Below are positions 1-64,000 of a stretch of 64,000 nucleotides of DNA, piece after piece; within the stretch, counting starts at the first letter, position 1, and each line of letters starts with the position of its first letter. The notes under the pieces were generated by a model. That model worked only from the letters and a program-made list of their open reading frames with translations, was not told where the DNA came from and searched no databases. The stretch comes from an uncultured bacterium (GTDB taxonomy: Bacteria; Cyanobacteriota; Vampirovibrionia; Gastranaerophilales; Gastranaerophilaceae). The DNA lies in contig CASERN010000011.1 in the NCBI GenBank assembly GCA_949290355.1, positions 124,001-188,000 of the forward strand. The letters run 5' to 3'. Position numbers and translations under genes: made by a program.

Positions 1-14
1 TAAGAGGTAGAGAT

Positions 15-593
15 ATGACACATAAACATCATAATAACAACCCGTTTAAAAATTCCGAAAATTTAGACGAAGAAGTAAAACAAGAAGAGGAAAAGCAAGA
101 AGATCAAAATTCTGAAGCTAAAAATGATTCTTCTGACTCTGAATTAAAAGAGCTTCAACAAAAATATGATACATTAAATCAACAATATTTACGATTGGCT
201 GCAGATTTTGATAATTATAGAAAAAGACAAGAACATGAAAGAGAAGAGTTATTGAAATTTGGTACAGAAAATGCTCTTAAGAAGATGATTGAAGTTCTGG
301 ATAACTTTGAACGTGGGAAAAAAGCTCTTGAAAGTGTTGAGGATTGTCAAAAAGTAAAAGAAAGTTTTGATCTTGTGCATAAACAGGTATTTGAAGCTTT
401 GAAGAAACTTGGGCTTGAGATTATTGAAACTGAGGGTAAAGAATTTGACCCTAATTTCCATGATGCAGTAATGCAGACTCCTACGTCAGAAAAACCTGAG
501 CATACAATTATAAATGAATTACAAAAAGGATATAAAATGGGTGATAAAGTATTGCGCCCTGCTTTAGTTAATGTTGCGACTGCTGAAGAGTAA
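15..593 (+). CDS. grpE: GrpE, nucleotide exchange factor for DnaK
   Basis: GrpE releases ADP from the Hsp70 chaperone DnaK. The 192-residue protein has the family layout: a charged, disordered, Glu/Lys-rich N-terminus (about 1-50), a long coiled coil (about 45-95, containing the signature ADFDNYRKRQ), and a C-terminal beta domain with GKEFDPNFHDAV and an ending that runs LRPALVNVA. The start follows an AGAGGT ribosome site. A hairpin terminator covers the stop codon, which separates it from dnaJ. DnaK itself is not in the window between them. Identification is secure. Confidence 0.97.
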   Translation: MTHKHHNNNPFKNSENLDEEVKQEEEKQEDQNSEAKNDSSDSELKELQQKYDTLNQQYLRLAADFDNYRKRQEHEREELLKFGTENALKKMIEVLDNFERGKKALESVEDCQKVKESFDLVHKQVFEALKKLGLEIIETEGKEFDPNFHDAVMQTPTSEKPEHTIINELQKGYKMGDKVLRPALVNVATAEE

Positions 594-612
594 TTTTACT
601 CTTCAGTTTTTG
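583..612 (+). terminator. Intrinsic terminator overlapping the grpE stop codon
   Basis: A 10-bp perfect stem (CTGAAGAGTA / TACTCTTCAG) with a 4-base loop is followed by five T. The left arm lies in the last grpE codons and includes part of the stop codon, so dnaJ probably has its own promoter. Confidence 0.8.
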
Positions 613-673
613 TATGATAAAATAAAATTGTTAAAATTATTTAAAAATTAGAATAGGGAAGATTTAATATAAA

Positions 674-1804
674 ATGACAGATTACTATGAAATACTTGGA
701 GTATCAAAGGATGCTTCCAAAGAGGAAATAAAATCTGCTTTTAGAAAAAAAGCAAGAACATTACACCCCGATGTAAATAAAGCCCCAGATGCTGAAGAAA
801 AGTTTAAAGAGCTTGGTAAGGCTTATGAAACGTTAATAGATGATAATAAACGTGCAACTTACGATCGTTACGGCGAAGATGGATTAAAAAATGCCGGATT
901 TGATACAGGTGGTCCTTTCGCTGGTGGATTTGGCGATTTGAATGATATATTTAACTCATTTTTTGGAGGAATGGGAGGTTTCGGTTTCGGGGGAGGTCCT
1001 GATCCAAATGCGCCAATTGAGGGTGATGATTTAAGACTGGATATTGAAATTGATTTTGAGCAAGCAGTGTTTGGCTGTGAAAAAGAAATTAAGTTTGATC
1101 ATTTGGAACTGTGCCAATCTTGTAGTGGTACAGGAGCTGAAAAAGGCTCTCAACCTGTAACTTGTCCTACATGCCATGGTTCCGGTCAAGTAAAACAAGT
1201 TATGCGTACTCCATTGGGATCTATAGCTCAAATAGTTACCTGTCCTGATTGCCATGGAGCAGGTAAAAAAATATCAAAACCTTGTAAAGATTGCAAAGGC
1301 CAAGGGAAGGTTCAAAAAGAAAGAAAAATTAATATAAAAATCCCGGCCGGTGTTGATAATATGTCAAAAATCAGAGTATCAAGAGAGGGAGATGCTGGTA
1401 CTAACGGTGGACCTGCCGGTGATTTGTACGTAGTTTTGCATGTAAAAGCTTCTGATTATTTAAAAAGGGAAGGTAATGACGTATATTCTAGATTAGATAT
1501 AACTCCTGCTCAAGCAGCTTTAGGAGATGAAGTAGTTGTTAAAACACTTGATGGTGAACAAAAAATTACAGTACAAGCAGGTGTGCAAAGCGGTAACTCA
1601 ATAAAAATTAAAGGGGCCGGAGTGCCTTATATCCAAAGACCTTCTCAAAGAGGAGATCATATTGTTGTTGTAGCTGTTAAAACTCCTACAAAGCTTTCTG
1701 ATGAAGAAAGAATGCTTTATAAAAAACTTTATGAAATTCAAAATAATAGAAAATCTGCTCAACAGCAGTCTATTATGGATAAGGTGAAAGGTGTATTCCA
1801 ATAA
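674..1804 (+). CDS. dnaJ: DnaJ, Hsp40 co-chaperone
   Basis: DnaJ delivers unfolded proteins to DnaK and stimulates its ATPase. This is a complete type I DnaJ of 376 residues: a J domain (1-68) with HPD at 31-33, a Gly/Phe-rich linker (about 75-110), and four CxxCxGxG zinc modules with paired cysteines at 147/150, 164/167, 190/193 and 204/207. The C-terminal substrate-binding domains follow. It lies 80 bases after grpE, beyond a terminator. The only purine-rich tract upstream (AGGGAAG) is unusually far from the ATG. Confidence 0.97.
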
Positions 1805-1818
1805 CACGGGAGAAAGGT

Positions 1819-3282
1819 ATGAAGCAGTTAAAAAATATAGCAACAAAACTTTGTATTTCAGCAATATTGGTATTTTCAATTGTAGCACCTGCTTCTTGTG
1901 CGAAAATTCCTGATAATATACAAAAGGTTATAAGCACTGACTTCCCTAAGACAACGTTTAGATTTGACGGTGTCATAATACTACCTGATAACACTATTTA
2001 TTTACCTTTATTCCCTGCAAAGATAATAAACGTAGAAAAAGTGTCTATAAAGCAGACTTATCCATCAGGGAAAACTTTGGCAGCAAAACCTAATATTGTG
2101 ATATTTAACAATGACTTTGCTTTGTTGAAAGTATTGACTGATACTAATGGAAATAAAACAATTTATAAAATGGCTAATCCCCCTCTTGAATTAAGAACAG
2201 GGCTTTTGCCTCAAGATATGCTAGTGCCAAAAGGTCTTGTTATTCCGGAAAATCTTAAATCAATAGTTGGGAATTTGGAAATTCAAACGGTGAATGATCC
2301 TGGGATAAGAGTTGAAAATTCAAAGCCTGTTGTTACCCAACTTTCAGGGTCTACATTAAAAACTCTAGCTCAAATTCCGCAATTAAAAAATAAGAATTTT
2401 TATGTAGCATCTCCATATTCAAAAAATATCCAAGTATTGAATTTGGGAGCAAAAACTCCAGAATACTCACTGGCTCAAACAAATGTTCCTATTTCAATGA
2501 AAGCTTTTGATGACAAATTTTTATTGGTTACAGCTTATGAAAAGCCTTCTGTAGATGTAATTTCATTGGCTGATGATCAAATAATTAAACAAATTTATAC
2601 TAAATCTCAACCGTGTGAAATAGTTATTGATAAAACTAAAAATATAGCTTATATTTCTAGTCCGGAATCTTCAAGTATTTATCTTGTTAACTTGGAAACA
2701 ATGACTCTGACTAAACAAATTAAAATCCCAGGTATGTGTGAAAAACTTACGTTATCTGATGATGGATCAAAGTTGTTTTACTATGATAAATTAACACGAG
2801 ATATTTGGGCTATAGAACTTGATAACAATTATCTATTAAAAGAGGTTGGGAAATTCCCGAATGTATCAAAAATTGCTTATACAAATGATAAAATATACAT
2901 AACAAGCAGGACGAAAAACAGACTAGCGATAATAGATTATAAGACAATAGGTCTGATTGCTGAAATTGAAATTTGTGAAAAACCTATTGATATGCTTACT
3001 TTCCATGAAAGAGTATATGTGCTTGGTGCGGGGGACAATTCTATTCAAATTATAGATGCAAAAACAGATCAGTTAACTGATTCAATTTATTTAAATACAA
3101 ATGGTTTTTCGACAAAGATAAACCAGATTGAAAATACAAATATAGCCCTTGTTACTGACACAAAGGCTTCATTATACACAGTATTTGATTTAGGAACAAA
3201 CAAAGTAATAAAATCTGTTCCTATTGATATTCCTGCAAGTTCTATTGTTGTAACAGATAAGGTTAAAAAAATAAATAAGTAG
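1819..3282 (+). CDS. Secreted YncE-like beta-propeller protein
   Basis: A 487-residue protein with an N-terminal signal peptide (hydrophobic core about 12-25, probable cleavage near SCA-K). From about residue 190 there are repeating segments of the YncE/surface-antigen beta-propeller type, with phrases such as NIAYISSPESSSIYLVNLET and IQIIDAKTDQLTDSI. Such propellers usually bind ligands or proteins outside the cytoplasmic membrane. The N-terminal 190 residues are not recognised. It starts 14 bases after dnaJ with a good GGGAGAAAGG site, so it may be cotranscribed. Function unknown. Confidence 0.8.
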   Translation: MKQLKNIATKLCISAILVFSIVAPASCAKIPDNIQKVISTDFPKTTFRFDGVIILPDNTIYLPLFPAKIINVEKVSIKQTYPSGKTLAAKPNIVIFNNDFALLKVLTDTNGNKTIYKMANPPLELRTGLLPQDMLVPKGLVIPENLKSIVGNLEIQTVNDPGIRVENSKPVVTQLSGSTLKTLAQIPQLKNKNFYVASPYSKNIQVLNLGAKTPEYSLAQTNVPISMKAFDDKFLLVTAYEKPSVDVISLADDQIIKQIYTKSQPCEIVIDKTKNIAYISSPESSSIYLVNLETMTLTKQIKIPGMCEKLTLSDDGSKLFYYDKLTRDIWAIELDNNYLLKEVGKFPNVSKIAYTNDKIYITSRTKNRLAIIDYKTIGLIAEIEICEKPIDMLTFHERVYVLGAGDNSIQIIDAKTDQLTDSIYLNTNGFSTKINQIENTNIALVTDTKASLYTVFDLGTNKVIKSVPIDIPASSIVVTDKVKKINK

Positions 3283-3289
3283 GTTTTAT

Positions 3290-3859
3290 ATGATTAAATA
3301 TTTTGATGACACTACTGAAAATATACTTAGCGAATTAGAAAAAACTCAAAAACAATTTTGGAATATTGCAAGAGTTACGGCAGAATTTTTATATACTCTG
3401 ATAAAAGCTGAAAAGTCAAAAAGTGTTTTAGAAATTGGAACTTCAAACGGTTATTCCGGAATTTGGCTAGGGAAAGCTGTCAAAGAAAATGGCGGACATT
3501 TAACAACTATCGAGTTTTATGATAAAAGACTAGATGTCGCAAAAGAAAATTTTAAAACTTGCAAAGTTGATGATGTAATTACAACTTTGAAGGGTTCTGC
3601 TTTGATGCATCTTGAATATTTACCTGATGATTTTGAAATTGATTTTGCATTTGTTGATGCAAATAAATCGGAATATATCAAGTATTTTGAATTTATAGAT
3701 AAGCACATGAAAAAAGGTGGGATTATTGCATGTGATAATGTTTTGTCGCACGAAGCTAAATGCAAACCTTTCATTGATGCGATTAATGCAAATCCAAATT
3801 ATGAAAACGTTGTATTACCATTACCTGCGGGCTTATCTTTAGCTAGAAAAATAAAATAA
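3290..3859 (+). CDS. SAM-dependent O-methyltransferase (class I)
   Basis: A 189-residue methyltransferase of the catechol/caffeoyl-CoA O-methyltransferase-like family. The SAM-binding motif LEIGTSNGYSGIWL lies at about 47-60, followed by an acidic ribose-binding residue in TTIEFYDKR. DFAFVDANKSEY and GGIIACDNVL correspond to the family's metal-binding Asp and Asp-Asn positions. The substrate cannot be told from the sequence. It starts 7 bases after the propeller gene, so it is likely in the same operon. Confidence 0.85.
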   Translation: MIKYFDDTTENILSELEKTQKQFWNIARVTAEFLYTLIKAEKSKSVLEIGTSNGYSGIWLGKAVKENGGHLTTIEFYDKRLDVAKENFKTCKVDDVITTLKGSALMHLEYLPDDFEIDFAFVDANKSEYIKYFEFIDKHMKKGGIIACDNVLSHEAKCKPFIDAINANPNYENVVLPLPAGLSLARKIK

Positions 3860-3870
3860 ATATTTAATTA

Positions 3871-3885
3871 TGTTATAATAATTTT
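3871..3885 (+). promoter_or_regulatory. Extended -10 promoter giving a leaderless ruvC transcript
   Basis: TG-T-TATAAT (TATAAT at 3874-3879) sits exactly six bases before the ruvC ATG at 3886, with no Shine-Dalgarno sequence. Transcription would start at about the A of the ATG. The same spacing recurs at many genes in this window. Confidence 0.65.
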
Positions 3886-4359
3886 ATGAAAATTTTAGGT
3901 ATTGACCCAGGTTTAGGAATTGTAGGATATTCTATTGTTGAATATAATGGAGAAACTCCTGTACTTTTGCATTCAGGTTCTATTCAAACTCAAAAAGGAG
4001 CTAGAGAAGCTGCAAGGCTTTTAGAAATTTTTGAGGATATGAATACAATAGTTGAAAAATACAGACCTGATTGTGCGGCAATAGAAAAACTTTTTTTCTT
4101 TAGAAATCAAACAACCGTAATGCCTGTTGCCCATGCAAGAGGTGTGATTTTAACTGTTCTTGAAAAATTTCATGTTCCTATATATGAATATACTCCGATG
4201 GAGGTCAAACAGGTTTTGACAGGATATGGACGTGCTGATAAAAAAGAGGTTGAACATATGGTTAAATTGTCGCTAGGGGTTGATACTTTACCAAAACTTG
4301 ATGATACTGTCGATTCAATTGCGATTGCAATTTGTCATACTCGTTCTGTCATGGTATGA
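3886..4359 (+). CDS. ruvC: RuvC, Holliday junction resolvase
   Basis: RuvC is the endonuclease that cuts Holliday junctions with RuvAB. At 157 residues it has normal length. The four acidic catalytic residues are visible: Asp7 (GIDPG), Glu67 (AIEKLFF), and Asp140 and Asp143 (DDTVDSIAIA). The basic GYGRADK segment is also present. ruvA and ruvB are not adjacent. It appears to be translated from a leaderless mRNA. Confidence 0.96.
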   Translation: MKILGIDPGLGIVGYSIVEYNGETPVLLHSGSIQTQKGAREAARLLEIFEDMNTIVEKYRPDCAAIEKLFFFRNQTTVMPVAHARGVILTVLEKFHVPIYEYTPMEVKQVLTGYGRADKKEVEHMVKLSLGVDTLPKLDDTVDSIAIAICHTRSVMV

Positions 4360-4367
4360 TAATTTGT

Positions 4368-4817
4368 ATGAATATTAATTGGATTTTATTGAGACAAATT
4401 ACAATATTAAGTATATTTTTTGGAGCATTATTAGGGGCTTTGACATTGATTCCTTTTGTTGGGACTATTTCATTTATATTTTTATTATGTTTTATATCAC
4501 CTTTAGTTATTTGGCTTTTAGTTAAGTACAACTGTTTGTCTTTAGAATCTACAAAAGATAGTATTATTGTAGGTGCTATCTCTGGTTTTGTTTCTTTCTT
4601 AGGTTTTTCGATAATTTATGTCCCTATTTCAGTAATTTTGATGAAACTTTTTCATCTCGCAGCTAATTATGGTGTTGGATTAATGCTACAAAATGCAACT
4701 TTTTTCATATTAGTTGCAATTTCAATATTTTTAGCTGTAGTAAGTGCTACAATTAATGCTTTTACAGGTTTTTTAACTTTTTATATTTTAGAATTAATAG
4801 GTGCTGATAATAAGTGA
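4368..4817 (+). CDS. Small polytopic membrane protein
   Basis: About 149 residues with four predicted membrane segments (roughly 10-35, 38-55, 68-95 and 110-145). No family recognised. Two starts are possible: ATG at 4356, which overlaps the ruvC stop as ATGA, or ATG at 4368. Neither has a clear ribosome site, so translational coupling to ruvC is likely. Function unknown. Confidence 0.6.
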   Translation: MNINWILLRQITILSIFFGALLGALTLIPFVGTISFIFLLCFISPLVIWLLVKYNCLSLESTKDSIIVGAISGFVSFLGFSIIYVPISVILMKLFHLAANYGVGLMLQNATFFILVAISIFLAVVSATINAFTGFLTFYILELIGADNK

Positions 4818-4855
4818 TAAATTATTGCAGCTTAGTAAAAAATGAGGAAAAATAA

Positions 4856-5914
4856 ATGGCAGAATTTCATTCAAAAATAAAAACAATCGAATGGGTAGAT
4901 GATTATTCAAAAATGGTTGATCAGACATTGTTGCCTTATGAATTTAAGTATGTAAATATTACAGGCGGTCAGCAAATGTTTGATGCAATAAAAACTATGA
5001 TTGTACGCGGAGCTCCGGCAATTGGTGTTGCAGGTGCCCATGGTGTTGTTTTATATGCTCAAGAACTTGCAAAAGAAAATCTTTCAAGAGATGAATTTGT
5101 AAAAAAACTTCTTGAAAAAGCTGATTATATGGCAACATCAAGACCTACCGCAGTGAACTTGATGTGGGCTTGTGAAAAACAAAAAGAAGTTATAAAAAAT
5201 TCTAAATCGGATATTCAAGGGATTGTAGAAGAATTAAAACAAAACGGAATTAGATTAGAAGATGAAGATATCGCAATCAATAAAAAAATAGGAGATTACG
5301 GTGCGGAAGTTGTTCCAAAAGGTGCAACTATTTTAACACACTGTAATGCCGGTGCGCTCGCAACTGTCGGTTACGGAACAGCGTTGGGAGTTGTACGTTC
5401 AGCATTTGCAAATGATCCGACTATTCAAGTATTTGCAGATGAAACAAGACCTCGTCAGCAAGGGGCAAGAATCACTACATTTGAATTGACAATGGATGGA
5501 ATTCCGACAACATTAATCACAGATGGTATGTGTTCATACTTTATGAAAAAAGGTATGATTGATATGGTTGTTGTAGGAGCAGATAGAATTGCTGCTAATG
5601 GGGATGCTGCAAATAAAATCGGGACCTACACAGTAGCAATCGCAGCGAAATACCATAACGTTCCATTTTATGTTGCAGCACCTTTGTCAACGATTGATAC
5701 AAGTATTAAAACAGGTGATGAAATTGTAATTGAAGAACGTTCACATGATGAAGTAACTCACATTAACGGAAAAATAATTTGTGCTCCTGATGTAAATGTA
5801 ATAAATCCAGGATTTGATGTTACACCTCATGAATTAATTGCAGGTATTATTACAGAAAAAGGAATTTTAAGACCTGATTATAACAAATCGATAGCAGAAG
5901 CGTTTAAAATCTAG
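4856..5914 (+). CDS. mtnA: MtnA, methylthioribose-1-phosphate isomerase
   Basis: MtnA isomerises 5-methylthioribose-1-phosphate to the ribulose form in methionine salvage. The 352-residue protein carries RGAPAIGVAG, the catalytic Cys163 in THCNAG and Asp243 in VVGADRIAANGDAANKIGTY. It has the eIF2B-like fold and belongs to the S-methyl-5-thioribose-1-phosphate isomerase branch by length. No other salvage gene is nearby. The start follows GAGGAAA. Confidence 0.93.
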   Translation: MAEFHSKIKTIEWVDDYSKMVDQTLLPYEFKYVNITGGQQMFDAIKTMIVRGAPAIGVAGAHGVVLYAQELAKENLSRDEFVKKLLEKADYMATSRPTAVNLMWACEKQKEVIKNSKSDIQGIVEELKQNGIRLEDEDIAINKKIGDYGAEVVPKGATILTHCNAGALATVGYGTALGVVRSAFANDPTIQVFADETRPRQQGARITTFELTMDGIPTTLITDGMCSYFMKKGMIDMVVVGADRIAANGDAANKIGTYTVAIAAKYHNVPFYVAAPLSTIDTSIKTGDEIVIEERSHDEVTHINGKIICAPDVNVINPGFDVTPHELIAGIITEKGILRPDYNKSIAEAFKI

Positions 5915-6061
5915 AATTAATTTTTCTTTTTCATACAAATATAATAGCTATAGTAAAGAGGATAAGCATGCTGTAAACAAAGTTTTAAAATTAATTTATG
6001 CAAATATTGATTTGTTAAATATGACAATTAAAAATTTCGCAAAAATAACAAAAATAAAATT
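5915..6061. other. Intergenic region between convergent mtnA and tyrA
   Basis: 147 bases, very AT-rich. I see no convincing hairpin terminator, RNA gene or ORF here. A short purine-rich tract (AGAGGATAAG) is followed only by a two-codon frame. Confidence 0.5.
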
Positions 6062-6823
6062 TTAAAACATTTTAGATCGAATATTTTTTAGCTCGGCGAT
6101 TGTCTTTGGATAGTCGCCGTTTGTTAATTCGCCTATTGCTTTGTATAATTTTAAAATTGATTGCTCAATATTTTTATGGTTCATTGTAACCATATCAATT
6201 GCCATTTCTTCATTAGACATTGCAAGACGTGTCATATCACGAAAACCGCTTGAGGCAATTTCTAATGCCAGAGGATTTTCTTTTGCAGCAAGCATAAGTC
6301 CTTGAGCAATTACCATTGGCATATGCGAAATCATTGCAACTGCTTCATCGTGTTTTTCTGCTGTGGTAAAAATAGGAGTTGCACCGACATAATTAATAAT
6401 TTCCAGTAATAATTCTTGACCTCTTGTCTTCTTGTCCTCTTTATTGCCAATAATCACCCATTTTGCGTTCTTGAAAAGACCTTCAAAAGAGTTTTCAAAC
6501 CCTTTATGTTCAGTTCCAGCCATTGGGTGCGATGGGATAAATTTGTATGGTCTTTGTTTTTCTGATACAAATTTTTTCAAACTGCATACGTCTGTAACAA
6601 CAGTATCTGGTGATAAATAGCTTTCTAATTCATCGAGTACAGAAAGAGTTTTATTCATTGGAGTGCATACAAAAATTAAATCTCTATCTTTTAAAACATC
6701 ATAAGTCTTAAAGATTTTATCTCCGTTTTGAGATTTAGAAACAGCTATTACATCATATTTTTTTGTTAAATCTTTGAATAAAGATCCGCCAATTAGACCT
6801 AAACCGATAATTCCTATTTTCAT
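6062..6823 (-). CDS. tyrA: Prephenate dehydrogenase (TyrA family)
   Basis: Catalyses oxidative decarboxylation of prephenate or arogenate in tyrosine synthesis. The 253-residue protein has the NAD(P) motif GLGLIGGSL at 7-15 and the active-site region SHPMAGTEHKGFENS containing the catalytic His. Prephenate and arogenate specificity cannot be separated here. It is monocistronic and divergent from the nitroreductase. It has no ribosome site; the -10 box sits six bases before the ATG. Confidence 0.9.
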   Translation of the reverse strand: MKIGIIGLGLIGGSLFKDLTKKYDVIAVSKSQNGDKIFKTYDVLKDRDLIFVCTPMNKTLSVLDELESYLSPDTVVTDVCSLKKFVSEKQRPYKFIPSHPMAGTEHKGFENSFEGLFKNAKWVIIGNKEDKKTRGQELLLEIINYVGATPIFTTAEKHDEAVAMISHMPMVIAQGLMLAAKENPLALEIASSGFRDMTRLAMSNEEMAIDMVTMNHKNIEQSILKLYKAIGELTNGDYPKTIAELKNIRSKMF

Positions 6824-6838
6824 AAGATTATTATAACA
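6824..6838 (-). promoter_or_regulatory. Extended -10 promoter, leaderless tyrA
   Basis: Read on the minus strand: TG-T-TATAAT (hexamer at 6835-6830), then six bases, then the tyrA ATG at 6823. No Shine-Dalgarno sequence is present. Confidence 0.65.
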
Positions 6839-6897
6839 TATAAATTGACTAACTTGTAATTGTTTAATATAATTATCAAATAAAAAGGGGTTATATT

Positions 6898-7416
6898 ATG
6901 GATTTATTAGAACTTTTAAAGAAAAGATATTCTGTAAGAAAATTTGATGATAGAAAAGTAGAGAAAGAAAAACTTGATTTGATATTGGAATCGGGCAGAG
7001 TCGCTCCGACAGCAGTTAATTTTCAACCTCAAAGAATTCTTGTAATAGAATCACAGGAAGCGCTTGAAAATTTGAAGAAATGTACGCCATATCATTTTGA
7101 TGCGCCTTTAGCTCTATTAATTTGTTATGATAATACCGTGAGTTGGAAAAGAGGTCATGACGGCTATGAAATGGGACCTGTAGATGCAAGTATTGTAACT
7201 ACTCAAATGATGCTAGAAGTCGAAAATATCGGACTCGGCACAACTTGGGTGGGATCTTTTAAAACAGAATTATTGAGGGAATTTTTTAATATTCCTGACA
7301 ATTTTGAACCTGTAGCGATTTTGCCTATTGGTTATCCTGCTAAAGATTCCACTCCAAATCCTCATCATAATGAGAGATATGAATTAAGTCATACCGTTTT
7401 TTATAACAAATTCTAG
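6898..7416 (+). CDS. Nitroreductase family protein
   Basis: FMN-dependent oxidoreductase of the nitroreductase superfamily, 172 residues. The N-terminal LLKKRYSVRKFDDRKV and GRVAPTAVNFQPQRI match the FMN-binding signature, and GLGTTWVGSF plus LPIGYPA the C-terminal half. Physiological substrate unknown. It is preceded by a strong AAGGGG ribosome site and is convergent with the HAD gene (2-base gap). Confidence 0.88.
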   Translation: MDLLELLKKRYSVRKFDDRKVEKEKLDLILESGRVAPTAVNFQPQRILVIESQEALENLKKCTPYHFDAPLALLICYDNTVSWKRGHDGYEMGPVDASIVTTQMMLEVENIGLGTTWVGSFKTELLREFFNIPDNFEPVAILPIGYPAKDSTPNPHHNERYELSHTVFYNKF

Positions 7417-7417
7417 A

Positions 7418-8173
7418 TTAATATATTTCGATATTATCAAGTGAAGTTGTTGTAAATTCAGATGTCTGCATAAGAGTATTTTCGTCAATTTGCCCTGTAG
7501 ATACAAGGATTGTTTGATTTACTCCGCCGTTTTTTGCTGCAATAAAATCCATTGGGGCGTCGCCTACCATAATTGTATTTTCAGGATTTGATTTTAATAA
7601 TTCAAGTGCCAATTTGACAGGAGCTCCGCTTTCTTTAGTTTCTTTAGTGGATTCTCTGCCGATTACGACATCAAATAAATCCCCCCATTGGAAATGTTGC
7701 AGGGTCAAAAGTGTTGATTCTTTTGCATCAGAAGTAACAATTCCTGTTTTCAAGCCTTTAGCTTTAACTTTTCTTATGAAATATATTGCAGATTCAATTG
7801 GTTTTGTATATTCAGACATATTTTGATAAAATACTTTGCTTACGTGGTCGAATATTTTTTCAATATCGTTTTCTGTAATTTTTATGCCTAAGTCATTTAG
7901 GTTTTTGCAAAATATTTCGATAATCACAGTTCTAGAATACATCGCTGTAATGCCATCATGAAGCATTTCACCTTTTGAAATGTCATAGCCTAAGTAAAGA
8001 CAAAGTTTTGGGAATAAGTCTTTTGACAGATTAAATTTCTCAATAATTTCTTCAACTCTCATCTCTGTCATTTTGCCCCAAAAATAGTGCAAATCAATGA
8101 AAGTTCCGTCTTTATCAAACAATATTGTATCAATATTGCTGATAGCCCATTTTTCAGTTTTTAGATTAATCAT
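7418..8173 (-). CDS. HAD-superfamily phosphatase
   Basis: 251 residues with the HAD motifs in order: ILFDKDGT (nucleophile Asp), GIVTSDAKEST, a Lys in the ESTKETKESGAP region, and MVGDAPMDFIAAK. A helical cap lies between motifs I and II, as in phosphoglycolate phosphatase-like enzymes. Its ATG overlaps the stop of the LdpA-like gene (TAATG), indicating translational coupling. Substrate unknown. Confidence 0.85.
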   Translation of the reverse strand: MINLKTEKWAISNIDTILFDKDGTFIDLHYFWGKMTEMRVEEIIEKFNLSKDLFPKLCLYLGYDISKGEMLHDGITAMYSRTVIIEIFCKNLNDLGIKITENDIEKIFDHVSKVFYQNMSEYTKPIESAIYFIRKVKAKGLKTGIVTSDAKESTLLTLQHFQWGDLFDVVIGRESTKETKESGAPVKLALELLKSNPENTIMVGDAPMDFIAAKNGGVNQTILVSTGQIDENTLMQTSEFTTTSLDNIEIY

Positions 8174-9138
8174 TATTTGTCAGCCTTTACGATTGTATTT
8201 ACAAGTTCTTTTGCAATTTTTACTGCTTCTTCCATTAATTTTGGATCGTTGAACAGATTATCGTTTGTCAAATAATCTTTTACGATTTTTCTTGCATAAG
8301 AACCTACCGCAAGACAATGTGGGTGAACATCGCACATATGAGCAAGTTCAATAGATTTTGAGTTAGTTCCGCCAGACATCATAATGTATGCAGGCATTTG
8401 CGCATTTTCAAATAATTGAGCTGTAGCTATAGCTTGAAGTGTAGTCCCGAAATGGTCGTTGCTTCCGCTCATCGCGATTCCGTCAGCCTGAATAATAGTT
8501 GTGTAAGGCTTTCTTAAGCTCAACATTTTTTTAACTCTTTCTTTAAGTTTTTTATCGCCGAGTTCGGATCTGTCAATTGAAATACATAGCATTCCATCAA
8601 AGAAATCGTTAATTTGTAACCATTTGTCCATCACGTCTTTTTCATCGGTTGATATTGCATGAAATTCAATACAGTCAATACCTTTTTCGATTAATTTTGG
8701 TAAAACTTCTTTGTAATCTTGTAATTGGCTGACCATTTCAATTGCTTGTTTTGGACAGTTATTTACACATTGATTGCAGCCGATGCATCTTTCTTTTTTT
8801 ACTTTATATTTATCAAGTTCAATGATTGCATCATGAGGACAAATTTGTTTACATTTCCCGCATTTAACGCATTTTGTCTGGTCTATTACAGCTTTTGTAA
8901 TATGGGGGTCGCCATCAATTCCGACACTTACGCATAAATATCTATCCTCTTTTATACCTGCTCTTTCTAACCCTCTTTTTGCTGCATCTACAATTTCAGG
9001 TTTTGCACATAAATCAAAAAATGGGCATCCTGCTAGAGAATATATTGTAACAAGTCTTTCTACTTCTGTTGCATCTTCATTCCCTGCTCCGCATACAAGT
9101 TTGAAACATTCTTTTTTATCTAATAAATCTTTTAACAT
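8173..9138 (-). CDS. ldpA: LdpA-like iron-sulfur protein
   Basis: 321 residues. Two bacterial ferredoxin motifs are intact: Cys90/93/96/100 (CVKCGKCKQICP) and Cys118/121/124/128 (CIGCNQCVNNCP). The N-terminus (CFKLVCGAGNEDATEVERL, then an LAGCPFFDLCAKPEIVDAA stretch) and the order of domains resemble LdpA of cyanobacteria, an Fe-S protein that tunes the circadian period to light and redox state. The C-terminal 180 residues look like the LdpA C-terminal domain. I infer homology from remembered sequence, not from a search. The start follows AAGGAA. It is coupled to a HAD phosphatase. Confidence 0.75.
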   Translation of the reverse strand: MLKDLLDKKECFKLVCGAGNEDATEVERLVTIYSLAGCPFFDLCAKPEIVDAAKRGLERAGIKEDRYLCVSVGIDGDPHITKAVIDQTKCVKCGKCKQICPHDAIIELDKYKVKKERCIGCNQCVNNCPKQAIEMVSQLQDYKEVLPKLIEKGIDCIEFHAISTDEKDVMDKWLQINDFFDGMLCISIDRSELGDKKLKERVKKMLSLRKPYTTIIQADGIAMSGSNDHFGTTLQAIATAQLFENAQMPAYIMMSGGTNSKSIELAHMCDVHPHCLAVGSYARKIVKDYLTNDNLFNDPKLMEEAVKIAKELVNTIVKADK

Positions 9139-9200
9139 AACAAATTCCTTCTTTCTTTTTTTATATATGGGATAACGTATTTATAAAAATAATTGAAATA

Positions 9201-9287
9201 CGGAGAGGGTGGGATTCGAACCCACGGAGAGTATTACCCCTCACAGACTTTCGAGATCCGCACCTTAAACCACTCGGACACCTCTCC
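9201..9287 (-). tRNA. tRNA-Ser (anticodon CGA)
   Basis: 87 nt class II tRNA with acceptor stem GGAGAGG/CCTCTCC, a long variable arm and T-loop GGTTCGAATCC. The anticodon loop CTCGAAA gives CGA (complement of 9251-9253), reading UCG. The discriminator is G. The 3' CCA is not encoded. It lies between ldpA and proA on the same strand. Confidence 0.95.
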
Positions 9288-9300
9288 TTTTTTATGTATG

Positions 9301-10557
9301 TCATGTTCTTATATCTTTATGTGAAAAATGTTTTGTTCCGTCAACGTAATCTTTTACGATATTTCCGTTGCCTATAAGTTTGTATTTATAAATTGTTAAA
9401 CCTTCTAATCCTACAGGGCCTCTTGCGTGGGTTTTGTTTGTTGAAATTCCGACTTCGGCACCGAATCCGTAGCGGAAGCCGTCTGCAAATCTTGTAGATG
9501 CATTAAAATATACTCCTGCAGAATCAACTTTGTTCATAAATTTTTCCGCATTTTCAATATTTTTTGTGATAATGCTGTCTGTATGGCCTGAACCGTATGT
9601 ATTAATATGTTCGATTGCTTCATCAACATTTTTTACTGTTTTGAACGATAAAATTTTATCACCGTATTCATGAGACCAGCTTTCAGGTTTGTCTATCAAT
9701 TGAATTTCTGATAATTGCAAAGCTGCAAGTAAATTATCAATTTTAGGAAATTTTTCATGAATTAGCAAAGTTTCAACTGAATTACAAGCACTTGGATATT
9801 GAGTTTTTGCATCTGTTACAACTTTTATTGCCATATCAATATCAGCTGTTTCATCTACAAATATGTGGCAAATTCCGTCAGCATGACCAAGTACAGGAAT
9901 TTTTGTGTTTTCTTTTATGAATTTAACAAGTTTATTTCCGCCTCTTGGAATTATCAAGTTAATATATTTGTCGCATTTTAGCATTTCAGCAACGTCATCG
10001 CGTGTGAATACTTGTTGGATAACATTTTTAGGGAATCCTTCTATTTTTTCAAGTGCAGAATTTATAATTGATAGGATTTTTTTATTTGTGTTTATTGATT
10101 CTTTTCCACCTTTTAAAATTACTGCATTGGCAGATTTTATTGCAAGTGATGAAATCTGTGCAATTACATCAGGTCTTGCTTCAAAGATTATCCCTAAAAC
10201 TCCTATAGGACAAGATACTTTGTATAAAGTTAAATCGCTGTCGAGTTCTCTGATTATAAGTTTTTTATTAATTGGATCTTCTAAATGGGCGATATCTCGA
10301 ATACCTTGAATCATATCGCGCATTTTGTTTTCATCAAGTTTTAGACGATTAAATGTTGATTTTGTAAGATCTCCAGATTCAACTAGAATTTTAGCAGCTT
10401 CTAAATCTTTTTGGTTAGCGTCAAAAATTTCATTTTTGTTCAATTCAATTTCATTCGCAATTTTCAGCAATGCAGTATTTTTAATTTCTGTTGATAAATC
10501 TGCAATTTTTAATGAAGCATCTTTTGCATCTTTTGCAATTTTTACAAAGTCAATCAT
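9301..10557 (-). CDS. proA: ProA, gamma-glutamyl phosphate reductase
   Basis: ProA reduces gamma-glutamyl phosphate to glutamate semialdehyde, the second step of proline synthesis. At 418 residues it is full length, with aldehyde-dehydrogenase-like motifs GVLGIIFEARPDV, the catalytic Cys in YPSACNSVETLL, and RGPVGLEGLT near the end. It lies 42 bases downstream of proB with an AAGGAGAG ribosome site, so the two form an operon. Confidence 0.96.
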   Translation of the reverse strand: MIDFVKIAKDAKDASLKIADLSTEIKNTALLKIANEIELNKNEIFDANQKDLEAAKILVESGDLTKSTFNRLKLDENKMRDMIQGIRDIAHLEDPINKKLIIRELDSDLTLYKVSCPIGVLGIIFEARPDVIAQISSLAIKSANAVILKGGKESINTNKKILSIINSALEKIEGFPKNVIQQVFTRDDVAEMLKCDKYINLIIPRGGNKLVKFIKENTKIPVLGHADGICHIFVDETADIDMAIKVVTDAKTQYPSACNSVETLLIHEKFPKIDNLLAALQLSEIQLIDKPESWSHEYGDKILSFKTVKNVDEAIEHINTYGSGHTDSIITKNIENAEKFMNKVDSAGVYFNASTRFADGFRYGFGAEVGISTNKTHARGPVGLEGLTIYKYKLIGNGNIVKDYVDGTKHFSHKDIRT

Positions 10558-10599
10558 TTTTTCTCTCCTTGTTTGGAAAAAATTTTTACATATGTGGAT

Positions 10600-11739
10600 T
10601 TATAAAAGAGTTATATTATCTCGAGTGATAATAGCATCATAATTTTTAAATCCAAGAATTTCCATAATGTTGTCAGAATGTCTACCGATTACTTTTCTGC
10701 AGGAATCTGAACTGTAATTTACGATACCTCTTGCGATTTCGACACCTTGTTCGTCAAGAATTGATACAACATCGCCTTTGTTAAATTCATGGATTACATC
10801 CAGCACTCCGATGGGTAATAGGCTTTTTTGTTCAAGAAGGGCTTTTTTAGCACCTTTATTAACAACAATTTGTCCAATAATATTTGTTGCATAGCCAATC
10901 CAACGTTTTTTATCAGACAGACCTTCCGTTTGAGGAAGAAACATTGTTCCTATTTCATCTCCGTTAAATATTTTTTGGATAACATAAGGAATTTTTCCGT
11001 TTGCAATAAGAACTTTTCCGCCAAATCTTGTTACCATTCTGGCAGCTTTTAATTTAGTCCTCATACCGCCTCTGCCGCCTTCTGAAGCATCAGTGCCTAG
11101 AGCTAGAATCTCATCAGTTACTTCTTCTACAGTGCGGATAATTTTTGCGTCAGGATTTGTTTTCGGATTTTTATCATACAAACCTTCTACATCAGATAAA
11201 ATCACAAGTAAATCAGCATCAAGTTCACTTGCTACAAGTGCTGACAGTTTGTCATTGTCTGAGAAACATACTTGCATATGTTCAAATTGAGGGTGAACTT
11301 CGACTGTTGATACTGTATCATTTTGGTTAATAATTGGAATAACTTTAAGCTCAAGTAATTTGTTTAAAGTTGTTCTAAGACTTAAATATCTTTGTCTTAA
11401 AGAGAAATCATCTTCTGTTAAAAGAATTTGAGATGCAATAAGACCGTATGTGTCAAATCCTGTTTCGTAAATCGACATTAGTTTCCCTTGACCTATTGCC
11501 GCACAGGCTTGTTTTAGAGCTACACCTTCAGTGCTTTCAATCCCTAGCCTTTTTTTGCCTAATCCTACTGCTCCTGATGTTATTACGATAACTTCTTTCC
11601 CTTGGCGTGCAAGGTGAGAAAGATCTTCTATAAAGGAGAAAACTCTTGGTAATGAAACATAACCGTCATCACCTCTTAAAATATTTGTTCCAAATTTAAA
11701 AACGATGCGTTTTGCATTAATAAATTCTTGTCTGTCCAT
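10600..11739 (-). CDS. proB: ProB, glutamate 5-kinase with PUA domain
   Basis: Phosphorylates glutamate, the first and feedback-regulated step of proline synthesis. 379 residues: an amino-acid kinase domain (1-260; VFKFGTNIL, VITSGAVGLG, NQNDTVST, SDVEGLYDKNP) and a C-terminal PUA domain (about 280-370). Operon with proA. There is no ribosome site; a -10 box sits six bases before the ATG. Confidence 0.96.
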   Translation of the reverse strand: MDRQEFINAKRIVFKFGTNILRGDDGYVSLPRVFSFIEDLSHLARQGKEVIVITSGAVGLGKKRLGIESTEGVALKQACAAIGQGKLMSIYETGFDTYGLIASQILLTEDDFSLRQRYLSLRTTLNKLLELKVIPIINQNDTVSTVEVHPQFEHMQVCFSDNDKLSALVASELDADLLVILSDVEGLYDKNPKTNPDAKIIRTVEEVTDEILALGTDASEGGRGGMRTKLKAARMVTRFGGKVLIANGKIPYVIQKIFNGDEIGTMFLPQTEGLSDKKRWIGYATNIIGQIVVNKGAKKALLEQKSLLPIGVLDVIHEFNKGDVVSILDEQGVEIARGIVNYSSDSCRKVIGRHSDNIMEILGFKNYDAIITRDNITLL

Positions 11740-11751
11740 AATTTTATTATA
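11740..11751 (-). promoter_or_regulatory. -10 promoter, leaderless proBA
   Basis: Minus-strand TATAAT (11751-11746) then six bases, then the proB ATG at 11739. No Shine-Dalgarno sequence and no TGn extension. Confidence 0.6.
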
Positions 11752-11763
11752 TTACAAATAAAT

Positions 11764-12075
11764 TTAATCAATTTCAACTTCTTGTTTTATTTCTATTTCA
11801 TTTTTTCTATCAGATGTCGGAGCTTTATTATCCTTATACAGCCAGTATAAGTACATATCAACCAGCAGGAAGAATGTATTTAATATGTACAACCAAAATA
11901 CCCAGTCCATATTATCCAATACTTTATGTGCTATTCCACATACATAGCCTAATAGAATTAGCATTGAAAAATGAATACTTTTACCATGTACGCATTTACA
12001 TTTATATGTTTTCAATGCTGCTACAGGCCAGCTAATTCCAAAACATACCATCATTCCAGCTTCAAATACGCTCAT
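11764..12075 (-). CDS. Small 3-TM protein, PQ-loop/SemiSWEET-like
   Basis: 103 residues with three membrane segments (about 5-22, 36-52, 57-80) and a charged tail rich in Glu/Lys. The segment GISWPVAALKTYKCKCVHGK followed by S-x-H-F resembles the first helix and loop of PQ-loop half-transporters, where the classic Pro-Gln is Pro-Val here. A sugar or other solute transporter dimer is a guess. Good ribosome site AAGGAG. It begins 16 bases after the next gene upstream ends, so it is probably in that operon. Confidence 0.6.
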   Translation of the reverse strand: MSVFEAGMMVCFGISWPVAALKTYKCKCVHGKSIHFSMLILLGYVCGIAHKVLDNMDWVFWLYILNTFFLLVDMYLYWLYKDNKAPTSDRKNEIEIKQEVEID

Positions 12076-12091
12076 ATTTCTCCTTTTTTAC

Positions 12092-12715
12092 TTATCCTTT
12101 TATATTAATTTTATTATTTTTTTTCTTTTCTTCAAATCCTAATACTTTCATTAAAGGATGTAGGATGTAGTTGCTCAATTCTGAAGCAATCCAAGCAAGG
12201 CCTATTACTGTTCCGACAAGATTACTTAATTCTATTGCTCCCTTAGCTGCGGGGAATTCCGGGGGCTTTTCATCTTTTAAAAGATGTTCTTTTAATGTTA
12301 ATTTGTCATTATCAGAAATTTTCAAAGTGTCAGAAATTTTTGTTAAAAGTTTATGGTTTTGCCTTTCTCCCTTATTCATTTTTGCTAATTTTGCATAGTT
12401 TAGATATTCTGTTGCATTTTTAAATGCCGGTAATGCAGAGTCCCCTTTGAGAATCTTTTGAGCAATCTTAAATCCGTATTTTTGGAATATAAAAGGAATC
12501 ATTGTCAGATATATCCCAAGACAAAGAGCTTGGTAAAGCCCTTCTTTTGTTGCAGCATATTTTCTTGTATCTTTGTCTACATTTTTATCCAACATTATGG
12601 CTGCAGGGCGTCCTGTTGCTTTAAATAATGATTCTGTTGAAACTGTATATTTTGTGTTGTTTGCAAAATTCACAAATTTTGGATTTAAAAGTATACCTGC
12701 AACTTTATCAAGCAT
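12092..12715 (-). CDS. Membrane protein, paralogue of the gene upstream
   Basis: 207 residues, not recognised. Residues about 37-62 (IMLDKNVDKDTRKYAATKEG) align with IMMDKKQEKNSRKYTAFREG-like residues of the gene just upstream, including the shared D-K, RKY and EG positions, so they are tandem paralogues. Hydrophobic segments lie near 65-85 and 165-190, flanking a Lys-rich middle. Its ATG overlaps the upstream stop (TAATG), with GGAGG just before it. Function unknown. Confidence 0.65.
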   Translation of the reverse strand: MLDKVAGILLNPKFVNFANNTKYTVSTESLFKATGRPAAIMLDKNVDKDTRKYAATKEGLYQALCLGIYLTMIPFIFQKYGFKIAQKILKGDSALPAFKNATEYLNYAKLAKMNKGERQNHKLLTKISDTLKISDNDKLTLKEHLLKDEKPPEFPAAKGAIELSNLVGTVIGLAWIASELSNYILHPLMKVLGFEEKKKNNKINIKG

Positions 12716-13251
12716 TACATACCTCCAATCTTCATTCCGGAGTTATAGAAATTCCTGAAATGATATGGTGTTGTATAACCTTGAAAGTTAAGTTGTTTAA
12801 GATTATGGGGTAAAGGTTTTTGGGGTGTCCTTTTTGTTTCTTTATTTTTATCAAGCATATTCATAAGAGGTTTTGTTGCAATATTACAAATAGTAGGTAT
12901 TACGAATAATGCTGTCAAACTTACGCTGATTAATGAAAGTGTAGATTGCATTTTAGGAAGCTCTTTCATGTGATTTGTTTTTTGTGCAATATGTTTTGCG
13001 ACTTTGCCCACTGCTGAATCTGTTATTAAATAAGTTATAAATGCAACTGCTCCTGTAAAACCTTCTCTAAAAGCTGTATATTTTCTTGAGTTCTTTTCTT
13101 GTTTTTTGTCCATCATTGTAAATGTCGGACGTAAAATCCCTTTTGATACAGCAATTGTTAAAGCTCCGTAAAGAGCTTTGTTTTTTTGTCCTAGATTAAT
13201 ACAAAAGTTTTTGAAATACTGTTTGAAAGGGGTATTCATATTTTTCTCCAT
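12715..13251 (-). CDS. Membrane protein, first of a paralogous pair
   Basis: 178 residues, not recognised. A basic N-terminus is followed by a DKKQEKNSRKYTAFREGFTG motif shared with the downstream gene, then hydrophobic segments at about 70-85 and 105-130. There is a Lys/Pro-rich tail with an LNFQGYTTPYHF segment. Ribosome site GGAG precedes the ATG. It is translationally coupled to its paralogue. Shared motif and tandem layout argue for a lineage-specific family that may hetero-oligomerise. Confidence 0.65.
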   Translation of the reverse strand: MEKNMNTPFKQYFKNFCINLGQKNKALYGALTIAVSKGILRPTFTMMDKKQEKNSRKYTAFREGFTGAVAFITYLITDSAVGKVAKHIAQKTNHMKELPKMQSTLSLISVSLTALFVIPTICNIATKPLMNMLDKNKETKRTPQKPLPHNLKQLNFQGYTTPYHFRNFYNSGMKIGGM

Positions 13252-13336
13252 TATTATTCTAAGACTTGAAAGTAGTGTGTAAAATACAAAAAATGTTATA
13301 ATAATTATAAGTTTTTCTTATAATTTATTAAATTTA

Positions 13337-13351
13337 TGATATAATTTAGTT
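13337..13351 (+). promoter_or_regulatory. Extended -10 promoter, leaderless lysR-type gene
   Basis: TG-A-TATAAT (hexamer 13340-13345), six bases, then ATG at 13352. No Shine-Dalgarno sequence. Confidence 0.65.
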
Positions 13352-14233
13352 ATGAACTTAAACCAATTAAAATATATTGTAGCAATTGCGGATGAATTGA
13401 ATATATCTAAAGCAGCTCAGAAACTTTATGTTTCGCAGCCATCATTGAGTCAATGTGTTCAAAATATTGAGCGAGAACTTGGTACAAAAATTTTTGATAG
13501 GAGTACGACTCCTTTAAAAATAACTTATGCAGGAGAAGTTTATATAAATTGGGCTAGAAAGATTTTAAATTCCACAGAAGAAATAAATAGACAAATTGCA
13601 GATATTTCAGGCCTTAAAAATATAAAATTAGTAATAGGGATTTCTCCTTATCGCAGTACTTGTATTTTACCGCCGGTAATAAAAGAATTTAAAAGATTAT
13701 ATCCTGAATGTCATCTTGTGATAGAAGAACACCCGACTACCGTTTTGCATTCAATGATGGATGATGGAAAAATTGATATTTTAATAGATACTCCTCATAT
13801 TAATACTATAGATTATACAAGCATTACGTTATTAAAAGAAAACATATTGATTGATGTGCCAATGAACTGGAATGTTAATGGTAATGAAGTGGAACTTTCT
13901 GAATTTGCAGATAAACCTTTTGTAATGTTATCAGATGAACAATTGTTAGGGAGAATCTCAAGAGATTTGTGTATGAAAAATGGTTTTGAACCTAAAATAT
14001 CATTGGAATGTCATACTGTAGAAACTGCTCATGCTTTTGTTGTACAAGGCTTAGGGGCAACTTTTGTTCCAGAACTTTTTGTAAAATATTCGGATAAGAA
14101 AAATTCGAATTATTATAAAATTAAAAATTGTCAACCTGTTCGTGAATTTTGTGTAGTCTATGACAATAGGAAATATTTGCCATTAGCTGCCAAGGATTTT
14201 ATAAAAGTTTTAGATGATTTCTTGCACAGTTGA
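13352..14233 (+). CDS. LysR-type transcriptional regulator
   Basis: 293 residues. An N-terminal winged helix-turn-helix (1-60; LNQLKYIVAIADELNISKAA then QPSLSQCVQNIERELG) is followed by a periplasmic-binding-protein-like effector domain (about 90-290). The family binds DNA as a tetramer and responds to a small molecule. Alanine racemase follows 26 bases later on the same strand; whether it is a target is unknown. Confidence 0.93.
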   Translation: MNLNQLKYIVAIADELNISKAAQKLYVSQPSLSQCVQNIERELGTKIFDRSTTPLKITYAGEVYINWARKILNSTEEINRQIADISGLKNIKLVIGISPYRSTCILPPVIKEFKRLYPECHLVIEEHPTTVLHSMMDDGKIDILIDTPHINTIDYTSITLLKENILIDVPMNWNVNGNEVELSEFADKPFVMLSDEQLLGRISRDLCMKNGFEPKISLECHTVETAHAFVVQGLGATFVPELFVKYSDKKNSNYYKIKNCQPVREFCVVYDNRKYLPLAAKDFIKVLDDFLHS

Positions 14234-14259
14234 TAATTTAGTAATATACTTGAAGCATT

Positions 14260-15387
14260 ATGAAAAATGTAAGACAAACAAATATAAATATACATAGAGA
14301 TAGCTGGGTTGAGATTAATTTAGAGAATATTGCATACAATATGCGTTCTATCAGAAAAAATACCCCTGAAGGAATTAAGCTTTTAGCAGTTGTTAAGGCT
14401 GATGCATACGGGCATGGCTCTGTTATGCTTGCTCCTACTCTTTTGGCATCAGGTGCTGATATGTTGGGTGTTGCATCAATTGACGAAGGTGTTGATTTAA
14501 GACAGGCAAAAATAAATTGTGAAATTTTAGTTTTAGGAGCTGTCCCTGTATGGGCTGTGGAAACAGCTGTAAAATCTGATTTAACTATTGCTATTTTTTC
14601 AAAAGAACATTTATCAGCTTGTCGTCAGGCTTATGAAAGAACCGGAATAAAACCGAAAGTTCATGTAAAACTCGATACAGGCATGAATAGAATTGGGGTG
14701 TCTGTTGATGATGCCGTTGAATTTATTAACGAAGTTAGAAATGCTGATTATTTAGATTTTGGCGGTGTGTTTACGCATCTTGCTAATGCTGAAATTAGAG
14801 AAAAGACTCAAATTCAAATAGATAGATGGAATAGTGTTATTTCAAAAATTGATACAAAAGGTCTGCTTCTACATATTTTAAATACAGCAGGTGCAATGTG
14901 TTATGATGTCCCAAATTCAAATATGAGACGTGCAGGAATTGCTTTATACGGTCTTTATCCTGATTTGCCAGAAGATGGTGATGTGAAAAAACCTGAATTG
15001 AAACCTGTAATGTCATTAAAAGCAAGAATTGTAAATATTCATGAAGCCAAAGATGGTGAAGGAATTAGTTATGGGCATACGTTTACAGCTCATGGTACAA
15101 GAAAAATCGCGACTGTTCCTTTAGGTTATGCAGATGGCGTTCCACGCGGACTTTCTAATAAGATTTCAGGTATATTAAACGGCAAAGAAGTCCCGCAAGT
15201 CGGGAACATTACAATGGATCAGATGATGTTTGATATCTCAGGAGTGGATGCAAACTTAGGTGATATCATAACATTATTAGATGAAAATCATACAATTGAT
15301 GAGTGGGCAAAAATATTAGGGACAATAAATTACGAATTGACTTGCCGCTTAAAGGTTAGATTGCCAAGAGTTTATACAAGGGAATAG
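14260..15387 (+). CDS. alr: Alr, alanine racemase
   Basis: PLP enzyme that makes D-alanine for peptidoglycan. 375 residues with the PLP lysine Lys46 in AVVKADAYGHG and the second catalytic base Tyr in GISYGHTF. VPLGYADG and NITMDQMMFD mark the C-terminal domain. No ribosome site is visible; a TATACT box (14245-14250) lies nine bases before the ATG, suggesting a very short leader. It lies four bases before lpdA. Confidence 0.95.
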   Translation: MKNVRQTNINIHRDSWVEINLENIAYNMRSIRKNTPEGIKLLAVVKADAYGHGSVMLAPTLLASGADMLGVASIDEGVDLRQAKINCEILVLGAVPVWAVETAVKSDLTIAIFSKEHLSACRQAYERTGIKPKVHVKLDTGMNRIGVSVDDAVEFINEVRNADYLDFGGVFTHLANAEIREKTQIQIDRWNSVISKIDTKGLLLHILNTAGAMCYDVPNSNMRRAGIALYGLYPDLPEDGDVKKPELKPVMSLKARIVNIHEAKDGEGISYGHTFTAHGTRKIATVPLGYADGVPRGLSNKISGILNGKEVPQVGNITMDQMMFDISGVDANLGDIITLLDENHTIDEWAKILGTINYELTCRLKVRLPRVYTRE

Positions 15388-15391
15388 TTTA

Positions 15392-16627
15392 ATGAGTGAA
15401 AATTGCAAATTTGATTTAGGTATAATTGGAGCAGGACCTGCTGGATATACTTCAGCTTTTCAGGCAAGAGCTAAGGGTTTGTCTGTTGTTTTGTTTGAAA
15501 AAGATAAAGTCGGCGGCGTATGTCTTAATAGAGGTTGTATTCCGACAAAATCAATTTTGCATTCGGCTGAAATTTATGAAGAGATGAAATCGGCTTCAGA
15601 ACTCGGTATAAATCTTGAAAACTTATCAGTGGATTACAAAAAAGTTGTTGAAAGAAAGGATAAAGTTGTAGAAAAAATTAGAAAATCTCTTGAACTTGCA
15701 TTGAAAAACAGCGGTGTGCAAATAGTTAATGCAGAGGCAAAAGTAATTTCTAGTAATCAAATTTCTACTGATGATAAAGTTTATGAATGTGCTAGTATAA
15801 TTACTGCAACAGGCTCTAAACCTAAAGATTTTCCAAATCTTCGATTTGATCATGAATTTGTATTGAGTTCTGATGATATCTTAAATTTAGATACTTTGCC
15901 TAAAAGTATTTTAATAATAGGCTCAGGAGCTATCGGGATTGAATGGGCAAGAATTTTTTCAGCATTTGATGTTGAAGTTTCTATTGTAGAACTATCAGAA
16001 CATTTGCTGCCTTTAGCTGATATTGAGGTTTCAAAAAGGGTTGAAAGAATTTTCAAAGCTAAAAAAATAAAGATGTTTTTAGCGAATTCTGTTGAAAAGA
16101 TTGAAGATAAAAAGGTTTATTTATCCTCTGGTGATATTTTAGAACCGGAACTTGTTCTTTTAGCAGTAGGTCGTAAGCCTGAAAATAATTTTGAAAATGT
16201 TACTTGTATCGGTGATGCTTGCGGAAAAATTCAACTAGCTCATTTTGCAATTAAACAAGCTGTTGCACAAGTTGCTGGGGTAGAATTTGATGAGAATTTG
16301 GTACCATCTGTAGTATATGGTTGTCCAGAAATTGCTTGGATTGGAAAGCGTGAACAGGATTTGGAAGAAGGAAGTTATAAAAAATCAAATTTATTAATTT
16401 CGGCTCTTGGAAAATCTCATTGTGATAATTGTACGGATGGATTTATTAAAATTCTTTCGCAAAATGGAAAAATTCTCGGTGCCCATATTGTTGCCAAAGA
16501 AGCTTCAGCATTAATTCAACAAATAACAATAGCTATGCAAAATAACATAGCCATTGATGATTTGAAAAAAGTATGTTTTGCCCATCCTACATATTCAGAA
16601 GGGATATTTGAGTGTTTGTTTAGATAG
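15392..16627 (+). CDS. lpdA: Dihydrolipoamide dehydrogenase, compact form
   Basis: E3 component that reoxidises dihydrolipoamide in 2-oxoacid dehydrogenase or glycine cleavage complexes. The 411-residue protein has the FAD motif GAGPAGYTSA, redox disulfide CLNRGC, NAD motif GSGAIGIEWARIF and the C-terminal catalytic HPTYSEG. It is about 50 residues shorter than typical E3. The stretch between AVGRKP and IGDA, normally about 35 residues ending in AIGD, is cut to a few residues (NNFENVTC). Ribosome site AGGGAA. It is convergent, with an 8-base overlap, with the next gene. Confidence 0.9.
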   Translation: MSENCKFDLGIIGAGPAGYTSAFQARAKGLSVVLFEKDKVGGVCLNRGCIPTKSILHSAEIYEEMKSASELGINLENLSVDYKKVVERKDKVVEKIRKSLELALKNSGVQIVNAEAKVISSNQISTDDKVYECASIITATGSKPKDFPNLRFDHEFVLSSDDILNLDTLPKSILIIGSGAIGIEWARIFSAFDVEVSIVELSEHLLPLADIEVSKRVERIFKAKKIKMFLANSVEKIEDKKVYLSSGDILEPELVLLAVGRKPENNFENVTCIGDACGKIQLAHFAIKQAVAQVAGVEFDENLVPSVVYGCPEIAWIGKREQDLEEGSYKKSNLLISALGKSHCDNCTDGFIKILSQNGKILGAHIVAKEASALIQQITIAMQNNIAIDDLKKVCFAHPTYSEGIFECLFR

Positions 16628-16862
16628 TGCCAGTCCAGAAAGGAACTTTCCCAAAATTCCAATATGTATTTGTTGGATTTTGGTCTCTGTGTCTGAAAAT
16701 TCTTTTCTTTTTAACTTTAGTATCACTAACTTGTTTAGTATTATCTTGTTCTACTTGAACTTCTTGTGTTGTTTCTACTCTTGAACCAGGAATTTCATAT
16801 ACTTCCGCATAAGCGCATCCTGCAAAGCATAACAAACAAAATAATGTTATAAATTTTTTCAT
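16620..16862 (-). CDS. Small secreted or lipoprotein-like protein
   Basis: 80 residues from the ATG at 16862, chosen because AGGAGT lies seven bases upstream. A longer frame to 16919 lacks a ribosome site. A signal peptide is followed by a possible lipobox (FAGC, imperfect at -3) or an AYA cleavage site. The mature part is polar and basic (KKKRIFRHRDQNP). No family recognised. It overlaps the end of lpdA by 8 bases on the opposite strand. Confidence 0.6.
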   Translation of the reverse strand: MKKFITLFCLLCFAGCAYAEVYEIPGSRVETTQEVQVEQDNTKQVSDTKVKKKRIFRHRDQNPTNTYWNFGKVPFWTGTI

Positions 16863-16930
16863 ACTTTTACTCCTGTTGTTCCTTACATATATTATAACGT
16901 TTAAAGTCATGAAAATCAATATTTTTGCTA

Positions 16931-16943
16931 TATAATTTTAAAT
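16931..16943 (+). promoter_or_regulatory. -10 promoter, leaderless or nearly leaderless lipA
   Basis: TATAAT at 16931-16936 followed by seven bases and the lipA ATG at 16944. No Shine-Dalgarno sequence. Confidence 0.55.
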
Positions 16944-17786
16944 ATGCAGAAAAGATTACCAGATTATTTAAAACGACCAATTATTGATACAGACAAAACT
17001 CGAACTGTACGCAGGATTTTAAAGACAAAATGCTTAAATACCGTATGTGAGAATGCTCGTTGCCCTAATAAGAATGAATGTTATACGAAAAATACCGCTA
17101 CATTCTTGATTATGGGAAATAACTGCACAAGAAATTGCAGATATTGTAATATTACGTGTTCTCGTCCTGAACCTTTGGATTTGAGTGAACCTTTGCATGT
17201 CGCAGAAGCAGTAAATGATCTAGGACTAAAATACGCTGTAATTACATCTGTTACAAGAGATGATTTGCCTGATGGCGGGGCAGAGCATTTTGCAAATTGT
17301 ATCTATGAAATCAGAAAAATATCCCCTGATGTTAAAATTGAAATTTTAACTCCGGATTTTAAAGGGGATAAAGATTCATTAAATACCATTATAAAAGCAC
17401 ATCCTGATGTATTTAATCATAATATTGAAACGGTAAGGAATGTTTTTAAAACAGCTCGTCCACAAGGTGATTATGATTGTTCTTTAGAGGTTTTGAAATA
17501 TATTAAAGATAATAGTAATATAATAACAAAGTCAGGATTAATGATAGGTTTGGGTGAAACCTTTGAGGACATCGAAGAAACTCTTATCGATTTAAAAAAT
17601 GTCGGTTGTGATATCTTAACAATAGGTCAATATATTCAACCATCTAAGTCTCATTTGAATGTTGCAAAATATTACGAGCCTGAAGAATATGAAAAATTAA
17701 AATACTTAGCTCAAAGAATCGGGATAAAGCATTACCAGATAGGGCCTTTAGTCAGAAGTTCTTATCGGGCATCTGAATTGGTGTAG
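16944..17786 (+). CDS. lipA: LipA, lipoyl synthase
   Basis: Radical SAM enzyme that inserts two sulfurs into protein-bound octanoate. 280 residues. Auxiliary cluster cysteines are Cys35, Cys40 and Cys46 (CENARCPNKNEC); radical SAM cysteines are Cys61, Cys65 and Cys68 (CTRNCRYC). The C-terminal RSSYRASE supplies the family's serine ligand. With lpdA just before it and a LipM-like transferase at 30.4 kb, it completes an endogenous lipoylation route. Confidence 0.97.
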   Translation: MQKRLPDYLKRPIIDTDKTRTVRRILKTKCLNTVCENARCPNKNECYTKNTATFLIMGNNCTRNCRYCNITCSRPEPLDLSEPLHVAEAVNDLGLKYAVITSVTRDDLPDGGAEHFANCIYEIRKISPDVKIEILTPDFKGDKDSLNTIIKAHPDVFNHNIETVRNVFKTARPQGDYDCSLEVLKYIKDNSNIITKSGLMIGLGETFEDIEETLIDLKNVGCDILTIGQYIQPSKSHLNVAKYYEPEEYEKLKYLAQRIGIKHYQIGPLVRSSYRASELV

Positions 17787-17880
17787 TTGTTTTTTGTAAA
17801 AATAAAATAAAAAAATATTTGCAAAAATTAAATTTCTTTTATTTAATAATGTTATAAAATTTTTTGTAAAGGAATAATTA

Positions 17881-18744
17881 ATGCCAGTAAGTAAAATTCT
17901 ATTTCAAGGAGTTAAAGCTACTCAAAAAGCTTATGAAAGTGAACAGGAAGATTTTACCCTAAGTGATGATTATTATGTAGATAAAGAAAAATCTCATGCT
18001 GCAAAATATATGTTGGGGGCTACAGCTTTGGCTGGAGCAATAGCAATAGGGGTTATCGGACATAAGAATAATTGGTTCCAAAAGCTTACCCTACTTGGGC
18101 AAAAAGTAGCTCAAAAAAAGCAAGACGTAATAAATAATTTAGCCCTTGATTCTTCTATTGGACATTCAGTTGATAATATAGGTTCTTCTAAACTCAAAAA
18201 TATAGAAACTTATGAAAAACATGGTGCTAAATATATAAATAAAAAGGCTAATACTGGTAGAGTATTTGAAACTTATGTTTATGAGAACGGAAAAACTTTA
18301 AGTGAAATTATAAATTATGACCCTCAAACCGGAAATTTATTGAAGAAAACTTTTTATAACTCTGAAGGTAATAAAATTGATAATGTAATTGAATATGATA
18401 AAGTTACAGGTTTGACTTCTCGCAAGATATATTATCAATTAGATGGAGAAACTGTATCAAGAGAATATTTATACGATTCAAAGACCGGAAATAAGGTAAA
18501 AAGTTTATATTACAATTCAGATGGAAAATCTCCAAGATATGTAGCTGAATATGATCAAAAAACAGGCAGCCTTAAAAAAGATGCATACTATAGTGATGGT
18601 TGTGAATTTGATTATGTAAACATTTATGATCCAGTTTCTGGAAAATGTTTAGAAACTACATTTTATAATGCTGATGGCAGCGTAAAAAGTGTAGATAAAA
18701 AACTAAAGTTCAATTTTGACAGCTCCTTGTCGGAAGATTTTTAA
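17881..18744 (+). CDS. Membrane-anchored protein with 26-residue Tyr-Asp repeats
   Basis: 287 residues: a polar N-terminus (1-40), a single Ala/Gly-rich membrane segment (43-60), a linker, then from about residue 146 five tandem repeats of about 26 residues built on YDxxTGxxxKxxYYNxDG. They resemble YD/MORN-type repeats as seen in YwqK-like proteins. No signal peptide; the repeat domain follows the anchor. Ribosome site AAAGGA. Its last 42 bases overlap tsaC on the opposite strand. Function unknown. Confidence 0.7.
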   Translation: MPVSKILFQGVKATQKAYESEQEDFTLSDDYYVDKEKSHAAKYMLGATALAGAIAIGVIGHKNNWFQKLTLLGQKVAQKKQDVINNLALDSSIGHSVDNIGSSKLKNIETYEKHGAKYINKKANTGRVFETYVYENGKTLSEIINYDPQTGNLLKKTFYNSEGNKIDNVIEYDKVTGLTSRKIYYQLDGETVSREYLYDSKTGNKVKSLYYNSDGKSPRYVAEYDQKTGSLKKDAYYSDGCEFDYVNIYDPVSGKCLETTFYNADGSVKSVDKKLKFNFDSSLSEDF

Positions 18745-19287
18745 TTCATCGCCAAATACTCCGCAAACAGTTGATTCAAGCCCTTTACATATATGACCGT
18801 AATCAGGAATTATTAAATCAGCAAGTCCTTGCATGTTTGATAATGCTTGTTCATAAGTTTTTGCTGATGGTTGATGAGATAGATTTGCGCTTGTTGTTGC
18901 CAGTACATGACCAGGGGTAATTTCACAAATTTCTTTAAAAACTTCGTTATCAGGGACTCTTATTCCAACAGTTTCCATATTTGATGTCATAAAATATGGA
19001 GTTTTGTCGCTTTTTTCAACTACAAGTGTGAGCGCTCCCGGAAAATATTTTTTTATTAATTGACAGCCGATTTTCGGTATTGGTTTTACATATTCAAGTA
19101 GATTATATGTTTCGTTAGACATTAATATTAAAGGTTTTTGAGCCTCTCTCTTTTTTATTTCATATATTTTTTTTACGGCTTTTTCAGATGTTGGAAGACA
19201 GCCCAAACCCCATACGGTATCTGTTACGTATGCAATTACACCATCATTTTCTAAAACTTCTTTAATTTTTTCTTTATTTTCTAACAT
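18703..19287 (-). CDS. tsaC: TsaC/Sua5-type threonylcarbamoyl-AMP synthase
   Basis: Makes threonylcarbamoyl-AMP for the t6A modification of tRNAs that read ANN codons. 194 residues, a single YrdC domain with the signature YVTDTVWGLGCLP, KKREAQKPLILM, GALTLVVEKS and TSANLSHQPSA. It lacks the extra Sua5 C-terminal domain. It overlaps the end of murJ by 14 bases and has its own GAGGAAG site, so it is the last gene of the cysS-spoIID-murJ-tsaC run. Confidence 0.93.
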   Translation of the reverse strand: MLENKEKIKEVLENDGVIAYVTDTVWGLGCLPTSEKAVKKIYEIKKREAQKPLILMSNETYNLLEYVKPIPKIGCQLIKKYFPGALTLVVEKSDKTPYFMTSNMETVGIRVPDNEVFKEICEITPGHVLATTSANLSHQPSAKTYEQALSNMQGLADLIIPDYGHICKGLESTVCGVFGDELKIFRQGAVKIEL

Positions 19288-20890
19288 TTATCTTCCTCAT
19301 AAATCTTTGAGCTAATTCTGTTGCATATTCCATTTTTAACATTAAATTTAATCCTGTATAGCTTACAAGACATACAATACCTACTGATGTGATTTTTATT
19401 ATTTCAAATAATGCTTTTGGCATGTGAATAAATTTATCAAATCCGTACGCTAATGTAAAACATATTGTAATGGAGATTATACCTGCAATAAACATTTTTA
19501 AAAGGTTTGTAAATAATCCTTTATAATCCATTTTGACTTTTTTATAAATTAAACTTCCGAGAACACAAGCATTGAATAGAGTTACAAGTGATGTAGATAA
19601 AGTAATTCCGCCTATTCCCATGTGCATTTTGCTTATAAATATTACGTTAAGCAGATATTTTAAGACGATTGATGAAAAGGCTACGATAAAAGGAGTTTTT
19701 GAATCATTAAAAGAATAGTAAACTCTTGTGATAGAATCTCTGAATACATAAGGTAATATAGAAACAGACAAGAACCATAATGCCTCAGTTACCATAAATG
19801 TCGCATTAGTATCAAATGCTCCGCGTTCAAAAATTAATCTGACAGCGTCCATTCCAACTGTTAAAATTCCTATGATAATAGGTATTGCTGCAAAGAAAAG
19901 AACCCCTACTCCTTTATTAAAATATGATTTAATGCCATCTAGATCTTTTTCTGCAACAAGTCTTGAAAAAATCGGGAACAAAGGAACTAAAAACGCTGTA
20001 ACCAAAATCCCTACAGGAAATTGAAATACTCTGTTTGCATAACCGATTGCTGTCCAAGCTCCTTCTGAAATTGATGATGTAAAAAACATATCAACATAAA
20101 TATGAATTTGTCCCACAGTGGAGCTTAATACAGCAGGAAATAAAAGTTCCATTATTTCTTTGAAATGTGGGTTATTAGTAAAATGAAAATCAGGTCTCCA
20201 TTTAAAACCTAATTTCTTAACATTCGGGTATTGAATTACAAGTTGTAGAATAGCGCCGATAGTTGTTGCCCAAGCAAGAGCGTATCCTTTATTGTCATTT
20301 GGAACAGCCATAACTACACCGATTATCGCCGCACTCATTATGATTGGGGATAAATTAGGCAGCATAAACTGTTTATAAATAATTAAAATTCCATAATATA
20401 TTCCGACAATTCCTCCGATTATTAAAAGAGGTGTCATAATTTTTAAATGTTCTGCGGCAAGGTTAATCATCTCTACAGAACCGCTTGAGATGATTAATCC
20501 CATTATTTGACGTGGAAACACAAACATTATTATAGAAAGTACAAGGAAAAATATTGTAGTTGCAGTCATGAAAGTGGAGTATAATTTATTCACTGCTTCT
20601 TCAGGTTTTTCCTTTAAATTTGGTATAAGTTTAGAAAAAATTGCGACAGTTGCGCTATGGAAAGGTCCTCCTACACCTCCGAGCAAAATTAAAGATAGTG
20701 ATGGTATTTGGTAAGCATAATAATATGCATCAGACACAAGCGTGGCACCGTAATAATTTGCGATAATAATATCTCTGATGAAACCTATCAATTTGCTTAT
20801 AATTGTAACAACTGCAATAATCCATGCAGCTTTTAATACACTTGTCTTTTTATCCTCACAGGAGGTATTTGTTGTCATCATTTTCACCAT
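19274..20890 (-). CDS. murJ: MurJ, lipid II flippase (MviN)
   Basis: Flips lipid II across the cytoplasmic membrane for peptidoglycan assembly. 538 residues with about 14 membrane helices. It starts with the family phrase IIAVVTIISKLIGFIRDIII and contains IYVDMFFTS and FPIFSRLVAEKD. Possible starts are 20890 and two ATGs at 20881/20878; none has a strong ribosome site. It sits between spoIID and tsaC. Confidence 0.95.
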   Translation of the reverse strand: MVKMMTTNTSCEDKKTSVLKAAWIIAVVTIISKLIGFIRDIIIANYYGATLVSDAYYYAYQIPSLSLILLGGVGGPFHSATVAIFSKLIPNLKEKPEEAVNKLYSTFMTATTIFFLVLSIIMFVFPRQIMGLIISSGSVEMINLAAEHLKIMTPLLIIGGIVGIYYGILIIYKQFMLPNLSPIIMSAAIIGVVMAVPNDNKGYALAWATTIGAILQLVIQYPNVKKLGFKWRPDFHFTNNPHFKEIMELLFPAVLSSTVGQIHIYVDMFFTSSISEGAWTAIGYANRVFQFPVGILVTAFLVPLFPIFSRLVAEKDLDGIKSYFNKGVGVLFFAAIPIIIGILTVGMDAVRLIFERGAFDTNATFMVTEALWFLSVSILPYVFRDSITRVYYSFNDSKTPFIVAFSSIVLKYLLNVIFISKMHMGIGGITLSTSLVTLFNACVLGSLIYKKVKMDYKGLFTNLLKMFIAGIISITICFTLAYGFDKFIHMPKALFEIIKITSVGIVCLVSYTGLNLMLKMEYATELAQRFMRKINVRK

Positions 20891-20931
20891 CTTTACTGCT
20901 ATTTATTTTTACATTGTAGACTTTTATGCTC

Positions 20932-22695
20932 TTATTCATACCAGATACTTAAATCTCTTCTTTTTACTAATTCTATATATAATCTAAGAGCTTTTCTGTC
21001 TCCTTCATCCATAGGGTAATGAAATATTACGGTGTTTTCACCTTTGTTGATATATTTTGAAATATCTATTTCTGTATTTCTTTTTAAAATATTTGGATCT
21101 AGTTCAAATGAATATTCTTTCCCGTTTATATTTACGGGCAATTTATTAACCATGAATTTATTGTCTATGATTATTTTTGCATATTTATCTTTTGAATAGA
21201 ACTTTTGTTTGATTGCCTGCTGAGCAGAGTTTGATGATATTATTACAGGTTTTGTTGCTAATGTTATACCTGTATAGTAATGCTGTAGAATTTTATCATA
21301 AGGGATATGCATTTCAGACCCCATAAAGCCTGCTCCGTATTGGCTCATACCTACACCATGTCCAAAACCTCCACCATATGCATGGATTGATATCAAATTC
21401 CCGTTTTCATCTTTAATGTTGTCAAAGACTACATTTGCACTTGGTAGTGCTTTCCCGTCTTTAGTCATTAAACGTCTTATTACAAGTTCTTTATATACCT
21501 TATAATTTCCTGAACGTGTAACTATTTCCATTTCAATAATTTTGCCGGAATCTCCACGTCTGATAACTTTAATTTCTTGAATATCACCAAGAATATCTCC
21601 TTTTTTAAATGCGGGGTGAACAAAACCTGTTGATGATTGTGCAACCAAGTTTGATTGCAATACTTTTTTTAACTCATCTGCATTCCATTCTTTTTCCCAT
21701 CTGTAGTAAGGAGAACGGATATCGTATGCGTCAGGTCTAGATTTATAATATTTTGCGGCATCATCTTCTTTGTTTAAAGGTGTTTGCCCGATAATATCAG
21801 GCTTTGCTTTCAAATAAGGTTTCTCTGAAGATGGGAATTCTTTTGTTTTGGGATCAGAAAAAGCATTTGAATAACTTTCAGTGTATCCACCTGCAGTAGA
21901 TGAGTATTGTGCAAGTATTAAATCCCAATTGTAAATTGCAACGATCCCTTCTGTTTCTTCTACTGCTTGATTTGATAGAGGTTTTTCTGTATTAGCTCCA
22001 TAATATACCTGACTTGCAACACTATCGACTACATCATAATTAGCAGATGCTTTTGTTCTGGGGGATAGTACATAATTCCTTGCAGCAACACTTTGGGCTT
22101 TTAATGCTTCAAGTCCAAAACTTACAGGCATTTCGTTCGGGACAACGCCTTTTAAATAATCTTCAACTTCAATCATATTTACAAGATTAAAAGTACCATT
22201 GTTGTTTTTTACAAGCTCAAATGCTCCGTGGTATAAGGCTTGTTTGCCTGCACGTTTTAATCCTGAAACGCCAAGAAGACCAAAATTGCTTGTTATTTGA
22301 ATAGGCCCATCAACTGTTTCCGGAAACATATTTCCAGGTGTGTATATACTAAATTTCCCATCTTTTATAGAAATTCTTATTTCTTGATTTGGCGGATAGT
22401 TTCCAATAAGCATTCTATTATCATAAATTTGAGTATCACCTGTCCCGAAAATTGTTATATCTTTATATTGGTATGTCCCAAAATTTTGAGTTCCAATACC
22501 GACTCTTACAACTTCTGAAGATGGTCCTTTTTGAGATATTACAGCTTCCCTAGCAGCCTGAAGAGTACTTTGGGGTATTGTAGGAGTATATTGAGCTTGA
22601 CAAGGTAATGTAAAAATTAATGTAATGGCACAAAGACTAAAGTATTTGGTAGTTTTACATCTGAATATATTTGATGTATTTATTTTACTTCCCAT
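20932..22695 (-). CDS. SpoIID/LytB-domain protein
   Basis: 587 residues with a signal peptide (about 15-37, ending near CQA-Q). The SpoIID domain spans about 165-500, with VEDYLKGVVPNEMPVSFGLE, LKAQSVAARNYVL and YGGGFGHGVGMSQYGA. SpoIID is a lytic transglycosylase acting on peptidoglycan; this branch, outside sporulation, is common in cyanobacteria and other non-sporeformers. A C-terminal beta-rich extension of about 90 residues follows. Its start lies inside cysS (16-base overlap) with AAGGA upstream. Confidence 0.88.
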   Translation of the reverse strand: MGSKINTSNIFRCKTTKYFSLCAITLIFTLPCQAQYTPTIPQSTLQAAREAVISQKGPSSEVVRVGIGTQNFGTYQYKDITIFGTGDTQIYDNRMLIGNYPPNQEIRISIKDGKFSIYTPGNMFPETVDGPIQITSNFGLLGVSGLKRAGKQALYHGAFELVKNNNGTFNLVNMIEVEDYLKGVVPNEMPVSFGLEALKAQSVAARNYVLSPRTKASANYDVVDSVASQVYYGANTEKPLSNQAVEETEGIVAIYNWDLILAQYSSTAGGYTESYSNAFSDPKTKEFPSSEKPYLKAKPDIIGQTPLNKEDDAAKYYKSRPDAYDIRSPYYRWEKEWNADELKKVLQSNLVAQSSTGFVHPAFKKGDILGDIQEIKVIRRGDSGKIIEMEIVTRSGNYKVYKELVIRRLMTKDGKALPSANVVFDNIKDENGNLISIHAYGGGFGHGVGMSQYGAGFMGSEMHIPYDKILQHYYTGITLATKPVIISSNSAQQAIKQKFYSKDKYAKIIIDNKFMVNKLPVNINGKEYSFELDPNILKRNTEIDISKYINKGENTVIFHYPMDEGDRKALRLYIELVKRRDLSIWYE

Positions 22696-24053
22696 GTAGT
22701 TCCTTCTTTCGAGTCCTTTAATACTATGTTTACTTCATCAAGGGCAATTCTGATTTTATCTGCAATGTCCCAATTTTTTTCATCTCTTGCTGCTTTTCTG
22801 TAAGAAATGATTTCTTCCATAGTGTTAAAATCTTTTCCCAATTTTTCAGAAACTTGTTTTACTGCGTTTTTTAAGTCATCTTCTGAAAGAGTGGCTTTTT
22901 CAAAAGTAAATCCCAAAACTGATGCCAATTTATACAAAATGGTGTAAGCATCTTTATCATCTTTATTTGCTTTACTTGTAAGTTCAAAAAGGACAGCAAG
23001 AGCTTTTGATGTATTTAAATCATCATCCATAGCTTCTGTAAATGCTTTGTATTCATCAGTTTTTGTAATATCTAGATTTTCATTAATTTTTGTACGTTTA
23101 GCGTTAAGCATGCGTTTTACACCTGCTTGAGCAGATGATAGAGCTTCATCTGAAAATTCAACAGGCATTCTGTAATGATTTGTCAGAATGAAAAATCTTA
23201 TTGTGTTTGAATCATATTTTTTTAGCAGTTCATCAATAGTTAAGAAATTCCCCAAAGATTTTGACATTTTTTCTTTGTTGATTGTAACAAAACCATTGTG
23301 AAGCCAGTAATTTACGAATTTGCAGCCGTTAGCGCATTCTGATTGTGCAATTTCATTTTCGTGGTGCGGGAATATTAAATCTGCTCCGCCTGCGTGAATA
23401 TCAATTGTTTTGCCTAAATATTTTCTACTCATAGCAGAACATTCAATGTGCCAGCCTGGTCTGCCTATTCCCCAAGGTGATTTATATCCGAATTTTTCAT
23501 CTTTTTTCCATAAAGCAAAATCAAGCGGATCTTCTTTATGTTCTCCGATTTCAATCCTTGCACCACTTTCAAGCTGGTCAATAGGTTGTTTTGAAAGATA
23601 TCCATATTTAGGGAATTTTTTTACTCTGAAATATACATCACCGTCTGCTTCGTAAGCAAAACCTTTGTTGATTAAATCTTTTACAATTGAAATCATTTCA
23701 CCTAATGTTTTTGTCGCAAAAGGCTCAATATCTGGCTTTAAGGTATTCAATGCTTTCATTGATGATGCAAATTGCTTGTACCAGTATTGAGATACTTCTT
23801 CAGGTGTTTTCCCTTCTTTTTCAGCTTTTTTAAGAATTTTATCATCAACATCCGTTACATTACGGCAATATGTAACATCATAACCTTTGAATTTCAAGTA
23901 TCTATATAAAACATCCCAAGTGATATAACATCTTGCATGACCTAAGTGTGCGTAATCATAAACCGTAGGTCCGCATACATACATTTTTACTTTATTTCCT
24001 TCAATTGGTGCGAACTCTTCAATCTTGTTTGTATAAGAATTATGTAATTTCAT
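22680..24053 (-). CDS. cysS: CysS, cysteinyl-tRNA synthetase
   Basis: Class I synthetase, 457 residues. It has the HIGH-like motif HLGHARCY, zinc ligands Cys28, a Cys in WHIECSAM, and HHENEIAQSE, plus KMSKSLGNF as the KMSKS loop. The C-terminal anticodon-binding helical domain is present. First gene of a run into spoIID, murJ and tsaC; ribosome site AGAGGGA. Confidence 0.97.
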   Translation of the reverse strand: MKLHNSYTNKIEEFAPIEGNKVKMYVCGPTVYDYAHLGHARCYITWDVLYRYLKFKGYDVTYCRNVTDVDDKILKKAEKEGKTPEEVSQYWYKQFASSMKALNTLKPDIEPFATKTLGEMISIVKDLINKGFAYEADGDVYFRVKKFPKYGYLSKQPIDQLESGARIEIGEHKEDPLDFALWKKDEKFGYKSPWGIGRPGWHIECSAMSRKYLGKTIDIHAGGADLIFPHHENEIAQSECANGCKFVNYWLHNGFVTINKEKMSKSLGNFLTIDELLKKYDSNTIRFFILTNHYRMPVEFSDEALSSAQAGVKRMLNAKRTKINENLDITKTDEYKAFTEAMDDDLNTSKALAVLFELTSKANKDDKDAYTILYKLASVLGFTFEKATLSEDDLKNAVKQVSEKLGKDFNTMEEIISYRKAARDEKNWDIADKIRIALDEVNIVLKDSKEGTTWEVK

Positions 24054-24198
24054 AAAAAATCCCTCTTTTTCTCAATTTTACTACAAAAAATAAAAATGTT
24101 AACTATTGTAAACAAAAATGAAATATCTAGCAATTTAATATATAAAAAATATTTATAAAGTATATACGTGCAATAAAATTATTTTAAGGAGATTGCTT

Positions 24199-24651
24199 AT
24201 GACAAAAGTTAATGGACCTCAAAACAACGGTACACCTGCAGGTTATACTAAAATTAAGATGTACGATGAAGCCTCAAAGAAGACAAAAACATTTTTTATC
24301 CCTGTTGGGAAAAAAATAAAGGTTAACGGAAAGGAACATGATCCTAGCGTAAAACTTAATAATGAGACTGTTTTCACAGGCAAAAAAGGTGAAAACGGGT
24401 TTGAAATGTTAGGACTTGCTCTTGAACGTATGGATGTTAATAAAGATGGTAAAATAGATAAAAAAGATACAGATTTTGAAATTGCAAGTAAATTAAATAA
24501 AGATTTAGATGCAAAAAAAATTAAATATAGCGTTCGAGATGGTGAAATGTCTGATGCCGGTGTATATAAAGGTGAGGGCGGAGTAACATTTAGAGATAAC
24601 AAAAACCCGATAAATCATACTTATAATGTTGAAATTTATGGTAATGATTAA
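24199..24651 (+). CDS. Small protein with a dockerin-like calcium loop
   Basis: 150 residues from the ATG at 24199, which has AAGGAGA six bases upstream; a TTG two codons earlier is less likely. No signal peptide. Residues about 75-86 (DVNKDGKIDKKD) match a calcium-binding loop with ligands at 1, 3, 5, 9 and 12 and the dockerin-type Asp at 12. There is only one copy, whereas true dockerins have two. The rest is polar and unrecognised. Confidence 0.65.
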   Translation: MTKVNGPQNNGTPAGYTKIKMYDEASKKTKTFFIPVGKKIKVNGKEHDPSVKLNNETVFTGKKGENGFEMLGLALERMDVNKDGKIDKKDTDFEIASKLNKDLDAKKIKYSVRDGEMSDAGVYKGEGGVTFRDNKNPINHTYNVEIYGND

Positions 24652-24660
24652 AGTATAAAA

Positions 24661-24691
24661 AATAATACCGGTATTTACCGGTATTATTTTT
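24661..24691. terminator. Bidirectional terminator
   Basis: 13-bp perfect stem AATAATACCGGTA / TACCGGTATTATT with a 2-base loop and T runs on both sides. It lies between two convergent genes and covers the stop codon of the carboxypeptidase gene on the minus strand. Confidence 0.85.
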
Positions 24692-25328
24692 TATCTAGTA
24701 GATCAAATATCATATTCATAGGTTTTATTAAATCCTGTACAGGACATATTTCATCTAATTCAAGAGTAATTGTTGGAATTTGTCTCTCAATTCCTGCATA
24801 TGTGCCGAAACTGCCTGGTGTTGGGTATCCTATACTTGCCTCTATAGGATAATTTATAATATTAGAGATTTGCTGTGCAATTTCTTGTGCAGGACCATCA
24901 TAGTTAACGATTTTGTATGGGGCGTGGAGTGTAAGTATTAATTGTGGCTTAAAAACTCTAATAGTATCAATTAGAAACTGTGTTTCAATCTCACTTCCTG
25001 CACTCTTTCCTCCGTAATAGTCAGTGTTTGAGTCATCACAGGTCGCATTTTCACCTTCATTTTTTCCCCAGTTTTTTGTAGGAAAATTTCTATTTAAATC
25101 GACTCCATTTGCATTTGTTCTTTTATTTTTTTGCATGCCGTCAGGATTTAGGCATGGAATGAATAAGAGGTTTTGAGGATTATGTATTTTTATATATTCA
25201 TTAATCAAATACGCACCCTGTGGTTCATCACCATGAAATACTCCTATGATAAGAGTTTTAGCATTTTGATTTCCTAATAATTCTATTTCATTTCCTAATT
25301 TAGTTTTTGTTGATTTTAGTTTATTCAA
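24684..25328 (-). CDS. MpaA-like M14 zinc carboxypeptidase
   Basis: 214 residues of the M14 metallopeptidase family, most like murein tripeptide amidase MpaA. Zinc ligands are visible as His-x-x-Glu in GVFHGDEPQG and the later His in ILTLHAPYK. Substrate-binding Asn-Arg is in GVDLNRNFPTK and the catalytic Glu in ITLELDE. No signal peptide, so it is probably cytoplasmic and recycles peptidoglycan peptides. It overlaps ftsY by 8 bases. Confidence 0.85.
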   Translation of the reverse strand: MNKLKSTKTKLGNEIELLGNQNAKTLIIGVFHGDEPQGAYLINEYIKIHNPQNLLFIPCLNPDGMQKNKRTNANGVDLNRNFPTKNWGKNEGENATCDDSNTDYYGGKSAGSEIETQFLIDTIRVFKPQLILTLHAPYKIVNYDGPAQEIAQQISNIINYPIEASIGYPTPGSFGTYAGIERQIPTITLELDEICPVQDLIKPMNMIFDLLDKK

Positions 25329-26232
25329 ATAAAGCCTCTATGAATTCTTCGTTATCAAATGTTTTTAAATCTTCCATTTTTTCACCGACACCAATAAGTT
25401 TTACAGGAAGCTTTAATTCTTTTGCGATAGCAAGAACTATTGCTCCTTTTGCAGAACCATCAAGTTTTGTAAGCGCAACAGATGTTACATCTACTGCTTC
25501 TGTGAATACTTTCGCCTGTTGAAGTCCGTTTTGTCCTGTATTGGCATCAAGTACCAGTATACATTCTCTTAAAGCTTCAGGGGCTTTTTTATCTATAACG
25601 GATTTAATTTTCTTTAATTCTTCCATTAAATTAAATTTGTTTTGTAAACGACCTGCGGTATCTACTAAAATTACATCAAAATTTTCTTTTTGAGCTTTTT
25701 CAATTGCTTCATAAACAACTGATGCAGGATCTGCTTTATCTCTTCTTACGATAGATGCTTCTGCCCTTTTTGACCAAATATCAAGCTGTTCTTCTGCTGC
25801 AGCTCTGAATGTGTCTCCTGCTGCGATTAAAACTTTTTTGCCTTCATTTTTAAACTTATAAGCAAGCTTTCCTATCAAAGTTGTTTTCCCTGCTCCATTA
25901 ACTCCCGTAATAAAGTATATATTTAAGCCGTCAGAGAATTTTAATTGATTTTCTCCTGCAGCTTTCAGGACTTTTAAAAATTCTTCTTTAAGATATTTTT
26001 TTACGTCAGCAGGTTTTATTTTAGTCTGATTTCTTAATTTATCTACAAGCTCAGATGCATAACTAACACCCAAATCAGCGCTAATTAGCATATCTTCCAT
26101 ATCATCAAGTACAAATTCAGAGAATTCCTCTTCTTTTTCAACTGAATTTACGACGTTGTTAACAAGTGCTTGTGCTGTGTTTGAAACTGTTTCTTTAAGG
26201 TTGTTAAATTTATCTTTAAAAAATCCGAACAT
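25321..26232 (-). CDS. ftsY: FtsY, signal recognition particle receptor
   Basis: SRP receptor GTPase for membrane protein targeting. 303 residues with a short acidic N-terminus instead of a long A domain, then the NG domain: P-loop GVNGAGKTTLIGKLA, DTFRAAA, DTAGRL, TKLDGSAKG and GVGEKMEDLKTF. No ribosome site; a TGT-TATCAT box sits six bases before the ATG. Confidence 0.96.
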   Translation of the reverse strand: MFGFFKDKFNNLKETVSNTAQALVNNVVNSVEKEEEFSEFVLDDMEDMLISADLGVSYASELVDKLRNQTKIKPADVKKYLKEEFLKVLKAAGENQLKFSDGLNIYFITGVNGAGKTTLIGKLAYKFKNEGKKVLIAAGDTFRAAAEEQLDIWSKRAEASIVRRDKADPASVVYEAIEKAQKENFDVILVDTAGRLQNKFNLMEELKKIKSVIDKKAPEALRECILVLDANTGQNGLQQAKVFTEAVDVTSVALTKLDGSAKGAIVLAIAKELKLPVKLIGVGEKMEDLKTFDNEEFIEALFE

Positions 26233-26247
26233 ACGCTGATGATAACA
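26233..26247 (-). promoter_or_regulatory. Extended -10-like promoter, leaderless ftsY
   Basis: Minus-strand TG-T-TATCAT (hexamer 26244-26239), six bases, then ATG at 26232. It differs from the usual TATAAT at one position. No Shine-Dalgarno sequence. Confidence 0.5.
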
Positions 26248-26252
26248 TGAAA

Positions 26253-26435
26253 CTACTTAATTTGCATCATTTTAAAAAAAAAAATAATTTGTCTTTTCAG
26301 TTCGAAAAATTTTTGATTAATATTTTGTGGATTTTTAAAAATGTCTGTAAGTATATATTTGATGTAAATTATTTCTCCCCAGACTGTGTCTGGGAGTATA
26401 ATGTCTTCTTGTTCATTGAAAATAATTTCGTCCAT
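26253..26435 (-). CDS. Possible small protein upstream of ftsY
   Basis: A 60-codon frame with AAAGG six bases before its ATG, ending 20 bases before ftsY. The acidic N-terminus (MDEIIFNEQEDIILPDTVWG) is more protein-like than chance AT-rich sequence, while the C-terminus is Lys/Phe-rich. No family recognised. The 26233-26532 gap otherwise holds no clear feature. Confidence 0.3.
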   Translation of the reverse strand: MDEIIFNEQEDIILPDTVWGEIIYIKYILTDIFKNPQNINQKFFELKRQIIFFFKMMQIK

Positions 26436-26532
26436 TTGTAACCTTTGTTTTATAATAACGAATACTTTTTTATATAATCTAGCAATTTTTTATTAATTTG
26501 TCAATATGAAAAATAAAATTTAGACTGTTAAT

Positions 26533-26754
26533 ATGTTAGATATAAAACAAGAAATTGAAATATTGTTGCTAAAATCCGGTGGAATTTCTATGAGAAAATT
26601 AATTACTCGGATGAGTGATTTGGGATATGATATTCCTAAATCAAGTACAATGTCTGTTCAATTGCGCAAAAAACGCGTAAGATTTGAAACTGTTCAGGAA
26701 ATTTTAGATTTTTTAGGGTATGAATTAGTTATTCGGGAAAAGAAAAAGAATTAG
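26533..26754 (+). CDS. Small HTH-like DNA-binding protein
   Basis: 73 residues. The layout, helices followed by KSSTMSVQLRKKRVRFETVQ, then ILDFLGYELVIREK, resembles small Cro/XRE-like helix-turn-helix proteins of gut bacteria that read a short operator. No partner toxin is adjacent. No ribosome site; TAGACT lies six bases before the ATG, a weaker version of the leaderless arrangement. Followed by a strong terminator. Confidence 0.6.
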   Translation: MLDIKQEIEILLLKSGGISMRKLITRMSDLGYDIPKSSTMSVQLRKKRVRFETVQEILDFLGYELVIREKKKN

Positions 26755-26760
26755 CTACAA

Positions 26761-26789
26761 AAAAAGACCTACTCTATAGGTCTTTTTTT
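26761..26789. terminator. Bidirectional terminator
   Basis: Stem AAAAAGACCTA / TAGGTCTTTTT with a 5-base loop, followed by T on the plus strand and preceded by an A run. It separates the HTH gene from convergent nusB. Confidence 0.85.
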
Positions 26790-26814
26790 GTTAATATGTT
26801 TGTTAAATATTCTT

Positions 26815-27474
26815 TTAGTTTATGCCGTAATCTACGATAACTTTTGCCAAAATTCCGTTAATAAAAGCAGAGCTTTCGTCTGTTGAGTATTTTTTAGCAA
26901 GTTCAAGAGCTTCATCAACAATTACCTTCATTGGGGCATCTTTAATATAAAGTAATTCTACAATTGCTATTCTCAAAATATCTTTGTCCATTTTTACAAG
27001 ACGTCCTAAATCCCAATTTTTAGCATATTTTTGAATAATATCATCAACTTCTTTGTGATTTTTTTGGAAAAATTCTGCAATTTGGATTGCATAATTTTTA
27101 ACGTCGTGTTGAGAGTCTAATGTTGTAAATTCTGCAATTTCAAGAGCTAACATTGATTTTTCTGCAATATCAATCATTTCATTGATTCTACCTATCATAT
27201 CTGATGTCATCGGAATTGGAACAGGAATGTTTGCAGCCCCTATAGGTCTTTTTAAATTGGTTTCAGAATCTGCTTCGTAGTTTTCAATTTGATCTCTCAT
27301 TGCAACCAAACCTGCAAGAGCATTTTTAAGTTCATCTGATGCACTGCTTGTTAGTATTCTAACTGATTTTAAAATTATATCTTGTAAATCTTCTCTTGAA
27401 TAATTTGTTATTTTTTTGTCAAATTGTGAAAATAATATAAAAGCCAATTCTCTGGCTGCTCTGCGCGCTTGCAT
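26815..27474 (-). CDS. nusB: NusB, transcription antitermination factor
   Basis: NusB binds boxA RNA with NusE for rRNA antitermination. The C-terminal half is typical: WDLGRLVKMDKDILRIAIVE, LLYIKDAPMKVIVDEALELA, and KYSTDESSAFINGILAKV. The N-terminal ARRAARELAFILFSQ is the standard opening. At 219 residues it is longer than usual because of an extra segment around 45-105. Ribosome site GAGGT, with TATAAT about 20 bases further up. Confidence 0.92.
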   Translation of the reverse strand: MQARRAARELAFILFSQFDKKITNYSREDLQDIILKSVRILTSSASDELKNALAGLVAMRDQIENYEADSETNLKRPIGAANIPVPIPMTSDMIGRINEMIDIAEKSMLALEIAEFTTLDSQHDVKNYAIQIAEFFQKNHKEVDDIIQKYAKNWDLGRLVKMDKDILRIAIVELLYIKDAPMKVIVDEALELAKKYSTDESSAFINGILAKVIVDYGIN

Positions 27475-27530
27475 ATTTTTACCTCTTTTTCATATTTATT
27501 ATACGAGGTTAATGCTAACATGAAAAAATT

Positions 27531-27767
27531 TTATCTACAAGATGTTTGGTTGTTATAAAAAGAAGATTCTATTTTGTTTAATCTTTGCTTAAGAATATTT
27601 ACTTTGTCTTTTAACAAAGAACAAAGATTTTGACTGTCTTTAATTTTATAGTCAGAATTTTCAATTAGTGTATTTTGTAATACTTTTATTATTGTGTCTA
27701 TTTTATCAATTTCACAGGAGATAATTGAGATTTCATTTTCAATGTTTTCTTTATTCACGTCTTCCAT
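27531..27767 (-). CDS. Small coiled-coil protein
   Basis: 78 residues from the ATG at 27767, selected because GGAGG lies about six bases upstream; an ATG 17 codons earlier has no such site. Nearly all helical, with heptad-like Ile/Leu spacing through residues 5-65. No family recognised. Confidence 0.55.
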   Translation of the reverse strand: MEDVNKENIENEISIISCEIDKIDTIIKVLQNTLIENSDYKIKDSQNLCSLLKDKVNILKQRLNKIESSFYNNQTSCR

Positions 27768-27856
27768 AATAACCTCCGGATCAAGAAAAATTATATCATT
27801 TAGGGAAATATAATTCATTTAGCCAAAAGTTTATAATTTATTGAAAATCAATCTAT

Positions 27857-28678
27857 TTACTTTGCAATTTTTAAATATCTTTTTTGTTTTAAATCTTTAG
27901 TATGTTTAATTTTTTCTAGTCTGTTTTTTGCAAATTCTGTTTTTTGAGAAAACGGTTTCATCTGTATAAATTTTCTATAATATCTTTGAGCATCTGATGT
28001 TCTGCCCAATTTTTCAAAACACACTCCCAGACCGATATATGCATTATAAAAATCCGGATTAAGTTTGATTAGTTGTCCTAAATTCTGTGCAGCTTCTTTG
28101 TATTTTTCTAGTTTCATTAAAAGTGTGGATTTATGTTCATAGGCTTTTAAAAATCCTCTAGAATTCTCAATTAATTTTTGGTAAATCATTAATGCAAGTT
28201 CATATTCTTCGCATAATTCATGTGCAATTCCAAGTTGTAATATTGCATCAGGGTTATCAGGGTTGATTTGAATTGCTGATACAAAGTTTTTTATAGCTGC
28301 ACAAGTAGAGCCTTCATTTAAACAACAGATTCCAAGTTCATAATAAGCTTCATAAAAATCTTCTTTTAATTCTGTTGCCATACTAAGATATTTTATAGCC
28401 TTTGAATATTTTTTTAAATTTTTATAACAAATTCCAAGTCCATAATAGCTTTGGGCATTTTTCCTGTCAATTAAAATTGCATTCAAGTAGTTTGAAGCAG
28501 CTTCCTTATATAATTTTTTTATTAATAAGGCATTTGCTTTTTCACAAAAAATATTTGTGGCTGTGTATTTTAGTAAATTTTTACTTGAACTCAATTTTAA
28601 AAACCTTCCTTCAATATTAATGATAGATTTTTTTTTAATTTCGTAGAACAACCATTTGATGTATACTTTATCAATCAT
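27857..28678 (-). CDS. Tetratricopeptide repeat protein
   Basis: 273 residues containing about six TPR units between residues 48 and 255, for example ALLIKKLYKEAASNYLNAIL and NPDNPDAILQLGIAHELCEE. TPRs form a protein-binding solenoid. No signal peptide or catalytic domain. Divergent from the secreted coiled-coil pair, with about 35 bases between the start codons. Partner unknown. Confidence 0.85.
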   Translation of the reverse strand: MIDKVYIKWLFYEIKKKSIINIEGRFLKLSSSKNLLKYTATNIFCEKANALLIKKLYKEAASNYLNAILIDRKNAQSYYGLGICYKNLKKYSKAIKYLSMATELKEDFYEAYYELGICCLNEGSTCAAIKNFVSAIQINPDNPDAILQLGIAHELCEEYELALMIYQKLIENSRGFLKAYEHKSTLLMKLEKYKEAAQNLGQLIKLNPDFYNAYIGLGVCFEKLGRTSDAQRYYRKFIQMKPFSQKTEFAKNRLEKIKHTKDLKQKRYLKIAK

Positions 28679-28698
28679 TGGATTTATAAATGATGTTG

Positions 28699-28713
28699 TG
28701 CTATAAATTTATT
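28699..28713 (+). promoter_or_regulatory. Extended -10 promoter, leaderless start at 28714
   Basis: TG-C-TATAAA (hexamer 28702-28707), six bases, then ATG at 28714. No Shine-Dalgarno sequence. This choice sets the start eight codons inside the longest frame. Confidence 0.5.
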
Positions 28714-29532
28714 ATGAAAAAGTATTTGTTATTTTTGTTGGTATTAATGTTGGTAGTATTACCTGTATTTGCGGATGAGGTTGCTCTGGAGGGGGTTGAA
28801 AACCAAAAAATTGAACTGCCAAAAAATAATATTAATACTAAACAATCTCTTATTATTAATGATGAGCAGGTGCTTAATGAATTAATAAAATTACAAAAAG
28901 ACAAAGATATTGAAGATATTGAAAACCTTTGGAAAGGGACTGTTGAAAATAATCAGGTAATCGGATTCGCTTTAAAAAAATTAGCAACACCAGAAAGTCA
29001 AAGGAGAATCCATTCATCTTTGATGGCTAAAACTCTTTCAGCTGTTGTTGCAGGTGCATCTTTAGCTCCATCTTTAGTTGGTGCAGATTATATGGTTCAG
29101 TCGTCAGCATTTGCAGCAGGTCGTTTAGCTCAAAATCTTATTAACAGGAAAAATATGCCGACAGAAATCCCTTTGACAGATACTGAGCTTATAGAACTTG
29201 CAGGGTTAGTAGAAAATTTGCAAGATAAAATTATTACTGCTTATTATAATTATAAAAGTTCTTTATCTCAATTGAAAGAAACAAGGCAAAGACTGCTTTT
29301 ATATAATAAAAATTATGCAAAAGCATTGGATGAAGAAGATTTAATGGAAATTACAATTTCCTCAGCTTTGTATGATAATATGAGGGTTGAAGAATTTTAT
29401 TATCTAGAATGTGCAAAAAAATATCATTTGGAGCTTCAAAGGCTTGCGGGGAAAAAGGTTGTCGATAAATTAAATCTTTACCAATTTAATTATAATTCGA
29501 CTCTTGTAGGAGACAAGGCGGTGAAAAAATGA
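28714..29532 (+). CDS. Secreted helical protein, first of a paralogous pair
   Basis: 272 residues from the ATG at 28714, which begins a clean signal peptide (MKKYLLFLLVLMLVVLPVFA). Long helical segments follow, with YYNYKSSLSQLKETRQRLLL at about 185-205 and a C-terminal coiled region. It shares several landmarks with the next gene: a LW-G motif, an IxFALxKLA motif, a Gly/Ala-rich hydrophobic stretch, the YYNY motif and a final AxE/LQRLxG. The helical layout recalls outer-membrane factor coiled coils but no TolC barrel is seen. ATGA overlap with the next gene. Confidence 0.65.
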   Translation: MKKYLLFLLVLMLVVLPVFADEVALEGVENQKIELPKNNINTKQSLIINDEQVLNELIKLQKDKDIEDIENLWKGTVENNQVIGFALKKLATPESQRRIHSSLMAKTLSAVVAGASLAPSLVGADYMVQSSAFAAGRLAQNLINRKNMPTEIPLTDTELIELAGLVENLQDKIITAYYNYKSSLSQLKETRQRLLLYNKNYAKALDEEDLMEITISSALYDNMRVEEFYYLECAKKYHLELQRLAGKKVVDKLNLYQFNYNSTLVGDKAVKK

Positions 29533-30416
29533 AAAAAATAATCATTGCTTTAATTCTTATAGGAATGTTTCAGCCTGTTTATGCAATAAAGTATGAAGAT
29601 ATTAAAAATCCGAAACAGCCTGCATATAGAACAGGACTTTCTGAAGAACCGGAAAAAGAATATATGGAAGCAAAAGCTGAAAACAAAGTTCATCAGGAGT
29701 ATGTAAAAAAAGATGCTGAACAATTTGATTCTACAGATTTAACTTTTGCGGATTTAAGTATTAAACAAATTTCAAGAGAAGTTGCAGCAGATCTTGAATT
29801 AGATCAGGAAGATATGGTTGGAGATTTATCTGTTCTTTGGCAAGGTGCTGCTTCCCAAAGTGATACAATAAATTTTGCACTTTATAAACTCGCAAACCCA
29901 GATGAAGATAAACCTGATGAAAAATCTGTAAAAAAAGTCCTTACTACAATTGCAAGTATGTCAACTTTAGTCGGGGCTGGTATGGGCAATCCTTTACTTG
30001 CTACAGGTTCAATAATTGGCGGTAATGTCCTTGGAATTATGTCTCAGGATACAAAAGCATTGAATTATAAATATACAAAGGTAACTGATGCTGATATGAT
30101 TATTCTTGTCAGAAAAATAGAAGATCTCCAGCAAAAAACAGTTGATTTATATTATAATTACATGACTGCACGTAAAAAACTTAAAATGATAGACAAAATA
30201 GCTGAAGATCGCAGGAAAAATTATGAGCTTTCTCAAAATATGTCAAGAGAAGTTATTTTGATTACGGATGCATATTACAGAACAGCTCTTGATAATCAAA
30301 TGAAAGCAAGATCTGATTTTTATGCTAAAAGAGCTGCGCTGGAACAGTTTGTCGGTAATGAAGTTTTTGCTCAGTTTGAGCAAGATTTGAAAAAAAGAGA
30401 AGAAAAGGCAGATTAA
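29529..30416 (+). CDS. Secreted helical protein, second of a paralogous pair
   Basis: 295 residues with a signal peptide (about 1-19, ending VYA). It is paralogous to the gene before it: LSVLWQGAASQSDTINFALY corresponds to LWKGTVENNQVIGFALKKLA, both have a Gly-rich hydrophobic stretch near the centre, and the LQQKTVDLYYNYMTARKKLK block matches the LQDKIITAYYNY block. The product is probably periplasmic. It overlaps its paralogue by ATGA and the LipM-like gene by TAATG, giving a three-gene coupled operon. Confidence 0.65.
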   Translation: MKKIIIALILIGMFQPVYAIKYEDIKNPKQPAYRTGLSEEPEKEYMEAKAENKVHQEYVKKDAEQFDSTDLTFADLSIKQISREVAADLELDQEDMVGDLSVLWQGAASQSDTINFALYKLANPDEDKPDEKSVKKVLTTIASMSTLVGAGMGNPLLATGSIIGGNVLGIMSQDTKALNYKYTKVTDADMIILVRKIEDLQQKTVDLYYNYMTARKKLKMIDKIAEDRRKNYELSQNMSREVILITDAYYRTALDNQMKARSDFYAKRAALEQFVGNEVFAQFEQDLKKREEKAD

Positions 30417-31075
30417 TGCAATTTATTCCGTATGAAATAAAAAACGGTGCTGAGAATATGCAAATTGATTCTGATTTGCTTGAAAATGCTATAAAATATA
30501 AATTGTCAGATCCCTTTTTTAGACTTTATGGATGGTCGCCTGCTTGTGTTTCTCTTGGGCGAAATCAAAAAAGTGATTTTTTGGATTTTGATTTATTAAA
30601 GAAAAATAATATTGATTGTGTAAGACGCCTTACAGGTGGAAGAGCTTTATTGCATAGCGATGAAGTTACTTATAGTTTTGTCTGTCCTTTTTCTTATCTA
30701 AAAAATGGAGAAAATGTTGTTCAATCCTATAAAGAGATATCCCAAATATTAATTGATTCCTTTAAAAAACTTAGAATAGCTCTAGAGTTTGGCGGTGAAA
30801 AAAAGGCAAAAGGTCATATGGATTATTGCATGTTAGTTTCTACCGGAGCTGATTTGTGTTATCAGGGGAAAAAACTCATAGGATCTGCTCAGTATAGAAA
30901 AGAAGGATATATCTTACAACATGGCTCGATTTTATATGATTATGATAGAGCTTTGCTTGAGAAAATTTTTAAGGAAAAAGTCGATACATCGACTATTGTT
31001 TCTATAAAAGAAATAGATTCCACAATAAAAAAAGAAGATATAATAGAATTATTAAGTAATGTAAACAACCGCTAA
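30416..31075 (+). CDS. LipM-like octanoyltransferase / lipoate-protein ligase family
   Basis: Biotin/lipoate A/B ligase family, 219 residues. It has RRLTGGRALLHSDEVTYSF, then Cys138 in HMDYCML and GKKLIGSAQYRKEGYILQHG. The Cys before the GKKLxGSAQxR motif is typical of LipM, which moves octanoate from ACP to a protein lysine, rather than of ATP-dependent LplA. It would feed LipA. It is shorter than LipM of Bacillus (about 278). Coupled to two unrelated secreted proteins. Confidence 0.8.
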   Translation: MQFIPYEIKNGAENMQIDSDLLENAIKYKLSDPFFRLYGWSPACVSLGRNQKSDFLDFDLLKKNNIDCVRRLTGGRALLHSDEVTYSFVCPFSYLKNGENVVQSYKEISQILIDSFKKLRIALEFGGEKKAKGHMDYCMLVSTGADLCYQGKKLIGSAQYRKEGYILQHGSILYDYDRALLEKIFKEKVDTSTIVSIKEIDSTIKKEDIIELLSNVNNR

Positions 31076-31198
31076 TCCTTGTCTTTATTATTTTTTTAGT
31101 TTCTCATTAATAATTTTTTGATAAATTTAAGCAATTTTGTAATCCAAAAATTCTTTATATAAGTACGGGGAATAAAAAATTTCTAGGGGATAAGGAAA

Positions 31199-32542
31199 AT
31201 GTTTGATTCAGTAAATACAGATTATTCTTTCTTAATGCAAAAGATGGCATTGGCTCCATTTGCAAGAGATTTCTGGAATCCGAATGGACTAAGTCAAACA
31301 AATCCTTTGTTAATTGGTTTTAATTTAGGTCAAGGGAATGTAACTGACCCAAGTTTGGTAGCTCAAGGTAATGCCGCTGCATATAATTATGGAGCTTCAT
31401 TGATGGCTCAAGCTAATTTGAGTGCTTCAGTAAATAATTTGTTGAATTTTGAATCGCAAATTAAAGAAGCTATAAAATCTGATAAATTAAGTGAAACTCA
31501 AAAACAAAGCTTACAGTCAATATTGGATGGAATTACTGATTTAAAAGAAAAAATTAAAAATAATGTAAACAAGCAAATTTCTACTGATGAAATGAGATCT
31601 TATAATGAAGAAATAAAATCATTTATAAAGAGTGCAAATGAAACATTAAGTAATATTGCAGAAGAGTTAAAAGCACAAGCAGCTCAAGAAGAAACTGCAG
31701 CTGAAGGTGCTACTGATACAACAGAAGAAGGTGAAGCATCTGATTCTTCTTCTAATGCTAAATCTGTTGATAAAGCAAACAAAAAAGCTCAATCTAATGC
31801 AATAAAATTATGTGATAGAATTGAAAAATCAGTCAGAGGTCTTGGTACAAACTATGATGATGACGAAAATGGTATAAAGAATATTTTGACTGATGAAGTT
31901 AATAAAGATAATGTCTTAGACTTATTTGAAGCTTGGAATAAGACATATAAGGGTCAAGGTATTTACAGCGATGGTGATGATAATACTTACGGTCTTATTG
32001 GAACATTAATGAATGATTGTGAAGGTGCCCAAAAAGAAGAAATCGCAATGTTGTTAATTAATGCCTTAGTTGATAAAGCTGAAGAATTAGGTGTTGATGT
32101 ATCAGCTGAAGCTGCTGAAGCAAAACTTTCTACTCATTCAAATTGGATAGGCTACAGAGATGATGACAAAATTTGTAAAGCAGTAAATGCGTTATATAAT
32201 AAAGTTAAAGCAGCAGCTCAAAAATCCAAGGCAAAAAAAGTTCACGATGCTGAACTAGAAAAAGCTAACAATAACGCAAAAGCAGCAGCTCAAAAATCAG
32301 AAGAAAATGCTAAAATTGAAAAACAAAAAACTCAGTTCAGAGACGATATGCGTGAAATTTTGGGTGATGATAAAGCTGAAATTTCTGAAAAAGTTAAATA
32401 TGAAAATGGTCAATTTGTTATAAGAATTGCAGGTAAAAATTATTATGGCAAAGACTATGTAGAATTAGCGAATGCTCTTGAAGATGCAGGGCTTGAGCCT
32501 GCTAAGTATCTAAAAAAACAGTCTGCCAGAGCTGTCGCATAA
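31199..32542 (+). CDS. Ala/Lys-rich helical protein with an annexin-like motif
   Basis: 447 residues, no signal peptide, rich in Ala, Lys, Glu and Asn, mostly predicted helix. A conserved-looking centre begins near residue 212 with RGLGTNYDDDENGIKNIL, which looks like the GLGTDE core of an annexin repeat. Ala/Lys coiled-coil segments flank it (around 130-200 and 335-385). It has an AAGG ribosome site and stands alone between a 123-base upstream gap and a strong terminator. Function unknown. Confidence 0.6.
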   Translation: MFDSVNTDYSFLMQKMALAPFARDFWNPNGLSQTNPLLIGFNLGQGNVTDPSLVAQGNAAAYNYGASLMAQANLSASVNNLLNFESQIKEAIKSDKLSETQKQSLQSILDGITDLKEKIKNNVNKQISTDEMRSYNEEIKSFIKSANETLSNIAEELKAQAAQEETAAEGATDTTEEGEASDSSSNAKSVDKANKKAQSNAIKLCDRIEKSVRGLGTNYDDDENGIKNILTDEVNKDNVLDLFEAWNKTYKGQGIYSDGDDNTYGLIGTLMNDCEGAQKEEIAMLLINALVDKAEELGVDVSAEAAEAKLSTHSNWIGYRDDDKICKAVNALYNKVKAAAQKSKAKKVHDAELEKANNNAKAAAQKSEENAKIEKQKTQFRDDMREILGDDKAEISEKVKYENGQFVIRIAGKNYYGKDYVELANALEDAGLEPAKYLKKQSARAVA

Positions 32543-32621
32543 AAAAAATTATAATTAATGATTCCTCATATTTGGTAAAAGAAAATTGTAGAAGAAATTA
32601 GTAGGTAAAGTGTGAAATAAT

Positions 32622-32650
32622 GTCCCTCAAAATGAGGGACTTTTTTTTTG
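32622..32650 (+). terminator. Intrinsic terminator
   Basis: GTCCCTC-AAAAT-GAGGGAC followed by a run of T. It ends the transcript of the Ala-rich protein before convergent ispD. Confidence 0.9.
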
Positions 32651-32662
32651 TGTTTGAAATTT

Positions 32663-33319
32663 TTATTTTTCAAGATATATTTTGGCAATATCAATGTCGT
32701 TTTGAGTTGTAATTTTGATATTTTTGTAACTTCCGTTTAAGATATATACAGTTTCGCCTAATTGTTCAAGCATTCCTGCATCATCTGTAAAATTTTGACC
32801 ATATAGCTTTTGGTGTGCATCTTTTATTAAATTATACTGGAACGCTTGCGGAGTCTGAGTGTTATATAATTTAGCTCTATCAATCGTTCTTACGATTTTT
32901 CCGTCAATAACTTCTTTTATTGTATCAATAGTTTTTGTAGCGACAGTTAAGGCCTTTTTTGTAATAACTTCCTCCATTGCACTGTTTATAATATCTGTAG
33001 ATATCATTGGTCTTGCTCCGTCATGAATTAAAACAAAATCACATTCATCGGCTTTTAGTCCGTTAAATACTGATTCTTGGCGGGTAGCTCCTCCTTCAAT
33101 TATTTCGACTTTAGTGCTATGTTTAAAAATTTCTTTTAGTTCATCCATTATTGATATGTTTGCGCATATAATAATCTTGTTAACTTCAGATTTTTCAAAG
33201 GCTTCGACTGTGTATTTAATAACTTCTTTACCGTTAATTTTTTCTAAAAGTTTATTTTTATTTCCAAAGCGTGATGAAGTGCCACCTGCAGGTATGATTG
33301 CATTAACTTTGAAATTCAT
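32663..33319 (-). CDS. ispD: IspD, MEP cytidylyltransferase
   Basis: Transfers CMP to methylerythritol 4-phosphate in non-mevalonate isoprenoid synthesis. About 218 residues with the nucleotide motif IIPAGGTSSRFGNKNKLLE, VLIHDGARPMIS, and KIVRTIDRAKLYNTQTPQAF. The start at 33319 is favoured because GGAG lies eight bases before it; an ATG at 33325 overlaps the thiL stop. Last gene of a five-gene run. Confidence 0.95.
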   Translation of the reverse strand: MNFKVNAIIPAGGTSSRFGNKNKLLEKINGKEVIKYTVEAFEKSEVNKIIICANISIMDELKEIFKHSTKVEIIEGGATRQESVFNGLKADECDFVLIHDGARPMISTDIINSAMEEVITKKALTVATKTIDTIKEVIDGKIVRTIDRAKLYNTQTPQAFQYNLIKDAHQKLYGQNFTDDAGMLEQLGETVYILNGSYKNIKITTQNDIDIAKIYLEK

Positions 33320-33324
33320 CTTCA

Positions 33325-34212
33325 TTACTCCTTAAAGTGATTGAATATATTTTTATCTATATCTGTGTAAATTTTTCCATCAATATTAATACATGGATTT
33401 CCGTTTTTTACTTCTCCTATTATCTTATAATAATTTATCTTTTTCAATATATCTTCGGGTACTGCTGCTATAAGTTGATAGTCTTCTCCTCCATAAAGTA
33501 CTGTATTAAGATTAACAACTGGATTATGCGGAATATCTTTGGAGTTAATTGAGATTTCAACATTACTGGCTTTCGCAATTTGTATAAGTGCATCTCCAAG
33601 CCCGTCTGATGTATCCATCATAGCGTAATCTTGTTTTATATTTTGGGCAATTTGTTTTGAAAATTCTATTTGGGCTTCAGGCATGAGATGGGCTTTTGTA
33701 AATTCATTTTCTATTTTTTCCCCTTTAAGAAGAAGTTTTAGCCCATAAGCGCTGGATCCGTGTTCTCCTGAAACTATTACTTTGTATCCAGGTTTAGCAT
33801 TTGCTCTTGAGGATATTTTTCTATTTTTTGTTTTCCCTATTGCTGTAACTGATATATATATTTTGTCGCTGCCTGTTATATCCCCGCCTACGATTTCACA
33901 ATCTTTAGCGGCATCTTTTGCTCCTTTATAAAAGTTTTTTACAAAATTCTCATCTATATTTTTGGGCAATGATAATGCTATTGTCAGATATGCAGGTTCT
34001 GCTCCCGATGCACAAATATCACTGATATTAACCATTACTGATTTATAGCCTAATTGATATGGGGTAGTATAAGTCAATTTAAAATGAATATTTTCTACAA
34101 GGCTATCTTGTGTTATCACAATCCCTAAATCTTTTAAATATGCGCAATCATCTCCAATATATGGAGAATTCAATGTCGATTTTATTATATTAATTAAATT
34201 TTTTTCTTTCAT
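33325..34212 (-). CDS. thiL: ThiL, thiamine-monophosphate kinase
   Basis: Phosphorylates thiamine monophosphate to the diphosphate. 295 residues of the PurM-like ATP-grasp-related fold, with IGDDCAYL, ITQDSLVENIHF, EIVGGDITGSDKI and YAMMDTSDGLGDALIQIA. Slightly shorter than E. coli ThiL. It overlaps the upstream GGDEF/HD-GYP gene by TAATG. Confidence 0.93.
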   Translation of the reverse strand: MKEKNLINIIKSTLNSPYIGDDCAYLKDLGIVITQDSLVENIHFKLTYTTPYQLGYKSVMVNISDICASGAEPAYLTIALSLPKNIDENFVKNFYKGAKDAAKDCEIVGGDITGSDKIYISVTAIGKTKNRKISSRANAKPGYKVIVSGEHGSSAYGLKLLLKGEKIENEFTKAHLMPEAQIEFSKQIAQNIKQDYAMMDTSDGLGDALIQIAKASNVEISINSKDIPHNPVVNLNTVLYGGEDYQLIAAVPEDILKKINYYKIIGEVKNGNPCINIDGKIYTDIDKNIFNHFKE

Positions 34213-36107
34213 TATATGTCGTGGTCAACAAGAGAAATAAATTCCTGAACAAGAGTTTGGTTCCATTTTTTGCCAGCATCTTGTTTTATTATTTCAATTG
34301 CTTGTTTTGGAGTGAGTTCTGCCCTATAAGTTCTCGGTTCCATAAGTGCATAATAAGCATCAACAATAAGAATGATTTGCGATGTCATAGGGATTGCTTC
34401 GCCTGCAATTTTAGCAGGATACCCGCTTCCATCCCAATTCTCATGGTGATGTTCAATTATTGGGATTATATCTTGGATATAACTTATAGGTTTTAAAATC
34501 TCTCTAGCTGCGATAAGAGGGTGTTCTTTTATATGATTTCTTTCTTCTTCAGTAAGTGGAGATTTCTTTTGAAGAATTTCTGCAGGTAACATAAGATTAC
34601 CTATGTCATATAAAAGAGTAGCAATTTTCAGTTTATCAATTTCATCTTTAGGCAGGTCAAAACGTTTAGCAAGACTAACTGCAAGTAAAACCTTTGATTT
34701 CATAACTCCTGCATGATGAAGCGGGTTATATGTCTGTGTAAGCATGTCTGCTACAGTGTATAGGGCTTCTTTTGAAGTGTCATTATTATGATTTTCAAGT
34801 TTATTAATAATATTATTGCTAACCTCTTCATCGAGCGGAATATTATGTTTGGATAATATGTCCATAAATGTGTTAACTGCAACTTCCTGCCAGCTTGTCT
34901 CTGAGATTGGTTTAGCTAGTGTAACTTGGTTTCTGCCGTTCCTTTTAGATTGATACATTGCTTGATCTGTTAATTCCAGAATATCCTCAATATTATCAGA
35001 GTGCTCTAAAAATGTTGCAACACCGACACTTGCTGTAATATGTCCAATTGTTTCCAAATTTTCATTTTCTAAAGCTTTTCTGATTCTTTCTGCAGCAATC
35101 ATTGCACCTGAAGAATCTACTCCAGGTAAAATTACGTTAAATTCTTCTCCTCCCATCCTAGCAGCTGTATCAATAGAACGAGCATTCTTTTTTAAAACTT
35201 TAGCAACTGTTCGAATTGCCAAATCGCCATATGCATGACCGAATTTATCGTTTATTTCTTTCAAATGATCTAGATCAAGACCAATAACACTAAATGGCTG
35301 TTTTTGACGGTTGGCACGTCTTACTTCTTTTTTCAAATATTCTTCAAAATATCTTCTGTTATATAATCCTGTTAAAGCATCAGTTACGGCTTGAGCTTTT
35401 ACTTCTTCAAACAAATCAGCTATTGTGATAGCCATTTCTATTTGTTGAGCAAAAATGGTTAAAAAGTCGGTCTCCCCCGTTGTTAGTTCTTTTCTTGAAG
35501 AAAATACATTAAACCAACCAAAGTGTGATTTTCTTGTGTATAGGGGAATTGTAATTATTGATTTACTTTCACTGTGTTCAATTATTTCTTCAATTATTTC
35601 ATCAGGGATATCAGGAGCTACTCCTTTTAGTGTTTCTCCGATAGCTAGAGTTTGCATTATCTTTTTTTCTTTTGCAGCTTTTGCATATATGCTTTCGTTA
35701 TCAAATACCAATTTTTTTGTTTGAATAGGGGTTTTTATTAGATTATCAACTCTTTTTATAGATTCATCATTTGATTGAGCAATTACTGATAAATATGTTC
35801 CGTTTTCGTCTTCACATTTTTTTATGATGTTACAATGCAGGTATCCGAGTTCTCCTTGAATGCTATTAACAATAGTTTCTAATACACTTTGAAGCGGACG
35901 TGAAGCATTCATCATATCCCAGATATGTTGAAGAGTCAGCATTCTTTTATTTGCAATATTAAGTTCTTTGGTCCTTTCTTTAATTTCTTTTTCAAGTTGT
36001 AAATTGCGTTCATATATTTCAAGATAATCTTGTTTGCCGTTATATATTGCGCTTTCGACCTCAGAGACTTTTCTGTAAATATCTTTTAAATTATCCAAGA
36101 AACTCAT
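34212..36107 (-). CDS. GAF-GGDEF-HD-GYP cyclic-di-GMP protein
   Basis: About 631 residues from the ATG at 36107. Order: coiled coil (about 15-55), GAF-like sensor (about 60-230), GGDEF domain (about 240-405) with active-site variant GGEEF and ALTGLYNRRYFEEYL, and an HD-GYP phosphodiesterase (about 480-631) with HHENWDGSGYP. Both synthesis and breakdown of cyclic-di-GMP look possible. The conserved HD pair appears reduced: the text reads LLYDIGNLMLP, with Tyr-Asp where His-Asp is expected, so hydrolysis may be impaired. No membrane segment. Confidence 0.9.
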   Translation of the reverse strand: MSFLDNLKDIYRKVSEVESAIYNGKQDYLEIYERNLQLEKEIKERTKELNIANKRMLTLQHIWDMMNASRPLQSVLETIVNSIQGELGYLHCNIIKKCEDENGTYLSVIAQSNDESIKRVDNLIKTPIQTKKLVFDNESIYAKAAKEKKIMQTLAIGETLKGVAPDIPDEIIEEIIEHSESKSIITIPLYTRKSHFGWFNVFSSRKELTTGETDFLTIFAQQIEMAITIADLFEEVKAQAVTDALTGLYNRRYFEEYLKKEVRRANRQKQPFSVIGLDLDHLKEINDKFGHAYGDLAIRTVAKVLKKNARSIDTAARMGGEEFNVILPGVDSSGAMIAAERIRKALENENLETIGHITASVGVATFLEHSDNIEDILELTDQAMYQSKRNGRNQVTLAKPISETSWQEVAVNTFMDILSKHNIPLDEEVSNNIINKLENHNNDTSKEALYTVADMLTQTYNPLHHAGVMKSKVLLAVSLAKRFDLPKDEIDKLKIATLLYDIGNLMLPAEILQKKSPLTEEERNHIKEHPLIAAREILKPISYIQDIIPIIEHHHENWDGSGYPAKIAGEAIPMTSQIILIVDAYYALMEPRTYRAELTPKQAIEIIKQDAGKKWNQTLVQEFISLVDHDI

Positions 36108-36121
36108 ATATTTATTATACA
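36108..36121 (-). promoter_or_regulatory. -10 promoter, leaderless GGDEF gene
   Basis: Minus-strand TATAAT (36119-36114), six bases, then ATG at 36107. The box spans the stop codon of the upstream glycosyltransferase gene, so the signalling gene can be expressed independently of its operon. No ribosome site. Confidence 0.6.
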
Positions 36122-37173
36122 CTATGTTTCGAGTTTTGTAATATTTTTTTAACAATATTTATAATTTCTTCAGGTTTAGGATAATTTATGCATTGTTCAT
36201 AATCCTTTCCCTGAAGCGGACATCTTCTTGTATGACAAGGCTGGCATTTTAATTTGCCATCAAGAGCAAAGTACTTTTTATCATCTCCGGCCGGGCCATA
36301 TAAAGTTGGAGGTGTACAACAAAATATTGAAATTACAGCCGGTTTTTCTGTCGCTCTTGCAAGGTGAGCACTCCCTGAATCAGGAGCCATGACAAGTGCA
36401 GCACGTGAAAATATTTCAATTAAATCTTTAATATTGGTTTGTCCTGCTAAATTAATAAAATTATTCCCGCCAATATATGAAATTAATTCTTTGTCGCATT
36501 CCATACCTGTAAATACAAGAGAACAATCATTTTTTATATTATTAACAACAGCTTTCCAATTATCCTTGTTCCAATGCTTTAATTTCCATGTAGTAGCAGG
36601 AGAAATTACGACCATAGGTTTTGTTTTATCAAGATTTTTTAAAAGGTTATCAACTTTATTTTTTGTTTCTTGACTTGTTGGCGGTAGGGAAAATTTAACA
36701 TCATCTGGATTTTCCAATCCCAGATATTTTGCATACCACAAATGGTGAAAAACAATATGTTTTGAAAAGTTCGGATTTGGAATAGGATCTATTACTTCAT
36801 TGCCGCCAAAACTTGAAAATTCCTTACCATGTTTTGTACAAATTTTCCTTTTTGCACGACAAAGTTTCATCCATATAAAACTTTTAAACATCATCTGTGT
36901 ATCAATTGCTATATCATATTTTTCTGCTCTTATTTCTTTAAGTATTTTAAGAAATTCACAAAAATTTTTCAGGCAAAATCCATTTTTCTTCCATTGTTTA
37001 ATAGGTATAAGAATTGACTTATGAACGACTGGATTGTCTTTTACTATATCAATTCCTTTTTCTGAAACTATCCAAGTAACTTCATATCCGTTATTTTTCA
37101 GTACATTTGCAAGAGGTAGATTAAATATAATATCCCCGAGAGAAGATAATCTTATAAGTAAAGCTTTTTTCAT
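36115..37173 (-). CDS. GT9 heptosyltransferase-like glycosyltransferase
   Basis: 352 residues of glycosyltransferase family 9 (LPS ADP-heptose transferases). The N-terminus ALLIRLSSLGDIIFNLPLAN is the family signature; VVISPATTWKLKHW and MAPDSGSAHLARATEKP lie in the nucleotide-sugar half. Implies a lipopolysaccharide or similar surface glycan. Ribosome site GGGGG. It starts one base after the ROK kinase stop. Confidence 0.88.
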   Translation of the reverse strand: MKKALLIRLSSLGDIIFNLPLANVLKNNGYEVTWIVSEKGIDIVKDNPVVHKSILIPIKQWKKNGFCLKNFCEFLKILKEIRAEKYDIAIDTQMMFKSFIWMKLCRAKRKICTKHGKEFSSFGGNEVIDPIPNPNFSKHIVFHHLWYAKYLGLENPDDVKFSLPPTSQETKNKVDNLLKNLDKTKPMVVISPATTWKLKHWNKDNWKAVVNNIKNDCSLVFTGMECDKELISYIGGNNFINLAGQTNIKDLIEIFSRAALVMAPDSGSAHLARATEKPAVISIFCCTPPTLYGPAGDDKKYFALDGKLKCQPCHTRRCPLQGKDYEQCINYPKPEEIINIVKKILQNSKHSV

Positions 37174-37174
37174 A

Positions 37175-38134
37175 TTAGTACCCCCTGTCTTCTAAAAAAG
37201 CTGCTCCTGTAACTCCTGAATAATCCCCGAGCATAGCTTTTTTAAACTCTATTTTTTCTGCAGGTACAGGTAACGATTTCGCTTTAGCTTTTTTTATAGT
37301 TTTTTGGTAAAAGAAATCAACAGCCTCTATTAATCCCCCTCCGAGAATTATTAATTTAGGATTAATAAAGTTTATGATACTTGCAATCCCTCCTGACAAA
37401 TATTCTGATGCTTCAGTTACGCATTGTAAGACAAGTTCATCTTCTCTTTCAATTGATTTTTCTATCATACTTGAAGTGATTGATTTCCCAGTTTCAAGAT
37501 AATCTAAAATGCAGGATTTTCTACCTTTTTTTAAAGCCCCTTCTATTCTTTTTTCAATAGCAGAACGTGATGCGTATGCTTCTAAACATCCGTGAGCTCC
37601 ACAAGCACAGGGACGACCGTTTAAATCGACTATCATATGCCCGATTTCTCCTGCTGTACCGGTTGCTCCAATGATTATTTCCCCTTCTTTGACTATTGAT
37701 GATCCAACGCCAGTACCTACAAAGATACATACAAAATCATCACAATTTTTCCCTGCTCCGAATTTTTGCTCTCCTATTGTTGCAATTTCAACATCGTTCC
37801 CCACAAATACCGGAATTGGAAAGTGTTCTGATAAAATCTTTTTTATGTTTAAATCATAACAGTCCAAATTTGGAGCTGCAATTATTATTCCGTTTTTTCT
37901 GTCAATTTGTCCTGCTGCCCCTACTCCTATAGAACTTATGTCGTTAATATCTGCAGAACAATTTTCAAGGAGTTCCTTAATACCTTCGACCATTTTTTTT
38001 ACAATATTTTTTGGACCTTTGTCTTTTTTAGTTTTCTTTTTTACGTGGTCTATTATTTCGCCTGTCTCTTTGTTTACAAGGGCAATTAAAATTTTGGTTC
38101 CACCAAGATCAATTCCGATTGAATATTTTTTCAT
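37175..38134 (-). CDS. ROK-family sugar kinase (glucokinase-like)
   Basis: 319 residues with the ATP motif IGIDLGGTKILIAL, the sugar-binding GAAGQIDR and NDVEIATIGEQKFG, and the ROK zinc/signature block GEIGHMIV then CACGAHGCLEAY. Most likely phosphorylates glucose or N-acetyl sugar. First gene of a five-gene run. TATAAT (38149-38144) lies nine bases before the ATG and no ribosome site is seen, so the leader is very short. Confidence 0.9.
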   Translation of the reverse strand: MKKYSIGIDLGGTKILIALVNKETGEIIDHVKKKTKKDKGPKNIVKKMVEGIKELLENCSADINDISSIGVGAAGQIDRKNGIIIAAPNLDCYDLNIKKILSEHFPIPVFVGNDVEIATIGEQKFGAGKNCDDFVCIFVGTGVGSSIVKEGEIIIGATGTAGEIGHMIVDLNGRPCACGAHGCLEAYASRSAIEKRIEGALKKGRKSCILDYLETGKSITSSMIEKSIEREDELVLQCVTEASEYLSGGIASIINFINPKLIILGGGLIEAVDFFYQKTIKKAKAKSLPVPAEKIEFKKAMLGDYSGVTGAAFLEDRGY

Positions 38135-38219
38135 ACTACTAAAATTATATATAAAAAATATAAAATTTGCAAAAAGCCAAATTATTTGTTAGCATATTAT
38201 TTGAGAAGGGAGTAGGTGT

Positions 38220-39767
38220 ATGGGATTGATAAAAAAATTATTTATATTATCGGCATTAGTATGTTTCACTGTTCAAAATGCTTATAGTGCTGATGTTTGG
38301 GTAAATGATTTAAGACGTATGTATGCAAATCATTCTGCTATTATATATGAAATAAATTTAAGAACATTCGGAGCTCAAGATACAAATAAAGATGGTATTA
38401 TAGAGTTTGATGAAGCAGAAGAAAGCGGAACTTTTTTGAATGCTATTCCTCGTCTTGGAGAATTAGCTCAAAAAGGTATAAATACAATCCATGTTATGCC
38501 AATCACTCCTGTTGGAAAAATTAAAGCATTGGGTACAGCTGGTTCATTGTATTCAGCTTCTTCTTTTAATTCGTTCAATCCGCAATTAGGAAGTAAAAAT
38601 ACTGCTCTGTCTATTGAAGATCAAGCAAGAAAATTTATAAATGAAGCTCATAAAAAAGGTATAAGGGTTATTATAGATTTACCATCTTGCGGATCTTATG
38701 ACTTGTATATGCAAAGACCAGAATTGTTTGTAAAAGATAAATCAGGACAGCCTGTAGTTCCATCAGATTGGACGGATGTAAGACTTTTGAATGCCGGTAC
38801 GGAAGAAAATATAAATAAAGATGTTTATAATTTGTATAAAGAATTTGTGGATATGGTTATAAATATCGGTGCAGATGGAATACGTGCTGATGTTGCAACT
38901 AATAAGCCCGCGAGATTCTGGAAAGATCTAATTGAATATTCAAGAGGGAAAGACCCTCAGTTTCTATGGTTAGCAGAAGCATCAGAAAGTTGGAATGAAC
39001 CTGTATCTGATTATGCTGTGTTTACACCTTATAATAAACTTTTAGAGGCAGGTTTTGATGGATATTACGGAAGTTTCTTTAATTTAAAAAATTACAAAAA
39101 TGGTCGAGATTTAATTAATCAAATTATAACGACAAACACTAATTTATCTAAATACTCTGAGCCAAAAGCAGTTATCGGAAGTTTTACAACTCATGATGAA
39201 ATTAGCCCAATGTTAATAAACGGTACAAAATATAGTGAAATGATTATGTGGCTAAATGCAACTTTGCCTGTAAATTCTTATTTTGTAGATGGATTTGATA
39301 CCGGTGATAATTACATTTATTTGTGGGCAAATAAAAAAGCGCCAGTAACTTATACTGATGATGATTATTATTTTGTGCATAGAGGGAAAATAGATATATT
39401 TAATTTCTCAAGACAACCTGGTGGAAAAAATGACTTTTTGCTTTCAACTTTTGTATTTACAAATGGATTTAAAAGGCAAATTGCTCACATAATAAATAAT
39501 GGTAAATTTATACCTCTGAAAACGTCAGCTCCTTCTTCTTTTGCTTATGCATTAAGTTATAAAGGAGAAAGTGTTATTGTTATAGGGAATTTAAATTTTA
39601 GGACTAACGTTGATACAGTAGTGAATGTTCCTAAATTGTCCCCGTCAAATATATCTATTCCTGTTAAAATTGAGAGTATCCCAATTATTGATAAAGGACA
39701 GATAAAGTGTACTTTAATGCCTGGAGAGGTTCAAGTATTATTATTAAATGATTTGGAATTAAAATAG
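38220..39767 (+). CDS. Secreted GH13 alpha-amylase-family protein with an EF-hand loop
   Basis: 515 residues with a signal peptide (1-23, ending YSA). The GH13 barrel starts at IIYEINLRTF. The three catalytic acids are plausible: Asp in DGIRADVA, Glu in LWLAEASE and Asp in SFTTHDEIS. Residues 54-65 (DTNKDGIIEFDE) form a perfect EF-hand calcium loop inserted after the first barrel strand. The C-terminal beta domain is short. It would degrade alpha-glucans in the periplasm or outside. Ribosome site AAGGGAG. Monocistronic. Confidence 0.85.
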   Translation: MGLIKKLFILSALVCFTVQNAYSADVWVNDLRRMYANHSAIIYEINLRTFGAQDTNKDGIIEFDEAEESGTFLNAIPRLGELAQKGINTIHVMPITPVGKIKALGTAGSLYSASSFNSFNPQLGSKNTALSIEDQARKFINEAHKKGIRVIIDLPSCGSYDLYMQRPELFVKDKSGQPVVPSDWTDVRLLNAGTEENINKDVYNLYKEFVDMVINIGADGIRADVATNKPARFWKDLIEYSRGKDPQFLWLAEASESWNEPVSDYAVFTPYNKLLEAGFDGYYGSFFNLKNYKNGRDLINQIITTNTNLSKYSEPKAVIGSFTTHDEISPMLINGTKYSEMIMWLNATLPVNSYFVDGFDTGDNYIYLWANKKAPVTYTDDDYYFVHRGKIDIFNFSRQPGGKNDFLLSTFVFTNGFKRQIAHIINNGKFIPLKTSAPSSFAYALSYKGESVIVIGNLNFRTNVDTVVNVPKLSPSNISIPVKIESIPIIDKGQIKCTLMPGEVQVLLLNDLELK

Positions 39768-39790
39768 TTGAATTTCCCTAAAATTAAAAT

Positions 39791-39820
39791 AAAAATCCGG
39801 TTTTTAAGCCGGATTTTTTA
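39791..39820. terminator. Bidirectional terminator
   Basis: Stem AAAAATCCGG / CCGGATTTTT with an 8-base loop between two convergent genes, with T runs usable on both strands. Confidence 0.85.
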
Positions 39821-42800
39821 TTAAGTTGAATATTTCATTTTTGATAAAGCAGCAATACGACGGCGATGTTTTTTTATTATTTCTTTTGCCTCTTCAGAAA
39901 GTTGTCCTGCTGGAATTTGTTTTTTTGCTGTTTCGTTTTGGTTTTGGTTATTTTTATTGAATAATTGTCCTGCAACATTAGATGCTGCATTTAACCCTTG
40001 CATGATTTTTTCTAAATTATTTGAAGAAGAATTTGTAGATTCCAAGTTAATCGGTTGAGCTTTAGAGATATCCATACCTTGGATTTTTCCTGTAATTTGT
40101 AAGTCAGTTTGCTCAATACCTATTCCTTGCATTTCTCTCATATCAAGATCAGATAATAAAGCACTTGATTGAGATTGTTGAGTATTATCTATTGGTTGAT
40201 ATTGAGTTATCCCGTTATCAGCTGGTATTTGCTGTTGTAGTTGTGCTAATTCAGCTTGTAAATCCGCATCTATTTGAGCTTGCATTTCTTGGATTTTTTT
40301 ATCCATAGCAGCTTTAACTTCTGGAGAATCTTCATTGTTAGTTTCATTTACTTTTTGTTGTTCTTGGTTTTCGTTATTTTTAGATGATTCTTGATTGAAT
40401 TTGTTATTTAATAATTGGCTTACGCTTCCTATTGTGCTTGCAGCTCCTCCTACCATACCAAGAATTTCTGCAGCTTTATTATCAGCACCAAATTCTGTCA
40501 TTAATTCACTGGTAGAAGATAATACTGTACCTGCAAGTGTCGTAGATGTCATTACTTTTCCAAAAGTATTAGTTTGTTTAAAAGAATCTGTTGCCATTGA
40601 ACTTGCGGCTCCAGTAATAGAAGATGCAGCACCTGCAATTGTTGAGATTTTGCTTAAAGCCCCGTTAGCTTCTTTGCCTTGGACTGCTTTTACATTGTTA
40701 GCTAAATCTGCTGTTGAAGATACGATATTCAGTCCTGCACTAACTGCTTGAAGTGTGCTATTTGCAGCTCCTCCAATTCCGGTAATTGATGTTGCTGCAG
40801 ATACTGCAGTTTGTCCTAAAGAGATTAAACCTGCAGCAAGATTTCCATTTGCAATATTAATTGTAGCTTTTGTAACTCCACAAGCAACAGTTCCATAAGT
40901 CCCTACAGTAGTAAGAGTAACGCCGGTTACCTGTATTGGAGTACCACTTGCAATTAGAGCAGCACCAGCAGCAGCTGTAAATGGATTGCTTAGCATTGAT
41001 GTGCCTGAAGTAATCATTGCTGTGCCAACTTTATTCATTATTATACCTGTTGATGTAGTTATAGAAAAAACATTTTCAGCTATACCCACAGCGCCAAGTT
41101 GTTTTGATAATCTTTTTTGTTTATCTTCTTCTGATTTTTGTTCAGCCTTTATTTTGTCTTGAATTGTTTTTGTCTTTTTTTCAAATGCTTTTTGATTTTT
41201 TTGGGTATTTTTTTGTATTGTTTGAATTTTAGTACTGTTTGTTGTGATTGTTCTTCCAAGAGTGGAAAATTCTGTACCAAGTTCATTAATTCGGTTGTTA
41301 TTACTTAAAATTCTATCTGAATTTCCTGTTACAGCTTGTGCTCCTACAATTATACCCATGTTATTTGTAGCAAGAGCATTATTACCTGCAGCTTGTGTTT
41401 GAGGTTGTTGAGGAGATGATGCTGTATCTTCAGCTGTCAATGTTTCATTTTCTGCGACAAGTCCTTCGTATTCTGTAAGAATTTCTTGTTGCCTTTTTGC
41501 TGCTTTTTCGGATTCTTGAGTCATTTTTATGGCTTCTTGTTGATCCTTTTTCATTTCTTTTGTAAGTTGTTTAGTTTCTTTTTCTAATTCTTTTTTTGAT
41601 TTGTCTGAATCTTTTTTTATTTCTTTTGAATCTTTACCAGCATCTTTTGCATCAGCATCAATTGTATCAACGCTTTTTTGAGCATCATCAGGGTCAGTTT
41701 CTGTTTTTTCTTCAGTATTTTCAGTTGTGCTGCCAGCTTCATTTTCAGTTGTATTATTTGCATTTATTGTTGCTACATTTGTATTGTCAGGCGATACTGT
41801 GGCAGTTGAAATTATATTATTTGCGTTAGTTTCAGCTGTTGTATTTTCAGATGATGTTTCAGTTGTGTTATTTGTATTTGTATTAGTTTGAATTTCTTCT
41901 GTTTGAGTATTTTCTGCATTTGTAGTTTCGTTATTATTTTCATTACCGTTTGTAGTTGTCGGGGTTGTGTTTGTTTCGTTATTTTGAGGATTATTACCTT
42001 CTTTTGTAACAGAAGCTACTTCTTCTTTTACAACATTAATTTGATTTACAGCTGTTCCAATTGTTGTAGAAGTTGAATTTGCGCTTGTTGTTGCTTCGTC
42101 AATAAGAGAATCTTCTGTGGATACATTTATTGCATTTGTTCCAATACCTATACTGATGTTACCTTCAGTTACGTTTTTAATACCCATCATAACAAGTATT
42201 GCGCCTATTCTAAGAGTTGCAATACTTCTCATTAATTCAAGTCCGGTGCTTACTTGATATTGACCAATTGAAACTTGATAAGATCCAAATGTTGCAAGAT
42301 TTACGCCTGCGTAATTGATATAATCCATTCTTGCTGTTTGTTGTGGAAGTGTTTGTTGCAAGTATGTATTATTATCTTTTTGTGCAGCATTTTCTGTCGA
42401 AGATAATTTATCAATTGTTGATCTATCTTCAACTGTATCTTGTTTAAATTTTTCTATGGCAATTTCTGAATCTTTATTGATTGAATTTATATCTTTGTTG
42501 TTGTCTGCAATAATTTGTTTTTGTTTTTCTACTTCTTTATTTGTAGATTCATTTGAATTTTTATTTGTGTATTGTTGTATTTCAGGATTATTTTTGCCTG
42601 TGATGGTTTCTATAGTTTTGTTAGCTTCAGTATTCTCTTTTTCTTTTTTCTGAATTTCTTTTTGACGCTTATTTTCTTCTTCCAAAAATTCTTGAACAAG
42701 AACTTTTATGCGTTTATCAATATTTGCAGCTGTTTTAAAATCTTCTTGAGAAACTTTATCTTGAGCTAAATTTTCTATAATTTGTTTAGCTAATTCAGCA

Positions 42801-44227
42801 TTTATTGTTTGTCCTTCTTTTATTAAGTTTAGGACTTCTTCATCTGTAAATACTTTAGTATTTTCTTCTTTTTGTTCTGTTTCTGTTCCATTTTGAATGT
42901 TTTCATCTGATACTGCATTTGGATCAGTATTATTACCTTCAGATGAAATTATTTCTGGGTTGTTCTGAACTTCCTCATCTTTTGTTATTTCGTCTTGAGT
43001 TTTTTGAGGAATAGTTTGTTCTTCATTATTTTCTGTTGTATTTTCTGTATCAATTTTTGCAGGTTTTTGAGTGTTTTCATTAATATCTGCTGATATATTC
43101 ATGCCTAATGTTGATGCAGTATTTGCTGCGAAATTTTTAGTTTCTAAAGTGTTGTCCTTTGTATCTCCAGCTATTTTTGTTGCTTCTGTAGAAAGAGTTT
43201 TTCCTTGTGCCATTGCAATTATTGCACGCAAGAATCCGATTTGCTGCGAAGCATTTTTATAAGTTGTTTTGTAATTTGTTTGTGATGTATAATCTGCTAA
43301 AGTATCTGCAATTTCTATTGTGTCATTTGCTAATTCTTCTCCTAAAGTGGAATAGATATTTATTTCGCTTAAGGATTTTGCAATTTCATTTTTGTCAATT
43401 TCAAAGTCAACAGAATCATCATTATTGTTTGAAATAATTGATTTTAATTCTTTGTATCTTGCTTGTTCTCTTTCTGTAAGAACTTGACCGTTATTAAGTT
43501 TATCTTCAAGTTGATTCCATTCTCTTAAATAACTTTCATATTCATTAAGATATTGTTTGCGATTTTCAATTGTTTCTTGAAGAGCTTTTTCTTGTTTTTG
43601 TTGTTTTGGTAATATTTTATCAAGTTCTGAATTTAATTTTTCATTGTTATCTTCGCATGCTTGAATTTTTGTCGCAACTTTTGGAATTAATTCAAGATAT
43701 GGAAGTTTTTCAGTTGTATCATTGGTTGTGGCTTCAGAATCAGAAGCCGTACTTTCATAATTTATTCCTGTTGATTCTAAAATAGTATTTGCAATGTCGA
43801 CAATATCTTGAGGAATATTTACTCCATTGTTTTTCATCAAAATTATTTCTTGTGCAGAATATCCGCTCCAAATAGGGTCAAGTATTAAACCATTCCCTTT
43901 TGCGTATGCTTCAATAGAATATTTTTCGAAAATTTGATATTTTTTTAGCGCACTCAAATTTGAGATAACATTTCCATTTTCATCTCTTTTTACTTTTCCA
44001 TTGGAATCTATTTCAATATTAATATTAGGTTCAAGATTATAGCCGCTTGATGAAATAATTTCATAACCTGTTTCATCTTTATAATATTGTTCAAAATCAG
44101 ACTTTTCTTCAGCGTTCAATTGAGAAAACAAGCTTAAGGCTTCGGAATAACTGATTTCCTTGCCATTTGTTTCCAGATAATATTCCTGAAATATTTCATA
44201 TTTGTTTGGAACGCCGTTAACTTGCAT
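39821..44227 (-). CDS. Giant low-complexity protein with hydrophobic Gly/Ala-rich core
   Basis: 1468 residues, no signal peptide and no recognised family. Zones: a structured N-terminus (1-150), coiled-coil segments rich in Glu/Lys/Asn (about 170-290 and 470-640), a first hydrophobic stretch (about 665-700), a Thr/Asn/Glu-rich linker (about 755-855), a Lys/Glu coiled coil (about 855-930), a long Gly/Ala/Thr-rich hydrophobic region (about 1050-1270), and a Gln/Asn-rich tail. The pattern recalls secreted translocator or phage tape-measure proteins, but neither context is present. Monocistronic. Confidence 0.7.
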   Translation of the reverse strand: MQVNGVPNKYEIFQEYYLETNGKEISYSEALSLFSQLNAEEKSDFEQYYKDETGYEIISSSGYNLEPNINIEIDSNGKVKRDENGNVISNLSALKKYQIFEKYSIEAYAKGNGLILDPIWSGYSAQEIILMKNNGVNIPQDIVDIANTILESTGINYESTASDSEATTNDTTEKLPYLELIPKVATKIQACEDNNEKLNSELDKILPKQQKQEKALQETIENRKQYLNEYESYLREWNQLEDKLNNGQVLTEREQARYKELKSIISNNNDDSVDFEIDKNEIAKSLSEINIYSTLGEELANDTIEIADTLADYTSQTNYKTTYKNASQQIGFLRAIIAMAQGKTLSTEATKIAGDTKDNTLETKNFAANTASTLGMNISADINENTQKPAKIDTENTTENNEEQTIPQKTQDEITKDEEVQNNPEIISSEGNNTDPNAVSDENIQNGTETEQKEENTKVFTDEEVLNLIKEGQTINAELAKQIIENLAQDKVSQEDFKTAANIDKRIKVLVQEFLEEENKRQKEIQKKEKENTEANKTIETITGKNNPEIQQYTNKNSNESTNKEVEKQKQIIADNNKDINSINKDSEIAIEKFKQDTVEDRSTIDKLSSTENAAQKDNNTYLQQTLPQQTARMDYINYAGVNLATFGSYQVSIGQYQVSTGLELMRSIATLRIGAILVMMGIKNVTEGNISIGIGTNAINVSTEDSLIDEATTSANSTSTTIGTAVNQINVVKEEVASVTKEGNNPQNNETNTTPTTTNGNENNNETTNAENTQTEEIQTNTNTNNTTETSSENTTAETNANNIISTATVSPDNTNVATINANNTTENEAGSTTENTEEKTETDPDDAQKSVDTIDADAKDAGKDSKEIKKDSDKSKKELEKETKQLTKEMKKDQQEAIKMTQESEKAAKRQQEILTEYEGLVAENETLTAEDTASSPQQPQTQAAGNNALATNNMGIIVGAQAVTGNSDRILSNNNRINELGTEFSTLGRTITTNSTKIQTIQKNTQKNQKAFEKKTKTIQDKIKAEQKSEEDKQKRLSKQLGAVGIAENVFSITTSTGIIMNKVGTAMITSGTSMLSNPFTAAAGAALIASGTPIQVTGVTLTTVGTYGTVACGVTKATINIANGNLAAGLISLGQTAVSAATSITGIGGAANSTLQAVSAGLNIVSSTADLANNVKAVQGKEANGALSKISTIAGAASSITGAASSMATDSFKQTNTFGKVMTSTTLAGTVLSSTSELMTEFGADNKAAEILGMVGGAASTIGSVSQLLNNKFNQESSKNNENQEQQKVNETNNEDSPEVKAAMDKKIQEMQAQIDADLQAELAQLQQQIPADNGITQYQPIDNTQQSQSSALLSDLDMREMQGIGIEQTDLQITGKIQGMDISKAQPINLESTNSSSNNLEKIMQGLNAASNVAGQLFNKNNQNQNETAKKQIPAGQLSEEAKEIIKKHRRRIAALSKMKYST

Positions 44228-44312
44228 AATTATCCTTTTTCCTTTTTATTAAAGTATCGGAATTTTAAAGGAAAATCTTTAATAAACATGCACATTTGTA
44301 AAAAAATGTTAA

Positions 44313-44340
44313 AAGCCTTGTAAGATATCTTACAAGGCTT
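44313..44340 (-). terminator. Terminator of trxA: 28-bp perfect palindrome
   Basis: AAGCCTTGTAAGAT / ATCTTACAAGGCTT with no spacer. On the minus strand it follows trxA and is followed by TTTT and a further T run. The 44228-44364 gap also holds the upstream region of trxA's neighbour and nothing else I can name. Confidence 0.75.
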
Positions 44341-44364
44341 AATAAAATTTAACAAAAACAAATA

Positions 44365-44694
44365 CTATAAGTGTTTTTCAATATTAGAAATAATTGTAGA
44401 TTTAGGCATTAATCCAACAAGTCTTTCAAGAGCTTTTCCATTTTTGAAAACTAAAAGGCTTGGCAATCCGCTTATAGAATAATCTTGTGCTGTTTTTAAA
44501 TTTTCATCAGTGTTTACTTTTACAAATTTTACTTTTCCGGAAAATTCTGTAGCTACTTCATCAAGGATTGGACCAAGTTTTCTGCAAGGGCCACACCATG
44601 GAGCCCAAAAATCAACAACTACAGGTTGTTCAGAATTTAGAACTTCCTGTTCAAAACTTGCATCATTAATATCTACTGCATTTGACATTATCAA
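44365..44694 (-). CDS. trxA: Thioredoxin
   Basis: 109-residue thioredoxin, the general dithiol reductant. Active site WCGPC with Cys34 and Cys37 and preceding DFWAPWC; cis-Pro in GLPSLLVFKNG. Ribosome site AGGAG. An ATG two codons in (MSNAV) is an alternative start. Monocistronic. Confidence 0.96.
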   Translation of the reverse strand: MIMSNAVDINDASFEQEVLNSEQPVVVDFWAPWCGPCRKLGPILDEVATEFSGKVKFVKVNTDENLKTAQDYSISGLPSLLVFKNGKALERLVGLMPKSTIISNIEKHL

Positions 44695-44781
44695 ATCTCC
44701 TTATTTAAGTTTAACGGTTATATTTTAGCACAGAAATTTTTTTTGTGCTATCATCTTGGTAGAACTCTATAGGATAAGAAA

Positions 44782-45699
44782 ATGGCGAGAAAAAAGATAA
44801 TAGAAATAGTTTTGGATACTGAAACTACCGGTTTGGATTATACAAAAGAAAGAATGGTGGAATTCGCAGCAGTTAGGTTGGAAAATGGGAAAATCAAAGA
44901 TGAATTTCAGACTTTGATTAATCCTCAACAGCATATAAGAAAATCAAGTATCGCAATTCATGGTATTACTCCTGAAATGGTTGCTGATGCTCCGACAGAA
45001 GTGGAGGTAATGCCTAAAATATTAGAATTTATTGGAGATTATCCTATTGTAGCTCATAACTGTATTTTTGATTATTCATTTTTAAATGAAGCAAGTTTGA
45101 GAACTTGTGGTAAAGAATTAAAAAATCCTCGTATAGATTCTCAGCAAATGTTTAAAGAAGTTTATCCGGATTTATTTTCACACGGTTTAGAGGCTTTGAC
45201 AAACAAATTTAATGTTGAGTTAAATAATCATCACAGAGCAATGGCTGATACTATGGGGTTAGCTTTAGCTTATCCGAAATTGAAAAAATTATATTTGCAA
45301 AAATATGACTGGGAAGTAAAACAACTTGATAATGTAGAATATTTATTTGAAAGATTCTTAAGAATTCAACAGACTGTAACTACTTTACAGTCTGAATTGC
45401 AGGATTTGAAATCTGTATTCAAATTATATTTTGAACAAGGTGGTGAACCTATCATTTCTCAATCAGGAGAGACATTGGTCTATAATTCAAAGCAGTCTTT
45501 TGGATATGATTTGCACCAAATAAAAGATGTGCTGGAAGAAGTCGGTGCTTTTGATAAGGCTGTAAAATTAAATACAGGATTTATTGATAGATTAGTTGGC
45601 GGATGCAGACTTGATGAGGAGAAAAAAGAGATTATCAAAGATGCTCGTCATGAAATAACAGAGACACGTAATATACAAATTATAAAAGCAGGAAAATAG
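44782..45699 (+). CDS. DEDDh 3'-5' exonuclease (DnaQ-like)
   Basis: 305 residues. Exonuclease domain 1-175 with Asp12/Glu14 in LDTETTGLD, an Asp in AHNCIFDYSFL and His/Asp in HHRAMADTMG, so all DEDDh residues are present. Similar to DNA polymerase III epsilon or the PolC/DinG exonuclease module. The C-terminal 130 residues (coiled coil then an unrecognised domain) are unusual. Possibly proofreading or repair. Ribosome site AGGATAAG. Confidence 0.85.
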   Translation: MARKKIIEIVLDTETTGLDYTKERMVEFAAVRLENGKIKDEFQTLINPQQHIRKSSIAIHGITPEMVADAPTEVEVMPKILEFIGDYPIVAHNCIFDYSFLNEASLRTCGKELKNPRIDSQQMFKEVYPDLFSHGLEALTNKFNVELNNHHRAMADTMGLALAYPKLKKLYLQKYDWEVKQLDNVEYLFERFLRIQQTVTTLQSELQDLKSVFKLYFEQGGEPIISQSGETLVYNSKQSFGYDLHQIKDVLEEVGAFDKAVKLNTGFIDRLVGGCRLDEEKKEIIKDARHEITETRNIQIIKAGK

Positions 45700-45714
45700 G
45701 AAAGAAAAAGGATT

Positions 45715-47100
45715 ATGTTTACTAAAATAGCACAATTTTTTAAAGAGCCTCCGGTAAAAGAGACTATTAATGACAGTGAAAAAGTAAAAAGTATGTATGC
45801 TCATTGGCGTTTAAGAATTTTTTATGCTTGTTTTATTGGGTATACTGTATTTTATTTATGTAAGAAAAATATAGCTGTAGCTTTACCGGGATTGAGTGCT
45901 GAGTATGGATATTCAAATACGGAACTTGGATTATTAGGAAGTTCTTTGTATTTGACTTATGGTATTGGAAAATTTGTTAATGGAGTATTAGCAGATGGGT
46001 CTGATGTTCGTAAATTTTTGCCTACAGCATTAATTTTAACAGCTATTGCAAATATTTGTTTTGGGTTGTCTGCTGTATTTATTACTCCTGGACATGTTTC
46101 ATTTTTTGGATTGCCTACTAATACAATTTTGTTATGGTTATTTGTATTTTTCTGGGGTGCCAGCGGTTGGTTTCAGTCTGCCGGTTTCCCTGCAGTAGCA
46201 AAGAGCTTAACATATTGGTATTCAAATTCTGAAAGAGGTACAAAATGGTCGCTATGGTCTTGTTCTCATCAAGTAGGAACATTCTTAAGCGTAATAATTT
46301 CAGGATTCCTTGTCGCTCATTGGGGCTGGAAGATGGCATTTTTTGTACCGGGTAGTTTAGCTATTTTAGTTGCAATTTGGTTGTTTAACAGACTGAGAGA
46401 CAGACCTCAATCTTTAGGTTTGCCTGATATTGAAACATACAACAATGAGCCGTCTGCTAAAAAAGCTGATGTAGAAGAAGATAATAGAACTTATGTTGAG
46501 ATTTTTAAACAAAATATTTTATATAATAAGACAATTTGGCTTTTAGCGATTGCTTATATCTTTGTTTATATCATCAGATTTGGAGCAGAAGATTGGATGA
46601 TAAAATATTTAAGTGAAGCTAAACATAACTCACTTGAATTAGCTGCAATGAAACTTAGTTCTTTACCTTTAGTCGGTATTGCAGGTACTATATGTGCAGG
46701 TTTGATTTCTGATAAGATATTTAAAGGGAAAAGAGCTCCTGTTAATTTAATTTATTTGGCAGGTGTTGTAATTTGTTTGTTGTTATTGAGATTTAATACA
46801 ATAAGTAATATTGATTTTGTACTAATCGGACTTTTAGGAGCTTTTACTTATGGACCTCAAATGATGATTGGAGGACTATGTGCAGTAGAATCAAGCTCTA
46901 AAAAAGTTGCATCAGCAGCTACCGGATTTACAGGAACATTTGGATACATTGGAGCTGTGTTATCCGCTACAGGTACCGGTTTTATGGTAGATAAGTTCGG
47001 ATGGAACGGTGCTATTGTATTTTGGGTATTATCAGCATTAATATGTATATCAATATGTGTTGTATTGATGATTGATGAGAAAAAACGTAATCAGGCATAG
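45715..47100 (+). CDS. OPA-family MFS transporter (organophosphate:phosphate antiporter)
   Basis: 461 residues, about 12 membrane helices. The N-terminal YTVFYLCKKNIAVALPGL and YGIGKFVNGVLAD are typical of the GlpT/UhpT/UhpC group, which exchange phosphate for glycerol-3-phosphate or hexose phosphates. Starts 15 bases after the exonuclease gene with AAAGGATT. Exact substrate unknown. Confidence 0.88.
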   Translation: MFTKIAQFFKEPPVKETINDSEKVKSMYAHWRLRIFYACFIGYTVFYLCKKNIAVALPGLSAEYGYSNTELGLLGSSLYLTYGIGKFVNGVLADGSDVRKFLPTALILTAIANICFGLSAVFITPGHVSFFGLPTNTILLWLFVFFWGASGWFQSAGFPAVAKSLTYWYSNSERGTKWSLWSCSHQVGTFLSVIISGFLVAHWGWKMAFFVPGSLAILVAIWLFNRLRDRPQSLGLPDIETYNNEPSAKKADVEEDNRTYVEIFKQNILYNKTIWLLAIAYIFVYIIRFGAEDWMIKYLSEAKHNSLELAAMKLSSLPLVGIAGTICAGLISDKIFKGKRAPVNLIYLAGVVICLLLLRFNTISNIDFVLIGLLGAFTYGPQMMIGGLCAVESSSKKVASAATGFTGTFGYIGAVLSATGTGFMVDKFGWNGAIVFWVLSALICISICVVLMIDEKKRNQA

Positions 47101-47114
47101 AAAAGAAAATAAGT

Positions 47115-47150
47115 AAAAAAAATCATCTCATTATTGAGATGATTTTTTTT
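47115..47150. terminator. Bidirectional terminator
   Basis: Stem AAAAAAAATCATCTCA / TGAGATGATTTTTTTT with a 4-base loop, between the convergent transporter and histidine kinase genes. It covers the kinase stop codon. Confidence 0.9.
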
Positions 47151-48291
47151 GTGGAATTGTAAACCAAAAAGTACTTCCATAATGAAGTTTTGATTTAACA
47201 AAAATTTTCCCTCCATGTGCATTTAATATTTTTCTGCACAATGCAAGTCCTACTCCAGAGCCTTGTTGTCTTTTTAATTGGCTTCTGTTTACTTGAGTAA
47301 AGAAATTGAAAATTTTAGACATATCTTTTTTGCTAATTCCATCACCATTATCTTTTATTTCGAAAATGAATTCTTGTTTTCTGTTTAAATATGTAATTAT
47401 AGAAATTGAACTGTTTGTTTTACTGAATTTTAAAGCATTGGATATAAGATTATAGACTAGTTGTTTAAATCTTATTAAATCAGCACTTATTATAATGTCA
47501 GAAAGAGTATAGTTAAAAGTGATATTTTTTTCTTTTCTCATTTCATCAAAGCTCCAAATTATATCACTTATAACCTTTTTAGGACGAAATTTTTCGATTT
47601 TTAATTCCATTGGACTATATTCACTTCTTGCATAATCCAAAACATTTTTAATTAAATCCATCAAGTAAACAGAGCTTTGGGATATATTATTTAAATATTT
47701 TAAATTTTCTGTATCTTGATTTTTTTCAGCAAGTAAATCAGAAAAACCTATTATTGAATTAAGTGGTGTTTTAAATTCGTGTGATACACTTGCAAGAAAC
47801 TCCATTCTTTCTTTTATATTTTTCTTTCTTTCTTCGTATAATGAAATGATTTCTAATTTAGAAGATATATATTCCAGTAAGATATTTATAGTATTTATAT
47901 TTTTTTTATAAAAATTGCTGTCTGCACTAATTAACGCAATATATCCAAGTGTGTTGTTTTTATATATTATTGATTTTAAGATTTTATTTTTCTTAGAAGC
48001 ATAATCAAGAAATTCATTGATATCTTCTATTTCAAAATTTTTATATGAATCAAACATAATCTGTTTAATTTTTTTTATTTCAGAATTTAAAAATTTGTTT
48101 TCATCAAGCTTGTTCGATATTTTCAGTTTGTTTAGGTCAAGTTGATTATTATCAAAATTTACAAGTCCAATCCAGCTGGCATACGCATTTGTAATATCAA
48201 TAAAACATTCATTTGTGATATCTATAAGATCTTTATAGGATTTTGCAGAATTAATTTTTTTAACAAATTTATATATTGCTTTTTTGTTCAT
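47131..48291 (-). CDS. Soluble sensor histidine kinase
   Basis: 386 residues from the ATG at 48291. GAF-like sensor region about 10-155, HisKA domain with phospho-acceptor His in FLASVSHEFKTPLNS, and HATPase_c with N box LISNALKFSKT, G1 DNGDGI and G2 GSGVGLALC. No membrane segments and no adjacent response regulator, so it is an orphan kinase. The upstream extension to 48339 would run into gmk and is unlikely. Leaderless start. Confidence 0.88.
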   Translation of the reverse strand: MNKKAIYKFVKKINSAKSYKDLIDITNECFIDITNAYASWIGLVNFDNNQLDLNKLKISNKLDENKFLNSEIKKIKQIMFDSYKNFEIEDINEFLDYASKKNKILKSIIYKNNTLGYIALISADSNFYKKNINTINILLEYISSKLEIISLYEERKKNIKERMEFLASVSHEFKTPLNSIIGFSDLLAEKNQDTENLKYLNNISQSSVYLMDLIKNVLDYARSEYSPMELKIEKFRPKKVISDIIWSFDEMRKEKNITFNYTLSDIIISADLIRFKQLVYNLISNALKFSKTNSSISIITYLNRKQEFIFEIKDNGDGISKKDMSKIFNFFTQVNRSQLKRQQGSGVGLALCRKILNAHGGKIFVKSKLHYGSTFWFTIPQKKSSQ

Positions 48292-48305
48292 TGTATAATT
48301 ATAAT
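48292..48305. promoter_or_regulatory. 14-bp bidirectional leaderless promoter
   Basis: The entire gap between two divergent start codons. Plus strand: TATAAT at 48294-48299, six bases, then gmk ATG at 48306. Minus strand: TATAAT at 48303-48298, six bases, then the kinase ATG at 48291. The two -10 boxes overlap by two bases, so the genes may compete for polymerase. Neither start has a ribosome site. Confidence 0.65.
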
Positions 48306-48869
48306 ATGAACAAAAAATTATTTGTAGTATCAGGCTCATCAGGTGTTGGTAAAGGCACTGTATTAAAAGGTTTTTTGCAAAAAAATCCTGATTTTATGTT
48401 GTCTATATCTTGCACTACAAGATCCCCTCGAGAAGGTGAAATTGATGGTGTGAATTATTTTTTTATGACAAAAGAAGATTTTAAACAATGTATAGAAAAT
48501 AATAAATTTTTGGAATGGGCAGAATTTGCAGGAAATTTTTACGGTACAAAGAAAAAATTTATAAATAAATGCTTAGAAGAAGGAAAAAATATAATTCTAG
48601 AAATTGATACAAAAGGAGCTTTGCAGGTGAAAAAACAAATGCCTGAAGCAGTTTTGATTTTTATATGTCCTCCTTCATTAGAAGCTCTAGAAAAACGTTT
48701 GAGAGGTCGTCATACAGAAGATGAAGCTACTATTCAAAAACGTATGCAGGAAGTCAAAGAAGAATTACACCGTGCAGAAAATTTTGATTACAAAATTGTA
48801 AATGATGATTTAGACAGAACTATTTCTGAATTTGAAAACATAATAAAATTGGAGCTTGGAAGATGCTAA
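48306..48869 (+). CDS. gmk: Guanylate kinase
   Basis: Phosphorylates GMP to GDP. 187 residues from ATG 48306. P-loop GSSGVGKGT, GMP-binding SCTTRSPREGEIDGVNYFF, and RLRGRHTEDEATIQKR in the lid. It lacks the common N-terminal Met-rich extension. Overlaps coaBC by 7 bases: a gmk-coaBC-Nif3-like operon. gmk next to coaBC is a common pairing. Confidence 0.95.
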   Translation: MNKKLFVVSGSSGVGKGTVLKGFLQKNPDFMLSISCTTRSPREGEIDGVNYFFMTKEDFKQCIENNKFLEWAEFAGNFYGTKKKFINKCLEEGKNIILEIDTKGALQVKKQMPEAVLIFICPPSLEALEKRLRGRHTEDEATIQKRMQEVKEELHRAENFDYKIVNDDLDRTISEFENIIKLELGRC

Positions 48870-50026
48870 GCGGTAAGACTATACTTGTAGGAATAACAGG
48901 TGGTATTGCAGCTTATAAGATTTGTGAGCTTATAAGGATGTATAAACGAGCAAACGCAAATGTTTTAGTTGTTTGTACTCCTAATGCATTGAATTTTGTA
49001 ACGAAATTGACTTTGCAAAATTTGAGCCAGAATGAGGTTGCAGTAGAAGAGTTTGATGTAAAGGATTTTAAGCCGGAACATATATCATATGCTGATTCTG
49101 CAGATATTATGGTCATAGCTCCGGCTACAGTTAATACAATTTCAAAAATTGCGACAGGTGTATGTGATAATTTATTAACATCGATAGCTTGTGCTTTTAC
49201 AAAACCTGTTATAATAGCTCCTGCTATGAATTGTAATATGTGGAAAAATCCTATTTTTCAGGAAAATTTGCACAAACTTCATTATGAAATTATAGAACCC
49301 GAAAGCGGATTTTTGGCATGCGGATATGATGGTAAGGGGCGTTTGTGCAGTATTGATAAGATATTTGATAAAACAGTTGAGTTGTTAAATTATAAACCTC
49401 TAAGTGGTAAAAAAATTGTGATTACATCAGGCGGTACAATAGAAGATATTGATCCTGTAAGGTATATTTCAAATTATTCATCAGGCAAAATGGGTTTAGC
49501 TCTTGCCGATACTGCAAAAAATTTTGGAGCTGATGTTACATTAATTACGACAAAAGATGTTCAAAGAAGATACAATGTTGTAAAAGTTAAATCTGCAATT
49601 GATATGAAATCAGCTGTTGAAAAAGAATTTGATAATGCAGATTGTGTTATTATGGCGGCAGCTGTTGCTGATTATCGTGTCAAAGATATTGCTCCGCAGA
49701 AGATGAAAAAAACATCAGAAAATGAAATTACGCTTACTTTAGTAAAAAATCCTGATATTTTAAAGGAAATTTCGGCAATAAAAAAATCTCAAATAGTAGT
49801 AGGTTTTTGTGCTGAAAGTGAAAATTTGATTGAAAATGCAAAAGAAAAAATCTCTAAAAAAGGTTGTGATTTCTTAATTGCTAATGATATTTCAAGAAAA
49901 GATATAGGTTTTTCAAGTGATTATAACGAAGTTACAATTTTAGATAAAAACGGAAATATGACAAAAGTTGAAAGAGCTGACAAGTTAACTGTTGCTCGAA
50001 AGATTTTTGAGGCAATTTATGGATAA
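48863..50026 (+). CDS. coaBC: CoaBC (Dfp), phosphopantothenoylcysteine synthase/decarboxylase
   Basis: Bifunctional coenzyme A enzyme. 387 residues: an FMN-dependent decarboxylase (1-180; VGITGGIAAYKICELIR, APAMNCNMW) and a CoaB synthetase half (about 185-387; VITSGGTIEDIDPVRYISN, GKMGLALA, AAAVADYR, and KKGCDFLIAND). Second gene of the gmk operon, overlapping its neighbours on both sides. Confidence 0.95.
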   Translation: MLSGKTILVGITGGIAAYKICELIRMYKRANANVLVVCTPNALNFVTKLTLQNLSQNEVAVEEFDVKDFKPEHISYADSADIMVIAPATVNTISKIATGVCDNLLTSIACAFTKPVIIAPAMNCNMWKNPIFQENLHKLHYEIIEPESGFLACGYDGKGRLCSIDKIFDKTVELLNYKPLSGKKIVITSGGTIEDIDPVRYISNYSSGKMGLALADTAKNFGADVTLITTKDVQRRYNVVKVKSAIDMKSAVEKEFDNADCVIMAAAVADYRVKDIAPQKMKKTSENEITLTLVKNPDILKEISAIKKSQIVVGFCAESENLIENAKEKISKKGCDFLIANDISRKDIGFSSDYNEVTILDKNGNMTKVERADKLTVARKIFEAIYG

Positions 50027-50708
50027 ATACGAAATTGCAAAAAAAATTGAAAAATTTGCACCGCTAGAACTTGCAGAAAGTTGGGACTGTTCAGGTTGGG
50101 GAGTTGATAATTTTGTTTTTGAAATAAAAAAAATAATGCTTTGTTTAACAGTTACAGATGATATTGTAAAACAAGCCAAAGAACAAAATTGTCAAATGAT
50201 AATATCTCATCACCCGTTGTTTTTTGTTCCTTTTGCATGGAAAGATATAAATATTTACAGTGCTCATACAAATATGGACAGAGCTGAAGGGGGGACGACT
50301 GATAAATTAATAGAATCAATCGGACTAAAAAAATCTTGTAATATTGGTGATTTCACAAGGTTAGTAATTCTGAATAAAGAAATAGATATAAAAGATTTTG
50401 TTAATCTTCTAAAAAAAATTTCCCCAAATCTTCGTTATGTAAATAATTCTAATAATCAAAAAATTAAACAAATAGCGTTTTGCGCCGGCAGTGGTTCAGA
50501 ATTTATTCAAGAAGCTTTTGGATATGGTGCTGATGCTCTTGTTACCGGAGATGTAAAATTCCACACAGCTTTAGAAAGTCCTATTTTATTATTTGATTTG
50601 GGGCATTTTGAAAGTGAGATAATGGTACTTAATGTATTTACAGAGATATTGAATTCAGATGTTGATGTTGTAAAAGCGAAAGAAAAAAGTCCATTTATTC
50701 AAACATAA
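50019..50708 (+). CDS. Nif3-like dinuclear metal protein
   Basis: 229 residues of the NIF3/YbgI family. Start at 50019 (MDKYEIAKK) inside the coaBC end; a longer frame to 49992 is possible. Metal-binding motifs: ISHHPLFF, SAHTNMD, and LFDLGHFESE. The family hydrolyses or binds unknown ligands, sometimes labelled GTP cyclohydrolase type 2, without firm function. Coupled to coaBC. Confidence 0.88.
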   Translation: MDKYEIAKKIEKFAPLELAESWDCSGWGVDNFVFEIKKIMLCLTVTDDIVKQAKEQNCQMIISHHPLFFVPFAWKDINIYSAHTNMDRAEGGTTDKLIESIGLKKSCNIGDFTRLVILNKEIDIKDFVNLLKKISPNLRYVNNSNNQKIKQIAFCAGSGSEFIQEAFGYGADALVTGDVKFHTALESPILLFDLGHFESEIMVLNVFTEILNSDVDVVKAKEKSPFIQT

Positions 50709-50711
50709 ATA

Positions 50712-50739
50712 TTGACATTAAACTTTTAGCGAATACAAT
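50712..50739 (+). promoter_or_regulatory. Sigma-70-type promoter for tRNA-Gln
   Basis: TTGACA (50712-50717), 16-base spacer, TACAAT (50734-50739). Predicted start lies near 50746, about 14 bases before the tRNA. Confidence 0.6.
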
Positions 50740-50759
50740 AATAAACGTACCCGTAATAT

Positions 50760-50835
<76 letters not shown>

Positions 50836-50840
50836 ATTAA

Positions 50841-50873
50841 AAAGAAGTCTTTTAAGTAAGACTTCTTTTTTTT
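50841..50873. terminator. Terminator after tRNA-Gln
   Basis: Stem AAAGAAGTCTT / AAGACTTCTTT with a short loop and eight T. It also lies at the end of the convergent permease gene. Confidence 0.9.
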
Positions 50874-50890
50874 GTTGTAATATTTTTAGT

Positions 50891-51769
50891 CTAACGTTTT
50901 TTTCTTGTAACGATTAACAAAACCCCAAAAAGTATTAGCAAAACACCAATGCATATTCTTGTAGTAAGTTGTTCATGGAATACTAAAACCCCAAAGAATA
51001 TCGCTGTTAATGGTTCTAATGCCCCTAAAATTGCGGTTGTAGTTGATCCGACGAGTTTTATTGAAATTGTAATTGTCTCGAGCGAAATAATTGTTGGAAA
51101 TACTGATAGACCTATTGCTAAAAGCCATAAATATGGTTTGTCTAAAATTTGTAATTGTGTGCAGAATTTTAAATTTATTATATAGACTATAAGTCCAAAT
51201 AACATTACATAAAAACTCATTTTTGCTCTATTTATGTGTTGAATTGCTTTTGTATTTTTGACTCCGACTATATATAAAGCATATAGTAATGCGGAAGCAA
51301 AAACCATACTTACACCATAAATGTTAAGGCTTACTCCTGTTTTCCCGTTATATAAAAGAGCAATTCCTACTGAGGTTAATAATATAGAAGAAATGACTGT
51401 TTTTGTGATTTTTTCTTTGAAAAATATTGCCATTATAATTGCAACTAATACAGGATAGATAAATAAAATTGTACAGGCAATCCCTGCTTCTATATAATTG
51501 AATGCATCATATAAAGTCAAAGATGATAATGAGAAAAATATTCCAAGTATAAAAAGCGGGATAAATTCTTTTTTCGTTAAGTGAAAAGACATTTTTTTCT
51601 TAAATTTTAACCATAATCCGTAAATTATCACAGCTAAGGCATATCTATAAAAAAGCACAGAATTAATACCAATTCCTGCTGCAAATAATGGCAGGGCAAA
51701 TAAGGGGTTTGTTCCATAGCTGGCCGATGCTATAGCACCGTTCAGTATGCCTTTTATATGTCTGTTCAA
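50891..51769 (-). CDS. EamA/DMT-family permease
   Basis: 292 residues with ten predicted helices in two EamA halves; ILGALEPLTAIFFGVLVFHE is the typical second-repeat phrase and NYIEAGIACTILFIYPV the first. Drug/metabolite transporter superfamily, substrate unknown. The start is TTG at 51769, fixed by a strong AGGAG seven bases upstream. Monocistronic. Confidence 0.85.
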   Translation of the reverse strand: MNRHIKGILNGAIASASYGTNPLFALPLFAAGIGINSVLFYRYALAVIIYGLWLKFKKKMSFHLTKKEFIPLFILGIFFSLSSLTLYDAFNYIEAGIACTILFIYPVLVAIIMAIFFKEKITKTVISSILLTSVGIALLYNGKTGVSLNIYGVSMVFASALLYALYIVGVKNTKAIQHINRAKMSFYVMLFGLIVYIINLKFCTQLQILDKPYLWLLAIGLSVFPTIISLETITISIKLVGSTTTAILGALEPLTAIFFGVLVFHEQLTTRICIGVLLILFGVLLIVTRKKR

Positions 51770-51829
51770 TTTAATCTCCTCTGTAAAATAATCTATATTA
51801 AAGATTTAAAAAAATCAATAAATTATCTT

Positions 51830-53347
51830 TTATAAATCAACATCAGATTCTTTTATTGGAGCTCCGATTACACGCTCAATTTCTGCGGCGTTGATGTTGT
51901 AATCAAGGAGATTTGAGTAATAGTCAAGTTGTGCATTAAGGTATGAATTTTCAGCATCTTTAAATTCAATTGCATCACCAAGTCCTACTTGATATCTTCT
52001 AAAAGCTTGATACTGACGTTCTTTAGCTTGTTGTAGTGCAAGTTTTGAAACACCAAGACTGTCATGTGAGTTTAAAAGGCTTATGTAAGCACTTTTTACC
52101 TCAAGATAAACATTTTGTTTTTGTTGTTCATAATCAGCCACTGCTTTTTTATATGTTGCAGTTGCTTCATCAACTTGTTTCTTCAATAACATTAGGTTTA
52201 GGGCTGTATAATTTAGCTGTACACCAAATTGATAACCGTAATCAGCATCAATTTGTCTTCCGCCTTGGTTATATGATCCAAAAGCACTGATATCAGGTGT
52301 AAATGCTCTTTTTGCACTTCTAACATTTAATTCTGCTGCATCCATTTGTTTTTTTGCTGAAAGTAGTGCAGGACGTGATGCTTCTGCTGTTGCAAGTAAA
52401 TCCTTAAAATTTACATTATATTCTTTTGTATTTAATTTGTCTTTTAATACCACATTTTCTAATTCAGGAATACCTACTGAATTTGCAAGTTGTGCAGCTG
52501 CAAGTTCAAGTGTATTTTTTGCCTTAATTAAATTTACTTTAGCATTTCCAAGGTTATATTCTGCAGTAGTTACATCAATTTTAGCTTTTCTCCCTATTTG
52601 GTATTGTGCTTTTGCTTGTTTTAGTTGTAATTCAAAATCTTTTACGGTATCTTCGTAGACTGTTTTTTGTATTTCTGCAAAAACAAGATTGTAGTATGCA
52701 ACTTTAACATTGTATATTACAAGTTCAATACTGGTTTCTGCATCATATCTTGATGCTTCAAAACTTCTTTTTGCAGTATCTGCTAGAGCTTTTGTTTTCC
52801 CAAAGTCAAAAAGCAGCATGTCTGCAGAAATTTGTGGCATATAGTACATGTTATATTTTTGGTTCATAGAGCGCATATAGGAATTTGACATTGTCATAAA
52901 CATATCATTTCTTGAGTAGTTAACACCTGCGCTAATTGTCGGGAAATAATTTGACCAAGCTTGACCTACGCGGGTTTTGTAAATCTCAGCATTGCTTATT
53001 GCAGACATAATTGTAGGATGATGAGTTATTGCAAGTTTAATACAATCACTTAATGTTACTTCTCCATTCATTTCAGTATATTCAATTTTACTGTTGATTG
53101 CCGGAAACTTTGTCTCATACATCCCTTCAGCTTCTTTTGAAGATTCTTTTTGAGACTGGGTGTTATATTTTATTTTTTTTATTTCATGTTTTGGATTAGG
53201 TTTTTCTTTTTCTGTTTTAATTATTTCAACTTTTTCTTTTGTTTCGGTCTGTTGTTTATCTTTTTTGAAAAAGCCTTTTGCAAAAGTAGAAGGTGTTGAA
53301 AGTGTAAGTATTGAACATATTAAAACTACATTTAAAATCTTTTTCAT
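51830..53347 (-). CDS. TolC-family outer-membrane efflux protein
   Basis: 505 residues with a signal peptide (1-23). Two outer-membrane-efflux repeats (about 95-295 and 300-495), including LTLSDCIKLAITHHPTIMSA-like opening residues and RYQVGLGDAIEFKDAENSYL near the end. Forms the trimeric outer-membrane exit duct. Third gene of the efflux operon, six bases after the RND pump. A Lys/Glu-rich linker (25-85) precedes the barrel and is longer than usual. Confidence 0.93.
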   Translation of the reverse strand: MKKILNVVLICSILTLSTPSTFAKGFFKKDKQQTETKEKVEIIKTEKEKPNPKHEIKKIKYNTQSQKESSKEAEGMYETKFPAINSKIEYTEMNGEVTLSDCIKLAITHHPTIMSAISNAEIYKTRVGQAWSNYFPTISAGVNYSRNDMFMTMSNSYMRSMNQKYNMYYMPQISADMLLFDFGKTKALADTAKRSFEASRYDAETSIELVIYNVKVAYYNLVFAEIQKTVYEDTVKDFELQLKQAKAQYQIGRKAKIDVTTAEYNLGNAKVNLIKAKNTLELAAAQLANSVGIPELENVVLKDKLNTKEYNVNFKDLLATAEASRPALLSAKKQMDAAELNVRSAKRAFTPDISAFGSYNQGGRQIDADYGYQFGVQLNYTALNLMLLKKQVDEATATYKKAVADYEQQKQNVYLEVKSAYISLLNSHDSLGVSKLALQQAKERQYQAFRRYQVGLGDAIEFKDAENSYLNAQLDYYSNLLDYNINAAEIERVIGAPIKESDVDL

Positions 53348-53353
53348 TATATT

Positions 53354-56300
53354 TTATATCTCCAAATCTTTTTCTGTAATTTCTTTTTTAGGGAATAGAT
53401 CTACAAATTCTTGAACTATAACGTAAAATGCCGGAGTTAGTGCTGCCCCAAGTGTACAAGCGGCTATCATACCTCCAAATACTGTAGAACCTACAGAAAT
53501 TCTTGAATTTGCGCCTGCTCCTGTTGCAAATATCATAGGTAATACCCCGATAATGAATGCTAACTCTGTCATCATAATAGCTCTGAATCTTAGTTTTGCA
53601 GCTTTTATTGCAGCTTCTTTAACAGGGAGTCCGTTCTTTTCATGTTCTTCTTTTGCGAATTCAACAATCAATATTGACTGTTTAGCTGCAAGACCAATTA
53701 GAGTAATCATTCCGACCTGAGAATATATATCGAATGATTGGTTAATCATCATCTGGAATATCAGAGCACCTAATGCTGCTACTGGAGAAATAAGTAGTAC
53801 TGCAATAGGAATTGTGTAGCTTTCATACAGTGCAACTAAGAAAAGATATACAAATACAAGAGCCATTGAAATAATCATTGCAGTCTGACCTGAAGCTTCT
53901 CTTTCTTGAGCAGATGTTCCTGACCAATCAAATGTTATGTCTGCTGGTAATACTTTTTTTGCAACTGCTTCCATTGCATTCATAGCATCTCCTGAACTTT
54001 TGCCCGCAGCTTGTTGCCCTTGGATTTGAACTGATTTGTATTGGTTATATCTTGGAATAGATGCTGTACCTACTGTTTGTTTTAGTTTAACCATTGATAA
54101 GATAGGAACCATTACTCCATTGTTATTTTTTACATATATTCCAGACAGGTCTGTTGCTTCATTTCTGAAACGACTTTCAGCTTGCATTTGTACCTTAAAT
54201 ACTCTGTCATATTTATTGAAATCATTTATGTAGTATGTTCCAAGCATAGAAGATAGTGTAGAATACAATTCTTGTAAATCGACATTTTGAGCTAAAGTTT
54301 TTTCATAATCGATATCTACAATGTATTGCGGAACATTTGCTTGGAAAGATGTGTATACGCTTGATAATGACGGATCTTGGTTTGCTGCTGATACAAGTTT
54401 ATTAGCCCAGCTTTCAAGATCTTGGGCGCTGTATTCTCCTTGAGAAAGCATTTGGAATTCAAAACCTCCCATCATGCTCATTCCGGAAATTGCCGGCGGA
54501 GAAAATGCTACAATTGATGCTTCTTTTGTATTTGATGCAACTACTCTTACTTTTTGAAGAATTGCTTCATGCGAAAGGTCTGTTGCTTGACCTTTTATTT
54601 TTCTTATTACCCAGCTTATAGGATTAATTTTTCTTTCAGCATAGTCATCAAGCTGAATAATTACAGTTGATTGGTTGACAGAACCATCGCCCCCAAACAC
54701 GGTTAATTTTTCTTCATTTATTCCATCAATATTTTTGATTTCATCTACAAATTTTCTAGATACATCTTCAGTTCTTTGTAGAGATGCTCCATCTGGCAAG
54801 GTAATACTTGCAAGCAAAACTCCTTGATCCTCATCTGGAATAAATCCTGTAGAAATTGTTTTAAAGCTGATTAATGTTAATGCAATAATTATTGCATATA
54901 TGGTGGCTACGAGTTTTTTGTCATTTACAAATTTAACTACATATTCCATGTAAAAGTCTTCTACTTTGTTGAATATTTCATTGAATTTTTCAACTAGAAC
55001 AGAAGTTCTTTTTTCAATTTTTTCTTTTATGTGGTCTAGTTTCAAAAGAAGAGGATATTTAGAAAAATCATGTTGTTTTTGCTCTTGTCCAAGAAAATGA
55101 GAACACATTGCAGGAGAAAGAGTTAATGCACAAATCGCAGAGATTGCAATTGATACTGCAATACAAACCGCAAATTGTTTATACATTACTCCAGTCATTC
55201 CTGTCATAAATATAATAGGTACAAATACTGCCATCAAGACCATTGCCATTGCAACAAGTGCAAATCCTACTTCTTCCATAGTTAATTGTGTGGCAATAAT
55301 TGCAGATTTCCCTTCATCTATATGCCTTTTTACGTTTTCAATTACAACGATAGCATCATCTACTACTACACCTACTGCAAGTACAAGTGCAAATAAAGAT
55401 AATAAATTTATTGACATATCCATTGCTTTTAAGGCAAAGAATGTTCCAATTAGAGAAACAGGTATTGTAATACAAGGAACGAGCGTTGCCATACCGTCTC
55501 CGAGGAATAAAAATATTATTATTACTACGATTAATGCTGTTAAAAGAATTGTAAATTCAACTTCTTTCATTGATTCATGGATAAAATCAGCATCATCTTT
55601 TACATAAAGAATTTTTATTCCATTTGACATTCTAGCATTTAATTCGTCAACTTTTGCTTTAACTGCCTTAGATAGATTTATTATATTTGCATCAGGTAAT
55701 TGAGATATGACAACAACCGCAGAAGGTTTTCCATTAACTAAACCAAGGTTAGAATAAGATTCAGCTCCAAGTTCAACTCTAGCAATGTCTTTAATTTTAA
55801 CGGTTGAACCATCAGAGTTTGAACGTATAATTATATTTTCAAATTCTTTTACATCTTCAAGTCTGCCTTTAGTTTTTAGGGTAATTTGTAATGCTTGTTC
55901 TTCATCTGTAGGGAGTTGCCCTAAAGCTCCTGCTGTTACTTGGGTATTTTGATTTGTAATAGCTTGTTTTACTTCACTTGTTGAGATATTTAGTCCAGCC
56001 ATTTTTTGCGGATCCAACCATATTCTCATTGAGTAATTACCGCCGCCGAAAACACTTACATCAGCAACTCCTTCAACACGTTTTAATTCATCTTTGATAT
56101 ATATTGATCCGTAATTGGTTAAATCTAGTTGAGTCCAGTTTCCTGATTCAGGGTATAGTGTTAAAATTATTGCTCCTGAACCGGAAGATCTGCTTATTGC
56201 AGTTACACCTGTTCTTTGAACATCTTCAGGTAGTTGAGATTGTACACGTTGGATTAAGTTTTGTACATTCATTAGGTTTATATTTTTATCTGTACCTACT

Positions 56301-56605
56301 TTAAAATATATTGTTAAAGAATAGCTACCATCATAAGATGTAGAAGTCATATATGTCATATTTTCAACACCGTTAAGTTTGTTTTCTAAAACGGTAGCAA
56401 CTGTTGATTCGACAACCTCTGCACTTGCGCCTTGGTAGCTCGCTGAAACTCTTACCTGAGGTGGGGTTACATCAGGATAGCTTTCTTGTTTTAGGCTTAA
56501 AAGTGAAATTAACCCAAGCAAAACAATACATACTGAAATTACCAATGCAAATCTAGGTTTTCTTATAAAAAAGAAGAGCTTTTCTTTGTCAAATATTTTT
56601 TTCAT
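53354..56605 (-). CDS. AcrB-type RND efflux pump (HAE1)
   Basis: 1083 residues, proton-driven multidrug pump. Twelve helices and two large periplasmic loops. The proton-relay Asp pair is in [18 protein letters not shown] and the partner Lys in [31 protein letters not shown] and GFIPDEDQG are also family landmarks. Between adaptor and TolC genes, 6-23 base gaps. No repressor gene is adjacent. Confidence 0.96.
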
Positions 56606-56628
56606 ACTAAATTAATCCCTGTGTTATT

Positions 56629-57780
56629 CTATTTTTTAGATGTTTCAGTGTTAGAAACCGGTTTGAGTTTCTGTCCTTCTGTAGTAATATTTTGGATACC
56701 TGATACAACAATCACATCAGAGTTGTTAAGACCTTTTTCAACTACCCAATTATTATTAATATCATCTGATACTTCTATATTTTTTCTTACAGCTTTATTA
56801 TCTTGTACAGCCCATACATAATATCCGCTCATTGCGTCTCCTTTTGTACAAGCTTGAGGAACTGTTAAATAATTTACGATTTTCGGTGCTGTTAGTTTAA
56901 CTTTCATGTAGGCACCCGGTACAAGCCAGCTTTTTGAATTGTCAAATGTCGCTCTCATATATACTGAACCTGAGTCTTTATCAATTTTGTTATCTACGAA
57001 ATTGATTGTTCCCGTTTTGTCGTACCATTGTCCATCATCAAATTGAACTTGTACTTTTACATCTTTCAAGTGATTGCTTGATTGAAGCAGTTTAACGAAG
57101 TCATCTCCTTTAAGGCTAAATGTTACATATACAGGGTTTACGCTTGAGATATTAACAAGTGAACCTGATGTAGCAGTAACATAGTTCCCTTCTGTAATAT
57201 TAACTTTGCCTATTCTACCGTCAATTGGGGATTTTATTGAAGTGTAGCTTAAATTTACTTTTGCAAGAGCTAATTGTTGTCTGGCTGCTTCTAAAAGTGC
57301 TTTATTTTGATTTCTGGTTGCAAGACTTTGATCAACATCAGAACGGCTTATCAAGTCTTCTTTTATCAAGGCATTTGCTCTGTTCAGTTCTTGTTGTGCA
57401 TTTTTTAACAATGCATTATATTGACTGACATTAGCTGCTGAATTATTTACTTCAATTTGGTATTCTCTTGGATCTATCTGGAATAGTAATTGACCTTTTT
57501 TTACAAAATCTCCTTCTTTAAAGTATTTTTTTATTAAAAAACCTGGAACTCTTGCTATTACATCTACTGAATATTTGGCTTCTACTCTACCTGTAGCTTC
57601 TGCTGATACATTTACCTGCTCAATATGCGGAGTATCTACAATTACTTCTTTGGGCATTAGCATAGCTTGCCTTTGGATTAGTGCAGCAATTTGTCCTGAT
57701 ATTTTATTATATATGATAGGTGCAATAATCACGATTAAGATTATTATTCCAGCTTTTTTTCTAGTTAAATTATATTTCAT
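56629..57780 (-). CDS. AcrA-type periplasmic adaptor (MFP)
   Basis: 383 residues. Signal-anchor helix (about 8-30), barrel-sandwich half with EGDFVKKGQLLFQIDPREYQ, helical hairpin (about 105-185), second half with SYTSIKSPIDGRIG, and beta-barrel with VPGAYMKVKL. Joins the RND pump to TolC. First gene of the operon; ribosome site GGAGAG. No lipobox. Confidence 0.93.
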   Translation of the reverse strand: MKYNLTRKKAGIIILIVIIAPIIYNKISGQIAALIQRQAMLMPKEVIVDTPHIEQVNVSAEATGRVEAKYSVDVIARVPGFLIKKYFKEGDFVKKGQLLFQIDPREYQIEVNNSAANVSQYNALLKNAQQELNRANALIKEDLISRSDVDQSLATRNQNKALLEAARQQLALAKVNLSYTSIKSPIDGRIGKVNITEGNYVTATSGSLVNISSVNPVYVTFSLKGDDFVKLLQSSNHLKDVKVQVQFDDGQWYDKTGTINFVDNKIDKDSGSVYMRATFDNSKSWLVPGAYMKVKLTAPKIVNYLTVPQACTKGDAMSGYYVWAVQDNKAVRKNIEVSDDINNNWVVEKGLNNSDVIVVSGIQNITTEGQKLKPVSNTETSKK

Positions 57781-57959
57781 ACTTCTCTCCAGATTTTTTA
57801 TTCCTATGTTTTATCGTAAAATATTATTTATATGCTGTCAATAAAATATTAATTTACTCAATCATTTGTATTACTAATCCTTTATTATAGCTTGTTTTAG
57901 CTAATTATTATGTAATATAGATTTTGAAGTTTTGTATTGAAATTTTTATAAAAAAACTA

Positions 57960-57971
57960 TATAATTTTCTT
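57960..57971 (+). promoter_or_regulatory. -10 promoter, leaderless nucleotidyltransferase gene
   Basis: TATAAT at 57960-57965, six bases, then ATG at 57972. No Shine-Dalgarno sequence. This supports the internal ATG over the longer frame starting at 57924. Confidence 0.6.
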
Positions 57972-58628
57972 ATGGAATTTGATATTGAAATTTGGTTAAA
58001 AGAATTTTCAAAAAAGTTGTTTGATGATTTTAGTTCGCGAATAAAATTTGTAGGACTTCAAGGAAGTTATAAAAGAGGAGAGGCCAATAAAGACAGTGAT
58101 ATTGATATCGTAATTATTCTTGATAAATTAACTTTTGAAGATCTTGTAGAATATAAAAAAATCGTTAATTCTATGCCTTTTTCTGAAAAGATATGCGGAT
58201 TTATTTCCGGTGAAAAAGAAATATATAATTGGCCAAAATTTGATTTATTTCAACTTTTGAATGATACAGTTTCCTTGCATGGTGATTTGTTGGATTTTAT
58301 TCCTATAATAAAAAGAAATGATATTTTGGATTCTATAAAAATAAATACAGCAAATCTTTATCATCAGATGTGTCATGGGTATTTATTTGATAATCAAAAA
58401 ACTGAAATATTATATCAAGGCTACAAATCTGCTTTTTTTATATTGCAGGCGATATTTTTTGCATCAAATTCTAAGTATATAGGTTCTAAAGTTGAGCTTT
58501 TGAAGAATCTTGATGGTGAGGATAAGGAAATATTATTGGTAAATATGAATTGGGGCTCTTTGAGTGTCAGCCAAAATTCTGATTTTTATTTTGAAAAACT
58601 CATAAATTGGGCATCCAAATATATTTAA
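57972..58628 (+). CDS. MNT-like nucleotidyltransferase
   Basis: 218 residues. The Pol-beta-type motif GLQGSYKRGEANKDSDIDIV at about 31-50 has the GSYxRG and DxD needed for catalysis. The rest is helical, like kanamycin-type or MNT nucleotidyltransferases. Often paired with a HEPN toxin; none is adjacent here. Its end overlaps the fusion gene on the opposite strand by 4 bases. Target unknown. Confidence 0.8.
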   Translation: MEFDIEIWLKEFSKKLFDDFSSRIKFVGLQGSYKRGEANKDSDIDIVIILDKLTFEDLVEYKKIVNSMPFSEKICGFISGEKEIYNWPKFDLFQLLNDTVSLHGDLLDFIPIIKRNDILDSIKINTANLYHQMCHGYLFDNQKTEILYQGYKSAFFILQAIFFASNSKYIGSKVELLKNLDGEDKEILLVNMNWGSLSVSQNSDFYFEKLINWASKYI

Positions 58629-60742
58629 TTAATGCTTGAAATATGTGTACTTTTTATATCTTTTTTCAATTCTTTTATAAATTCTGGTCTGTACATAAAT
58701 CCTAAATGAGCTCCATTGCTAAAAAGTACTGTTTTATTTTTTGAATAAATTTTTAATTTTTTTAGTTGGTCAGCATTTACTAAATAATCATCCAAGGAGT
58801 GGTATATTTTGTAGTTATCACTGTTAGTTAAAAAATCTTTTAATGATAAAATACTACAATCATATTCCAAATCCTTCAAGGAATTGTATTTATCTCCGAC
58901 AAGGTATTTGTTTGCATAATCTTTGTAGCTCATATTATTTATTGTTGAATAAATACTTACAGGTTTGTTTTTTTTAGTATTTTCTATTGTAAATATCAAA
59001 TCAGAAAGCTTTTGATGCATAATGAATCCGGTTATAATTTTTCCTTCATCGTTTGAAAAAGGTAATATTTCTGGAATATTTTCATTCTCCTGCTGTTCGA
59101 AAAGCTGCATTACTTTTGATGCTGTGATTGCTGTTTTGACTTCTAAATTTTCAGTATTTTTATTCCAGTCTTCTCCATTTTTATCTACTTGTTCCATTGC
59201 ATAAATCAGGTTTATTGGAGGACAAATTGAAATATATTTTGTAATATTTAAGGTATTATTGTGAAATTCTTTATCTGCAAGAAAAATTGTTGTAAGAGCT
59301 CCAAATGATGTCCCTATTAGTGTTTTTTCACTGAATTTGTATTTATATTTATCTTCAAGATTTTCTACAATTTTTGTTGTAACTCTTTTTAAATAATCTG
59401 CATCTTGTGAAGGAATTCCTGGTCTATAGTTATTTGGCATACTTTTTACAAATTCCCATTGAAAATGGCTGCCTTGAATTATTACGGAATATCCTTCATC
59501 ATAAAAAAGTTTTGCTAGAACTACTGAATGGTGAGAATTTATACCCTCTCCAATTGATGGATAAATTATTGCAAGAGGACTTTGTTTATTTTTTTGCAAA
59601 ATGTATCTAAACTTATAATTAGGTTTATCAGGTGTAATATTTATTTCTCCTGTTTTAATTTGGCAATTAAAACTTCTGTTCCATAAAGAAAGCTCATTCC
59701 AAACAGATTTATTAATGTCTTTATCATCAAGCAATGCTGTACGCATTGAATCTACTATTGGAGTTTGTGCGTTGAAATCATATAAGATTATATCAGCCAT
59801 TAATTGAGAGTTATCGAAATTGTAACTCTGTAGGATAATATCGTTAATTTTTGAGCCTCCTCTTACAATCTCTGATATAGTAAGTTTTCTATCTCTTGTG
59901 TTTTCAAAAGAATTTGTCGATGCTTGTAAAGCGTTATCAAGAGTATGTTCGACAAGTTCAATGTTTTTTTCGTTGTCTTCTTTATTTTCTAGTTCTTTAT
60001 AGCCTTTTTGTAAAATTTCTTTTCTATCAAAATTGTTACATTTTACATAATTATCTATACCATACATTTTTTTTGTAATGTCATATGGATCTGCATAATT
60101 TGATTCAATCATACCTATCAGTGGTTGCATATAAGATGTTCTATTTACTGTAATTCCTGCTTTTACCATTGCAAGTATCGGTGTACCTACGTATGTTGTC
60201 GGATTAAGTGCAGTATCAAGAATTTTCCCTGCAACACCTCTCGCTGTTGTACCATTGATAACAGGCAGGACAATATATGAGCCTTGTTGACATTTACAAT
60301 TTGACAAAGCTTGTTCCATATCTTCATTTGCAGATTCAATATTAAAAAATGTTTTTGCAGGGTCAAACATTCCTCCAAGACCAATTGTAGTATTAGTCAA
60401 GAATCTTAGAGTTTCATTTTTAGATGTTTTAAAATCTTTTTGAATAAGGCTGCTGATAAGTCTTTTGGGATATTCAATATTTTTATATGCGTATTGTATT
60501 CTTTCCATTCCGTAATCAGGCATAATTGATGCCCAAAGTATATGAACAGGTTTGATTGCATACTTATTAAGCCCCAGATTAAATGCAAACATTTTTCGGT
60601 TAAATTTTTCGTATTTGTCTTCTCCAAGGTACATGTACGAATAATCAGGATATTTACTTTGTTGTTTTAATAATTCTTGCGCCAGTGTTATATTTTGAAA
60701 TAATAAGAGCAAAATTAAAATGATTATATTTTTTTTTATCAT
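58625..60742 (-). CDS. MlaA (VacJ) domain fused to an alpha/beta hydrolase
   Basis: 705 residues. Signal peptide 1-21; MlaA/VacJ domain about 37-245 (EKFNRKMFAFNLGLNKYAI, GGMFDPAKTFFN, GSYIVLPVINGTTARGV). Then a helical linker and an alpha/beta-hydrolase fold (about 385-700) with a complete triad: Ser479 in GTSFG, Asp651/652 in HSLDDYLV, His679 in NGAHLGF. MlaA removes phospholipids from the outer leaflet; the fused domain could cleave lipids. MlaA is normally a lipoprotein, but no lipobox is seen here. The Mla transporter genes are not in the window. Ribosome site AGGAT. Confidence 0.85.
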   Translation of the reverse strand: MIKKNIIILILLLLFQNITLAQELLKQQSKYPDYSYMYLGEDKYEKFNRKMFAFNLGLNKYAIKPVHILWASIMPDYGMERIQYAYKNIEYPKRLISSLIQKDFKTSKNETLRFLTNTTIGLGGMFDPAKTFFNIESANEDMEQALSNCKCQQGSYIVLPVINGTTARGVAGKILDTALNPTTYVGTPILAMVKAGITVNRTSYMQPLIGMIESNYADPYDITKKMYGIDNYVKCNNFDRKEILQKGYKELENKEDNEKNIELVEHTLDNALQASTNSFENTRDRKLTISEIVRGGSKINDIILQSYNFDNSQLMADIILYDFNAQTPIVDSMRTALLDDKDINKSVWNELSLWNRSFNCQIKTGEINITPDKPNYKFRYILQKNKQSPLAIIYPSIGEGINSHHSVVLAKLFYDEGYSVIIQGSHFQWEFVKSMPNNYRPGIPSQDADYLKRVTTKIVENLEDKYKYKFSEKTLIGTSFGALTTIFLADKEFHNNTLNITKYISICPPINLIYAMEQVDKNGEDWNKNTENLEVKTAITASKVMQLFEQQENENIPEILPFSNDEGKIITGFIMHQKLSDLIFTIENTKKNKPVSIYSTINNMSYKDYANKYLVGDKYNSLKDLEYDCSILSLKDFLTNSDNYKIYHSLDDYLVNADQLKKLKIYSKNKTVLFSNGAHLGFMYRPEFIKELKKDIKSTHISSIN

Positions 60743-60960
60743 AATTATCCTGACTTTTCTGGTTGCTATTTCTTTTTTTATTGTTTTTTACAGATAGCTT
60801 ATTAGCATTAGTCTTTAGGATATTATTTCAGGTAAAGTTGTTGATAGGAGATGTGGGGAATTTTAAAACAATTTTTATTTTTTATACAAAAAAGGCTTTC
60901 TAAAAAGAAAGCCTTTCCAATAACGTAAAATTTTAGAAATTTAGAAATTTGAATAATCTT
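60743..60960. other. Intergenic region with one terminator
   Basis: 218 AT-rich bases. Apart from the terminator at 60889-60917 I see no gene, RNA or repeat. Confidence 0.5.
60889..60917 (-). terminator. Intrinsic terminator (minus strand)
   Basis: On the minus strand, stem GGAAAGGCTTTC... arm pair AAAGGCTTTC / GAAAGCCTTT followed by a T run. It ends the transcript of the small Ser/Gln-rich protein. Confidence 0.75.
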
Positions 60961-61458
60961 CTATAATCCCAAAGCGTATTTATTACTTGTGGATATCATA
61001 TTCATCGCATTAAAAATATTCTGTTGTGTATTTTGAATAGTATCTGCTCTGTCTGAAATACTTGCCAGTTGTGTTTGATAACCTTGTGCTGCAGATATTT
61101 TTGACTGATCCCCAGAATTAAGCATTGCTTGAATTTCTTCAGAGATATTATCAATAATATCGTCTAATGAATCGTTTGATGAAACTGTTACACCAACTGA
61201 TGTTGCAAGACTTTTTGCTTCTGACAAAAGCTCTTGTTCTGATGTGTTACCTCCTTGATTTTGTGCTCCCGAATTATTTTGCTGCTTTGCAGCTTGTGCT
61301 TGGGCAATTAATGTTTTTGCCTGAGCCTCTGATGTTACTGTAGATGGATCTATACCTAATGCTTCCAATTGCTGTTTAGTTGATGTGCTCAACTCATCTT
61401 TTTTGTAGGTAGATACCATCGCAGCTTGATTACTGCTAACTGAACTAATTGACGACAT
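60961..61458 (-). CDS. Small Ser/Gln/Ala-rich protein
   Basis: 165 residues from ATG 61458, chosen because AAGGA lies about seven bases upstream; a GTG two codons earlier is possible. No signal peptide. Rich in Ser, Gln, Ala and Asn, mostly helical, with a Gly/Asn-rich spacer at about 62-74. No family recognised. The N-terminus (SSISSVSSNQAAMVS) resembles the disordered leaders of exported coiled-coil proteins, but no secretion genes are near. Confidence 0.55.
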   Translation of the reverse strand: MSSISSVSSNQAAMVSTYKKDELSTSTKQQLEALGIDPSTVTSEAQAKTLIAQAQAAKQQNNSGAQNQGGNTSEQELLSEAKSLATSVGVTVSSNDSLDDIIDNISEEIQAMLNSGDQSKISAAQGYQTQLASISDRADTIQNTQQNIFNAMNMISTSNKYALGL

Positions 61459-61658
61459 ACCCACTTCCTTTCGGTTTGTCTTACGAGTTTTATTTAATGA
61501 TTTTTTTTTTTTAATGTCAAAAAATATATCGGATATTTGAGGTAAATCTTTAAATATTTGGTTAAATATTTTACATTTCTTAAATAAATTTGCTTAAAAA
61601 ATCTAAAAATTGTCTATTTGAGTATTTTTGTGTTAGCATAGACAAAAGGAGTTATGTT

Positions 61659-62399
61659 ATGAAAAAGATTTTAATATTGTGTTTTGTTAGTTTTTTACTT
61701 ACTTTGCAAGCTAATGCTGCTCAATATGTTAAAATTGAACCTCAATTTTTGACTCAAAATCAATCTCAAAATTATGAAAAAGTAAATGAAACTCTCGCTG
61801 TTATTTTCAGTAAAATTAAACCGGAAATAAAAACTTCTAAATATCCAAAGTATTATCATGATTTTACTCTTGTGAAAGATGATGGAACGCAAAATAAAGC
61901 TTATCATTATGTAAAAAATGGCAGTGCGGAATTAATTTATAATATAGATTCAAATGAATTAAAATATGTCTCTTTCAGACGCCCTGAATTACAAAAATGC
62001 AGGATAATATATGATTATCCATCCGGTAAATTGCATGCAGTCCAAATTTTTATATCAGAAACTGAATCTTATGTATTTAGTCCTGACGGTAAATATGTGG
62101 ATTATGCACCATATGTAAAAGAAGTTAAAGAAAAAGTTATTAAAAATTGGAAAGTTCCTCCGAGAAAACAGATAGATATTTTAGCTAAAGGACAAAAAGA
62201 TTTAATGGTTCAAATGGCTTTGACTTTGGGGCGTGATGGACATGTAAAAAAATGCAGAATCCTTAAATCATCTAAGATAAAAGCTCTTGAAGACAATGCA
62301 GGTGCCGCAATTCGTTCTGCAGCTCCTTTCAAACCTTTCCCGCAAAATTTCTTTAATGAAGAACTTGTGATAATTCTAAACTTTAATTTTAGTTTATAG
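61659..62399 (+). CDS. Secreted TonB C-terminal domain protein
   Basis: 246 residues from ATG 61659 (AAAGGAG upstream), beginning a signal peptide that ends near ANA. The C-terminal 85 residues (VIKNWKVPPRK, MVQMALTLGRDGHVKKCRIL, AIRSAAPFKPFP) match a TonB/TolA-like C-terminal domain. Unlike TonB it lacks a membrane anchor plus Pro-rich spacer, and the middle has a MORN-like beta stretch. Convergent to the neighbouring TonB-domain genes. Confidence 0.8.
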   Translation: MKKILILCFVSFLLTLQANAAQYVKIEPQFLTQNQSQNYEKVNETLAVIFSKIKPEIKTSKYPKYYHDFTLVKDDGTQNKAYHYVKNGSAELIYNIDSNELKYVSFRRPELQKCRIIYDYPSGKLHAVQIFISETESYVFSPDGKYVDYAPYVKEVKEKVIKNWKVPPRKQIDILAKGQKDLMVQMALTLGRDGHVKKCRILKSSKIKALEDNAGAAIRSAAPFKPFPQNFFNEELVIILNFNFSL

Positions 62400-62410
62400 A
62401 AATATAATTC

Positions 62411-62827
62411 TTAAAAGATCGTAATCTCATAGTTTCCGTTATTGATTTTAAAATTCATACGGATTGTCTCACCGTTATATTCTTTAGGAGGTGGCGAAAA
62501 TTTCGGTACGCTCATAAGCATATAATATACAGTGTCATTTAAACTTTTGTTTGATGATTCTTTTGAAAATTTTCTATTTATTAATTTCCCAGTTTTATCT
62601 ACAGAAAACTGAATAGAACATTCTCCTGCCCCTTGGATGCTTCCTACTGCAAATTTTGAAAATAATGCTGCTCTTAAATTATTTTTGTATCTCAGCATTT
62701 CTGCGCTATTAGGATTATACGCTGTTTTTTGTCTTTCAGTATTAGCTTTGATATTTTTTGTTTCAGTCGATTTAGTAGTATTTTGAGAATTATTATTTCT
62801 TTTGTCAGCATTATAATTGCCTGGCAT
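62411..62827 (-). CDS. TonB C-terminal domain protein, downstream of overlap
   Basis: About 138 residues, mainly a TonB-type domain (KFAVGSIQGAGECSIQFSVD, VPKFSPPPKEYNG) after an Asn/Lys/Thr-rich linker. It has no signal peptide or membrane anchor of its own. Its first ATG (62827; a TTG at 62833 is also possible) lies inside the zinc-ribbon gene in another frame and has no ribosome site. It may be reached by coupling or frameshifting. Confidence 0.65.
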   Translation of the reverse strand: MPGNYNADKRNNNSQNTTKSTETKNIKANTERQKTAYNPNSAEMLRYKNNLRAALFSKFAVGSIQGAGECSIQFSVDKTGKLINRKFSKESSNKSLNDTVYYMLMSVPKFSPPPKEYNGETIRMNFKINNGNYEITIF

Positions 62828-63200
62828 ATTCAACAGGCGTTATTTTTTCCGTCTGTTGCTCAATTGTTTTTGGTTGATATATAGGAGTGCTATCCCATAT
62901 TTTATCAATACTAGGAATATTTTTTGTTACAGCTTGTTGTTTTTTATTTTGAGTTTGTGGAACATTTTTGTGATTATTATCCCCAATAGGAATAAGCCAT
63001 ACTATTGCGGATAAAATTATACATAATATAAAAAATACTTTTGATATTATGTCATTTTTTTGTTCAACTGTTAATGTCTTTTTCTCTTTTATATTTGATT
63101 TAACTGGTTGATCTTCAATAAAATCAAATGTGTTATTCCCGCAATCGCAGTACTCAACTTTATTTTTATATTCTGCTTTACATTCTTTACATCTGTACAT
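62811..63200 (-). CDS. Zinc-ribbon membrane protein
   Basis: 129 residues. N-terminal CKECKAEYKNKVEYCDCG forms a zinc ribbon, followed by a Lys-rich linker, one membrane helix (about 50-70) and a periplasmic tail rich in Gln/Lys. It ends within the downstream TonB-domain frame. Together they would make a cytosolic sensor, an anchor and a TonB domain. The ATG sits 7 bases after the preceding small gene's stop. Confidence 0.7.
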   Translation of the reverse strand: MYRCKECKAEYKNKVEYCDCGNNTFDFIEDQPVKSNIKEKKTLTVEQKNDIISKVFFILCIILSAIVWLIPIGDNNHKNVPQTQNKKQQAVTKNIPSIDKIWDSTPIYQPKTIEQQTEKITPVEYARQL

Positions 63201-63207
63201 AACAAGA

Positions 63208-63387
63208 TTATCTTACCACAAATAATCCTAATTTATATATAATGAAAACTATTAACGCTGAAATAACCATTAGTATAATTATTGCGGTTTGTCTGATTAT
63301 ATCATATTCATTTTTTGCTTTTATAAATTTAATTACAAATGGAGTTTCTATTATTAAAAATAGAATAATGCATATAATTTTAAACAT
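63208..63387 (-). CDS. 59-residue membrane protein
   Basis: Too short for common ORF cut-offs. GGAG lies eight bases before the ATG. Two hydrophobic helices (MFKIICIILFLIIETPFVIK... and about 36-55) flank a charged loop KAKNEYDIIRQ. The stop is seven bases before the next ATG, and the gene starts directly after the previous stop (TAAATG). The opposite-strand frame at 63242-63424 is rejected in its favour. Function unknown. Confidence 0.6.
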   Translation of the reverse strand: MFKIICIILFLIIETPFVIKFIKAKNEYDIIRQTAIIILMVISALIVFIIYKLGLFVVR

Positions 63388-63528
63388 TTATTTACTCCTT
63401 ACAAAAATAATATTATCCAATTGAATTGTTTTGTGCATTATAGGCTTTATTTTAATAACAGTAATTGTGGTTATTAAAAGTGCTAAAATGCTTATTAAAG
63501 ATATGAGTACAATTTTTTTTATATTCAT
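63388..63528 (-). CDS. 46-residue membrane protein
   Basis: Too short for common ORF cut-offs. Its ATG overlaps the stop of the upstream TonB-domain gene (TAATG) and its stop directly abuts the next ATG. One hydrophobic helix (about 6-26) after MNIKK, then a polar tail. Its own last codons contain the ribosome site of the next gene. The tight packing on both sides is the main evidence. Confidence 0.55.
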   Translation of the reverse strand: MNIKKIVLISLISILALLITTITVIKIKPIMHKTIQLDNIIFVRSK

Positions 63529-64000
63529 TAGTATGTAACCCTTTCATAATCAGAAAAATCATCTGGGGTTGAATATCTTTCTTGTGTCCCTATTAAGAAA
63601 ATTCCTGTTACAACAGTGGATGTCCTTTGTGTTCCTCTTGGGAAATTTAATATAGTTTTTTTTTGCAACCCAGCTATAGCAGGTTTTACTCTTTCTCTTG
63701 CGATATTCATGAAATCAGGATTTGAGCATTCTACTTTAATGTTAGAAACATTGCCGAATTTATCAACAACAAATGTGAATAAAAACATTGTCCCAAGTGG
63801 AGCATAATCAATTTTTGAATCTCTCATTATTTGATTTTGAATATTGCTTCTCCATCTATTCCAAGCGATGATTTCTTCTTGTTCAGTCATGTATGGATTA
63901 TTGTATTTAGGATTTTTTGCAACTTCTGTTTTTTGTTTTTTTACCTGTTTTGATTCAGTTTGAGTTGGTTGATTATTTTCTGTTTGGTCAATGATTCTTT
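63528..64000 (-). CDS. TonB C-terminal domain protein (5' end beyond window)
   Basis: Open reading continues without a stop to the window edge, so the gene is partial. The visible 156 residues are a Gln/Lys/Thr/Asn-rich linker followed by a TonB-type domain (TMFLFTFVVDKFGNVSNIKV, VKPAIAGLQKKTILNFPRG). NNPYMTEQEEIIAWNRWRSN is positioned like PNSAEMLRYKNNLR of the downstream TonB-domain gene. The internal ATG at 63890 is not the true start. Confidence 0.7.
   Translation of the reverse strand, partial: RIIDQTENNQPTQTESKQVKKQKTEVAKNPKYNNPYMTEQEEIIAWNRWRSNIQNQIMRDSKIDYAPLGTMFLFTFVVDKFGNVSNIKVECSNPDFMNIARERVKPAIAGLQKKTILNFPRGTQRTSTVVTGIFLIGTQERYSTPDDFSDYERVTY

Follow-up and report, generated by a model that had tools for sequence, protein, structure and literature searches.

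Bidirectional prokaryotic promoters, as described by Warman, Grainger and colleagues, carry overlapping -10 elements on opposite strands and produce divergent RNAs from one short sequence; they are defined by divergent starts 7-25 bp apart (PMC12825309, PMC10268837, citing Nat Microbiol 2021 6:746). The same work gives 18 bp as the commonest start spacing in E. coli, followed by 10 and 23 bp (PMC12825309, PMC10268837). Two polymerases cannot occupy both orientations simultaneously for steric reasons, and basal activity was too low for competition at all five bidirectional promoters tested in E. coli (PMC12825309). Leaderless (TA-led) genes are known from Actinobacteria and Deinococcus-Thermus (PMC3160421). 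Our literature search found no published report of leaderless genes for Melainabacteria, no work on transcription starts or transcript maps of Gastranaerophilales, and nothing matching divergent leaderless pairs with overlapping promoters.

In this study, a 64,000-nucleotide stretch of DNA, hereafter the window, was analyzed from a Gastranaerophilales (Melainabacteria) genome of 1.85 Mb in 14 contigs. A histidine kinase gene (47131-48291, - strand; 386 aa), whose product possesses HisKA and HATPase_c domains and an N-terminal part with no significant family match, lies head to head with the guanylate kinase gene gmk (48306-48869, + strand; 187 aa; TIGR03263, 245 bits). The end of gmk is overlapped by the start of coaBC (48863-50026, + strand; TIGR00521, 426 bits), presumed to be the second gene of the gmk operon. 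The kinase start codon (CAT at 48289-48291, read on the - strand) and the gmk ATG (48306-48308) are separated only by the 14 nt TGTATAATTATAAT (48292-48305), a putative shared bidirectional core promoter, and the sequence across the site reads ...TTTTTTGTTCAT TGTATAATTATAAT ATGAACAAAAAA.... On each strand a TATAAT box is followed by exactly 6 nt and the ATG, in full agreement with the first-pass annotation, which had also described the two boxes as overlapping. The gmk box occupies 48294-48299 on the + strand with its spacer at 48300-48305, and the kinase box occupies 48298-48303 on the - strand with its spacer at 48297-48292. Both share 2 bp, 48298-48299, within the core TATAATTATA, and the merged boxes stay full consensus because the AT that closes TATAAT can double as the AT that opens its reverse complement, ATTATA. 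An inverted repeat of 38 bp (48280-48317), absent from the first-pass annotation, with two 19-nt arms that are 89% complementary, comprises this -10 palindrome and the first codons of both genes; it is partly due to the fact that the kinase and gmk proteins both begin with MNKK.

From the box-to-ATG spacing, the transcription start of the kinase gene is predicted at the A of its ATG (48291, - strand) and that of gmk at the A of its own (48306, + strand), the latter also in view of a genome-wide TATAAT peak at -12, so that the two divergent starts would lie 15 bp apart. This distance falls within the 7-25 bp of the described bidirectional promoters, and the locus also resembles them in its -10 boxes overlapping on opposite strands, a 2-bp overlap that is kept in 49 relatives. 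It differs from them in that the spacing is 15 rather than 18, 10 or 23 bp, both boxes are perfect consensus, each of the two predicted RNAs is the leaderless mRNA of a conserved gene, and the arrangement is conserved across many species. Like the TA-led genes (PMC3160421), kinase and gmk possess a TANNNT about 10-12 bp before the start codon and no Shine-Dalgarno (SD) motif, but unlike them they stand head to head with merged -10 boxes. Unlike a sigma-70 promoter with a -35 element, neither -10 box has a TTGACA-like hexamer 16-18 bp upstream, and the best match at spacings of 15-19 nt reaches 3/6 on either side; the -35 regions that had been placed inside the neighbor's coding sequence are therefore not recognizable. 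No -35 consensus is visible among the leaderless-type promoters of this genome. A consensus promoter and terminator scan listed no promoter at the gap, because that scan requires a -35. Judged by its sequence, the promoter is well explained as a bidirectional promoter of the known type, and it would be new in being merged, leaderless on both sides and of 15-bp start spacing.

A total of 51 distinct kinase-gmk loci were compared after removal of duplicates. The gap is exactly 14 nt in 49 of them, 17 in one and 19 in one; the latter two are related loci and show that the pair does not depend strictly on a 14-nt gap. The letters are kept as well as the length, a point that the first-pass annotation had proposed to check. 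Columns 1-8, 11, 12 and 14 (11/14) are invariant over the 49 loci, and the gmk-side box is thus invariant wherever it is linked to the kinase. Variation is confined to column 13, which falls outside both boxes, and to columns 9 (T/C) and 10 (A/G), which are the fourth and third positions of the kinase-side box and give rise to the variants TACAAT, TATGAT and TACGAT. The third and fourth positions are the tolerant ones of a -10 element. On a tree built from the kinase and gmk proteins, the gap columns average 0.71 parsimony changes, compared to 16.4 for 25 fourfold-degenerate sites in gmk from these genomes. The reading frames of both genes are conserved, as are both boxes, and the putative promoter is kept nearly unchanged in dozens of species while identity between relatives falls to 41% for the kinases (61% for gmk). 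Of 146 genomes in the order, 33 contain the locus pattern, all of them members of one family, with 0 matches for the reversed-pattern control; a broader pattern, CATNNTATAATTATANNATG, was found in 48/288 family genomes, and the same pattern reversed in none. The kinase-gmk arrangement is conserved in about ten genera.

The conservation also bears on where translation begins. An in-frame ATG upstream is absent in 43/49 relatives for gmk and 29/49 for the kinase, which makes starts inside the neighboring gene unlikely, consistent with the start codons assumed in the first-pass annotation. Two alternative upstream starts, a kinase ATG at 48339 and a gmk TTG at 48276, were considered and rejected; they are not conserved as ATG and lack SD motifs.

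Leaderless initiation was evaluated in a 464-kb genome sample, composed of the window and 20 other 20-kb stretches. Of the 373 long ORFs, 22 have a TATAAT beginning at -12 and 8 have one beginning at -13, while the background is about 2 per position; together these are 30/373 ORFs versus 7/1497 internal ATGs (p about 1e-15). Genes with a box 11-13 nt before the ATG have no SD motif (0/33), compared to 156/312 of the others (p about 6e-10). The motif was scored as GGAG, GAGG or AGGA. No 16S rRNA gene, from which the anti-SD could be read, was found in the assembly (estimated completeness 99.96%). At the kinase-gmk gap the -10 box would put +1 at the start codon with a 6-nt spacing on both sides, and SD motifs are found in 0/49 relatives on the kinase side and the gmk side alike. 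The TATAAT peak at -12/-13 and the missing SD motifs lend support to the leaderless reading of both genes that had been proposed, and the clade-wide signal, directly observable in the sequences, indicates that leaderless transcription is probably widespread in Gastranaerophilales.

Upstream regions of this genome are 76% AT, so that TATAAT-like words are common, which counts against a promoter reading. The chance of TATAATTATA at a fixed place is 5.5e-5 under a first-order model of the upstream sequence of this genome, and the kinase-gmk pair is the only one with overlapping start-adjacent -10 boxes among 77 divergent pairs in the genome sample. A second near-match, CATAGTATAATTGTAACATG, is present in the same genome at the start of a RarA/MgsA-like ATPase gene (L036 1501-1520; G000:C11:113534-113553), where the far side opens merely an 8-aa ORF.

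Lineages in which the pair has split serve as natural controls. Kinase-gmk linkage changes about 11 times on the gmk tree, and the two genes are no longer neighbors in genomes G008, G015, G019, G024 and G030, being located on different contigs in G024. The separated kinase still has a TATAAT close to its ATG, at a distance of 6-7 nt in three of these genomes and 9 nt in two, and gmk retains its own box. Genes inserted between kinase and gmk were found at loci L206, L189 and L196, and are pilin-like or of other kinds in those intervals that were readable; in G008 and G015 (loci L206 and L189) a pilin-like gene lies there together with a small ORF of 71 aa. The insertions end the shared promoter, and each of the old genes keeps a TATAAT near its ATG. 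Among gmk genes of Gastranaerophilales without an adjacent kinase, TATAAT is present at -12/-13 in 35/53 loci, and those without it are mostly the most distant gmk genes. The box stands at -13 in 16 of these 35 unlinked loci versus 0/50 linked ones, counts that are uncorrected for genome kinship; this difference fits the idea that sharing the promoter constrains the spacing.

Taken from sequence evidence, it is very likely that the 14 bp constitute a minimal bidirectional promoter for two leaderless transcripts. The housekeeping sigma factor would read the TATAAT of the + strand, the DNA would open, and gmk(-coaBC) RNA would start from the A of the gmk ATG. A holoenzyme of the same kind, turned round, would read the TATAAT of the - strand and begin the kinase RNA at the A of its ATG. 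Neither mRNA would have a leader, and translation would begin at the 5'-terminal AUG without an SD motif. Only one polymerase could be bound at once, because each would sit over the box and the start used by the other; mutual blocking, as proposed in the first-pass annotation, is thus expected sterically and is plausible, although actual competition would depend on how strong the promoters are. The architecture of the gap and its conservation are observed directly, and from them we infer the start sites, the identity of sigma, the mutual exclusion and any regulatory effect. A further proposal is that the promoter acts as a two-way switch, in which polymerase orientation alone sets the trade-off between gmk-coaBC and the kinase, and in which selection kept the boxes fused at the 15-bp start spacing for coupling, in a clade where the design arose at other gene pairs; we regard this as rather unlikely. 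The locus would be a clear example from nature of how short a practical promoter for two genes can be: both -10 boxes match the consensus in full, both starts would be leaderless, and no room is left over. It may also allow polymerase competition to be studied at a bidirectional promoter that has no -35 boxes, leaders or regulator sites.

Three other readings were weighed. The gmk direction might alone be a real promoter, gmk being a housekeeping gene whose box is invariant while the kinase-side box gathers changes; the kinase-side TATAAT would then simply reflect the AT-rich palindrome, and the kinase would be expressed by other means or hardly at all. However, the changes in the kinase-side box are found only at tolerated positions, its first two and last positions and its spacing to the ATG are invariant, and a kinase apart from gmk carries its own TATAAT 6-9 nt before the ATG, which leaves this reading improbable. 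Secondly, the palindrome might be an operator through which a dimeric regulator, e.g. the kinase's response regulator, controls both genes, with the TATAAT match being secondary. The core TATAATTATA is indeed a perfect palindrome, and the 38-bp inverted repeat is present in the host genome. Nevertheless, changes at columns 9, 10 and 13 break the dyad in many relatives and are uncompensated in the other half, and the coding arms of the repeat differ between genera, where the palindrome is not kept. Neither a dyad conserved beyond the -10 boxes nor compensating changes were thus found. Moreover, gmk loci without the kinase retain one TATAAT at -12/-13 rather than the palindrome, and a one-sided TATAAT at -12 is found at many unrelated genes; an operator is very improbable. 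It is equally improbable that the AT-rich words are translation signals, i.e. a ribosome-binding element of non-SD type in the place of an SD, with transcription starting upstream inside the neighbor: TATAAT at -12 to -7 is close to the SD place and the genes that have it there lack SD, but the word is the exact sigma-70-type -10 consensus, its variation is confined to positions tolerated in a -10 element, and ordinary SD motifs precede half of the other genes.

The geometry of such gaps was inferred from the consensus by setting two TATAAT boxes each 6 nt from its own ATG. At a gap of 12 the boxes abut without overlap, and at gaps of 13, 15 and 16 they conflict. A gap of 14 gives a perfect fit in which they overlap by 2 bp, as does one of 22, and a gap of 17 needs one relaxed position. 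Since two abutting boxes need only 12 bp, the description of the site in the first-pass annotation as about the minimum possible divergent promoter holds in the sense of near-minimal, not as a strict minimum. Gaps of 14, 22 and 17 place the start sites 15, 23 and 18 bp apart, the last two distances being among the common ones in E. coli. The gap-17 layout had 85 matches in 146 genomes (forward column hand-counted) versus 32 in the reversed control, and the gap-22 layout 39 versus 6; the clade therefore seems to use more than one merged layout, though many of the gap-17 and gap-22 matches have a real gene on a single side only. Gap-22 sites of the form CAT N6 ATTATAAT N6 ATG, divergent and conserved, recur in several genera of the family, and the one in genus g25, for example, is a perfect palindrome, CATATTTGTATTATAATACAAATATG.

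The 14-bp TATAATTATA layout recurs in other genera of the family, at other gene pairs in which a real ORF stands on either side. These pairs, the named genes being identified by sequence reading, are a recombinase and a small ORF (L058 and L159; gap GCTATAATTATAGC, a perfect palindrome), a DHH-type phosphoesterase-like gene and a 109-aa ORF (L154), two long ORFs (L155), and a RarA-like ATPase and a solute-binding-like lipoprotein (L158).

Two minor observations concern the genes around the promoter. At one kinase-gmk locus (L017, genome G005) gmk stops after 16 aa while the remainder of the gene is intact, which is probably a sequencing or assembly error. Downstream of the kinase, a terminator-like hairpin scored on the - strand (window 47115-47150) is flanked by the convergent ends of an MFS transporter gene (ending at 47100, + strand) and the kinase gene (ending at 47131, - strand). 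The A/T runs on either side of the hairpin suggest that it could serve both convergent genes.
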